The notes beneath the pieces were generated by a model. It saw only the letters and a list, made by a program, of their open reading frames with translations, did no database searches and was not told the DNA's origin. A stretch of 64,000 nt of DNA from Paramacrobiotus metropolitanus. Its lineage: Eukaryota; Tardigrada; Eutardigrada; Parachela; Macrobiotidae. The translations under genes and the position numbers were made by a program. The first letter of the stretch is position 1, and every line of letters starts with the position of its first letter. Location: contig NW_026570264.1 of NCBI RefSeq assembly GCF_019649055.1, forward strand, positions 310,001 to 374,000. Direction: 5' to 3'. This document shows, piece after piece, positions 1 through 64,000 of this stretch.

Positions 1-66
1 GCGTTTCTCGACGAACGATCTACTGCATGTGTTTATCCATTTGGCATGAAGGTTAGTTAAGTCTGC

Positions 67-2251
67 ATGACGGCGCACAGTGAACCGCACGAGATCGGCT
101 CGTTTTCCTGGAGCACCGCGCCATCTGTGCAGCATCTACTCTATCACGACGACCGCAGTGGTCTAAGGGAGCTGCATCGTCGCGGCCGACCGGGACAGAC
201 CCTGGTTGAGGAACTGTTTATTCCGCTCGATAAGGGGCGCCCAACCGAATCAATCCAAAAGAATCCCGGGCCCGGTTTGGAGCTGTTGCTACACTGGATG
301 CAGCGTCATCCCCACAGTGTCGTTAAACATTCGTAAGAACACTGCTTTGTGCTTGGTGACGCTGTTCTGTTTGGAACTGGAAGTTGGTTGTACTTTAGGT
401 GCCATGCAACGATCATCTGCTGGCGTGACGTTCTACACAAAGTTATAGTGACACCATACGAGAGACTGAAAGGTAATGCAAGACTTTACATTTCGGCAAT
501 AACGAAAAGTCTTTACGATATTCTACTATCTGGTGGGGGCAGGCTGGATAATTTACGCATGCAACGTCGATGGCCAAATCTACCTGTCTCTCAAGGAACC
601 GGGCCTTACTGCAGCCCGGAGTGGTCAATCCCGAGATGCTCACTGGTACGTCAGCTGCAGCAAATCTGATTGGTTATTTGGACACAACTTTACAACTTAT
701 GCCACTATTCCCTTGCGTCACATTAAATGTTATTGTTCTATTAAGAGCAGTTTACGTGTTTTTGTATTTAAACGAGCATGCGGGTATCAGAATGAATGCG
801 AAGACTGAACACGGTTTTATCTTGTGACCTTAGTGTATGCGAGCTTGCAAATCACTAAAATTTTGGTCCGCTAGTCTGTCTGTTCAGCGGTCCCACGGAA
901 CGGGAGTTAGGCAGGCTGATATTCTACTGGAGATTTTTAAAGCTATGTACCGGGATAGTTAACTTAATGTTTGGGTGCTGTAGTCTTAAAATCGAAGACA
1001 GCACGACATAAAGTTTTCGATGCGGACCTAATTTCAGGCAGCGCAGTTTCCAGCATTACATGACCAGTCCACCGCAGCGTCCCGAATCTCTCCCGGCATC
1101 TCCCTCCACCCGGCATTTTTGCTCCGTAACCAGCACAACAGTCGGTAGCACGACGGTAATTTCCGGTGGCGTGGTGGTCTGCTTCGATCCCGGCAAACTG
1201 CACATTTCTCCGCCGCAGTGCTACGTCCAGTTGCATATCGAGCAGCGAGCGGATGAAGAGAATCTCTGGCGCAAACTGTGGTCAGTGAAGTAATAATTAT
1301 TATTTCAGTTTGGCTATTCCGGCGCGTTTGTGCAAGGATCTTTGTTAACCGGTTCTGTATAGGGACCATAGTATGCGCTCCATATGGGCGGAATGCTTTC
1401 TGTCCGGCACACCAAAGGTCATCATCGGCTACCATGACCAGCTGGGACATGTGTCCATGACAGAGGAACTGCGGACGGCCAAAATTCCGGCTTTGACGAA
1501 ATGCCACAAAGTCGGTAGAATATATGTATCAAGACATATACATATTGTGTGTGTAGAACATATATGTATATGTTGTTTCAAGACAAGGAACAACAAACGC
1601 TTCAAACTGAATTTTAGTACAGTAATTTACGTTTACAGCAAAAAGAAAACACCTGGTCGGACTCCGTGTGTCTGGGCTATCTGCGGACCTTTGCAGATTT
1701 GGTGACGCAGACGGTTACCGACGACTACAATGAGTAAGCGGCAGTTACGACACCGGTTAATATTTAAGACATAATTAATAACTAAGTACCTAATATCCGT
1801 CAGTAATCAAGAATTATTTTGTGGGTCCACATTACGCCATAGCATAAAAGTGTCCAGCTTGCAGCAGTACAGAATTACAGTAGTTAGAGGCTAGAGCAGC
1901 ATTTCATAATTTTTGTCAGAATTTAGTTAATTCGGGAATAAATATAAATTCGAAGATACGCTAAAAATCAGCAGAACAAACATATATCAGTTTGTTTACA
2001 AACAATATATAAATACTAAAATAATTACCTTAATTTTTGCCATTTTCTTATTTTAAAAAAAAATATAAACTATCGGATTCAAGCATTTTAATAGGGGATT
2101 TTTTATTTCATGTAGAGCGACATACACATTCGAATGGGATGCCGTCAAGAGCGATACCATCACTGTGGAGCGGTTACCTAACGAATCTCAACACCGGTTC
2201 CTACCGGCGTGGTATCTGGCGCAACCGCCTTCGCCACCGGCAAATCATTAA
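67..2251 (+). CDS. DXO: DXO/RAI1-family decapping protein, catalytic residues lost
   Basis: Seven exons with matching phases: 67-332, 399-472, 543-645, 1038-1280, 1372-1510, 1639-1733, 2116-2251; 351 residues. DXO/RAI1 enzymes remove incomplete or NAD caps from RNA 5' ends and degrade the body. Family landmarks appear in order: EIGSFSW near the N-terminus, CWRDVL...TPYE (about 96-111), GW..Y...VDGQIYLS, the PPQCYVQLH strand (206-214), W-ECFLSGTPKVIIGY, W..SVCLGYL, and the typical C-terminal end FLPAWYL. Length is close to the usual 350-400. The metal-binding E-x-D motif reads V193-V-V195 and the E-x-K motif reads Q212-L-H214, so hydrolase activity is unlikely; a binding or scaffold role is inferred. 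ATG 67 is used because upstream ATGs are out of frame. An AATAAA lies at 2478-2483. All introns are GT/AG. Confidence 0.9.
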
Positions 2252-2388
2252 TAATCAATTAGCTAGGAACAATTCTTATCGTGGCGCTTGGAAGCCGAAA
2301 TATATTATTTTCTTCTAACCTGGCTGCCCAGCGTTGAATCTACTGAGTGAGATTCTGCTTCATTGTATCACAATGCTGCCCAATGTTT

Positions 2389-3235
2389 TCTCTTTATTTC
2401 CCTTTACACGAAGTTCACAGATTTTTTCGAATTAACCGCATTTACCGAGTCCCCCGTCTTCCATACGCATTTTTACAAATAAAAGGAATAATCTAATGCG
2501 CTATTAACGAGCAATCGTCATGCTTTCTGACCCGAACAAAATTAACGGTATATACTTCTACAGCAATTATCCGTAAAAATGCGAGTATGTACACAGAAAT
2601 TGGCTGTATCTTGTATATGATTTCTTTATCATTTTTCCCTACACGAGGTTTTCCGAGTTTTCTTCGAGTTAACCGCATCCAGTATTTCCTCCATTTCTCC
2701 ACGGATATTTTCACGAATTAAAGAAATTTTTACATGTCATGTTTTGTAAGCCCAACAAAATTAACCCTATATAATTCACTATAAAAAAACATATGCAGAT
2801 ACTATGGGTGTATCTTACGGTTTCTTTTTTACTTTTCTGGCCATACTTTTTTCCGTTTTTTTCGCATTGACCTCATTAATTCCTCAGCTTTTCCATGGTT
2901 TAAATTTCCATGGATTTTCTATGAATATTTATTTTCTATTCTTAAAAATTAAAGGAATTTCTACAGCGTCCCACAACGAACAATTTTCCTGTTTTGTAAG
3001 CCGAACAAAATAACTCCATATAATTCACTATAAAAAACACATATAAAGATACAGTTGCTGTAGCTTATGGTTTCTTTCTAATTTTCCTGGGCCTATTTTT
3101 TTCCGTTTTTTTCTTTGAATTAATCGCGTCTATATTCCTCCATTTTTTCCATGGATATTCTTACAGAATAAATAAATTTCTCCAACATCCCGCAACGAAC
3201 AACCGTCATTTGTAACCCGAACAAAATCAGCATAT
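2389..3235. repeat. Degenerate tandem repeat, about four units of 215-250 bp
   Basis: Four diverged units each end in a block like GTAAGCCGAACAAAAT, at about 2528, 2748, 2997 and 3213, usually followed by a TATATAATTCACTATAAAAA-like block. The body of each unit carries TTTTTCCGTTTTTTTC and TTCCATGGATATT-like stretches. The array fills the gap between the convergent 3' ends of the DXO-like and TRUB2-like genes. Short ORFs inside it are AT-rich and not conserved between units, so no gene is called. Confidence 0.8.
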
Positions 3236-3302
3236 TCTCAGGCCGAAAACCAAAATAATAAGCCGACAAATAAGCGAGAAAGCGGTCGCATCACAGTCGT
3301 TT

Positions 3303-6300
3303 TCATTCGCGCACCAGTCGCAGCACATTGGGAATCCGTTCGCGTTCCTCCAGCGTCTCGGCCGGGATGCGCTGCAGGAAGGGTTCATCCAGCAGGGCCA
3401 TCTCGCGGTCGGCGGCCACGGCGCACTCCTGGATGTTGGTGATGATGCCGGCGGCGGTCCAGTCGCTGCGGACCAGGGCGTGCTCCAGGGTGAAATTACC
3501 GCAGCGGATGCGCCGCAGCCGCGTCACCACGGCGCTGCACTTGCAGTCTTCGGCGATGTCGTTGATCATCTTCATTAAAAACCTGTGCAAAATACATATA
3601 TGACCATTAATAAACTGCTATTAATTTAATCAGTATCTCTTTTTTATTATGTATTAGTAATAAGCATAGCGAAAATATTTTTTGTAATTAATATAAACAA
3701 TATTTCTGGTAAAAAAATTAAAAAAAATTAACACTGACGAATTTATTAATTATTAACTAATTAATCAATGCAATTGCAGTCTTCCCGCGATGTCGCTCAT
3801 CATCTTCATTAAAACCTGCAAAACAGTATCTTCTACAAATTAACGGAAAAAAATAATCCCTATCATTAAAAAAATATATGTCTTGCGCAAACCAAAGAGA
3901 AGTTAGTGCAGTGAGAGACGTTAGAAGCCAATGCAGATGTTCAACGTGAATTGATATCAACTTCCTGCCGCTGCACTACGATCAAACCCGGTTTGTACCG
4001 AGTGCGTATGAAAATCACACAAATCGTTGACATTATCTCTATGCAAAGACTAACGCTCTGTAGCCCAAATTCAATTTAATTAAAAATAAAACAATAAAAA
4101 ATAATGCTTCTAATTTCTTAAATATAATAAAAATAATAATACGAATTTCACGACGGAAAGTTGCAATTATTTTGTAGATATTCACAAATTAAAAAAATAT
4201 TCTCCATAGTATCGTAGGAAAATTGCCGAATGAATTTCTGAAGTTCGTAACCAGAAGGAAAAATAATTTCCTTTAAACTGAGAACTAAACGTACGTGTCA
4301 GTCTCGTTGATGCAGTGCACCTCCACGGTGAAGTAGGGCGGCTGGAAGTCCACCAGTTTGAGCCGGTAGATGAGCTGCAGGGAGTCGTCGCGCGGGCGCA
4401 CCAGGCCGCGGGCGCGCAGTTCATAGGCGGTCTGACTGCGCGGATCGACGCCGTAGGATGACTGGATGTGCCGCTGGAACTGGCCTTGGTAAAAGGTCAA
4501 GAAGCGCTCCAGCCGGCCGCGCGTCACATGACTGAAGGTCGTCCGCTCCAGGACGCGGCCCGTCTGCAGGTAGTTGGTGGTGCGCAGGCCGAATTTACCC
4601 TGGATGTGGTACGCTGCGGGGAAGGGAAAACATTATTTTTCTGTGAATAACCATTAATCGAATTATTATGGGCCTGAAAACATTGTAGTTATTTTCATTT
4701 ACTGTTGGGGAAATATTTAAAAAATTCTCAATCTTTACGTGACCGGTTATTACAGTAATTATTCATTCATTTCAATAATTTTTTTTATTAATTGAATTTA
4801 TTAATTTGCGCGTTGATTAATTTATCTACATTCTCAAATAATTATTCATTTATCAACAGTTATTAACATGTTACACGTGACCAGTTATTTTTTGGTACTA
4901 ATTTACGGCACATTAGCTGTATCATTGTAAGTGGATGCAGGAAACAAAATACTTTACATGACACATAAAAATATTTTGATAATACATGACAGTTCGGTTA
5001 CCGATTCCAAAAATTCCACAAAAATTGTCGTAAATATTAAACAGTTATTCAAGTGTGTTTATTGGGCAATAGCCGCCATAACAACAAAAGTGCAAGCGCG
5101 GGCACACTACTTTACAGTTAAAATTTAAACATTAAAAAAACAACCAAAATCAATATCCGCCCGCGGGTTAAAAGGCAACGTACTTAACACAGCAGTAGCA
5201 TTTCCCTTAATGACAGCCAAACTAAAACGTTGCTTCATAAAAGCAGTAGAACGCGCTTCTCCAGTTAATTCACGAGTTTTACGGCCCATAAAATGTACAA
5301 ATTCACTTAAAGCTAGGCCAAAGACACCGAACGTTTCAACAACTATTCAAGTTACTTATTTTTATTCAAGTTACTTATTTTTTAGTTATTCAAGTTACAT
5401 ATTTTTATTACTTACAGTGATGCAGATACACATATCTGAAACAAGGGTGGCACTGGTAAAGATCTCGAGGTAATTATGCCGCTGCACTACGACTGGTTAC
5501 CCCTTATTAGACGCGGTACAGTGGTAACTACTACCTAACTATTGTAGTAACTATGGAGAACTGAATAAAAGTATTATCGAGAGAAAAATTAATTACCCAG
5601 AGAATCACCAATAAACCGATTCTATCATATACTGTACGAGTAGTAACAGTGTAGTTTCTTCTTAAAATTCAGAATTAAATTTTCAGAATAAGACTTGAGA
5701 AAGCAATTTCCTTTTTAATACGAGTAAATTCGAACTCTCAACACGCATCACACTTCCACGTTACGAATAAATCTTTTAAAAAATATTATTCAAATTTTCA
5801 ATGCTAAACAAAAATTAAAACTTCTGTTTCAATCGACATCGTTTCTTTCAATTTCGAAAACAGCCAACACTATACACAGTAAAAATTAATAGAAGTTGTA
5901 ATACGGTAAAATTATGACAAAATATGGTAAAATTATTACGTAAGAAATTAAACTAAACTGATTATGTACAAAAATAAAAGACCTGGTTAACAGATTGTGC
6001 AGTGTCAAAATCAAAAAATTCTGCAGTAGGTAAACAGGCAGAAAGTAAAATGTATGGAAAAAGGGAATGTTAATACTGTAAACTTCTGTTTGTTAATCTA
6101 AACATTACTGCGAAATTTGGGAGACCGACACATGCTGCGCCACTGTTCTACGAAAATTACCGGCAGCAACCAAAAGTCCGAAACACGATAAATGAAAAAA
6201 AAAAAACTGCCAAAAAATACAAAATAAACAAAAAATTCCAAATCTATTCCACCAAGAATTTAAGTAATGTTTTCACCTGTTCGAACATACACCAACAAAA

Positions 6301-7196
6301 GAAAATTAAGTAATATGAAAACAAATTAACACAGCGTACTCGAAAGTTTCTGCAGGAATTAATGAACATCAGTCCGAACATCTCTGTAAATCACTACAAG
6401 CAATCGCAAAGAAGAAAATAAACAGTAAATTAAATATTAATACAACGTTCCTATCCTAAGCAAAACCCCTGGCAATAATCAAACACCAAAAACTTAACAG
6501 TAAAATTCCACAAAAATCTCCAAATTAGTCCAAAATAATTCCAAAATACAAGAAAACATAATACAAATAAACGGAAGAAAAAACAAACCAACCAAAACGA
6601 ACTGTTCTACGGAAAATTCCTGACAACAATCAACACCGTTAAAAAATTTGACAAAATTTCCAGAACTATTCCACGAAGAAATTCCACAACCAGATATACG
6701 AAAAATCAAAGAAAGTAATTGAAAGAAAAATTAAGCAAACATGATTGACTCACTGCATACGGGATTGCGATGGGACATGCTCCGCAGGGCGCCCACCCCC
6801 CGCGCCCCCACCCCGCACACCGTCACCCCCGCCATCTCCGTCACCCCAAAATGGGCGATGCGGATGTTGAAGTCGGTCTTCTCGAAGGCCGGTCCCAGCA
6901 GCAGGGGATGGTCGCGAATGTCGGGGACCGTGGTGACACGGTACTCACTGGAGTTCTCATCCGGAGGCTCGATCTTCACCAGGGACTGGGCGCTGGCACG
7001 GGGCAGCTCGTTTAGATCTGCAAGATACGGATGTTAAAAAAGTGGAAGATGGTGGCGTGGTAAAGAGCACACCGCGGCAGAGATTGGTGCGCAGAGCCCA
7101 GCGCAGGATACGATGATGGAGATCCGAGGGTTTGTAGATGCAGAAGACACCGTTCAGCAGTTTGAACGCCATGGACGAGTTCTCGATGATCACCAT
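3303..7196 (-). CDS. TRUB2: TRUB2-type mitochondrial pseudouridine synthase, active-site Asp missing
   Basis: Four exons on the minus strand with matching phases: 7073-7196, 6754-7017, 4295-4613, 3303-3582; 328 residues, close to the roughly 330 of vertebrate TRUB2. TRUB2 modifies mitochondrial mRNA and supports mitoribosome function. Landmarks: LNGVFCIYKP (14-23), DHPLLLGPAF (77-86), the catalytic strand HFGVTEMAGVTVCGVG (97-112), YHIQGKFGLRT, GR-LERTTFSHVTR, QTAYELRARGLVRP, VEVHCINETDT and the C-terminal TRLRRIRCGNFTLEHALVRSDW. TruB-family enzymes carry Asp in the catalytic strand (the x-L-D-x-x-A-x-G pattern). Here Val100 occupies that position, so catalysis is doubtful while the fold and RNA-binding segments look intact. 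The first intron is 55 bp and the second 2,140 bp. Start at 7196 was chosen by ORF; Met9 is an alternative. Confidence 0.9.
3772..3830 (-). pseudogene. Partial duplicate of TRUB2 last-exon start inside intron 3
   Basis: About 55 bases repeat the acceptor and first codons of the TRUB2 last exon (3540-3595), for example GCAGTCTTC..CGATGTCG.T.ATCATCTTCATTAAAA on the plus strand. It lies roughly 235 bp upstream of that exon in transcription order. Small indels break the frame, and the copy then dissolves into AT-rich intron. It could act as a decoy splice acceptor. Confidence 0.8.
4614..6753. other. Long TRUB2 intron, AT-rich, minor repeats
   Basis: This 2.1-kb intron holds a short tandem repeat of ATTCAAGTTACTTATTTT at 5342-5410. 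It also holds two diverged copies of a block containing CTGTTCTACG.AAAATT and later AAAATTCC...CTATTCCAC (about 6142-6265 and 6602-6685). No exon-like GC-rich segment was found, and the family alignment needs none. Confidence 0.6.
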
Positions 7197-8273
7197 TCTC
7201 GGGGTGAGGTATTATTACCGGAATGATGTCCCCCAATATGCTGGAATAATTTACCACTGTAATCACCAGTTAACAATCAGAATAAAAAGTTGAAAGTCAA
7301 AAGTGTTGGGAAAAATCAGTAAAGTATCTTAAAATTAGTTATTAGTATCCGAAAAATACGATTTCTCGATTTTTAAATTTTACAGCAGCAGGGTTTCTTC
7401 ATTTTTCTAACTGCCGTCCTAGGAAGGGTAGCTACCAGATTGCCCGCTAAACCTTTGTAACTGATATCAGTGATATCAAAATCAACCGGAAAATTTTCCC
7501 TTGCAAGATTGGATAAAATATGTACTAACAAAAAAAACCGTGACAGCTTTAAATTTTCAAATTATTACTGCCGAATGATTTCGATAATGTTCAACGCCCG
7601 TTCAGCTGGGGAAGTCAGCTGCAGCTCCATTCGTACTGGTACAGTGTTTGAGTACATTAACGATAAGTATTTGTACATAGCTCTACATATAGATATACTA
7701 TACGATATTACTGTAGTTTTTTTGAAAAAAAATAATTTTACAATATTTCGTTTGCTTCTGGCTTTACAGTTAGTCGAGGCATCAGTTTTAACATTTTTGC
7801 AATAAAAAACACTAAATACTTTAAAATAATTAATAAATAAACCCTTACAAAGATAAACTAAATTTTGTTTACAAGTGTGAAGTGTATTAGTTAATTTATT
7901 ATAGAATATCCAGTGTTTCGCTCTATAGTACTATCATAATATTACTAAACTTAAGAGTTAAGGTTTAGTAGTATTATAATGGTACTATAGTCTATATATA
8001 CTCGTGTTTTCTATAGCTGTGAACAGTATAGCTATGCTCACATTTTTTATTTTTTATTCTCGATCGCTGTAATTAAATCATAAATCACACCAACAATTAC
8101 ACTAATAATTCATATATCTACGCTCCGTATGATACGTATAAGCACTGATTATATTCCTCGTATCTCATGCACTTAACGGTCTGCATATTGTATTATTACT
8201 GACTTTTTTACTGGACCTTTCACATTTTCGCGCTCCTCCCAAGGTCACGTAAACAGGAAGATCATAATCTAAT
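7197..8273. other. AT-rich intergenic stretch upstream of TRUB2
   Basis: Likely holds the TRUB2 promoter near 7200-7300, though no clear core element is visible. Apart from the hairpin at 7923-7990, nothing recognisable was seen. An ORF at 7470-7805 is AT-rich and without domain features. Confidence 0.5.
7923..7990. repeat. Imperfect hairpin, arms about 32 bp
   Basis: The left arm 7923-7954 (CTATAGTACTATCATAATAT...) pairs with the right arm 7958-7990 (...GTATTATAATGGTACTATAG) with a few mismatches and a 3-base loop. This size suits either a very short fold-back element or a small-RNA precursor. Sequence alone does not decide between them. Confidence 0.7.
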
Positions 8274-9388
8274 AGACAACCGAAACCGATGATTAGTTTA
8301 ATGCTTCCTGTCTAAAACGTTATTCAGATTAATCAGCGTAGGTCGATAGATTTGGTACTAATCCTGTAACCATCGGATATAAATAAATGTAAATTAGGTA
8401 AATACTAATTAAAATTATTAACCTATAAGAAAAACACAATTTTGAAGGTGGCCTGCAGTATAAGGGGGACAGCTAGCCGGCGCAGTTAACGGTAAATACC
8501 CTCGATCGGGTCTAGAAATAGCCAGTTAAATTAACCAGCCATATATATATATATATAGACAATCGAAACCGATGATTAGTTTAATGCTTCCTGTCTAAAA
8601 CTTTATTCAGATTAATCAGCGTAGGTCGATAGATTTGGTACTAATCCTGTAACCATCGGATGTAAATAAATGTAAAAAGTAAATACTAATTAAAATTATT
8701 AACCTATAAGAAAAACACAATTTTGAAGGTGGCCTGCAGTATAAGGGGGACAGCTAGCCGGCGCAGTTAACGGTAAATACCCTCGATCGGGTCTAGAAAT
8801 AGCCAGTTGAATTAACCAGCCATATATATATATATAGACAATCGAAACCGATGATTAGTTTAATGCTTCCTGTCTAAAACTTTATTCAGATTAATCAGCG
8901 TAGGTCGATAGATTTGGTACTAATCCTGTAACCATCGGATATAAATAAATGTAAATTAGGTAAATACTAATTAAAATTATTAACCTATAAGAAAAACACA
9001 ATTTTGAAGGTGGCCTGCAGTATAAGGGGGACAGCTAGCCGGCGCAGTTAACGGTAAATACCCTCGATCGGGTCTAGAAATAGCCAGTTAAATTAACCAG
9101 CCATATATATATATATAGACAATCGAAACCGATGATTAGTTTAATGCTTCCTGTCTAAAACTTTATTCAGATTAATCAGCGTAGGTCGATAGATTTGGTA
9201 CTAATCCTGTAACCATCGGATATAAATAAATGTAAAAAGTAAATACTAATTAAAATTATTAACCTATAAGAAAAACACAATTTTGAAGGTGGCCTGCAGT
9301 ATAAGGGGAACAGCTAGCCGGCGCAGTTAACGGTAAATACCCTCGAATCTCGATCGGTCTAGAAATAGCCAGTTAAATTAACCAGCCA
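8274..9388. repeat. Four-copy tandem array, about 280-bp unit
   Basis: Copies begin AGACAA.CGAAACCGATGATT at 8274, 8557, 8836 and 9117, giving units of 283, 279 and 281 bp and a last copy of about 272 bp. Copies are nearly identical. They differ mainly by a 6-base ATTAGG/AAAGT-type change after ATAAATGTAAA that alternates between copies, and by the length of an (AT)n tail. Each contains GGCGCAGTTAACGGTAAATA and CCCTCGATCGGGTCTAGAAA; the last copy has a small insertion in the CGATCGGG block. The array is recent and non-coding. Confidence 0.97.
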
Positions 9389-10486
9389 GGCGGTGCTAAT
9401 CGCTCGAGTTATATCAGGCGACAAATGTCTCCCGGCTGTACCAGGGAATCCAGGTCTTGGCGTCCAATTAATTTTTCTTTGCTTGGCCGGCTATTATTTG
9501 TGTGCATGTACTATGTATATGCATGGGCAGCCAGATTAGCGGTCATCAGCGCCCGCGAAGCCCGTCAACAAGGTGTCTCGTTAAATCAAATTGCTGTCGA
9601 TCGATTTCTGCAGATTTTTGCACGCGACAGGGATAAACCATTCAGGGAAACTCTGAGTAAAAAAAATGGGAGTAATCCATCTTTGCCTCAGGAACTCTTT
9701 GTCCATTTAATTAATGGTACAGTATGCTAGTGGCATTTAGATTTAGATGCGACATTTCTTTAATTTATGCAGTTAATTTTAATCATTTAGATTTTTACCA
9801 ACTGCCTGTCCATCCATATCTGTACATCGTTGCACATAGAAACAGTACACCGAGGCCGGATAAATATCCAAAAACTTACTGCGTGTATAATTAGTAATTA
9901 ACTGTATGTGCTAAATTTGCTCTGGCTGTCATAGTGAATAATATACAAAGTAGGTATCATGATTTCCAGCCTGAAGGCTGCTTTAAAACTTTTTATTAAG
10001 TTCTGCCTCTGTATTGCCTGCAGTACTTGTATAATAGTTTCTAGCTTGGAAGTAGCCGTCCGTGAGATTGTGATTCCAAATACTTATGCATTTTCTTGTT
10101 CGCACAGACTTTTGTAAAGGACCCAATTCATCTTCCGGTGCAATACAACAATTTATTATTATGTGTTTACGAAATGTACATTTACAATACTCTTGTTTTT
10201 TTTGCGACGTACTAGTTTTACGTTAATTTTACAAACAATAACTATGGTTTTCCATACAGTTTTATAGTACGAGTAATACTGATTTTGTTTATAGTTTTTT
10301 ATATCTATAATCTTCAGTTTACTAATTAATATGAACTTCATGATATATATTACGTATACAGCTTTTTGTACTACAATATATAAAATTTTATATAGACTCT
10401 AGTACTACGTGTATACCAGATACATTTAAAAATAAAAACACAGCAAAGCCTTAAATTTCGGCTGATAGGGGAGTTTTAATCTTGTA
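9389..10486. other. Intergenic, no convincing gene
   Basis: A 101-codon ORF starts at 9425, just after the tandem array, but it has no recognisable domain and the surrounding bases lack exon-like composition. The rest is AT-rich with nothing recognised. Confidence 0.4.
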
Positions 10487-10842
10487 CTAGTACTTATATA
10501 TGTACTTTTCGTTAAGAATTAAAGGAAGAGTTTTTTGGGCAATTTGCATTGCCGGTGTGTCACTATTAAGTACTTTGGTGCAAGAATTAATAATATAAGT
10601 ATCCAAGTGATAAGTTGACAACTCCGCCACATTCGGCCTCCTTATAATCCCGTGAGGCTCACGTGGGTCGGGCAGTGAATTAGCAGTTCCCGCCGGCGAT
10701 AGCTGTAGCTCACGCAATGCTGCAATATTTTGGGCGAGTCAGGTCGCGGAGATTGCACGCGCCTTCCGATCCCACGGTGGCAATGGCATCGCTGACCTTC
10801 GCCAGATCATAAAAAGTGGGCGAGGTCATTCCAACCTGCAAG
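10487..10842 (-). pseudogene. Frameshifted coding remnant, unknown family
   Basis: On the minus strand an acceptor-like CTTGCAG ends at 10843. It is followed by a GC-rich reading frame with protein-like content (TSPTFYDLAKVSDAIATVGS...GACNLRDL). One extra base near 10750 moves the sensible reading to another frame, which continues as AQNIAALRELQLSP...GTANSLPDPREPHGIIRRPN and stops at 10487. Without the shift, the first frame stops at about 10715. A GTGAGC at the shift region might instead be a splice donor, in which case the upstream part is a genuine exon. I do not recognise the family. No partner exon was found nearby. Confidence 0.5.
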
Positions 10843-12603
10843 ATTAATTTGAGTACATATACTAATACATGAAGTATTATAGTTTAAGAGCATATACTCG
10901 TACAGTATAGTTTCCCCAGCTGATACCAAAAATGAACAGCAATTGATCGCAACCAGTATATAGTATAACGACGTACGCTGTACATAATTGCTAATAAATA
11001 CTTTTATAAATGTATGATTTTTGTGCCCACTTATTAATATATAAACACTTTTATACGTGTGGGCTGTATTATGAAGTTAATTGGCATACCATAATAATAT
11101 TCTGAGCCTTTATTCTGGTGCTCCACGTATGCATATAAATATTCTACACATACGAGTATATAGATATACATTACTCTTATCTTTCTTTCCAAGTTTGTAG
11201 TTCTTAGTTGTAGTTTGTAGTCTTTTCTTTCCAAGTTTGTAGTTCTTTTCTTCTCGTAGGTTTTATTAACGAATACACAGCTGCTAAGCTTATTAGTATC
11301 TAAAACAACCTACAGAAAATCTCGCGAAAAATATGTGCTTAATTAAAAAATTTATTTTAGTTGTCAACGTTTTCTATTTTTAATGCTAACAGTGTATGAA
11401 AATTGTATTGTCTATAAACTATCTGTGATATCCTGAATCATCTAGCTTCGCTGTAGAATTAATGATTTATTTACAGTAATTAAAAAAGTGTAATTACTTA
11501 TTACGCCTAATTCATTTTCTGACAAATTTCGTTTATTTCTACAATACTTGTACACCTAAAAAATATTTTCATTTTCTTTATTGCACGGCTTGTAAAAGAG
11601 GCCGCACGCGCGGTCATCAGCTAACTCTGCGTGTACGTTTTGTTTTGTTGATTATTTTGGCCGGCACTTTGCGCATGCGGAACAATCACGAGGGAAACCG
11701 TTTTACTCACGTTTTCATCAGCACGATGTGTTTCTTATGATCACCGACATAATCTGATCCTGACTTCATTCACGCCGCCCGGCTTCTCTGATCCTACACG
11801 GCGATATTCGGGTATTAATAGCGTTTATCCTATCTCGAAATTTCCATGTTCCTTGAGTAAACCGAGGAGCGGCGTTACTCAGTAAAATTGGGTGCCCTAA
11901 GAAATTAATTTCAACGTCGCTGGAGCGTCTCCAAAAATAAGATAAACACAAAATAAAATAATCAGCATAAATAATTAAAATAACAAATAATTAATATTTG
12001 ATTAACCAAAATGTAATACTAATTAATAATCTTTTATGACAATAATATGTTTTATTTATTAAAAATAGTTAATAATATGTTTACTAAAAAATATATTTAT
12101 TATTTCTTCTCAATATTTTTAACCTTTAAACTTTATTTTTTTTTAAAAATGAATTTTTCCATATTCATAAATCGACCGAAGCAAAGCGAAGGTCCTCTAT
12201 GTTCAAGAAAACTGGATTTGTGTCGGTCAATCAAATTTTGTAAGAACGAATTTGATTATTGTTATTCGTAAATTATTCTGGTTTAAAGATACAATTAAAA
12301 TATATTTTCCAATAAAATTTCTCCAATATAATTTTGGTGAAAATTGGTGTCACTTAATTTCAGGTGTTCTTATGCAATAAATCTGACTGCAAATTTCGAA
12401 AACGATGCCGGCACATGTCAATCGTTCTTTATAATATAAAAATTCGCCTCTCCCAAAACACGACCAACAAAAACATATGACACACAAAGAAACCACCACA
12501 GTAATAATAAAATGAACAACCCGAATGATAGATTCCGAGAGAATAATAACGACGCACAAACAACCGCGGAAAATACTTGAAAAAATCGCACAATTCAACC
12601 GCA
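10843..12603. other. AT-rich intergenic stretch
   Basis: No exon-like segment, no repeat of note beyond a short duplicated TTTCTTTCCAAGTTTGTAG (about 11181 and 11224). It includes the 3' flank of the minus-strand gene ending at 12604. Confidence 0.45.
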
Positions 12604-15600
12604 TTACAATCCGCGCCGTTTCTTCTTCCAGGCGCGTTCGGCATCAACCGCCGGGGCGTTCAACATGTGGTACAGCACCCGGCCGTTGTGATGATTATTT
12701 ATTTCCACGTCATCGTCGTAGCGTTCTTGTAAGAGTTCCTGCGCCGAACTGATGCCGTGCGGTCCGATGGGCGTGTTGATGACCTCCTCGAATTCCTGTT
12801 GCAGACTGGATTCGCGGCGTTTCAGCGTCTCGATCTTCTGGCTGAGAAAGCCGCGCGGGCTCTCTTCGGCGGGGGCGCCGGCTTTGGCTTGGATGCGTTT
12901 GAGTTTGGTGGACAGGCGCTCCTCGCGCAGCGGCCGCCCCGGGTCGCTGCCGGCCGGCTCCGGGGAGATGGAGGCGGCGGGGGAGGCCGGGAGGCCCGAG
13001 AGGCGCGGGTAGGCGTGGGACCTGGATAAATTGAAAATTTTAGTAATTTTAGTAATTAAAATTATAAAATAAAATTATTTAAAAATAACTACAAGGCCAG
13101 GGAAAAAATCTGCCTTATTTTGTAACTATTTGGGATAATCTGCTTGAAAAAGTTAGCAAAAAGCAATTCTTACAGCCGTTATTTAGAAAATACAAATAAG
13201 GTTAAAGGTTTAATGGTTTAACGTCCGCACACATTCAGCGCGAGAGCCCAGTTCGAGGCAGCAGGCACTCACAAGTCACAACAACAACAATTCTCCAGAA
13301 TACACAGTATTTCAGATCAAGCTTCCGCAGCGTATTTAAACACACAACTCAGTACACTTTTACATTACAATCTATGTAATGCAAACTGTAAAGATATTTA
13401 TGTAACGTAAAGGTAAAGGCATCTATAAATAATTATTTACGGCAGCGGTGGAAATTTTTAGAATGGAGGGGTCAGAAAAATCCTTACAGAAATCAATAAC
13501 AACCGTGTGTCGAAGGAGAAAAATCAATTATTAAAAAATAAGCTTTCGGTGGAGTTGATAGTTTACCTCGAGTGTGAAACGACGTCATTGGCGTGGTGTT
13601 TGTACACGGAGGGGTCCAGGCTGTGGGGAATGTACAGCGGTTCCCCGCCGGGCCGTTCCACCCGCACCATCATCCCGGGCACCAGCATCATGCGGGGATA
13701 ATACGCCGCGGGGGCGGTGGCGGCGGGGAGGGACGGTTCCGTGATGAAGGTGGGCGGGGTGTACTTGACGCTGACGGAGCCGTCGTCCGAGAGCGCCGAG
13801 GAGGCGGAGGAGCGCGCTGACAGAGGAAGGCCGACGGCCGGCGAGCGCCGGATGACCGACACGGCGACGGTCTTCTTGCGGGCCGACCCGCTCCCGGGCT
13901 TGCCCAGGCGGGCTAGACTGGGGCTGGGCTGGCCGGGCGAGGGCACGGCCGGGACGCCCACCGCCCGCAGTTCCTGCTCGATCTCGGCGGCACGGGCGTT
14001 CTGCTCGGCGATCTTGTCCTGGATGGTGCGCCGGCCGCGCGGACGCCCCCAAGCCGTGCGTTTCTGCGAGGAGGGGGACGGTGCGTCGTGGTAGTATGAC
14101 GCCGAGTCCTGATAAAAATTAACCGCAATTATTACATCGTTTTTCTAATTTTTAAAAAATTTATATGATATTTTTCTGAAATTTTTTTATACTTATTTTT
14201 CAAAAGATATGTTTAATTTTTTTAAATTTTATTTTTAAATTTTTATTCGTTATTTGAACTGGCTAAATTAAATTTTGTTTCATAAAGCCAAAGTCAGAAT
14301 TATTTTATCATAAATTTAATTGATATCGGTTTCGGGAAACCACAGCCTTAAAAAATAAATGCAAATAAAGTTCCTTTTTCAATTTTAGAACGGTTAGAAA
14401 TTAATTTAAATACTATGCTGCGAGATGAAATTAATATGGTTTTTTCGCTTATTTTTATTTATTGTGATCAAACCGGTTAATGTACGATTATGCAATATAT
14501 TCGCGAAGATAAAACGCATCGTTATACTTCCGCTTCACGTGCTACCGCGGCCATTATCGCGGCCATAAAACGGTTGCACTCCTTTCTTTACGGCTTAATA
14601 AATACAGTCATACTGGCTATTTATACCACGGCACAGTGCAAACTCCCTCAATAAATTACGCTGCAGTTCTATGCATGACGCAGATAAATAACTTTCTAAC
14701 TATCCACATGTTCTCACGCCAAATTCGGGCTAACTCATATCAATGATTAACGAACAAACAACCCGGGGTGTTCCTGTTGGCACGCGCGGACGCTCCACGT
14801 GTATTTTATTTTTCTTGCTCATTCCAATAAAAATGATTCAAAACAGATACTCGTATTTAAAAAAAACTAATTCAAAAACTGATCAAATATTATAGTATTA
14901 ATTGTAATTATTTATTATTTAAAATTAATTTATTACTTTCTTACTATAGTTACGTTTTTCTTTTATATTTTTGCAAAGCATGGAAATTCTAATAAATTCT
15001 GTTTTAATTAACAATTATTACAGATTAATAAGTTCTGGTTTTTAATTAATTCTCATTTATTGCATTTTATTTTACGTAATTTTTGAAAATTTGTTTTATT
15101 GATTTTTATTTATTGACCGATTTGTTCATCATAACCGCGCATTTACCGAATGATGCGGCTGCTGTGAATCATCCATCTCCGGCTCATCATCCTCCTCGTC
15201 ATACGTGGTCCACTGCGGCTTAATGGCAAACTCCAGGAAACTGCGCCGCGGGGCGGTCACCGGCCCCAGCATGGTAGCCAGGGCGTGGTGCTGTGGCGGC
15301 GACGGTGCGGCGTCGTACTTGCGTTTGCGGTGCACCGGGTGGGGGTGGTGGTGTTCCATGAGGGGGTGCGGGTGGTAGTCGTCGCGCGGCTCCTCCTCCT
15401 CATCGGAAAAGCGGCTACGGTAGGTGTAGGCCGGTTTGCGGCGGTAGGAGGCCGGCGAGGCGGACTCGTAGTCGTCGGCGTCGCCGGGGATGTTCATGAC
15501 GGAGGGATTGGTGATGAGGGACTGCAGGGACACGGTGGCGTGGCTCGTGGCGATGGGCATTATGGGCTGGACGGGGTCCGACGAGCGGGGCGGTGTGGGA

Positions 15601-15618
15601 CGGTTGTCGCCCGTTTTC
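12604..15618 (-). CDS. Unrecognised disordered protein with coiled-coil C-terminus
   Basis: Three coding exons on the minus strand with matching phases: 15147-15618, 13567-14108, 12604-13021. Starting at ATG 15560 the product is 457 residues; the frame is open upstream to the splice acceptor at 15619, so a further 5' coding exon is possible. The protein is Pro/Ser/His-rich and probably disordered. It has an acidic patch FSDEEEEPRDD, a His-rich stretch MEHHHPHPVHRKRKYD, a basic WGRPRGRRTIQDKIAEQ segment that leads into a helix, and a C-terminal charged helical region (STKLKRIQAKAG, FLSQKIETLKRRESSLQQEF) ending in basic KKKRRGL. No catalytic domain or membrane segment is visible. A nuclear or cytoskeletal scaffold role would be a guess. 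The exons are strongly GC-rich against very AT-rich introns. Confidence 0.75.
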
Positions 15619-16479
15619 CTGTTGAAAAAAGCTTGTTTATTTTTGGATCAAATATTTTCTTAGATTAACAGGGTATTTTATACGGATTATTTTCTTTGCT
15701 GTAAAGCTCATTTTTCTAACATAAGTATCATTTTATTTATACCTTTTTATTACGTTAATTAAATCAACTATTTTTCTGTTTTTATTTACTAACGGGTATT
15801 TTATTTAATCATCTATTTTCCTTATTTAATGCGTCTATTTTTTCACAGTTTATTTTCTTAAGCACCATTAAATTCGATCTTCTACAAATTTACCTACAAT
15901 TATTTCCTATCAATTTGACGTTTTCTAAAACTGGTAATTCCATTAGGATGTACGCTAAATTATTCCTTTCTGCTGTGAAAGGATTTAGGGCGGTAACAAA
16001 ATTCAGTTATTTTCGGCGAGATAATTTTTTTATTTATTACTGCAACAAATTGTCGACTAGATTATGCAGCAAAAAAAATAATAATTACCTCACATTAATC
16101 GGATTATCCGCGATTTATTTAAAAATAATTATAATTTAGCGCATAGTCTCAATTTTGAAGATGAGCGATTAGTATTACGGGGCTTCTCCGATGTTTTCAT
16201 AACAATTCGTCACCATTACACAGTCGGGGACGGCGCTGCAGGTTGACGTTGGCGAAATATATAGGTGAAACATAATCCGTTGACGTTAACGACGACCTCA
16301 AATTTCTTTCACTTATGCAACATCATTCTGTAATTATACTTTTGTGACGCAGCACTCTGTCGCAGCGGCTGTGCGGCTTAAAGCCTGGTCGCAGCCCGCG
16401 CATTCGCCGGAAAAGGAAAATAAAAAGCAATATATAGATATTTATTTGCTGCCCCGGAGAAAATCGATACCGCACGTAC
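15619..16479. other. AT-rich, no gene seen
   Basis: Likely intron or 5' region of the minus-strand gene. No further exon with matching phase (one ending in phase 2) could be identified with confidence. Confidence 0.4.
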
Positions 16480-16645
16480 AATGTAGGACTAAATGGTCGC
16501 ATAGCCCCATACCCAGCATTCTGTACGCAAGCGGTGCAGTGCACTTGTACGAAACGGATATTTTGAACTCAGTCGTACAGTGCACTGCGCTGCATTCGTA
16601 CTGAATGTGGAGATATTGGGTATGCGACCATTTTGTCCTAAGCTG
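16480..16645. mobile_element. Fold-back MITE-like element, about 160 bp
   Basis: Terminal arms of about 70 bp face each other: TAGGACTAAATGGTCGCATA at the left end and TATGCGACCATTTTGTCCTA at the right end. Both continue into matching inner blocks around GTGCAGTGCAC.TGTACGA. There is no coding capacity. Such a short hairpin with long arms is typical of a miniature inverted-repeat element; its family is not recognised. Confidence 0.8.
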
Positions 16646-17203
16646 TAAGACTGGTAATGAAAAATTCAATAAAATCCCAAAAATACCCCCAGTCCGAAAT
16701 ATTATCAATAATTCACTTACTTAACGCTGTGCACCCGATAAACCGTTATTTACACTGAGCACAAAATTCCCCGATAAGATCCAGTACATGCACTACGTAA
16801 TTTGCAATAAATTTACATAATCCAAACAGATCAGCGGAACGCGCGGGTTATGGAGAAGTGCTGCGTCAAACCAGTTACCTCGAAGTTATAGCACAACGTG
16901 AACACACCGAATTACGGAGAAATCGTTATCGCGTCTGATCGGACGGGGTGATAAGCCCTCGTTTGGGGAAAAAACCGTATATTGATAATAAATACGGGAA
17001 AAATCGTTGCGCTGACGAACGACGATCATAAGCTGCTATCGACAGAAGTGCGCGTTTCTTTACCTTGTAACGAAGAACCGGTTAACTAGGTTGTGCAAGA
17101 GGGAGGAAAATGTTTCATCAAGTGACGCACGGATGCATTAAGAGGGAAATGTGAAAATGCCAACTTGCCTCGGTCTCGTGTGCCAGAGTGAAAAGGAAAA
17201 TAT

Positions 17204-17302
17204 CCTCTCTGTCTCTCTTTCTCCTTTCTGCCCCTCTCTCTGTCTCTTTATAGCTCTCTCTCTCTCTGCCGCTCTTTCTCTCTTGTCTGTCTCGTTCTCT
17301 CG
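17204..17302. repeat. CT/GA-rich microsatellite
   Basis: Near-continuous TCTC-type sequence on the plus strand (GAGA on the minus). On the minus strand it precedes the gene at 12.6-15.6 kb by about 1.6 kb and could belong to its promoter, but no start site is visible. Confidence 0.85.
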
Positions 17303-20300
17303 ATGACGCAGAGCCATTCACCCGCACTGCGTTATAGAAAAATTGCGCACACCGATGACGTCACGCCCATACGCTATCCTCATTCTGAGATTCTCTCTCT
17401 GCCAACGCGCTGATTTTTCATCCTCTGGTATTTTGCAATTTTCCATGGGGCGCTGCATGGACTAATTGTTATGAATTAAGCCGTTTAAAAATTCAAATGG
17501 AAAATTGCCGATTGACGGAAGAGCACAGCCTCCGATTGGCTGCCGTGCAATGGGCTGATTAAACACGACTGCCTCGTAAACAAGATAATTGTTATCGCGG
17601 CAATACACAGCCTTAATTGCGCTATCGGCTCAGGGACGGTCCGGGCGAGCCGTACCGGTTGATACGCAATTTGCTGATGATGTATCGATAAATGCCATCT
17701 GACAGTCACCTACCTGTTCATCGATACAAGAGACGCAAAAAGTTGGACGACGCCGCTGTGTTGCAAAACATGAATAAACGCGTTCTGCGTACACCCGGCA
17801 TTAAACGCTGTTCTCTGTAATAGTTTTATAACTAGCTGAATCTCGTAGCAATGCGCCGCAGGTCTTATTCTGCAGCAGAAACGGATGTTTATCTGGAGAA
17901 CTCGGTTTTTATTAATGCCGGGCCCTTAATGCTGTTCCGCAGAAGAGTTCATTGTGTGGGAAAACAAGTTCTGGTTGGCAGGCAGTGCGCGTGCAGATGG
18001 AGAAACTTGATAACGTCATGAAAAGTTTAACAACAGTAGAAAGACTTGCTTTCTGCCGCAGCTTACAGCGCAAAAGCCGATCGGTGTCGCTGATAATTTC
18101 CCTAACGGAAAAATGCTTTCTCACCCAATCAAAAATATTTGGCTAAATGTAGCCAATACTTGTGTTGACCGAACCATAAAACCAGACATTAATCTTTTTA
18201 AAAAGCGAGACAAATCCGTAAAATACTACTTCTTACCTGGATTGTAACCGCCGTGAAATAATAAAAATAATCAGCAAAATCACGGTAATAAACACCAAGT
18301 GTTGCAAAATGCAATGTGGAGCGTTAGCGTTGAGTGGTGATCATATAATCCTTGTTTACTGGCGCCACAGCGAGAAATAAAAACGCGTAATAGCACCGGC
18401 AAACGAACGCCAAACAGACTGCGCACAACGCACAAAATCTTGGGGCTGTGTATGTAATGTGTATCTCGTCAGAGAAGACCGATTTTCTCTAGTAACTCAA
18501 CCGGCCAGAGCACTACATGGAGCGTTTACGTCGTCAAACGGTTTTGCAAGCTAACTACGTAGTTGGATTGCGCGATCATGGCGCAGACGCACTCTTATAA
18601 ATACGTTCATATTTTAGCAAACGCCCGTTATTACGATACGTAGTGCGCTGATTCGTAATTTCATCGAAGTACTAGTATGGTTGAGCTTGCGATTCTAGCT
18701 GAAGTGGAGTATTTTGCTTGACCGTTGTACTCATACACGTTGTACCACCACTCTGTACCACGCACTGCACTCGGTACGTCTGTACTAATACACCTGACTC
18801 AGCCGGCTTTGTACGGGGCTGTACTTGTACGTACCAGGTACGTACCGCGATTACGCGGTATTCAGCGAATCAGCAGCAAGAAGTTGGTGAGCTGTTCATG
18901 ACAGCTCATGCACAATGCACACACAAACACTTATTGTACCGCGTAAAGACAATTACCGTGTAATGGTCAATTGCATTCTTGGTCAACTCACGTCACTTTA
19001 ATTTATCTGTATCGTTCTATCAATAACGGTAAGTTAGGAGTATTGGTTTTATCGATCACGTACCACCTTTTCGGCATCCTTCTCCGTTTATGAATTACAC
19101 CCAAACATACGTAAGAATATCTCGGGTTTAGCATGACAATTAACAAAACTCAATTTTATCGCTGATTAGAGAGATTCCTGTTCCTCATGCGATTTAAATC
19201 CTGATGCGATTTTATGATACCTTGATACTGAAACAGGAAGTGCCGGGTTACATTGTCCGATACCCTTGCCGGACTTTTGATGACTTTGCAGCATTACAGT
19301 ATATGAGTAATGTTTGAATTATTTAATTTGTAGGTACACATTTTAACCTTTTACCAGTGTATAGTTAGGCAGTAGAATTGCAATTTTAGCAGTCAAACCC
19401 TGCTTCCGTTATCGTTGAAAAACCTGACCCATCCTTTTTATAATTTATCATTCGATCGTCGTAAAATACCGTGACCCCAGGAAAACTTTTATCACAAATA
19501 AATAACGTTCTTAAAAAAAGAAACCACTCGAAATGAACAGCTTTTAATAAATCGATCGGGATTCTTTCAAATTAATCACAAAATTGCTGCGCCTATTCCT
19601 TGTGCGATACGCGGTACGTACCTAAGTTCTTATTTATATTTCGAGTAGGGACTGATTATACTAGTAAGAATTTTTCATAATTGCTGCTCAAGACAGTCAT
19701 AGGTTTAATTAATACTAATGTATGAATGGCCGCTTGAATTCTACTTAAGAAAATTCCTTGAATGATGCTAAAGGAAACGGTGCGTCATGTAATTATGGTA
19801 ATTGTGATGTAAATGTGCACCAGACATGGTGCAGTGATCCATGAAGATTCTGCAAAATTCTGCCGTGTCATATGAATTCGACCTTATCGGACATTGCGCT
19901 TAACTCTTAAAGCTATGCATGTACGTGTGCCAGTTAGTATTTAATTTAAGGTGCCACCGCTTCTGTCTTTGCTAATTGGAAAGGTCACCCTATAACACAG
20001 TACAAACGCGTACCCGTAATACCCGTAATGTTGGAAGCCCGCACTGCACAGCTCCAAAGTTCAAAGTGCAACAAAGTTTTGCTTTTTAAACTTAACGCTG
20101 GCTAGGTTAATACGAGAAGATTCGGAAATTCTTTTGTGTAGTTTACGTGACACTAACGGCATATAATTCGTCTTTCTAAGTCACGATGACTCGTTAAAAA
20201 GTAAAGTTTTGGTAAATTTGTATTCGCTTATACATAGCTTTTAATTTTCCTATCCGGCCAGCACCAAAACAAAACAGCATAACAACCTTGTCTCAATTTA

Positions 20301-23300
20301 AAATTCACTTACATATGTACGTACACTATCCACCAGTAATTATCAAGCTGACTCAAAGTACCGGTAACTCGGAATGTTTTTAATGATGCTGTTATTGGGT
20401 GCCCCTCCCCGGTAACCTAACCTACATGACCCTTGTTAGAAACGGAACGTTTCACTTTTAAAAAATAGGATACCGGGATACCCTGATATATGAGCCCTTC
20501 CTGCATTTGAATTAAGTAACAAAAAAGGGAACCCATATTTGCATAGAGGTAGTTGATAAAATGCACAACCTTATTAATTTTACTGTACCCTATTTAAAAA
20601 GCATTAACTTCAGTATAAGAAAGCTTAATAAGTAAGATCAAAGTAGCATAACTGATATTAGATTGGGTTTATAAACGTAGAATTAACATTCCTTTATCAA
20701 TTGTACGTACCACTACAATATATTAAAGAACAATTATCTAGTAGCAGCATAAAACATAGCAATTATTATACTAAGCACTTTTAATTGAACGTGCACGGTA
20801 TTTATCCTTTTAACTCCTATGAATAATTTAATATGGTTTAATTTTCAACCCTATTGCATGTTTTCCGTGAATACATTATAATACCGTAATTGTAATTAAC
20901 GACCGAAAATTACATGCCCATCAGCGTATTTGGTGTGCGCAGGATTAAGTATGCCGGCTAGACGTTTCCTGCCTTATTTCGTTCATAAGTTGCCGTTTTA
21001 CTGCGAAATAATTTTACGCAATTAGTAAATGATTCTTTCTGAATTATTTAATTCCCGGGTCATAAAACTGGCAAAAGTAAGGCATTTTCTATTATATAGA
21101 TTGTTCGCATTCTCGTAAGGTTTTAACAGTTATTAACTGCGGACTGGAGCAATATTTATCATGATTATACGGGTATAATTATTTGTACTGCGTAACCCAA
21201 AATTACAACACATCACGTTCACGTGCAAAAGCTTCGCAAAATCCCGGAAAAAAATGCGAATAACAGTAACTAACCTTTAGTCTCGGTTCCAGCGCGGGTA
21301 AAAGCAATCAGCTGCGACGGGCTCAGTAGCACGTCTCACAGGAAATGTTGCCGGTAAACAACGCGGTAAGTAGAAATGTAGAGTGCCGGTGCACAAACGT
21401 TTGGAAAAAAATGCTGCAGACAGGGGAGGCTGTGTATGTGGTCACGCTACAGTACGCGGCATTACGCACTGATATCTGCAGAACAAACGTACTGCGTCAG
21501 CCTTAAGCCGAATTTGCTCTTAGAGTTAATGCAAAATGCCAACGGTCGCAATTATTTGTAAAGCCGGTTGATAATAACAAGGAGGAACTCAGGAAATGAC
21601 TGCACGTTATGTATTGTAGAAAAAATACATTCAGCATTTTTTGTCGTCACCAGCTTTATATGAGTAAACTTTTCCAAAGCAAACTTTTTTCCTTTTCCAA
21701 AAACCAGATTATTTTATCATATGCAATAAGCACTTAAATTTAAACAAATAGATAAAATATTTATTGTTTACGAAATAATTAAATATTTATGTAATACGTG
21801 CGGATTAATAAATTAAATAAATACGCTAAGTGTTTTATATCACTTTCGATATACGATTCGTGATTTTACAATATTTGACCGTATTGCAAGTAAATTGTTG
21901 GACATACATGTTGATAATTATTTTACCTGCTTGAAAATCAGTTTCTAGGCCTGCACCTGATTTGGCTAATGCATTAATTGCACCGTGCACGAGGCAAACA
22001 ATAAGGTCATATCAAAACGACCGGCACTAGTTGAGTACGATTATAACGAACAATTTAAGTGACATGTCGAGATATAATCGGTAATATTCTTGGCAAAAAC
22101 ACACACATTTCTTGGCTCGAAGTTCAGTCACTGGGCCCAGGTTTCAGCGAATATTGCGCGAATAATCAAACGAACCGGCCTGCGTATACTTTTCAGCTCT
22201 GCAAGGCACGTCCGCTGCCAAGGAGAAATAGAGAAAATTTAGCTGATAGATAAAAAGAACGGTTGCCGATTTCTCGTCACCGCGGTATTACCTTGCCTGC
22301 TGACTGCAGCATTGTCGGCGCAGTAGCGTGGCGAAAGTGGTCGTCTAGGTGCCGGTGCGCGCACGTAAGGATGGCTGTTTTATACAGAAAATGGATTTCA
22401 AGGTGGATTAAATTTTTTTGATGGAATTTCGTTTTAAACGGCCAAGTGAATTAACCCTGCATTATTGAAAATAAACTATCTGAATCCATTTTCAACACTT
22501 CCACGTTTTCGCTAAGGATTTTGCGTTAGAAATATTTATTTTTACATCAGTTACGCGCTTTGTTGAACACGTTTTAATCCCATGCTTTAATAGCTGCATT
22601 TCAGAGATTTTCTATTCAAACACTAATGTCACCAGATTAATTTTATAGCGAGGGTACTTTTTTGAATCTTACTTTATGAAAAAAACATTTTTCTTTTTCG
22701 AAAAACGTTAAAGTAAAAGATAACTACCTACTGTAGTCTGCCTAGACGAGTAGAAACTGAAATTTTTTATTTTACTTTTTAATTTCTGGTGCATCAACGT
22801 ATTGCTTAATGTAAAATAAAGATATGCACATTTACACACATAAAATGTATGTACATGTACATAGTACATTTACATACAGTTTATGTACATGTACATAGTA
22901 CATGTACATTACATAGATCATAGATAAAAAGTAAAGAATATGTAAAATACTGTTTGTAAAAAATCTAAACGTTCATGTATTAAAAATTTCAAAAGTTTTT
23001 TCAAACACGATACCATGGAAAATTCGCAGCTTTTGACTTCGGTCAAACCACAATACCACATTGCAACTACGAAGTACAAAGTACTTCGTTGCGCCCCGCC
23101 ACTACAGCTTTACAACGCGTGCACGTAACAGCCAGCCTACCGAAAGAACACGTCATATCGATCGATATTCTCAGCTGTATCTGTACATGATTGTACGAGT
23201 ATGATGCATGTGTAGCGCTGACAACAGCCGGTTGACTGCGCAGTACCGTGCAAACTGCAATGCATCGCAGCGCCCGGCATGACGCGCTTGATTACTGCAG

Positions 23301-24371
23301 CCACCACACCGCCGACTGCTGGGTTGCACGTCACCGCGTTAAGCCGGCTCTTCGCATAACATCAACGCGCAGGCAGCACACCGTCGCAATCTGCAACGTC
23401 ATGTACGCTTACTTCTTTTCTCCTTGCACCTATAGCCTATACCTCAGCGTATCCATCGGAAAAATGTAGGCGGACGCGGGTGCCGGCGTTCTCGTCAAAG
23501 CAGCATTCAGTGCGCATATGTATTTTGTTCAACATACACACACATGCAGCCGGCATCTCGGGTTACTGGTAATTCATTTCCGCCGCGCGTGTTTATCCCG
23601 GCAGATACATTAATACCCGGCGATCGTCAACAAGGTCGCCGGTAGTGTGTGCTTTATATATGTGCACGGGCTTTTCACTTCACGGCGCACTGATTACGAT
23701 ATTATCGGGTGGCGTAATCGGAACTCGTCCACTTTTTCGATTATTTGATTAAGAAGGACGGACTTAGCGGAAAATTAAAAACATCCATATTATACAGCGG
23801 GATATTATGGATTAGCGTCTTTAATACACACGGTGACGACATAACAGATAATTGTTCGCTTCTCGGTCGCAGTTTAACGTCAACAATTATTGTTATTCAA
23901 AACAGCGGTATAAGTACATTACTTGTTAAATACATGAAAATTGTTGCAAAATTAATCATTATAAGGAGGCAGCGAGAAATAATGTTGTTTTTTTCCTGTG
24001 ACGCTAAAACCAATGATGAAATTGATCAACCATTTAATTACGGAAAATTAATCAAATCATTGAATAAATTAAAATAAAATAATTAAGGATGGTATACACT
24101 ATATACAGTAAACGAATTATTATTATTTGTAGCCGCCAATCAAAATACGTGCTGGTGAATTACGGATAAATGGAGGCATGTACAATTGTATATCATACGA
24201 TACAGTATACATATATATACATCGTATGTAATACTGCAATCAAAATGTATCTGTACAGCTGTAAAACACATTATCGTTTGAATTCATTATTTAATCATTT
24301 CACATTTTTACATTTCACCTTCATCTGTAAATTTTAAAGGTTTAATCATATACTCGTATTTTATATTTGAT

Positions 24372-24421
24372 AGATAATGCTTCTAATGCTATGATAAAAA
24401 GCAAAGTATTAGAAGCATTAT
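24372..24421. repeat. Short hairpin, arms about 18 bp
   Basis: GATAATGCTTCTAATGCT at the left pairs with AGTATTAGAAGCATTATC at the right with one or two mismatches and a loop of about 14 bases. It is compact enough to be a small-RNA-like hairpin. Confidence 0.6.
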
Positions 24422-25651
24422 CCGCTGTATATGTGGTATACCAATGATCAATGTATACCAATGTAGTGAAGTATGTAAAGAACCGATTAAACTGTACCCA
24501 CAAAAAAAAACTTCTAAATTGCAAAAAGGCAATGAACACGCTGATCGCGTACGAATCGACGCCGACAACATGTTGTATTTCACTTATTACCTAACCTTTT
24601 CAGAAACTGGCTGCCATACGTTTGGTCATAGCACTATAATTAAGAAATGTGTACAAATATCTACGCATCGCAGAACGTACTGTCCATTAAGGAAACGCAT
24701 TTTAAGAGATTACGTATACCGCGCGATTGCGAGAAACGAACGCGCGAGCCGTATATGTATTTAACGCGAAACCGGCACATGATGCATATGCACTTCGTAG
24801 ATTTGTTTTTCGGTTGGAGAGATAATTGCCGGAAGGAGAATATATGGGCGCACCTCGTGATCCATACAATGGACTACATGCATCCGTGCGAACGCAGGTG
24901 CATATGTATATATGCGATACATTACAGACCACCACTTTTCTCGTGGTTCCACGTAGCACCATTGCGTGCAAAACATTTTCGATAATTATGCTACTGTGTA
25001 TTGTATCGTTTGTGCACCTCGAACATATGTAACAATTAAAACATGTCATTTTATTGTTACGATTGATAATGACTTATCTCGATACATGCATTATAAAGCG
25101 TTTGAGAATTTAATGACGAACGAAGAAATTGTTACACAAACTATGCAGTTATGTTGCAACATACTCGTATATCTATATATATGCTCGTATCTGATACATA
25201 AAACTCTTGATTCCGATTCAATGACACAGTAAATAATCCCGTCAAGTGTCGGCTCAATGTACAGTAATAGTCTATTAGTTTTGTAATGGTACACATAGCA
25301 AAAAAAACAGTATTTAAACATGTGCACACTTAAATGACGGTGTAAATAATATCATTTCGAGACCCCTTTTTGAAAAAAAAACAAAGATTTGATATATAGG
25401 CGCAATTAGAATATAAAACTTACGAATTTTAGTAAAGATTAAAGTTGCCGACGCACATACGTACTGCATAAAAGTGCACATACAAAGCTGATAATTTTAA
25501 CCGTAGCATAAAGGAAGCTTAATGTAGCAGTTTTATGATGCCCGAATGATGATATACTTCTTTAATTTATTATTTCCACTATTATATATTACCATTTTAC
25601 AATGTTTGTAAATTGTAATTATACGTTGTTACTATTTCACTTTATTTTTGA

Positions 25652-25731
25652 TATTATATATTATTATATATTATTATATATTATATATTATTATATATTA
25701 TTATATATTATATATTATTATATATTATTAA
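25652..25731. repeat. TATTATATAT microsatellite
   Basis: An uninterrupted A/T-only tract made of TATTATATAT-like units. Confidence 0.95.
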
Positions 25732-28700
25732 CTAATCATCATTATTGACCGTCAAAAATTTTACTGTTTTCATCCTTATATATTATATTTCTTCAGTACT
25801 GCAATAAAAACAGTGTTATTCCTCTATTTTAAATCTACAATAATGTGAAATTTTGCCGAATAGAGTGACGTAGGCTAAATTAGGGCCACAGAAAGAAAAT
25901 AGATGATGGACAAGTGAGACATAATAACGCACGTTATTACCGGTAATTTGAGGGTTGATATCGGAGATTTCCCCGTGACGCACTTACATACAGCTTCTAG
26001 GCTAATAATTTAATGCCATCTAAACTATGTTTCTAAATTAAATTCCCATAGGTCAACAGACATAAAAAGGTCATGGATGGTTAGCAAATTAAATGGCATG
26101 GCTCGAATAACCCACCTACACAAGAATATTCTGGATGTTCCAACAAAACCGCTAAAGGTCATGCGGTGGGATGGGCATTGTGCGCTCAAGTAATGCGCAT
26201 GCTGTAACATATTTTCGACATAGTCAGGTGATTATATTATTGAGGAAATGGTAAATGGAAATTATTGGTTCTAATTTTAATTCCGATTAAAACGCGTTAT
26301 ACGAATAACAAGTTAATCCGGATTGACGTCATTGTCAATATTGGTAATCCGTGAACAGTTGGTTGTCTTGTAATCATCTACCCACATATTTATATTGCAC
26401 TCTATTTTAATATTTATGAATTTACTTATTTGATAACAATTTTATTTACTTTTTAATATTTGAACAGTGAATCAATAAATTTAAATTCTTTAACTTAAAT
26501 TCGAAAAACTGGTGAAAAGTCTTCGTACGTATAAGACGGTTTATTTTGCTTTTCTGCTTTTACTAACAAGATATTGTTGACTCTATGTAAAAATAAAACT
26601 CCCGCCCAGTAAATCGCATGTTATCGTATCGGCAAGATGACATCAGATAAGAACATATAAATATCAACTGAAACCGCTTTCCATTAAATGTTTTACTACC
26701 GCAAAATTCTGAGAATTGGTTACGCGTTAAGCATTGAAGTTTCTCCGGAAACACTCCATCAAAATTTGTCACTGCATACATTTCACTGTAATATCCGATT
26801 ACAGAAGGTACATCAGCAAATTTCACATTTTGCAGCTTATCGGTCAATGTTATTTGCGCAGAACTCTGACAATTGTGTTTATCCGCGCTGGCGAACAATG
26901 TGACGACACATTATCGAGGCCCAGTCTGCCTGGTACCCGTCCACTGATTAGCGCCTGACAGCGGTGCATTTTGCCTTCCGATACGAAAACGTCAGGTTAC
27001 TGCTATAAATAATTTTCTAAAATGTAATCGGGACCACGCACGCCGCCACCTGATTTGCGTAAAGCGCTGCCAGAATTATTGCCCTTAATTAAACCGGTAT
27101 AACAAGGTTGACCTTTTACCCTGGCTCCAGTTTACCTCTTATCCATTTAACACGCACTGTTCACGAAGGCGCCGCACAAATGAGGACGGTCTTTGTACTG
27201 ATTTAAAGTCGTCTGTACGACCCTGTTTACTAGGCTGATTTGATAACGCAGAGGACAAACAACAACATACAGATTATTAAGTTTAAAACCTTTGAGGCGA
27301 CGTTTTACCGAACTCCGTAGATAATCACTATATCGGCCCAAAAAACGCTCCGATTTCGAAACCAGCGCTGGCATGTATGCGCATAAATGAGTTTTTGTTG
27401 CACACTGTAAGAATAATACTAGTACTGAATTAAGTTCTGAACCGCGGACCGACCGGTCATTTCCGCCTTTTTTTGTTGTACAATCTTTTCCCTGACGAAA
27501 GCCAAACCATAATTCGAAACCGGTTTAATATGTTACGAAATATACAGAGTTTTACGTTTTACCGGTTAAAGACACTTTCGCTGCATTCTTTCTAGTGTTG
27601 CGGAACGAAAGCATTTTCGTATCAGTTTTTGTCACGCATTCAAATTTAACGTAACTCTTCGTTATCGTAAAGAAAACAAAAATTCGCCAACTAATCATCT
27701 TCGTTACGACAACCAAAGTGGTCTGAATTTCACTTTCATAAGAAAAGTAAAATTCAAGGACGTATACGTACGAAAAAGTTCCTTTTGCATAAAAACTTCC
27801 AACAGCATTATCAGCCGCTCGGGCGCGCGGTTCCTTGAACAGCGACAACTGGCGGAAGTCAGCGGTTACCGTTTATTTTCAAACATTTTTTTTATGAGAT
27901 CCTCATTTTATGTGTTAATGTTAATACTATGCGCATATTAAATACCGGTCTATATAGAAAATTTTTTTACTTCATTGTTGTGCTCTTGGTTCTGGAACAA
28001 AGGGCCGCTACATTATTTACCTATGCAGCCGCAGAAAATATTTTTCATGTGGCCAGTAGTATAGGGAAATTGTTTTTGGCGGAATTTGTTGTACGATGTC
28101 ATAATCCTAGCAAAAGCATTCATATTGCGAAAAACAATCTGAATACGGAAAGATAAGCATTACGGAAAAGCTAAAACTTTAAAAGGCCAAAGTGTAGTAT
28201 GGGGTGATGTCTGGCTGTTGTAACGCTATGCCATAAATACCGTTGGTACAATGCGCCTTGTGACGCCGGCGTCCCGGTTGTAAGATGCTACCGCCAGCTG
28301 GCACCCTGTCTGACAGAATATATTTCGTCATATATAAGTATTTGTCACTACTATGAACAAACGATTAGCATGTTGATAAGCCAACACAATGCACATTCTT
28401 CCATTGTCATACACAGAAATAATTAATTGCAGTACTGAAAAGGTAGCAATGACCGCAATATCGCTAATCGGCGCATAGATAACTTAATTTTGAAAACAAG
28501 ATACAGAGTCATACGATTGCGATGTAAAGTTCTCTTGCCTACTGGAAAGGTAATTGTAGTGTACCATACTCCAGAGTAGCACGACTCAGTCGTAAAGGTG
28601 ACAAACTGCGGAAGGAACATCGAAATTTTTCTTGTTCTGATTATTGGGTATTTAAAGTTTGAATGTAAATGACATCGAAATAAAATTTATGGAACACGAA

Positions 28701-29344
28701 AAAAAGCAGAAAGAAATTACAATGACATAAAACAGAATTACTCGTCCAATAAGTCCTGCTTTTGTAGTTCCTTTCCTCAGTAGTTTGGTCAGTCTCTCTA
28801 CCGCTAATTCGTCAAGGAAGGTCTTACATATGGTATCTGCAGAATAAGCCATAAGGTACATCCGTAAACGAACTGCACTCTATCACTATTAAGTCACTGA
28901 TTCCAGTTCCCAAGTCAAAAAGTCGTACTGGTCTTGCAACTGTTTTGACTACTTGATTTGTACTTAGAACTTCCAGTTTGCACCTCGTGCAGTTACTAAA
29001 TTGGGAGTGTTTTTCGTACCGTTTCCATTACTTTTTCGGGTGTTCTAGCGAACAAAATGAGGATCAATACTAGGTATTGTTAGCAACTTTTCGAACATTT
29101 AGGCAGCGCCGCAGCAGTGCATCGAACATCCTTAACCAGTATTCAGTAACGCATAACAATGGAACCCATGAAAAGCAGAATAACATCAGCAAAACATCAG
29201 CGAAATCAACAACACATCAGCGGTAACATCAGCAAATAATGGTAACATCAGCGAAATATTAATAGGTAACAGGACACATAATTGCATCCGCAATTATACA
29301 ATAAAATAGTAAACTGCAACAAGAAAATGCAAAATAACCGAAAA

Positions 29345-31795
29345 AATAATTCTTCCACGACCACTCCGCACCGTTCATCTGCAGCCTGCAGGTGTAGCTT
29401 CTCGACCTTCTCCACCACGTGTCCAGTGTCCACTGTCCACGGGGTCCTGATGCGTAAAATGCTCGTACACTGCAAGTACCATTATATACAGAAACATTCA
29501 CGACGTGTGTTACCATTAAAAATTCCCAAGAAAAAAATCTGAAATAATGCTGCGAACTGGATAAGCAGGCAACCCGTAACAACATCAATTCTTCAACGAA
29601 TTATTACCGAAAACAGTCACATGCGTGCGTGCGTATACCAGTGCGTGTTCATAAATATTTGAATAGTAACTATAAATAATTTTTAGGATACGAGTATCCA
29701 TTCAACAATGCTAGCATTACAACCGTAAAAAAATTCACCAATGCTTTTTCATTACGGCTAGTTACATTCAATAATTTATATGACTGACGTGGCATAACTG
29801 AGGCAGCAGTAAAATTTTATTTAAATATTATTCTTAGTTTAGTTTGTTCGAGCAGACAAAGTGACAAACCCTGAAGCACTTAAAAGGGTGGTCGCATTAT
29901 GAGTGTCAATAACAACAAAAATAAACCAGTGAAGCAAATATACAGAATACAAGCCGTGATTATCTGCTAAAGAACGTACCGAGCGTTTCGCGCATGAGTT
30001 TGCACAAATTGATGGAGTCGGTGTCCATCATCAACTCCCTGACGACCCCACCCTGCTCGTTTTCAACCACGAGCACCACCTTCGGCTTGGCTATCCGCGC
30101 CATTATCATGCATCTGCCCTCCAAGAGCATCGTGTCGTAGAACTAGCGGCGGGGTGTGCTGCGCCCGAGATTCCAGGCCGCCACTTTTCATCAGCGAGAA
30201 CGGGAAGGTGGTGCCTGTGGGGTAGGCGCAGAAACGATGCTTTGGATACAGCTCCGAGGCCATTGTGTCCCAGAACTCCAGGCAGATCTTGAAGATCTCG
30301 ATCTCATCCACTAGCAAGATGAGCAGCACGTAGCGCAGCGTCTCCAGCAGCTGCGGCCGCAGCTCCGCCGTCTTCTCGATCAGCTTGCTGTGCTCCTTGC
30401 TGCAGGTGGCCAGGAAAAGCGCCAGGTTCTGGATGAACTTCTACTCGTCGTCCGTGCGCTTGCCGACACGCAACGCGGATGTCCGCCTCCAGCGGCAGTA
30501 TCTAAACCATTTCCAACCACAATGCCACAACTAATTCACCAAAAAATAAAGAAAATTATCTTAAATTGTCAATTACACAAACACTTCACCAGCACGTATA
30601 TACGCACATAAAAACTCGTTTACAAGAAACGATTGGTACCACAGTTCTTTGTTTGCGCTAACAAAACAGTTAATGTCGATGTGATAATAAAACCGTGCCA
30701 CAAAAAAGTGTCACAAAACAAAATGAAAAAATATACGGTAACTATATCCATAGCAAAATGCAAATGCTACGAAATATGGAAAAAGTCTAGAATAAGAACT
30801 GAAAACTGATGAATATTCTTCAACGGTCGGAAGAAGTTAAATGTACACGACGAAAGTATAAACAACCACGCTAAATGAAAGCCATCGTGCCCATGAACTA
30901 CGAAATCCACTCAATAATATAAATCTGCCATTAATATAAAAATATCTTCCCTTAAAAAAACGTTAGCTTTTAAAGTAAGATATTACACAGCAATAATTCT
31001 CTAACGTTTTGATATACGTTTTGATTCCTGCAAAACAAACCACGGTGCTGTCGACATTTTCTCCTGTTTAATTAATATTTTCCATATTTTTTTAGTTTTG
31101 CCATTTTCCGTCAATTCTTCCCTCTTATTTTTGGAAAAACTGGTTTTTCTTTTCCATAAGTAATCCGGCATCCACATTTTATCCTTCCGTTTTTACATTT
31201 TCGCTTCTTTAGAAGGTTCAGCACACACTTCATAATAATATTTAATTAAAAATATTTCTATTATGCACTTGAAGTTACCATGGAAGAAATTTAATGGACA
31301 CGGAAATCGAAAAATTTCTACGAAAATGAATTATTTGAAGACGTACATCTACTTAACTGTTTCCATTTATGCCCTTCTTATTATCTCATTTCTTCGAATT
31401 CCGATAACGATGGTAAAAATGAACAATAAACTGCAGATTGCTGAGGAGCAAATTGAGAGAGGAAAAAACAAATTCGAAACAATATTCTTGAATTCGTCTG
31501 GAAATTTGAGAAACTGGGAAAACATTCCATACGAATTCCAAGTGATCAAACGTTAGGATTAGCTGGAAAACGAGAAAAACCCTCACCTTCACACTTGGCC
31601 ATGGCAGCGTCTTCTACCTAGTATTGATGACGTTCTTGAGGATCTGCGATTTTGCGTGTCTGCAGGGCAAATTACTTGGTCTCGGGGGTCTGCGAGTATT
31701 CCACCATGGCGTGGGCACGCGTCCACGTTGCGAGATCTTCCGTTCCTCCGAGGCACCCTCTGCGCCTCTGATTGCTCATACTTGGCGCAGCAAAA
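29345..31795 (-). pseudogene. XPO1: Exportin-1 (CRM1) pseudogene, three exon fragments
   Basis: Three minus-strand pieces resemble exportin-1, the nuclear export receptor, in gene order. Piece 1 (31587-31795) matches the N-terminal HEAT region (MVEYSQTPETK, then QILKNVIN in another frame) with a stop and a frameshift. Piece 2 (29980-30501) matches the middle (KFIQNLALFLATC, EIEIFKICLEFWDTMASELY, MARIAKPKVVLVVENEQGGV, DTDSINLCKLMRETL) with a TAG after DDE and at least one further frameshift. Piece 3 (about 29345-29469) continues with FTHQDPVD and ends at GAEWSWKN, with an indel. The GTACGT donor of piece 2 and the GCAG acceptor of piece 3 still join in phase, so this is a DNA-level copy, not a processed one. 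Most other exons are absent. Confidence 0.87.
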
Positions 31796-31799
31796 CATC

Positions 31800-34700
31800 C
31801 TGCCAAGCAGCGCAATGTCTAGTCGCTCGAAGAACTAACGGAGCTTTGCTGGCCCCCGAAGGACCAGAGTCTGCTGCAGCCATCCAGCCTGGTCGTCGCA
31901 GCCATCCAGGCTGGCCGTCGCTCACCCTTGTGGAAGTTGTCAAATTAAGTGCTACAATCAAGCGCTCAAATTGACGTTTACTGACAAGTTTACAATGACG
32001 CTGTTAAAAATCACACTCGGAAATCACGATAAGTATCAGGCGATTTTTAATTTTATACGCCACATTTCACAAACAAAAGTATAAAACTCAATAGTATTGC
32101 ACTCTGTCGTGACTCAAAAAAATGGAGACGTTGTAAAAAAGCCGTTCGAAACTGCGTGCTATGAAGACGCAGCGCAGCGAGATGCTGCTTTGTGTGCGTC
32201 GGGTGCCCATATGCGGTATGCTGTAGAGGTTATCAGGTGGCGCTGCTAACTGTAAGTGCTGACTGCCCGCGCTTCTGACACGCTACCGCAGTATGAGCCA
32301 GTATGTATAAGACTAGTAAAATAGGAAATAGTATAAAATATATATAATAGGAAAGATTAGTATTTAGGAAATAGTATAAAATATATATAATAGGAAAGAT
32401 TAGTAATACTAATCTTTCCTATTATATATATTTTATACTATTTCCTATTTTATAGCATTGTGAATTTCCTAGTATATATTTATCCTTTGTACTTGACTAT
32501 TTCAACTTGTACAGTTTTCTTTCTATTTTCTACAGGCACGTAGTTTTCAAACTGCTGTATAGCAGAAAAAATGGAAATTAATAATTATTGCTGCTTCCAG
32601 CCAACAAAAAAACTTAACACAATATAAAAACTACCTGTATACATAAATTTTTTTTTAATTTGTATATTTTTATATTACTAGTAAATATACAAATTTTAAG
32701 TTACAAATACTACAGAATTAAATTTAATACTATTATAAATACTACTATTAATTTATTATTTGATACTATAGTATTAAATCTGTATATTAATTTTTATATA
32801 TTTATTTTTGGTTATAAAGATACGTAATGCTTTTGGGCTGGCTGATGAAACATCGAACGTATATAACACACAACTGTCTTATTTTTCTGAACAATTTTCT
32901 GAAATCCATTACCGTTTCTCTATTTAAAGTGCTCTTTCTTTACTTTATGTAATCTTCTCCAACAAATAATTTGAACCACGTAGCCGCAGCGCACCGCTCT
33001 GCATCATTCACGGCCGGATTTTAAAAATGCATAAATATATAAATCAGATTATTCTTAGAGCATCCGATATGCAGAAAAGTGTTCCATGTTTCACACATAT
33101 TTCCAGTATTCTTTTATACTTGAGTCGCTAATTAATTGACACTTAAAAAAACAGAAATCTAGTAATTTTTAGCAACTTCCGGTTCGAACTTGGAACTGGT
33201 CTAGACCTTTGGGTCTAATCCAGTACCATTATCTTCGTTCGGAAATCGTGACACCACATTCGAACCAGTATAGAGCTTTTCTGTGTACTTAGCAAGTACG
33301 AGTACGACCTTTTGACTTGGGGTTAGGATGCAGCGTCTCTGTACCGGTCTTTTGCCAAAGATGCTTCCGTAATTCGAGCATGAGAAATGCTTTTTCTATA
33401 GGACTTTGAAAAAAACCCAATCAATACCCAGCAGAGAGCAAACAAATTTCCCCGCAGTTATTCGAATTCCCGACGATAACCTTTTCTACAACTACGTACG
33501 TTGACAATAAGATTTCTTCAGTTTTAATTCAGAACCAGGTATCCTAAAGCTCAGCAGCAAACAATCCAGTAAAACAATTTTCGAAATGAAAACCTTTTGA
33601 AATACACAACTGCTGACATCCCCCATCTATCTTCTTCAAGTAGCCACATGACCTTTGGCGTCGATCACTTATTCGAGAAGTTTTATGAAGATCGTTCTAC
33701 TGCGACTGTTCGGCTCCATATCCATACTGCTTGGCAAAATTTCTCCGGTAATTTAAAATTTCACACACGCGAATTGTAGGCTTACGCCGCAAAAAGATCA
33801 CCCGCCACGCATGTCTGTCGGCATGGTCCGCTCAAATTATAATTGTCTATAACTGGTGAGACAATGATACTACTGATTCACCAGTACAGAAGGAAAAATC
33901 TCACTTTTTTATACACAAAAGACAATAGCAGAGTAACAGTTTGGATCAAAAGGGCACCAGAATGCCAACATCACAGTCCGTCCAAGCACTATGCCAACCT
34001 GTAAACACGGTGCGAAATGGCCTTAGGGCTTCCGGAATATTGCAAAAAAATTGTGCAGGTAAGCTGTCAGCTACGATAATGAGCCGGCAACCGAACCGAG
34101 ATGGTTTTTATAGGCTAGGCTGCGCGAATGGCCCGAATCCGGTTCTGAAGATGGTAGACAAGCGGTTAAAAGGCAAAGAGAGGCTGGAAGTTCGGGTGGG
34201 CTTCATCACCAGAATCACCAGATTTCTCCCATCAGAGAACTCTTTACCAAAACTTCATAACTATTGGTGAAGTTTGTTCCTGAACAAATTAACCCCGTCA
34301 TTTGATCGCTGCTGATCAGTTCTGCACCGTATAGTAAAAGTATGTTCAAACTGACAAACTTAATATGAATTCATGTATACCGTACGCATTCCGAGACATG
34401 CGTTCTAAATCGACGCTCTTCGCCTCCCTGGCAGTGGACATTGTGCGACAGAGTTTTTATTTTTAAATGTTTTCCCGTCAGGAACTGGAAAACGTGGGCG
34501 ACCGTTTATCTGAGTGTTCAAAAGTTTTAATAAGAGCGATAGGTTGGTTAGAAATGTTAATTTACTACTTCGCATTTAAGACAAGAATGAGGCTTGCTGA
34601 ATTTTCATGTTTGATAAGTTTCTCAGCGGGGCGGATCCTCAGAGCCGTAGTACGATAGCTATGCGCCATTCCATAGGCGATGAGTTTGAAGATGCTGAAG

Positions 34701-36219
34701 AAGCGAAACGTGGTCGGCTGCTCGCGGTACATTTGCCGCCACAAGTGTTTTGTGGGAAATTGACTGCAGTTTCTAGTGTTTCAGCTTGATGAGTCTGCAA
34801 AATTACCCGACGCCATTTCGCGAGTTCACCTAGCTGAAATAGCCATTCTGCTGCTGCTCAAGTATTGCCGACTACACAATTTGCTGAAAACTCCATTTTT
34901 CCGTCCCTTTTAAGAACTCTCCAAATTGTCAGCATAGTCAACGACTCAATGATAAACGTATAACACGTAAATGATTCTGATAGCGCCTTTCGTATATGTT
35001 ATAAGGGCTCATAACGCCGGTTCAAATTTCATTAATCCAATTTTCCGGTCGGAAAATTTCTGAACTTTGTTAATGTGTGGGACCGCATCATAAACGATGA
35101 GCGTGCTGATTTATTTGCCTTGTCTATTTCTGTGCAACGCACAGAATTCTGTACAACCCACAGAATGAGGCAGCGCAAACAAATCGTTCACAGCGTATCG
35201 GCTCAGTCGGATGGATACGGTTTAGGCCAGAATCTTGGTCCTGTTGGCCGGGTCTGTTTCCTCTTGTTTCATTTACTTCGGCCTACCAGCTGGTACTCTT
35301 GATGTAAGTTAATTTAGTTTGTTTGTCTATTTTTTCTCACTTGCGTTGCGCCATTATTTAAAAAAAGTTTGGGCGCTGAAATGCGGGGACAAAGTACTCC
35401 ATAACGTCAGTAAAACCATTTTTACGGTTCTCGTGGACTTTTGGCTTCTAGTAGACGTAAGCGTTTGGTTTTTTTAGTCAAAATTGACGTTGGATCAACC
35501 AGCCTCCAACTTTGTGGAAAATCGACACTCTTCCGGTGCGTACTGATTTACAATTAGAACTTAATCGTATGAAGATCAATCTCTTCTATAAAATCCAGTA
35601 AACTTAGGACATTAGCCAAACTCCACCGAACCGAATAATTAAAATATTCCTCTCCCTGACCAGAACTGTGAAGGCAATCCATACAAGTTTGGCTCACATT
35701 TCGGACGGATTTCCTTGACGGGAAGTCTGGATGATGATAATGTACGTCTTGTGTGTAAGCGCATGGTTACAATAATTATCAATATTTATTTCCTTCCTGC
35801 CGGACAAATGACCATTAGACTGAGACCGGTTAACTAAACTGTACTGGGTTCTGTTGTGTCGATATGCACATCAAAAGGCGCCATGTGTTAGTTATCTGAA
35901 ATTCCAATCTAACTGGATGATTAATTCATCAGATCCTGGTGTCAGCAGAAAAACACCTGTACTGGCTGTACATGGCGGAGATATTGTCGAAAACAATTTA
36001 TACTGTAGCTGTGTCAGTGTGAGTAACTATACATTGCAGCATTTCATTATAACTGGAAAACACTAAAACCGAGAAGTAAATTGTAACGTGATGAATACGA
36101 TACTGGCTTACAGTTATATTACTTGTATTTTTCTACATGGTGCTTGGGCAGGACAAACATGATCGGATCCTGTATGACTTGTCGAAGCACCATTCGTAAA
36201 AATACATTCCCCATTTTAC
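31800..36219. other. Non-coding region with inverted repeat
   Basis: Apart from the palindrome at 32317-32452, no repeat family or exon was recognised. ORFs at 33941-34270 and 34467-34789 have no domain features. Confidence 0.45.
32317..32452. repeat. Duplicated arm plus perfect 46-bp inverted repeat
   Basis: A 46-base block (32317-32362, starting TAAAATAGGAAATAGTATAA) is followed directly by a second, nearly identical 43-base copy (32363-32405). A perfect reverse complement of the first block follows at 32407-32452. The centre of the inner palindrome is the single base 32406. Such a structure can form a long hairpin or cruciform. Confidence 0.97.
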
Positions 36220-36363
36220 CCAGCCCACCGCATCCAGGGAGATTTGCAACGTGACCGGCTCTACCAGTGCAATGAGCGCTGCAACGCAGTAAAATACTCG
36301 TAGCATTAAGTAGCAGAAAAAGGGCAGCACGCATTGTATCTGCAATTTCCGTAGCACAGCCAT
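36220..36363 (-). CDS. Possible first exon with signal-peptide-like start
   Basis: An ATG at 36363 opens 48 codons ending at a GTAAAA donor in phase 0. The start (MAVLRKLQIQ followed by VLPFFCYLMLRVFYCVAALIALV) looks like a signal peptide or membrane anchor. No downstream partner exon was found, so this may be chance. Confidence 0.27.
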
Positions 36364-36722
36364 CCGATTCTTACGTTATCCTCAACTATTTCTCGTTTAG
36401 TGCAGTCGCCGGTTGTCTGCGTTGGTTATTTTTTGCCACCTCCTGAGTTTCCGAAGAGGTCAAGGGTTTCCGATGTCTTCCCATGTTTTCTCATAGGTTT
36501 TCATAGGTTTCTTCAATTTTTTTTAGAATTTCTGAATTTTTGGTTTTCGTGATTTAGTTATTAAATAATTTTAACATTTTTAATAGTTAAAAGAAATAAA
36601 TTATCAGGTCGGGTCTCTCCGCCCACCTGACTTGTTCTTCGCTTTTGTGCTTTGCTGTTTTTCGGGATTTCCATCCATGCATTTTACATGTTTTTGATGA
36701 ATCTGCAGCATGTTTTGATGAA

Positions 36723-36755
36723 TCTGTAGCTAGCGCAGCCTGCGCTAGCTACAGA
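36723..36755. repeat. Perfect 16-bp-arm palindrome
   Basis: TCTGTAGCTAGCGCAG and CTGCGCTAGCTACAGA flank one base. A related but different hairpin at 36972-37001 shares the flanks (GTTTTGATG before, CCAGTT after). Confidence 0.95.
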
Positions 36756-36971
36756 TCCAGTTTGGTGGTTTTCGTGTGGCGGCAACATCGCCAATAAAGT
36801 CGATGTTTCCAGGTTGTTCCGTCGAATGCACCTGCGGAGTCTATAACGCCCCACGTTACAAAACTACGAAACCTAGTAACAAAATGTCAGGGCGGGCTTA
36901 TGATTCAGCCCTTCTGTCATTGGTTGGTTTTGGGTTTTTTCCTGTCTGGGCATTTTCATGCGTTTTGATGG

Positions 36972-37001
36972 CTCTGTAAGGCAGCTGCGCTGCCTACAGA
37001 G
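36972..37001. repeat. Hairpin related to the one at 36723
   Basis: CTCTGTA-A-GGCAGC pairs with GCTGCC-TACAGAG around TGC, with one bulged A. Left and right flanks match those of the 36723-36755 palindrome, while the stem bases differ on both sides in a pairing-preserving way. Confidence 0.85.
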
Positions 37002-37950
37002 ACCAGTTGGTTTTTGGCTGGCGCGCAAGGCGCGGTGTGTGTTAGATTTCGGCATTAAAGCCTTCATCCGGGTTTGCTTTTGTTCCGCTGTCGATGGAGG
37101 ATGCGCGCTTAGCCAGCGCCATCTGATAAAAAAATCCGCGACCACCAATAAAAGATATTATTAAGAATGCTACGAATATTAAGAAATTTAAGAAACCTAT
37201 ATGAACGATGACCTGAATGTCGGAATACTCAGCGCAGAAACTGGATCCAGTTATGAATTGCCGTTTTACCGCTTGCCAGTAAGCCGCTAGTGCCGCTATG
37301 CCGGTGACAACAGCCAGTGGCAGGTCCCACCGCTACATTTCACAACCCTGCCTACACGCTGAAGACACCGTCGCTTTGGCTCGCACGCGTGTTCTACCAA
37401 GTAGTTAATGGCATTAAACTAGGTATCAAGACAGAATAGCAACTAACGATAAACACTCTGTACTTAAGGCAGAAACTGTGGATGAACTTAGCACTTCTTG
37501 TTAGTAGTTGTTGTTGTTAATTAACTTGCCGTTTATGGAAGCCACGGATTTCTCCTGAAGACCTGGACAGCTAGAAAAGCGCAGATAAAAAGCCAACGAA
37601 GAAAAAACATTTTTGCGTTGCTTGAGTTTTTTATAAATACATAGATACAGTGGTGTTAACGGTAGGAGGTACAGATAGCCTTAAGCCCATAACTGCAACT
37701 CGCTGTCCAAAACACCAGCACAACAGAAAGGTTGGCCTTTCTACCAAACGAGGTTAAAATGGTGTGTTATTACACACTTTCGACGGTTTTTTATTCCGGA
37801 CATTTTTACAGTACGGATTCGCGTACCGGACACCAGATGCACGGTATTTTCCGCGTTGTTCCATGCGACAAACGCTTTTCGAAAATGGATACATGATGGT
37901 TATCGTTTTCATACACGCTTATGCACGAGATTAATGAAAAAATTAATTAC

Positions 37951-38208
37951 CAGGTTTTCTAGTGTGCAAACAACGCCGAGAATGGTGTCCGTCTTTTTGG
38001 TGCCCGGTGTGTGGATCTGCACTGTGTAAGTGTCCGCAATGCAAAAATAATCTGTTTTGTGTATTAATCCGCTACCCGCGACCCGGCCGATAGCTGGTTC
38101 GGCCGTGCCTAACGTAACTGCGACGCGATGAGTGATACTGCGGCCGCCCGATGACACCTCCAATGCACACCGATTCAAACGGTCATAACAAAACTTTTCC
38201 AGGGTCAT
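37951..38208 (-). CDS. Possible first exon, unknown protein
   Basis: ATG at 38208 opens 86 codons that end in phase 0 at a GTAATT donor. The translation (MTLEKFCYDRLNRCALEV..., with four Cys) is of moderate composition and not low-complexity. No homologous family is recognised and no second exon was found between here and the candidate at 36220-36363. Confidence 0.33.
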
Positions 38209-40684
38209 TATTTTATTGGGAAATAATGGTGAAGGCTATTCGAGAAACGAAGGAGTTCTCTTATCAAAATATCAAAACATAACTTTGTAAAAGCTGCGGA
38301 CGATTAAGACGCAATAGTTTAACCCAGTGTTTACAAATTTACAGGACTTCAGAAAATTGATGTTACCAATCAGCCTCCAGCGCTACAAGATATTGCTCAC
38401 AGACAGATGTTTTTGCTCCCATTTGGAAGACTGTTGTTGCGTTGCTAACATGCCCATCTTCCTTAAATCATGGATGTACTTGTACCTAACTTAACCTAAG
38501 TGTGCCCATGATACATGTAGCAACACAGTCGCCGTACTGAAAAGTACGTAATTTATTCTCCGTCACAACAATCGCTGATCTAAATATTGCCAGCCATCAC
38601 TTTGGGTTTGATGCACCAAATATTGCTAAAACACATCCGCACTGTTACCTATACTGGCTATACAGACATAACAAATGCATAATTTGTTTGTTTTCGGCTT
38701 TCGCAGTATCTCACCTAGTCACACCGTTGTTACCGGCAACATTGGTGTTCTTCTGCTACCGCTGCCCACTGTGGTAAACAGCAGTAGATTCCTCAATAGT
38801 TTTCGACCAGAAGCAGAAGAAGCTGCTCACCGGTCTACCAATGCACCACTCGGCGCATTCGGTGCACTAATTTATCAAAGGTTAATAAAAGAATTAATGA
38901 TCAGGACTGTGTGCGAGAGCGTTTACGAAACTGCGTCAGCGTTTAAGAAATCCGACAAAGGCGAATGGAATGTTCGTTATCTGCTCCCGTTTTCCGCAGG
39001 AAACCGGAAGTAGGATGAGTAAACTTTCGCAAACGGATGGTGCAGGCGTGAGAAGTAAGCAGTCACCCGGTGACACAACGGTGCATCTTGTAAGTTGTAA
39101 CACGCACCCCAGTCGATGTCTGATAGTCCATTTGTTGTTGCGTACTAACGTGCAGCATGGGGCAGACCCGATGGTGCATAACTTACACAAAGGTATGTAA
39201 GCCTGCTTACACACATATACTTATGCTTATGCTTATACTTCTGCTTACACACATATACATATGCTTACACACATATACTTACACACATATAATCCTGCTA
39301 CAAGAGCATTTGTTCCTCATTCTACATTTTTTGTAATGTGTGATTGTTTTTGACAAAACGGTCTGTATATTTCTGCCCGGATATTTCTTTAGGCAAATCC
39401 GCAAAAACTCGGTTATCACATTTGCAATTTGCGGGGCATTTTGCGGGTTTTTGTTAGCTGTGGTTCTCTTGAACGGAGCGGCAGCGGACCGGCCTAGGGT
39501 AAGAAATCCACATTAAAAATAACTAGAAAAATGCACGTTGGCGTGCCTTAGCAGACCGGAGCGAAGCGATTTCACAGCTTGGTCAAGAAGCTTTGTTGCA
39601 TGGCCCGCCGACAAAAATTCATTGAAATTTTTTGTAAATCATTCTCGGACAACATGTAGGAAAAACTGAAAACCAGACTAAACTTTTTTGCCACCGTTCT
39701 TCTGTCATTTCTGTTCTTTCTTTCTTCTTTCAGTTTTAGTTTTCTCACTTTGTAGTTAAGCAAGCTTAGAGCAGTTGTTCCCAGAATTTGCCACATATCA
39801 CCCGTCAACAAATACAAATTGATCATTTTTAAGTTATTACCGTATGTCCAGTATCTTTTGCGAGTATTTTCAAGTTATTTCTGACACTAAACCGTGATTA
39901 CAGCGAAATTAAAACTACGGCAAATTTGCTTAACCCGGCAATGCCCGAGGTATCAAGGAATTTTTTGTCGAAGTTGAAATTCATACCATAGAATAACAAT
40001 AAATAACCCTGAACTATGTTTTTCAAAATTTTTGCTGCAGTAGTTTAGAATTTGAAGGGTAGGTGGGTAGGTGGGTAGGTGGCACCGCTTGGGCATTAAC
40101 GATATACAATACGGGCGGTGTGGGCAGTGGGCACGGTGGTTGCCGGTGCCACACCACACAAATTCCGTTGTACACAACATTGTGGCTACTTGATCTACTC
40201 GAATCAACCTGGCTGTGGTAGCTGCTTACACTTTATAATAGTTAGCTTGTGCAATGTAATTCATCATGAAAAGGTTCATGGTTGAATTTATACTCAAAAA
40301 AATGTTTGAATTCCGGTCAGTATGCAACAGGGTCATGGTGGGCTGCGCCAGTTTACATGAGCATAACACTGATCATAGCCAGCCATATTTATTGTTGGCT
40401 GCTTCGATCACAACGTCGTTCTATTGTTCTTTTCCTATTGCAGTCGAAGAAAATATTGTGATATGATAAGAAAAATGTTTTATTAGCATTTATGCTATTA
40501 TAAAAGCACTGAGATGTCCTTATTTGTTTGATATTTTGATCAGTTTGCTGACAGTGTTATGGTTTGGCTACTCTCTTAGTACGCAACGGCTGAATCATAT
40601 GAAGTGTGCGGCTCTGGTTATTGTGCCTGTTCAGGCAGCATGTTACTGTCCTACGACAATGCCTAAGCGGTGGAATTTCCACCA

Positions 40685-41015
40685 GTTTTTTACAGAAGAG
40701 CTGCAGACTTTTGTGGGATACTGAAATTGTGAGATACTCATATGAAGTTATCACCAATTAAATGCCAAATTTTTACCATAACAGCCGATTTAGATACACT
40801 TCGTAGAACTTTGCGTTATTTTTTGAGTGTTTTCTGTTTTTTCAGTGTTTTTTTTTCAGTGTAAATTCACAGTTTTTTCAAAAGAGCTGCAGACTTTTGT
40901 GTAATACTGAAATTGTGAGATACTCATATGGAGTTATCACCAATTTAATCCCAAATTATTACCATAAGAGCCGATTTAGATACACTTCGTAGTACTTTAC
41001 GTTATTTTTTCAGTG
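40685..41015. repeat. Direct duplication of about 150 bp
   Basis: Two copies start AGAGCTGCAGACTTTTGTG at about 40697 and 40882. They continue through GAAATTGTGAGATACTCATATG and GCCGATTTAGATACACTTCG with about 90 percent identity by eye, at a period of 185 bp. Confidence 0.92.
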
Positions 41016-41659
41016 GGTTTTAAGCCATGTAGGTTTTTTAAGGTACTAAAATACAGTATGCAACTAAAATACACTATCTTTGCTCTATCTAATCTAACGC
41101 ATATGTGACCCAGGCAATAACAATAGTCCTGGTGTTGTAAAAACTGGCGAACTACAGTATACTGGTGGTTTTTCCACCTAGCAGACGTTGCCGGGTTGAA
41201 GCAGTTCAACCCAGGGTCCCTAAAGCACCTCCTCCCATTAAAAATTCGTTTTTAGTTGTTGCCAGAGTTGAAGGTAATTAGTTTAGAAACCGTTTAGGTA
41301 TCATAAGCCCGCTTCTCTAAATAAATGTTGTAACAAACAACGGAATTTTACGCAAACAATGGAGTGTCTATTTGCCAGTCGATTTTAACCAAGCTCTGGG
41401 TGACCTTTTTGAATTATTGCCGGCACTGTTAAAATTGGTGATCACCCCCAGTTGCTTCTTACAACTGCCTAAGCCAGGGTTGGCACGGGTCTTCATTATC
41501 TAAGCCAGGGTGCCCTTACTTGTCGAGCTTCTTCTATAAGTTAGGCACGTTTTATTCGAATGCGACATTGGGAAAGGTTGCTATTTGAAGTGCCACTGTG
41601 TTCTTCATTAGCGTTTTAAGCATACAGGAAACACCACGTTACCATCAACGGTGCTTCCC

Positions 41660-41870
41660 CAACAGACACAAGATAAGCAGTGCAAAACTGTTCTACAGTC
41701 TCATGGCGTTATCGGGCTAGTCCGCGGTAAAGTCATATTTGGGACTTTCGTAACGGACACAAGTTAAGCACTGCAAAAGTACTGTACAGAGCCGTGACGT
41801 CATCTGACTTATCCAGGATGACGTCATAGCTAGACTTCCGTAACGGACACAAGTGAAGCTAAGCACTGGA
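41660..41870. repeat. Three-copy direct repeat, about 90-bp period
   Basis: Copies of AAC.GACACAAG(T/A)TAAGCA.TG begin at about 41660, 41754 and 41844. The second and third are separated by a stretch holding TGACGTCAT and its imperfect repeat GATGACGTCATAG. Confidence 0.8.
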
Positions 41871-42591
41871 GCTGAATCAGGAAGACCTTCGCTTCGCTCC
41901 GGTCAATAATAACATTATTAACCATTAACATAAGCGCCACGTTCTGATTTCATCGGTCGGGATTGATGTCATCAAGTCAGTAGCCCGCAAACGTAGTTAG
42001 TTCAGTACCTCGACTATCGCCTCTAGATAAACTGTGCTTATATAGCATTATATTAGTGTTTCTTTCTGATGTAACCACTAGATCTTGAAATGGTAGTCGG
42101 GCAAGAATTTGCTTATGCGAATACGATCCCGGGCGTGACTATTTGAAGTAAAAAAATTTCGCAAATGAGATTTTAAATTGACAGTTTAAATTTCAAACTA
42201 ACTTAGATTTGGATTTCAAATTGCAAATCCAAGAAAATTATTCAAATCGAATCTTCAAATTTTCGAATCTTCTTATTCGGACAATACCCGGTTAAACAGC
42301 CGTTCTACGATCCAACTGGGACACTGTCTGCATAATGCTCCGGTTTATATGTGCTAAAAAAGTCTGTGATGTCTGATCCAACCCGGACAGTAGCTGCTTA
42401 ACTCAGGTTTTGTTTGTTTCCAAAAATCTCGGATATCCGTTGTCTGATCCGAAACTGGAGTTCGGAGCGAATAGGATGGGATATTCCGATTTATCGCCAA
42501 TCTCTGATGCATACTAAATTATACGCGTTGCAAAGCCACGAGATTACCCATAGGCTACTCCGAATATGTAACAGAATATCGTTCATCCTAG

Positions 42592-42933
42592 ATCTTCGTG
42601 GACAAGGGTTCTCGCTCAAGCTCGAATGCAGGCTTGCAGTTGGACATAAGCAACATTCGCGACTATCTGTGCAATACCGACTACGACGTCGAGGGAGATC
42701 CACCGGGTATTGGTAGTCGTATTATAAGTGGCAGTATGGTGGCTTCCCGTTGCTGGAAGCATGACCGCTACTGCCGGGAAAGCTGTCAAAGACTCCATCA
42801 GTCTCCCCTTGCCGTAGGCTACTGTTTTGGAACACCTCCGAAGTGCTACTGCGAATATGAGCAACGTACACACACTCCACAGTCTAGAAACTCTTCATTG
42901 ACCGAAGACTCCGGCGCTGATTACGCAGAGTAA
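42592..42933 (+). CDS. Defensin-like (CS-alpha-beta) cysteine motif exon
   Basis: After an AG at 42590-42591, an open frame of 113 codons runs to TAA 42931-42933. Codons 54-87 hold six cysteines (42751-42852) spaced C-x6-C-x3-C-x12-C-x6-C-x-C, with Gly two residues before the fourth Cys (GYC). This is the spacing of the invertebrate defensin fold: CxxxC on the helix, CxC on the last strand. An acidic stretch before it (NTDYDVEGDPPG) could be a propeptide, and a Ser/Asp/Glu-rich tail follows. A signal peptide must lie in an upstream exon, which I could not identify. The reading is the only one in this stretch with regular cysteines. If real, it is probably a secreted antimicrobial peptide; CS-alpha-beta peptides can also be ion-channel ligands. 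Chance spacing cannot be excluded. Confidence 0.5.
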   Translation: MFVDKGSRSSSNAGLQLDISNIRDYLCNTDYDVEGDPPGIGSRIISGSMVASRCWKHDRYCRESCQRLHQSPLAVGYCFGTPPKCYCEYEQRTHTPQSRNSSLTEDSGADYAE

Positions 42934-44721
42934 ACAACAATCATTACCACTTACTCCCGATTGTTCTCCCACAAGCAAACGAATGTTTTGAGCGTTGAGT
43001 TATGTAAACGGGCTCGAACAAACGCAAAAAGATCCAAGATAAAGCTCACTTTTACAGATACATAGCACATACAGTGCGAGATAATAATTATACATGTATT
43101 ATCCTCGTTGAAAATCTGGAAGTTCTAAACTATATTTTTTGCCGTTTATCTGTATGTTTTGTCACTGTTGTGTGCTCCTGTAGTGAGCACAATGATGTTT
43201 TACCTGGCCTGTCACTTTTACGATTATAAAGCAGCTCTGCAGTGCATTTATTGAATTCATTTCGCCGTCGTTGTTCGTAAGACCGCACGCTAGAGTATCC
43301 GTGGAGTCTAAAGATGCTGATTCAGCACTGCTGTATCTGCCGATAATTTAGCTTATGCAAAATAATACAGCCGAAAGTTGCAAAGCAAAGGCATAATCTT
43401 AATGGCGGTGGTGGCTTCACTTCAGACCAGACGTATTAGAAAGTGCGTACCGTTGTATCCCGTTATAAGCTATGCTTTGTCGTCCAAGGCAGCTGAGCTC
43501 ACGTTCATTACAACCCGTAAAAACATCTGCCGTAAAACACGATGCAACAGCGTTCCTGAGCATGGCGTGCAATAAGCCGTTTTAAAACTGTATAAGCGAC
43601 GCGTGGGCGCCGAGCTAACGGGAGCAACTTACCATTTTACTGGGACCGTTCTTGTCCAATTGGTACGGGTTATGCTGTACCAAGTACAGCGTACAGGCAC
43701 ACACTCGAATATGTTCAATGCAAATCAGCGGTTTGTGCTTCTTATGGGCTGCATGGGATGCATGCCGCGACATTACCACAGAGGTGCGGGAACGCTGATA
43801 CTTGTTTTGTCGCAAATACCCTGTCGGTCCGCTAAAGAAAACCACGTGAAATCCCAGTGTTCGTGGATGGGCCCATTCATCCCAGCCGCTGGAGCCCTCG
43901 AAACGCGTATTCCTCTACGTAAACTTAGGTGAAAGGCCCCTTGATGTGCCCTGATATGGCTACTCATTGTAATTATTATAATTATTATTAATATTAATAC
44001 GAATATTAGATGATTAGGATTAATTATTAATTAATTATTATTATTATTTAATTAAATATTAGTAATTACTATTAATAATTAGTAATTACTATAAATTACT
44101 ATGGAATTACTATACTGTTAATAACTATTAATTACTATAAATTACTATGGAATCAGGAATGGACCGTGGTGAAAGGGTCCAACTGGATTGTCCAACCAAC
44201 TGGAGGATCGGTTATCCAAATAGCTAACCTAATCCAAATAGTTAACGCTTATCAGAATAGTGATAATCAGTAAAGAAGCCTGAGTACAGTACATAAGTAA
44301 TTACGCACCGATTAATCGTGTACGTAATTATTACGACGCTAAGGAGAACTAAAAAACTGTTGGAGGAGTAATATTGTACGTAATTATTCTACGATAAGGA
44401 AAACTTCAACCTGAGAAAGTTAGGACGAGTCATACAAACCAGGAAAACAGTAATAAAAATTATCAGGGCACATAAAGGGGCCCTTCACCGCAGTTATGCG
44501 ACAAATATAATATAAAAACCGTTATAATTTATTATCCTTCCATAAAAACGGTGGTTTCATCCCGTTTTGGCAGAAATGCTGTCTTCGTTTCTCTACGTTC
44601 CTCTACGTAAACGGGGATAAATACCACACCGGTCTACAATATGTGTTAAATCCGAAGCGAGTCCGCACCTGGGATGGGCTGCTAGCAGATTGGTCCAATT
44701 GGATCCGGCCCCGCTTTGGCG
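42934..44721. other. Intergenic region with MITE-like element
   Basis: Between the defensin-like exon and the F-box gene. Apart from the inverted-repeat element at about 43927-44492 nothing was recognised; ORFs at 43603-43932 lack features. Confidence 0.45.
43927..44492. mobile_element. MITE-like element, about 28-bp terminal inverted repeats
   Basis: The left end GTGAAAGGCCCCTTGATGTG continues into CCCTGATA. The reverse complement of the right end reads GTGAAGGGCCCCTTTATGTG and also continues into CCCTGATA. The interior is A/T-rich (AATTATTATAATTATT) with no coding capacity. A clear target duplication was not seen. Confidence 0.75.
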
Positions 44722-46894
44722 CTATACGCCGTGTGCTGACGCCCAAACGTGGATGAATGGACCCAACACCCTCTGTACCACTACTGCATTGTCATCCGTC
44801 CGCCGCATTACTGTGCCATCTTCGGTACTCTCATCTGGATAATGCTGCAGAAGGTTACGGGTGAAATACTGCAACCAGCGAGGAAAGCTACGGATTTTGT
44901 CCAGTGTTAGTCCGCTTTCCACGAGACTCTTATCCTTCCAGGCATCTGCACTGCCCGGCAAGCCGAAGTACCTACAAAAAATCGAAAAATTTTTACCTCT
45001 TGGCGTTTTCTGATCTTTTACATGTAAAGATCTCATTTATGTCACGGAATAACTGGAATACGAGCCGTAATCTAATTGTGTACAATGGCTGGCTCGACAG
45101 CAGTGTCGTCAATCGCATCTATCAAAAGTTCAAAAATTTTTAGGACTCTAAAATTTTTTGTTGTTTTCACACTAGAATTGGGCAGCATTATTTTAGCTGA
45201 CTGGAAACCGGTGCCAGTTACGCAAAAACCGTTGATGATACACATCTAAAGTCACCTGATCCAATAGCCCGCGTAAGAACCAAGCTTCGTTGATGACCAT
45301 AACACTCGCTGCATAATTCTTTCATCCTCCGGTGTCAATGGTGTTGTTATCAATCTCCCGAATAGCTGCAAACTCTGGTCGAAAAGCCACATTTCCTCTC
45401 TGGTGATGGTCTCCTTGGCCACATTCGTACAGAGAACGATTGGAACTGGCCTGGTATTTCCCCATGGATCGAAAATTTCTTCCCATGGTTTGAAGTGACA
45501 GTATATGGGGTATTTTCAAAAGTAACTGCATTACGAAAATTTGGCATCTTGTTCGACAGGGCGTTGATGTATAACTTCAAATTCTGCAGCACTAGCGTAA
45601 GATTCTTCAATCCATTAGCATTCCCTTCCGGGTCGCGATGAATGCTATGGAGCATTTCGGCAATTTCTCCAATTATGCTGTGCATAACAGATTGACATGT
45701 CACAAATGAATGAGAGGCGTGCACTCTTTCAACTACAGGTTTACAGCATAGCCGAGTGTGTGCATTTATGAACAATTGACTATAAACTACTCCTGTCAGG
45801 CAGTTTTCAAATTGAAAATTTCAACGAGTCTTACTGTAAATTCGTTTTCATAGCCTCCAAAACTATTTTGTGATGAACATATCATTGCCTGTTTCACTTC
45901 CCCAGTTCTAAGTACTTCTCCAAATATTTCTAGCTTCGCTTCGGTCTTTTAGTGCTAGCGAGCAGCGGTGCACTTCCCTAGTTATATAAACTTTTATGCA
46001 ACACCTGAGTCTGCATTCCTGATATTCCCACGTACCGAAGCGCATTAAAAGGGTGGTAATAGTATTCATAATAGCAGGGCTCAATTGGAAATGAGCTGTA
46101 TTCCCCACGATCATACGACGTTTTTATAAGGAGCTCTGCATTGGGTGCACATATGTCCAGTGGCCAACGGAGAATCAGGGCGCGCGTGGCCCGTGTAACG
46201 AATCTGGTAACCAGTGGCTTAATTTTTCGGCGAGCTCGCACGACATATTTCGGGACTGGATAATCGTCCGGGCCGCTGCAGCCATATTTTTCCCATTTTA
46301 ACAAATCAATGACGACGTTTCGTTGGATGGATGGCAACCGGCTTATGGTCTCCCATCGCTTGCACACACTAACAAGTCGCACCAGTCAGCATAATATTAC
46401 GGTACATAATTTGATAAACAAATGTACTGTACGTATATTACGAACTAGGAAAGTCACTCTACGAATTCTCGTTAGCTAAAGTTTTATATATTAAGCCTAA
46501 AGGGTAAAGCAATAATATTTTCAGTTTTTTTTGGGAGGGGGAATCATTACAAGCATATCTTTTGTTATTGGTTGCTCCGTTGCTGCAGTATGATGCAACC
46601 TGTAATAACTTGTTTCAAATTGCTACCATGGTGTGTGTGAACATCCTCTATTACGTATTATGGACTTACTGTCACTTACGTTGTACCATTGGAAATCTCA
46701 AAAATGTCCAAGAAGGAGAGCACACGTGCTACGAGTTCAACGGGCAAAGTATGAAAAAAGCAAGGCTGCTCAGCGGCACTATTGACTCGCTCGGAATCGC
46801 TTGTGTTGTGATGTTTTCCATCAAGTGCCATTTCAACCAACCTGTACTGGTTAACAAAATACTTTTGTAACGCACTCGCTGCAGCACGAAACAT
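44722..46894 (-). CDS. F-box domain protein
   Basis: Six exons on the minus strand with agreeing phases: 46680-46894, 46036-46368, 45916-45977, 45535-45792, 45256-45478, 44722-44971; 446 residues. The F-box is split by the first intron: LPVELVARVLSFLDIFEIS (50-68) in exon 1 and VCKRWETI (73-80) in exon 2. F-box proteins bind SKP1 and bring substrates to SCF ubiquitin ligases. The rest is not recognised; exon 2 ends in a segment that could be a leucine-rich repeat, and later exons carry PWGNTRPVPIVLCTN, MWLFDQSLQLFGRLIT and GSYAGYWIRYFGLPG. Exon 3 (62 bp) and the 56-bp intron 45479-45534 are the least certain calls; without that intron the frame is broken. Start could also be Met22. There is no sign of a stop within the joined frame. 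Confidence 0.75.
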
Positions 46895-47814
46895 ATCACG
46901 AAAACAAATCCAAATATTTATGATTACTGCAAATTTTCGTTTCTTGTCTGAGTCGTATTGTGAGATCAGAGACTATCAGAGACATATGCTAAGCACCGGA
47001 TGTTCGTAACGTTATGCTAACCAAGGAAACATAAACTAAAAAAAGGGGGCAAAGATTCACCGTTTCCGTAATCAAATATATATGGGAAATTCAATAAGGA
47101 AGCTGTTCAAGCAAAACTTCAATCATCCACGCAACGGACAGTACATGCATGAAGCTTTTCAAAATGTTTGCGCACTATATGCAGTTACTGCCAAACCAGT
47201 TGGTAACACTATGCACCTGAATACCATAGTGAAATCATGCAACAATCACGCTACAAACGTCGTGGTTTATCATCAGTATGCAGCGCTAACCTGTGCTTAC
47301 ATAAAAACATCAGCTGTCAGAACGAGTCGACCAAGCTGCGTTTTTCCTTATATCACTGCTGTGTCGCTGCTTTGCAGCTGAATCATACTTAAACTGCGCG
47401 GCCACTGTGACTTCCAAACATGCAGAACAAAGCAACAACCATGATGCCACCTATATTTCTGTAATAACTAGCACAGTACAATGAGTACATTAATTTTGCA
47501 TGAAACCGAAAAACATAGCTAGTGTACATTGTAGGCCGAAAGAAGCGCCTAGTTCTATAACTCTGACGGCACATGCGGGCTGCGTAGACGTTACCAACTG
47601 AGGCATAGAACTGTAATATAACTGTTTTAAACCATATTTTGATTACGTATTGCGATAGTTCCTCCAAATAACCCGCCGACTGCGGTGACCAAAACACTCG
47701 TCTGTACAAGTACAGTACAGCTAGTGCTAGTGCTAGTGTCCAGTATGATCGTGGTAATTCTGCTAAAATTAATCATCACTCGGGATAGAACGCCGACACC
47801 AAGTCTACAATGTA
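46895..47814. other. Intergenic, F-box 5' flank
   Basis: Likely includes the F-box promoter. The ORF at 47082-47381 has no recognisable feature. Confidence 0.4.
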
Positions 47815-48341
47815 CAGTAAAACCTGCGTACATTGAACACCTGCGGTTCCAGCTTTTCCGTTCAATGTAGACGCCTGTTCAATGTACAGAACAGCTGCCC
47901 CCAAGGGGACCGCCCCTGGGGGCAGTGGTTCTGTGCACTAAAGCTGCTCCTGAGGGCGAACGGACGCCGCCTCAATGGATCAATCCCGCTACCAAGCCTT
48001 TTTTATGCTTTTTTCGCGCATAACAAATCAAAAATCGTGTGGTGTTAAAGGTGGAACAAGCGAATGGCTAGTGAACTCTGGTCCGTTGAGCGCTTTTCTT
48101 GTGTTTTTTTTCGCTCCCAAAACCAGATTCTGGCGCTTTGTTCATTTTCGAAAGGGCTAAACATTAGTAAATAATTAGCTTCGTTCCAGCTAATTTGTTC
48201 AATGTTCACTTTAGAGAGATGTTCAATATACGCGAGCTCCCCCCTGTGTTATAGTCTACCCAACGCGCCGGTTCCGTAATGACCGTTCAATGTACACCAG
48301 TGTTTAATTTACGCGAGTGTTCAAAGTCACAGGTTTTACTG
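47815..48341. mobile_element. pogo/Tigger-like MITE, 527 bp
   Basis: Ends are CAGTAAAACCTGCGTACATT at the left, and CAGTAAAACCTGTGACTTTG as the reverse complement of the right. Both continue to GAACAC, and the element is flanked by TA on each side (47813-47814, 48342-48343). CAGT-AAACCT-...-GAAC ends with TA duplication are typical of pogo/Tigger-type Tc1-mariner elements. The interior repeats the phrase GTTCAATGTAC and has a GC hairpin (GCTGCCCCCA/TGGGGGCAG, 47892-47924). No transposase is present. Confidence 0.8.
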
Positions 48342-48902
48342 TACACAAATAATCTGGCGAGCTAGTACAATACTACTGCACTCTGTACTTGCGAACGGGT
48401 TACGGGAAAATGTCTTATGTTTCCGTCAAACTGCCAGGTGGAGGTAGAGTTGACCAAACGTTTTACTGGTTGTGCCGATATTCCCTTTGGCAACAGGACT
48501 TTGACTTTTTTAGTACGCTCTCGGAAAGCCGTAATCGTTATTTGCGCCACACAAGGCGTACAGATACTACTCATACGCTTTATAAGAAGAGCACACCATC
48601 ACTTGGTAGCCAATGAGCTACGTGGTGGAAACGGAATATTGTCGATAAAACTGCAATCAAATTATACGCCTGGCATGAAGTTGTACCTTGCCTTAAGACT
48701 ACCGGCTTCTGGACACAGCCAGTCAGCCAGTAAAAGTGGACTGCCCCACGCGAGAGAAGTTCAAACTAGCACGCATGAAACCGACATTAAACTCGTTTAA
48801 GTGGTTTCTAACTGATAAGCGCCCACGCTTCGCAGCATGTCAAGTCGGCATTAAAACAACCTCTAACTGCGACGAAATCACATCTTTAACCCTGAACACA
48901 CC
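48342..48902. other. 5' flank of the XK-related gene
   Basis: A 127-codon open frame at 48417-48800 has no recognisable domain. Otherwise this stretch is the probable promoter and 5' UTR of the next gene. Confidence 0.4.
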
Positions 48903-51900
48903 ATGACCACGCTCCCACCGCTCAGCCACAAAGAGCGCCGTGAGGTCTCCGAACTCCCGGACGACCCGCCGCACCCACCCCCGTCGCATCCCCACATCCT
49001 GCACAATGTCAGTTCCACCTCCCTCCTCCCGCACGCCGTCTACCAGAGTCAGCGGGTGCGGGTCCGTCCCTTCTTTGTGCAGTGCAAATCCTCCAAGGTG
49101 GAGAAACGACCGTCCCTGCTCAGTCGTCTGCACACGTGGATGGTGTGCGGGAAGGATCCCTTCGATGTGGACTGGACCACGCCGGCCGGGAATCTGCTGG
49201 CCACGGCGCTGTTCCTGGCCGATTTATTCTCGGATTTTGCCGTGGCGTGGTACCATTTTCAGGAGGGGAACTACGGTTATGCCGGGATTAGTTTTATGAT
49301 TTTTATCGTACCTATTATTCTGTCGATCGGGTATTACTCTGTTTATAAGAAATATCCATGGTATTTTGCGCATCCGTTCGAGCCGATTTACTGGTAAGAA
49401 AATCATATACGTATATGTCACCGCAATCAGGATCACGAGATTTACCGAAACATGTACCAAATCGCTTTAATGCATTTCCTGCAAAAATAAAACTGGAATA
49501 ATGCCAGCTGCAGGTTTAAATAAAATTTTATATGACAATTTCTCAATATTTTGGTTACTCATCTTGGCATAATTATTTAAGGTACATATTAATTTGTTAC
49601 AATACAAAAAACAATTACAATTAATCAGTTTGCTAAATTTGGTTACAATATAATTATGAGCTTGATAGTTCTCCTATCATTATTTTTTTAATGGAAAGTA
49701 GTAATATTTATTTAAGTTGTATTAATTTATTTGTCGTAGGTTTTGCACGAGTCGCTAGAATTTAAACAATTGCATAGATTATTATTATTGGTTTCGTTTT
49801 TTCGCCATTTAATGGTTTTGCAACCGGCAATTAATTGTGTATGCTTGTAAAATTTTTTCAGGCCTTAAAAGAAGTATTAATTTATTTAGGTTTAAGAAAT
49901 CATATTCGGAGTATCGTAAGGTCGTCGAGCAGCGCAATGAAGATATGGGTCGCGAGGACGCCTGGCTGCATTTCCACACGGTGAAGAGCTTCCGTACATC
50001 CAGTTGGGCACGTGTCTCCGCCGTGCGCCTGCAAGTCCACTTAGCGGCTCTGCCGCAATTGCTCTTCCAGTGTTACACCGTCAACGAGCTACTGCACGAT
50101 CGGGAACTAAAGCGGATATCATGGTTCAGTTGGATTTCCATCGGGCTATCCGTGATTTCACTGTCCATGTACCACCATACGCTGGCTCTGGCGCAGGAAA
50201 AAGTCATCGAGAAAGACCACGACCAAGACAATTTCACCAGGAATTCACCAAGTAACTGCCGTATGATATGTGGAGCTATCCGTTTGCTTTATACTGTAAT
50301 ATGTAAACTTTTGGCGGGAATTTCGCGTTTATAACACAGAACGGGTTTTAAAAAATTAGCAAGAATGCTGGTTGTTTTGTTGGGTAATAAATAGATAGTC
50401 AAAAGAACCAACCACGCGAAATTTTTCTAATGTAGAATTTCGCGAGAAAATCAGTTAACGAAAGGACGAAAATTTTTCAAAATTAACTGAGTAAGAATAA
50501 CAGAAAATAAACAGAAATGGCTGAATTTTTTTATAATGCAAGTAGCGCGATTTCTGATGTTTTGTTAGCATAAAAAGGTTTTAAATGATTTTAATAACTA
50601 ATAAGGAAACTGTTTTTTTCTCCGGTGACAAATGTTTAGTAAAAATGCAATTTTCTTAGAAACGTAAAGTTTGACGGGAATTAAATATGTACCGCGAAAA
50701 ACTTTACAAAGCTATTAAACCGATGCATGTTTTTTGGCTAAAAGAAACCTGGGATCTCGCAGGCATCCTGCTGGACCTGGTCGGCCAAGGCGTCTTCGAC
50801 TGCGTATACATCGTGTGTCGCGCCGTGGCCATCTCCTGCTTCTGCACCGTCCATCCGCCCTGGCTGAACGGCCTGGTCTTCCTGACCCTCCACCTGGCGG
50901 CCTCCTCCCTCCTCATCTACTTCGCCGGCCCCAAACTCCCCAACCAGTTCACCCCCGACTTCCGCCTGATCCTGTACAACCGCACCAATCACCCGGACAT
51001 CCTCACCGCCGCCGTGGCCAGTTTGGTCCTGCCGCCGTTGATCAACATCCAGGAGAAGGTTAATATTGAGCTGGAGCGCTCGGAACATGCTAAATCTTCG
51101 GCCCAGGAACCGGCCGGGCATTGCGCCCGCATCAGGAGAGCGAGGTTCGCGAAGCATTGGTTGTCGGCGCAGGCGCGGACCTTCTGGGTGGCGGCCATGT
51201 TATTGATGGTGGAAACGGAGGCGATCTTGTTGTTCTGGGTGCGACTGAATCCGGATCATGTGCCCGGGCACGCGCGGATTGTGACCATGGCCGTGATTAG
51301 TGCCGCGATGTTGGGGGTGCTGGTTGGGCATGTCGTGTATGTGACCTTTATCTGTGTGCCGATTAAGCAGCGCGAACGACTCGTATGCATCCGGAATAAA
51401 GGTAAATAATCAAACTCGTAACGATACAATTTAGGTAGGGCATGCGGTAATTCCATTCCCATTAAACTACCGTCTCACTTCTGGATGACTGGATCCACTG
51501 ATCAAAATTTAATCGTTGATGGTCAATTTTATCGCTGCTATGAAACTCAAATAAAATAATGTCAAAAAAAATGAATGACCCAATTCCAAAATTTGAAACT
51601 TACAGAATGCTGAAATTGCTGATGTTGCTAATTTTAAAACTTAGAGGAATGCCAGAATGTGAATTTGTAATATCTGATTTGTACTCACAGCTCTGTGCTC
51701 CTTACAGCAAACTTTCAAAATCTTCGGGTAATAACGCTGACTTCTAAGCACGGCATTGTGGTTATTTTTCTGTCCATTTCGATTCGCCCAATTCAACAAC
51801 AGAATGTTCGCAAGCGCAGAAGGTTTCCGGGCAAATTTGCGTAAATAATTTGATGTAGAACGGTTCTGCAGTCAAATGATTTGCCCATATTCGCCCGGAA

Positions 51901-53320
51901 AAATACTACTCGTAGAACGGATGGAACAAATTGAACATATAAAAAATGGGCGTGGGAGCGAGCATTTGAATCCATGTATAAGGTACTGGCACCATGTATC
52001 TGACCGTTTTCCATCCGCTGGAATATGTGTTGGAGAGAGAATATTGTCCAAACGTCTTTGTAAAAATAAATAATAGTTTTACTGTCGAACAACGCGATAC
52101 TGTGCAATTTCCTTGGCTAAGAGCGCAACATGTCCTTCGTTTAGCACCTTTGTAAACCAAAATAAATGGCGTCTCGCTTCGGTTACTGCAACCTGGAATA
52201 TTTTCGGCAGCAATAGTGTTCACTCATTGCAGGCATCGTAGCGAAATGCTGGATTCTGGAGCTGGCCGACGTCCACTACAACTACCTTCAAGAACAGGTC
52301 ATGCAGCGCCTGATCAACACCGGTTTCACCGTCTTCACCCGCAAAACCAGCAACATCGACTCTCCCAACCGCAGCCCCATCTCCCCGCATCCCGCTCTGT
52401 GGCGGGTGGGGTCCGTGGTAGACGATGAAGCCTACCAAGCCCCGCCCGATTACGAAGAGAACGCCCTGGTGTACGATCGGGACTTCCCGGCACGCGAGAG
52501 CAACTGCACCCTGACCACGGAGGATCTGACGTGGATCACGGAGACCCTACGGGTTGTCACCGACCAGCGAGAGAAGGGAGATGAACGCCGCGGGTCAATG
52601 AGCGGAGGAAAGGGCGAACTTGGGTTAAAATGGCAGCGGAGACACTTTTTCAAGACGATTATCCTGATGGAGCGCCAGTTGACAAAGAAGATCGCTCGGA
52701 TGGCGCAGCGGCAGCTGGATGAAGTGGTGCGGTTCGGTGTGGTGTTGGATACGGAGGAAAAGGTCCCGTTGACTCAGGAATGCAAGCGTAGGTCGATTGT
52801 TAAAATGTCGGACAAAAATAAATGTTTCGCTAAACGCCCAGCGCTATTTGTGCGAATCCAGTACGAGCGTTCCCTGCGCTTTGAATTTGCTTCTGTCATA
52901 TACACCTGTGAATATTTTATTCGATTTAGCACTAGTAATATCTGAACCACGGAGCGACCAGGCAGTTTTTTGCTTTTTTTTCTATTTTTAAATGTGGTTA
53001 GTCTGTCACAGTTATTCTAAATGCTCGATGTGGTTTGCTAAATAAACGTACCGAAGCTGTACTTGTGGCAGCTATACTTTGCAGGTTTGATAACGTTCTG
53101 GATGGAAGTGACCTTTCGAGCCATCACCCACCAACCGCTGCCGAACTGTCTGGAGGATATGCCGGCACACGATACCGCCTTGCGCATGCTAGAATGGTAC
53201 GGGAATGCCACCCGGCGGGCGGAGCCGGAGGTGGTGACTTTTGTTAGTCCTGTGGATGATGATCCGGGATCGCGACGCACTAACGGCATTCTCAACAAGC
53301 CGCCAAGTTTGCCCCATTGA
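48903..53320 (+). CDS. XKR: XK-related (XKR) membrane protein, scramblase family
   Basis: Five exons with agreeing phases: 48903-49393, 49890-50251, 50745-51401, 52233-52787, 53085-53320; about 766 residues. Exon 3 may instead start at 50763. XKR proteins are multi-pass plasma-membrane proteins; some scramble phosphatidylserine after caspase cleavage. Landmarks: DLFSDFAVAWYHFQEGNY in the first membrane segments (about 97-147), the family signature LPQLLFQCY (217-225), and SWFSWISIGLSVISLSMYHHTLAL (242-264). Several hydrophobic helices follow in exon 3 (VFDCVYIVCRAVAISCFC, GLVFLTLHLAASSLLIYF, VTMAVISAAMLGVLVGHVVY). Exons 4-5 encode a long soluble tail (about 260 residues) that is acidic then basic, longer than usual for the family; no obvious canonical caspase site. 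ATG 48903 sits in ACACCATGA. An AATAAA at 53470-53475 follows the stop. Confidence 0.88.
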
Positions 53321-54098
53321 GGATTATTAATGCTTTCTTTATTACATGGATTTTCTTTAACATTTTTGTGTACCGTGGCGAAATAATATTACGGTACCGT
53401 TATTTGACTTTGTTTTAGTGAAGTCCGATTTAAGAAGAACAAATCATCTTCACACATGTGCAGTAAACTAATAAACCGTTACCATTAACTCCGTTATCTA
53501 CATATTAGCCTGCAAGAGCCAGAACATTATGTTAAAACTGATTTTTATATTTCATTTTTCGGGTTATTTCCTTCCATTCCATCTTTATTTCATTAACTTT
53601 CACAAACTGCTCGCAATCTCTTGAACTTAGTCCGTGCCTATTACGCTTAAAGATGTTTTTAACGCAATAAAGAATTTTAACCCGTGCCTGTTACGCTTAA
53701 AGATGTGCAGCCCACCAATGAACGGCACATCATTCTTAATATTTATTTCTTCTCAAGGCTTTACCGCAGTGCGCTACCATCCTATCGGATCGAGTACAGG
53801 AACCAAAAGAAAACAATCGCGCTGAATATGTTAGACAAAATCCAGTACAAGGCTTATAAGGTGGCTGCTGCCACAGCTCACGACGCAAGACAACCCGGAA
53901 GTATCGACATTTAATGGAGAATGGAGATACGGCGCTAAACCAAAAACCAACCAACTGACAAGAGCGGATTCTGTAGCCAGCGCAGCTGTGCTGTAGACCC
54001 GGAAAAGCGTGTAAAACACCAGAAACAGAAGCAGCGAATAGCTAGTGAGGAGGGTGGAGCTACCCACCCTGACAGGCTCATACTCCGATTTCCGAGCA
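53321..54098. other. 3' flanks of XKR and Kazal genes
   Basis: Convergent gene ends. A short direct duplication of CCGTGCCT.TTACGCTTAAAG lies at 53630-53652 and 53682-53704 (52-bp period). Nothing else was recognised. Confidence 0.45.
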
Positions 54099-55231
54099 TT
54101 AACTGGATTTCTGTTTGATGACAGGGATGGCATGTCCCTCCAAACGTAAGTTTTCGCCACATTCTCCTTTAGATGCGACGATGACACCTGCGTTAAGTAA
54201 CGGCGTCTGGATGCTTCTTACACCAGTGAGCAAAGTAACTGTAATCTTAAGGCGATAACTGCTCCCCAAGTATGTCTTATATAAGCCTGGCGACACTGTA
54301 GCTGACAATGCATTTGTTCCGACAGTAATAACAACTAGTATTAAATTAATAATATTAAATTAAATTGTAAAAAATTAAATAATAACTTTAACTAACCAAG
54401 GAACATTTTGAGGCTATAAATTCAGAAAATCCTTGATTTTTTGCAGAAAGCTGGAAAACTATTTAGGATGCCTAAAAAATTATTTCATGTGCCAATGGGC
54501 GTGGCCAAAACAGATTTTTAAAAGTTAATCCTACACTGTGCTGTAGCCTATAGGCAGTGCACCGCATTATACTTTACGAGACTAATATAAACGTTACTGA
54601 ACAATCTTCACCAGTACGAGGCCAGCTTACTCGTTCGAAATTTTTATCTGTGCTTCACAAGCGGCTGAGTTGGGAATATTTCTTTGCGTTTGGAGTCTTA
54701 CGACTTCGACGTAATATTCGAGCAATTGCTAACAGAAATCAAAGTGAATCGTTTACTAAAAAAAATGAACTGCAAACTGTATAATCTCCAGAAACGGGAA
54801 ACAGCTATTACAGACCACAAGCGAGCAACACAGATACAAATTTGAAACGAGAAAGCTGGCCTCATATTGGTACAGATTGTTCAGTAACGTTTATATTAGT
54901 CTCGTAAGGTATAACGCAGTGCACTGCCTACAGGCTGCAGCACATTGTAGGATTAACTTTTAAAAATCTGTTTGGGCCACCGCCATTGGCCATGGCACAT
55001 GAAATAATTTTTTAGGCAACCTATATGGTTGTTCTAACTCTCTGCAAAAATTGAGGATTTTCTGAATTTATAGCCTCAAAATGTTTCCTGGTAAGCCAAC
55101 ACATCAAGGAATATTAAAAACTTTGGCGCTGTGCTTCGCACACTTACGGGCAGCCCTCGCAAAACAGGCGTTAGAATACGTCCGTCCATTATCCCCACAT
55201 ACCGGAAGATAAACTAGCGGGCAAGAGGTGG
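54099..55231 (-). CDS. Kazal-type serine protease inhibitor, partial gene
   Basis: Two minus-strand exons with agreeing phase 1 junctions, 55148-55231 and 54099-54187, encode one Kazal domain: CPLVYLPVCGDNGRTYSNAC, then FARAA in the first exon, then VIVASKGECG in the second, ending with a 20-residue tail and TAA. Kazal domains insert a loop into the active site of serine proteases, and these proteins are usually secreted. The residue following the first CPLVY...PVC block fits the family, but the Cys often found before the V-x-V-x-x-x-G-E-C strand is Ala here, so one disulfide may be missing. The donor GTAAGT at 55147 is strong. Upstream exons, including a signal peptide, were not identified. 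The intron contains the fold-back element at 54400-55092. Confidence 0.7.
54400..55092. mobile_element. Fold-back element with about 230-bp arms
   Basis: The left arm (about 54400-54632, starting GGAACATTTTGAGGCTATAA) is the inverted, diverged copy of the right arm (about 54860-55092, ending TTATAGCCTCAAAATGTTTC). The spacer is about 230 bp. There is no transposase. It sits entirely within the Kazal-gene intron. Confidence 0.9.
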
Positions 55232-55341
55232 CTGTAAAAAAATAACCAGGGAAACGTTTAATTCCCACGACAAAGGGCATAATACATACTGGCGGTACTG
55301 TACAATTATTTCCGAAATGCAGCAAATGTCAGCAAACGACT

Positions 55342-55434
55342 AGCTGCGCCGGGGTATTTGTCTGTCTTCTAAACCGTGATAAGTAATGATTACTTATCAC
55401 GGTCTAGAGAACGGACAAATACCCCGGCGCAGCT
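55342..55434. repeat. Near-perfect 46-bp-arm palindrome
   Basis: The left arm starts AGCTGCGCCGGGGTATTTGT and the right arm ends ACAAATACCCCGGCGCAGCT. The arms meet at AAGTAAT/GATTACTT with almost no loop and about five mismatches. It lies just upstream of the Kazal exon. Confidence 0.95.
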
Positions 55435-56289
55435 ACATGGAGTCCCTTCTATCCTTGTAATTATCTTAACCAACCTGGTGTTGCTGGAACCAGCAACAGA
55501 ATGAGAGCAATGGCAACACAGACATACATCGTGATGCACGTTTCTAGTTTGCTGATGAAGTCTTACGATCGGGGAAAGATTTTCAGAAAAGCGTTATTAG
55601 TATACGGTAATCGCACTATTGCAAACTTTCGAATTGCCAACGCCTGGAGAGATGCTATGAATGCAATAAAACGTGGTCCACGTTTTATATGTTTCGGAAT
55701 GCAGAATACAATGAATAAACACAAATGAGGATTTTTTGGCGAGAAAGCGGTGAGTCTGAACCTGTGTATGGTATTTCGGCGAAAAGCGTCACACTGCATC
55801 CTGATCACCTTGAACAAGCGCCTGCGATGCACGACAGCACTACTGCATGCGGACAAAAAAATCTGACCGCTTGTGAAGCAGCAGACAAGTGGTATTCTAC
55901 GCTCGCTATACATGGTTTTAGGAAAGGCTTTGTGCCGGTGGAAGCCTGTAAGCCTTATTTTTTACGATAATCATAGCCCTCACTATCAGCTTGGTAAGTC
56001 ATGCTTTTACCGCTAACGCAAACTGTTATCATCGCGTATAGTTCGCCTTTTTCGATAACGGACCAAATTACCAGTGCATCCTGATTAAAAACGGATCACC
56101 GCATCCGCCACACGTGGCGCGTTACATGATGAACTGTGCCGATCGCCTCATCGATTAGCTCCATAGACTGATGTGTTAATTCGTTATTGGGAAAAGTTGG
56201 AATACTGGAAAGCCTGGACCTTTGTTCTGGGCTCTGTTATTTCGAAAAACCCTCTACTGCCTGTAAAGGCAGTTGAGCTACTGTGCGTC
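55435..56289. other. Intergenic, no convincing gene
   Basis: Overlapping short ORFs on both strands (55501-55970) have no recognisable motif. A signal-peptide exon for the Kazal gene could lie here but was not identified. Confidence 0.4.
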
Positions 56290-57200
56290 AGCTGCTTGCA
56301 CTAGTGTATTGTGGAGCGCCACTGACTTAAGGGATTTGGCCCGGTACATAGTACTAAAATCGTGTACACTGACGGGAATATTCGCTTTCCCGCACTTCCA
56401 AACACATTTTTGGCTTGCTTTTAGACATTTTGTGTAGATAAATGATTTGTATACATAGGCGTTAAATCCGTTTGCGCGCGCAACATCCGGTTGCGGAGTT
56501 ATGAGGGTAAAAAATTCTAAAAAGGTTAAACGCATTCAGATGTACCAAAAGTCTCATTATGGAGCGATCCCGTTCAAATTTCGAAATAATGCACAGTACG
56601 ATGAAGATCGTTTTTCACCGATCCAGACTTCCACGATTTTTTGCAAATTTTAAAATGAATTTTAAAATTTTTGGAATTCATTTTAAAATATGCAAAAACT
56701 GCCAGAACAGCAGATCGGTGTAAGAACGATCTTCATGGTCATGTGCATTTACGTGCAAAATCTGGAAGGGATCGGTCCATAAATGAGACTTTTGGTAAAC
56801 CTGAATGCATTTAAACTTTTTGGAATTTTCTTACCCTCACAAGTCCGCAACCGGATGTTGCGCGCGCAAACGGATTTCACACTTACGTATACAATTCTTT
56901 TGGCTACAAAATACCATAAGGCATTGCAGAAAAGTGTTTGGGAGTGCGCGGTAGCGAAAGTTCCCGTGAATGTACACGAATTTGGTGCTATGTACCAGGC
57001 CAAATCCCTTAAGGGTGATGCGTGACCCGATACATGACGCTAAATTTGGGTATCCAAAGAAACTTTCGTGCACTTTCAAACACGTTTTGGGATTGCTCTA
57101 TAACATTCTGTAGCCAAATGATTTGCACACATAAGGGTGAAAACCGCTTTCGCGCGCAACTTCCGGTCGCGTAGTTATTTGCATGAGAGCAACAAAATTC
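56290..57200. mobile_element. Large palindromic element plus a third partial copy
   Basis: The left arm (about 56290-56650) and right arm (about 56665-57035) are inverted copies meeting near 56655. Matching blocks include CCAAAAGTCTCATTATGGA against TCCATAAATGAGACTTTTGG, and GCGCGCGCAACATCCGG against CCGGATGTTGCGCGCGC. A third partial copy in left-arm orientation (57040-57195) repeats the TTCGCGCGCAACTTCCGGTCGCG block. Arms translate into similar peptides (for example VHDFSTMYRAKSLK and VHEFGAMYQAKSLK), so the unit may derive from coding sequence, but all frames are short. Confidence 0.88.
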
Positions 57201-58554
57201 CATACTGTATGCGCGATGGAGGCGTTGCCCTGAGGAAATAATACTTCTTCATAAAAATTAAGTTAACCTGTACCGTACGGTCATCATGCAGTGCGTGTAT
57301 GACAGTGCTGGGGAAGACGAACGCCACAAAGTTTGCACATTTTGACAGCGAAAGCGGTTATCATGTTGCTGACGTTGGCAGAACTGTGCGAGCGCTGGAA
57401 CTCCAAATGATATTTTAGGAAGCAAGCTCTTTCGACCGATAAACTAAAGAATGCCCGGTGAAACCATTCAAAGCGATCTAAGAAAAACCGCATTTGTATC
57501 ACACCGACACGCTATGACCGAGTCAATATCCATTGCATAGACTGTTTTCCGGAAGCACGTCACTGACAAATATATAATCGTCTAAATTCCTGGAATTATT
57601 TAATGTTATCCTACTTCGCAAATTTGGCGGCGCTTTGCATGATCATAAGACAAAACGACTGTAAACAATGCTTTCCCCTTCATATCCTCTATAGAGGTGG
57701 TAACAGGTACACAGGTCCAATCATCCCATGTCTAAGCATTACGTATTGATCTCGGCTATTAATTCGCCTCCAAGGCACTGGAAGACATTAAGCAAGACGC
57801 TTTGCTGCATATTCCTTATTTTTAAGTTTTCTGTTCCAAAGGATTATCATAATACTGTAATATCCTACAATCATCACAATTCAAATGCGTTTGCATTAGC
57901 GAGGCAGTCATACTTAATATCATGAATTATTAGACCCCGTCAGTATTACGTTTCAATATGACGTTTATTTAATTTTTAAATTCTCCATCCATGACAAACC
58001 TACAGCCTTCTTGTTACGAAAAATCTGACCTTGTGGCTTGTATGACGATGTACTGCTGCAGATTTTGCGTCCAGCAGTTCGTACAGATATGCTGTGAAAA
58101 CGTGGGTACTGTATAAGGTAATGCTGCCTAATTAGTGGTTAAATAACGCCGTTATGACAGGTTTCTCCATGTACACTCTCAATGCCAAATGCTGTATCAT
58201 CCGCTCTAAAACGGCAGTATATTGCGTGATCGACAGAGATTAACCGTCACGGACAAAACTGCATATTGTATGGCTGCTGTTCCGCCAGCTCTTCTACTAA
58301 AGTGGCTCATTGTCCCATTTTCCGGGAAAATTTCAACATTATTGTTATTATTTCCGCAGAAACGGAAGCCCTCCAGATGGCACATCTACCTACACTGCGT
58401 CGGTTTCTCCGTTCTCATTTGCCAACAAGGAGCGTTACATGATACCCTATACGGACGTATAACTACCATGCTTCCAGCATAAATTCTTGCAGATTGTCTC
58501 CGCACTGTGGGAACAAGAAAATACGTTCAATCTGGGCGGTGAATAATTACCGCC
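57201..58554. other. Intergenic, 5' flank of the receptor gene
   Basis: No exon, repeat family or clear promoter element was recognised. Confidence 0.4.
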
Positions 58555-59694
58555 ATGAACGCCACGAACGACAGTTTTTTATTGTTTAACAGCACTAAAT
58601 TTACCTCGACGCCCTCAACAGAACTGTTAACATTATGGGCGTCCTGGTACCTAACTTTCTGTTACGGAGGCGCCGTTTCCAACAGCCTGGTAGCCGGGTT
58701 AATCCTCGCCAACGTCCGGCTGCGTGCCGGTTGCGGACTGCTCATCGGACACTATCTTATCGCGCATGCCGCACTGTGTTTTCTCAGCTATCCGGCCATC
58801 GGCATCATGATTTACCAGAAACTGATGTTGCACTGGGATTTGGAGATCCGCTTCTGCGGCATTCTCATGTGGATCCACATGACCATCCGCTATGCTGGCA
58901 ACTGGATCGAAAGCTATGTTGCCATAAATCGCCTCGTCGCGCTGTGTTTTCCCTTCCAATACCGGCGTTTTGCCAATCAGCGATTAGAGCAGTTAATGGT
59001 GATTGTCTTGTGGGTGACGGCGGGATGTCTTGCGTGCCTCGGGTGTTTTGATCTGGGCGTGGTCTACGCCAAGAGCCCGCTGGGCAGTTGTGGAATCTTA
59101 CAGAAAGATGGTTTCGGTGTGTTGACCTTTGTGGTGGGATACTACGGTCCGCTGGGCGTGGCGGCGGCTGCTTACTCGGTAATCTACCTCAAGTTATTGC
59201 TGGACCGGCGAAGGCGGAAGAAGATCCGACAGGCAAACCAGCGGAACGGGTTTCAAAAACCGAACCGAAAACGGGTGGTGAAGGCTAACATGATGTTTGT
59301 GGCGTTTTTATGGAACAGCGTATGCTATTTGGTTTGGCCAATGACGTTGACAGTGTCGCCGGAGCTGCAGCGACAGCGTCCGTTGGTGGCATTGTTGTTG
59401 GGATCACTGCAGATGGTTGGCTACGTTACAAACCCGGTAACGTAATGATGTTAAATGAAACATTAATCAGGCTTTTCTATGGATGCTTTATTTGCTAAGG
59501 GAAGCAGCGCAAATCGAAATCAGCTTCGTAGTACTTTCCTGAACTCTAAAGCCAAGTTATATGAAAGAAAGCAAATAAAATTTGTAAGAGAATCTAGTTT
59601 TTGCAACGATTTTTGTTTCTCTTGTCTTCCTAGATACCTGTATGTGTTCTTTGATATAAATTTGCTATCAGGTCAGATGATAATCTTGATTTAG
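58555..59694 (+). CDS. Class A (rhodopsin-like) G-protein-coupled receptor
   Basis: The main exon 58555-59436 encodes 294 residues with seven hydrophobic segments (about 29-52, 61-86, 103-130, 147-170, 188-214, 245-266, 276-293). The N-terminus has three N-glycosylation sites (N2, N5, N12). C101 and C179 fit the conserved disulfide. The DRY position reads N125-R-L, helix 1 has SNSLV instead of GNxxV, helix 6 ends LVWP (W261-P262), and helix 7 ends TNP. A 64-bp GT/AG intron (59437-59499) followed by 59500-59694 in phase would add an RNQLRSTFLNSK segment, typical of the helix-8 region, giving 358 residues. Without it the frame stops at 59445. NPxxY would then read NPGSS. Ligand unknown. ATG context is CCGCCATGA; AATAAA at 59851-59856. 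Confidence 0.87.
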
Positions 59695-61300
59695 CGGCAC
59701 TACAGACGGTACCGGGCTTCAGCTTGTTATCCATTTTATTGTCGCTGCCTCTCGTTGTCAGCCGGTTCCGCTCAGAAATAGCTTTTAGGTGAAATTATAG
59801 AAGTTCTCTGACTACAGCATAACGCGTGTTGCAGATATATATTAAAAAAAAATAAATACAGAAAGTGAGTTGAAGCGCTTACTTTTCTTGAAATTTTTTG
59901 TAGCTTATCTTCTTCGCAATGTGCGCGGAGTACCGGGCAGAGTGCGTACGGATATTTACCTTATTTTGGAGCAAGTGTATTACACGACGCGATACGTCAA
60001 CATCAGCGCCCAATATCACGGCGATGGATGGAAATATTTGATTGGGACAATTCAATGCTAAGGAGGAGAACCGTTCCACGGCTTCGTTCCAAGATAAATA
60101 ATGTTCAGGCCCTGTGGGTGACTTTTTCCAGGATGCGGTATCATTGGAATCTGGCTGGCTGCTTCTCAAAGCGAGGCAGATATTCGCCGGATATGGAAGC
60201 GCACTGGAACTGTTCTACGTTTTCCGATTGCGTGACTGAGAAAGGTCTGGGTTCTAATGCACAATCTCATGAAATCCACACTCTCTGCCTGACTTTGAAC
60301 TTGTCGTCTGTCTGGCTGTGAATGTGATACCATCAGGCCGCAGCGGATCAGCTTATGCTCACAGCAAAGATTAACTGCATTTTTACGAGTACATTGCCAT
60401 TTTGTTATTATGTAAACGACAGCGCAATGAAAGCGCTGAATATATAACTGCTGTATTCTGTGCTTAGCTGTCACGCGCAAAAGACGTGATGTCTGCACTC
60501 ATATTTGCTTCGCTTAAACCCGCTGCCTCTATTACTGTATGGTTACTGGTCGCCAGAGAGCTTACGGTTTTCATACAACAACTGCAGTCAGTTTGTTTAA
60601 GGTTATCCTAATAATACAGTACTATACCAGGTCTAATCGTTTTGTAGGTACGCGTACTTAATTTACCTGCAAAGCGGAAACGTGGTAACTAACGCAAATT
60701 ATTTAAGCGACGCACCTTGTACACAAAGATGGAGAATATATCCACAGATAGAACGAAATAGTGTGCGTGTAAAGCGCAAATTTTCCTTCTGCTACAGAAG
60801 AGGCCATCCGGCAAATGGAAAATCGGAAACGGCAAAAGTTATAGATTCTAGGCGCCCCGCGCTCAAGCTCAGACCGCTCAAACGCTTACCCTCAAAGTCT
60901 GACTCTGACCGCAACACTTCGACCACTAAAACTGTCCACCAGTAAAAACAGGTTCTTAGGTTTACATTGGATTTCCTATGTTCTTAGGTTTCATAGGTTG
61001 TTATGTCCTAAGTCCTAGATTCTTAGGTCTTTCTAAAGTGGCTAAGGTCACGTTTCTTATTTAAGCATTCTTACGTTTTCAAAAAATCATTAAAACAGAA
61101 AAATAACATAAGAAACCTAAGAATAACCTAAGAGACCTGAGAAACCTAATAAACATAAGAAACACAAGAGCAAACTCGCAATAACCTAGGAAAGGTTATT
61201 AAGGAGTGAGCTTAGGAAAGTACCTTTTATTTCCAAAAACGCGATAACAATATCAAGAATCAGTTTCGGTTGAAGAAATCAACAATTTCAACCGTACCAG
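59695..61300. other. Intergenic with CCTAAG-rich inverted repeat
   Basis: Between 60952 and 61195 many TTCTTAGGTTT units face AAACCTAAGAA units, forming a loose inverted repeat around 61075. Short ORFs at 59870-60321 and 60682-60945 have no recognised features. Confidence 0.55.
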
Positions 61301-62177
61301 TAGCAGAAGCGGCATTACCCCTTTGAACTGGTAATGAAATAATATTCTGCCTTAAAACTCATAGCTTCTTATCTCGCCGGTTTGTAACTCGATCCTCCTT
61401 CCGACTTCTTTGAGCAGCTTCTTAGCCGATGTACCAAAACTACCAAAAGTCTCGAAACCAAAAGCGGCAAACTCATATCGTCCTGACAGGAAGCTGTACT
61501 TCTTCATTTTTTCCGCTTCAGCATGGTCGGCTGCCGCTCCGGCCTTTACGCTGGTTAGGTCCAAGTGAGAGCGGGCGACAGTGTCGACGCAGGTTACGTC
61601 CCATGCTAAGCATAACCCTCGGGCCCAAGGGAAGGTAGTGATTCCATCTGGGCGTGTGTCGTTTTCGTAGTGCATACCTCTAGGCTCCGTTCGCGCGGGG
61701 ATGCCTGCTGAACCCAAAGCCCGACGCAGAATATCGTTGATGCAGTCGTGTCTTGGCCTTCTTCCAGCTGAAAATTTGCAACTTAGGCCATGGTGGCCGT
61801 TAGCGGCGACATCGGTACCACACCTGCACTGGTGTTTGGCGGAAACAGTTGCGCCCAGACGAATGGCAACGGTGATGCGGAAAGATTCGTCGTCCAGGAG
61901 ATTACCGATGGAGGACGAGGGTAGTGCGTGGGTCCATACACCGGACTCTGGTGTTGAAACAGCCAGCAGCCGTGTTTTGTTAGTGGCATCTGACGCTTCG
62001 TACAGCAGAGTTGCCTGCTCTGCTAAACAGTAAGGCGTATCCCAAGCACGTTGTAAATGTCTGCTTTCGGAGAGAGGCGGCGAAGCGTCGTCAGAGAGAT
62101 AGCTCCAAAGTGCAATGTGGTCATCCGCGGCAACTCCTGTTGAGTGTGGCAGTAGTTTGGAAACCAGGCTACGGGTA

Positions 62178-62332
62178 TGTCGTGTACGTTGCTTTCCTAG
62201 CAACTACTGTTTTACTTCTTACTTCTTTTTGCTGCACTTTCTGTCATTCTACCTGCTGCGCGGTTCCTGTTCACTTCATTAATTATGTAGTATTAATTAA
62301 CTATTAAAGTATTACTTATACAATACTTCACA
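62178..62332. repeat. Left LTR of TRIM element
   Basis: 155 bp, TGTCGTGTACGTTGC...ATACTTCACA; it differs from the right LTR at only a few positions, so the insertion is fairly recent. Confidence 0.95.
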
Positions 62333-63302
62333 TTGGCGTGAAGAATTCGGATTCATGCTTACTAATTTCTCCTACGACTACACTCTACGGTCATAATCTG
62401 CCATGGGAGGGATCCAATGCCGATTCCGCATGCACTCGCCTGGCAGCCTGCCACCGCCCCACAACTGTTCGGCAGCGGATGCTCTGCCACCCTTTTCCCC
62501 ACGATGCTGGTGGATATTATTTACTGCTGGTACCGCCCTGCCAGTACCATAGCGCTGCCAACGGATCTTCGTTCCGTGTAGTTGCCTGAACGTGCACTGC
62601 CAAACTGCTCAACGTAATGCCAATCGTCTTTCTGGATCTGGATGGAGCCAATTCTTCGTAACGCCCTGATGACCTTGCAGAGCGCTGTTTCGCACTACAC
62701 GTCATTTTCGGGAATTTCCATTCAGTTGCTGTTGGTTGTTGTCATGGCCTGCGTTCACCATTGTTCTATGCAGCGTTTGCTCTGCAATCCAGTAATTCCG
62801 TACAGTACGTATCCTTGCTTACCTCCTTCCGCATTCCGCAGAACAACCTGAACGCGTTATGTACGAATGTACAGTACGTCCTATCCTGGAGTACAATACA
62901 CAGTATCGTACAATTTTACACCGTTGTTCGAGCCGACTACGCAATGGTTAAATCCTTCGTATGGCGCCTTACACTTTGAAGTTGGATAACCATGCTATTA
63001 CGGTTCGTATGGTTTACACCGTATTTCCTGCACTTGGATGATGCGATGAATTCAACTCGCATTCCTGTTGCCGTTCCAGTTCGGTTGCCTGGATCCGGGA
63101 TCGTACTCCTACATGTACCTTACAATGCAGTGCAATACTTTTACTTATACGGATTAATTCTGATAGTACTTTCATAATGGTACAGTTTCGCGTACGCTTC
63201 TATAATTACATCTTACTTTACATTCCGTGCAAATTCAATGTACGTACAAATTACAATTTCCGATACTTAATTTCGTATCACTTTCGATACGTGGGGACGA
63301 GT

Positions 63303-63457
63303 TGTCGTGTACGTTGCTTTCCTAGCAACTAGTGTTTTACTTCTTACTTCTTTTTGCTGTACTTTCTGTCATTCTACCTGCTGCGCAGTTCCTGTTCACT
63401 TCATTAATTATGTAGTATTAATTAACAATTAAAGTGTTACTTATACAATACTTCACA
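63303..63457. repeat. Right LTR of TRIM element
   Basis: 155 bp, same ends as the left LTR. Differences seen by eye include ACTACTG to ACTAGTG, GCTGCAC to GCTGTAC, GCGCGGT to GCGCAGT, AACTATT to AACAATT and GTATTAC to GTGTTAC. Confidence 0.95.
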
Positions 63458-63666
63458 GGGTAGCATGAATCGAGGCCAAATAGGCCGGCAATGATAATAG
63501 GAAAGGAAAGTTAAGGCATTAGGAAAGTTAAGGACAACTAAGGAAACTTTAGAACCTGTTTTTATTGGGCTGAATCAGAGGATCGGTGGTCAGAGAGTAA
63601 TTGCGGTCCGAGTGAGATCTGAACAGTCAAAATGTTTGAGTGGTCAGTCTAAGAGTCAGAGTTTGA

Positions 63667-64000
63667 GCGTGGGCAATTCTAGCCGAGCATTCCGTGTTGT
63701 ATCCTTTCATTCATGGAGACGCTAGCGGTTTTGGTGGAATCGTGGAAGCAGCAAAAGTAATTGTCGGTTGGACGTACGAAATCGACAAAACCGTCCTGTT
63801 GAATGGAGCGTCCAAGCTGTCTTTTTCTGCTGTTGACAAGCCGGTAAAACCGTCCGCGGGTGAAAAAATCCAGGTCCGCTGTAATTTTATCCGACCAATT
63901 GTCTGTGCCATTTTCGATAGAGTGAATCGTTCGGACTGCGAATCCTTTCGGATTGCCATTCCGGGCTATCGTTTCGGGGACGGTCGCTTTTCCCGGTTAC
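63667..64000 (+). CDS. Open frame running off the window end, unknown
   Basis: A 111-codon frame without stop runs to the window edge. It has no early ATG; a CTAG at 63679-63682 could be its splice acceptor. The translation (VLYPFIHGDASGFGG, WTYEIDKTVLLNGASKLSFS, IQVRCNFIRPIVCAIFDRV, FRIAIPGYRFGDGRF) has alternating hydrophobic residues that suggest a beta-sandwich exon. The antisense frame 63711-63959 is less protein-like. No family is recognised. Confidence 0.45.

Follow-up and report, generated by a model that had tools for sequence, protein, structure and literature searches.

DXO enzymes police RNA 5' ends, and the conserved motifs I-VI of the DXO/RAI1 family have been defined (PMC4513879). 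Mammalian DXO (Dom3Z) carries all six motifs and is an active decapping and deNADding exonuclease. According to the available text of PMC13213243, metal 1 of mouse DXO is bound by D236 and E253 and metal 2 by E192 or E234, K255 may activate the attacking water, and phosphates are contacted by R132 and Q280. Most animals have one DXO homologue; C. elegans has a lineage-specific expansion to 10 or 11 homologues, with tandem copies (accessible portions of PMC7735679 and PMC13129544). EOL-1, a member of this expanded worm family, acts in RNA surveillance and in antiviral RNAi according to the accounts given there, and a member of the family has a place in antiviral and stress responses. EOL-1 is judged in the same sources to act through its active site, and E197K, at the site matching DXO E253, is described as a loss-of-function allele (PMC13129544). 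Fungal Rai1 belongs to the same family, keeps its active site, and binds and stimulates Rat1, as stated in the available parts of PMC6769589 and PMC10511037. Among the open-access papers listed in our searches, none was on a DXO pseudoenzyme judging by title and start of abstract, although one may be published elsewhere, and no open-access paper contained both words, tardigrade and DXO.

A seven-exon DXO/RAI1 gene in a tardigrade genome

The window analysed here is a stretch of 64,000 nucleotides from the tardigrade Paramacrobiotus metropolitanus (NW_026570264.1, positions 310,001 to 374,000). Profile-guided spliced alignment placed a DXO/RAI1 gene at window 67-2251 on the plus strand, encoding 354 residues plus stop in seven exons; in a trial on the intact paralogue at locus C49 with mouse DXO as the query, the same aligner also returned a seven-exon model. 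Exons 1 and 2 lie at 67-332 and 399-472, exon 3, taken from the spliced alignment, at 543-645, exons 4 and 5 at 1038-1280 and 1363-1510, exon 6, likewise from the spliced alignment, at 1639-1733, and exon 7 at 2116-2251, all on the plus strand. The first and last exons were lengthened by hand to the ATG at 67-69, which has an in-frame stop upstream at 58-60, and to the TAA stop at 2249-2251, with the next AATAAA at 2478. The coding frame contains no stops, and all six introns have GT-AG borders, in agreement with the seven in-phase exons of a preliminary description of this DNA.

The end-to-end DXO/RAI1 homology claimed in the same description also held. The predicted protein matched PF08652 with 173.7 bits against a curated cut-off of 26.8, over residues 6-343 of the protein and positions 2-332 of the 333 in the profile, and its best relatives among solved structures were DXO/Dom3Z chains (E 4e-33). 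It aligns with mammalian DXO from end to end at 27.4% identity over 321 columns, and the human DXO gene likewise has 7 exons (accessible text of PMC6769589). The intron phases, 2,1,2,2,0,2, match those in two paralogues, C120 and C49 (loci are labelled by contig, with a and b marking separate genes at one contig), and the three genes have their introns at equal alignment columns, apart from shifts of at most 4 columns in the first two. When the genome was searched at the DNA level for an allele or a nearly identical duplicate of the window gene, the gene itself was the only match.

Active-site residues

Residues were compared in mouse DXO numbering, taken from chain 10yz with the match starting at residue 46; the letters at 131-133, 192, 234, 236, 253-255 and 280 agree with the mouse residues named in the available text of PMC13213243. 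In exon 2, W97-R98 (421-426) corresponds to mouse W131-R132 of motif I and is kept, with G133 changed to D99. Motifs II, III and IV, all in exon 4, are degenerate: Q153 (1051-1053) replaces the motif II Glu (E192), V193-V194-V195 (1171-1179) replaces the E-h-D of motif III (E234, D236), and Q212-L213-H214 (1228-1236) replaces the E-h-K of motif IV (E253, K255). Motifs V and VI, in exon 5, are degenerate as well, with S232 (1370-1372) in place of the motif V Lys (K273), E239 (1391-1393) in place of the motif V Gln (Q280) and H253 (1433-1435) in place of the motif VI Arg (R294). The only key motif residue surviving in the window protein is the motif I Arg (mouse R132, here R98). The preliminary description had given the VVV and QLH replacements with exact residue numbers (VVVC from 193, QLHI at 212) and the kept neighbours correctly (C196 within VVVC, PPQCYV at 206). 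Its loss of four ligands (E234V, D236V, E253Q and K255H) is confirmed but was understated, as E192Q, K273S, Q280E, R294H and G188Q are also changed.

An altered exon 4 boundary or a sequencing error had been raised as a way in which the acidic motifs might be restored. Exon 4 aligned end to end, the other two plus-strand frames contain two and three stops and no E-x-D/E-x-K pair, and motifs III and IV are each separated from both borders of exon 4 by 14 residues or more. Neither a boundary shift nor a single frameshift would therefore restore the motifs, and a sequencing error, a frameshift or a wrong exon boundary was excluded as the source of the replacements.

The loss of active-site residues in the window protein is focused, more than expected by chance. 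When invariant columns were taken from the four nearest intact proteins (mouse, C120, C49 and C146), the window protein kept 1 of 9 catalytic or contact residues and 42 of 57 other invariant residues (Fisher p = 0.0006). Of the 15 further losses, six (residues 186, 188, 189, 190, 193 and 256) fall within or next to motifs II and IV. With columns from seven intact proteins, none of 7 catalytic or contact residues was kept, compared with 15 of 18 others (p = 0.00025). The losses of metal ligands, catalytic Lys and phosphate contacts, together with the EOL-1 E197K allele, whose site is Q212 in the window protein, argue strongly for loss of hydrolysis. Judged from these residues, the window protein would very probably not hydrolyse caps or RNA.

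A different reading of the same residues is that the pocket has been remodelled, with H154, H214, E239, H253 and W97-R98 binding a nucleotide cap or another metal, and that the protein is an enzyme with a new activity or a sensor. Mouse K255 and Q280 are both within hydrogen-bond distance of one ribose hydroxyl in the accessible account of that structure (PMC13213243), from which H214 and E239 may sit side by side, and the W131-R132 pair is kept. Single window-like changes recur in the family (E at 280 in C138a and C138b, H at 294 in C28 and C138a, Q at 253 in C65). No other family member among the 12 distinct ones compared, however, has this combination of residues, and we consider a remodelled pocket of this kind quite improbable.

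The DXO family of the genome and its tree

We searched the one genome (169.8 Mb, 533 contigs) for further family members. PF08652 gave 23 exon matches, a protein search using C138a added a cluster at C79, and gene modelling resolved at least 13 distinct DXO loci. Motifs II-V are intact in six (C120, C49, C146, C142 and two at C94), and seven are degenerate (the window gene, C28, C65, C138a, C138b, C79a and C79b); a poorly modelled fragment at C79 near 530 kb was excluded from all counts. That fragment (L023) belongs to a further gene of the K-h-D type described below, and its first exon alone models well. The second copy with intact motifs that the preliminary description suggested looking for is present: C120 and C49 carry all motifs, and C120 is the nearest relative of the window gene both by identity (~41%) and by tree path. 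Among the six intact-motif loci, the motif I Arg is absent in three (A, N and S in its place) and W stands at motif VI in two; these two positions vary even among likely enzymes. The two neighbouring genes at C94, with motifs II-V intact, have counterparts at C319 with ~99% DNA identity (L012/L014 and L013/L015), which are either allelic or the product of a recent duplication. Apparent frameshifts in the C94b model are missing from the C319b model, and the near-identical C94a/C319a pair gave an uninformative omega of 1.25 (p = 0.74).

Five of the degenerate genes, C65, C138a, C138b, C79a and C79b, form a clade with support of 100/100 in the 14-row tree described below, at C138:243432-249183, C65:359246-360843, C79:498542-500900 and C79:538346-544160 (L017, L019, L022 and L024). 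Their models are stop-free, and C138a and C138b lie side by side. In all five, K-h-D replaces E-h-D, D236 is kept, and E253 and K255 are lost; E192 is kept in four and is Asp in the fifth. Two pairs within this clade are under constraint (omega 0.046, a saturated value, and 0.262; p < 1e-15 each). C79a and C28 were outside the dN/dS tests. C28, with A-I-D and D-F-T motifs, sits on a long branch and is modelled with less certainty; metal binding might persist through its Asp at 253.

Trees were built from 12 rows (5 degenerate) and from 14 rows (7 degenerate), with the near copies C319a and C94b left out of both. The window gene grouped with mouse DXO, C120, C49 and C146, with bootstrap values of 83-91 at the forks holding it, none of them starred, in the 14-row tree. 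Its terminal branch is long, at 1.22 and 1.17 changes per column in the two trees. The window gene shares a phase-1 second intron with C120, C49, C94a and C142; this intron is absent at that place in C146, C28, C65, C138a and C138b. A clade of the window gene, C120, C49 and C146 that excludes mouse DXO was rejected in the 14-row tree (p = 0.02), which puts mouse DXO inside this group, although long branches may contribute to the rejection.

A single origin of all degenerate members appeared in 0% of 200 bootstrap trees for both row sets, and the AU test gave p = 0.077 (5 of 12 rows degenerate) and p = 0.106 (7 of 14) for it. AU tests did not reject the window gene with C138a, C138b and C65 (p = 0.174) or the window gene with C120 alone (p = 0.122), both in the 12-row tree, and gave p = 0.362 for the six degenerate rows without the window gene in the 14-row tree. 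The tree placement and the second-intron pattern together favour two or more origins of the putative pseudo-DXO genes, with a single origin not rejected by the AU tests. The window gene would have arisen by duplication within the animal-type DXO lineage, with C120 as its nearest relative.

Selection on the window gene and its possible role

Because synonymous sites are saturated, the omega values given below for the window branch are rough. In a quartet codon model, omega was 0.185 on the window branch and 0.044 elsewhere, and the fit differed from omega = 1 by 2dlnL of 6.03 (p approximately 0.014); the likelihood profile is flat, with omega 0.39 lying 0.8 and omega 0.78 lying 2.4 log units below the best. 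Six trio fits gave window-branch omegas with p < 0.05 in five and p = 0.065 in the sixth. Over all seven fits the window-branch omega ranged from 0.029 to 0.210, the same range as in the trios, and was below 1 at p < 0.05 in six, an average over the whole branch before and after active-site loss from which the share after the loss is not separable. A dN/dS near 1, named in the preliminary description as evidence against a maintained gene, was not what these branch fits returned.

We also asked how long an open frame would persist under neutrality. The omega = 1 fit requires 1.19 neutral changes per codon. In simulations without indels, with the coding sequences of the living paralogues C120 and C49 standing in for the ancestor, neutral change over this distance left 0 of 2000 frames stop-free from either start, and half the distance left 6 of 2000 (C120) and 0 of 2000 (C49).

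These results bear on relaxed decay, in which a redundant DXO duplicate has lost its active site, is heading towards a pseudogene, and is open by chance or recency. The terminal branch is long, omega = 1 was not rejected at 0.05 in one of the seven fits, and omega on the window branch exceeded that of the intact relatives (0.185 against 0.044), a difference that was not significant (2dlnL 3.31). Such a long, faster branch makes partial relaxation possible. Against decay stand the empty outcome of the neutral simulations at the omega = 1 distance from either starting gene, the kept borders and positions of six introns, and the concentration of losses in the active site, and we regard it as unlikely. 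With its open frame, conserved introns and low branch omega, the window gene does not look like a pseudogene. The earlier suggestion of a maintained pseudoenzyme drew support from the open seven-exon frame, the focused active-site loss, the branch fits and the simulations. In our view this complete tardigrade gene probably encodes a pseudoenzyme of the DXO/RAI1 fold that selection has retained, most likely as a non-catalytic regulator or adaptor.

Such a protein would retain the fold core and the Trp-Arg of motif I while having lost metal ligands, catalytic Lys and RNA-phosphate contacts, and might serve RNA 5'-end surveillance without catalysis, regulating the active DXO paralogues or acting as an adaptor alongside them. 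Tentatively, it could do so through protein partners or through weak shielding of 5' ends. The loss of K273 and R294 and the presence of two acidic residues, D99 and E239, close to the phosphate site argue against RNA shielding and favour a protein partner. MUS81-EME1-type pairs also keep a dead paralogue beside an active nuclease; they differ from this case in belonging to another family and in forming an obligate heterodimer.

The partner suggested as an example in the preliminary description was XRN2; on this reading the protein would be an animal counterpart of Rai1, a structural activator of that exonuclease. Fungal Rai1 provides the precedent through its binding and stimulation of Rat1, and the genome has XRN_N matches at two loci. 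However, the accessible part of a review (PMC10511037) judges animal DXO unlikely to bind XRN2, with the interface residues absent, and names XTBD proteins as XRN2 partners in animals; the genome has one XTBD match. The claim did not stand up well to these points, and we consider XRN2 activation very unlikely.

For a regulator or adaptor kept by selection, the expanded DXO family of C. elegans appears to be the nearest parallel, with the difference already noted that EOL-1 is judged to use its active site. By analogy with that expansion, tardigrade DXO-based 5'-end surveillance might include at least two separately evolved classes of maintained pseudo-DXO (the window gene, and the K-h-D clade with at least five genes). 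Together with six or more genes in which motifs II-V are intact, these would detect or control RNA that is non-self or metabolite-capped, a broader scheme that we hold to be somewhat unlikely. Were the active site lost in 7 of 13 modelled genes with at least several of them still constrained, the DXO fold would have a second, non-catalytic job, and these genes would offer a natural separation-of-function set in a culturable animal for finding it.

Elsewhere in the window, a TruB-type pseudouridine synthase gene (PF01509; protein translated by eye) adjoins the DXO gene at approximately 3300-4620 on the minus strand, and a rhodopsin-family 7TM receptor (PF00001) occupies a single 300-aa open frame at 58543-59445 on the plus strand. 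A 283-aa open frame at 61352-62203 on the minus strand had no Pfam match at E 0.001; by eye it resembles the final part of a retroelement polyprotein. To our knowledge, CAHS proteins are restricted to tardigrades. CAHS-like matches were found at 17 places in the genome with an approximate query, the best at 62% identity (E 4e-30), which marks the genome as that of a tardigrade, and the available text of PMC11609603 describes CAHS proteins from tardigrades.
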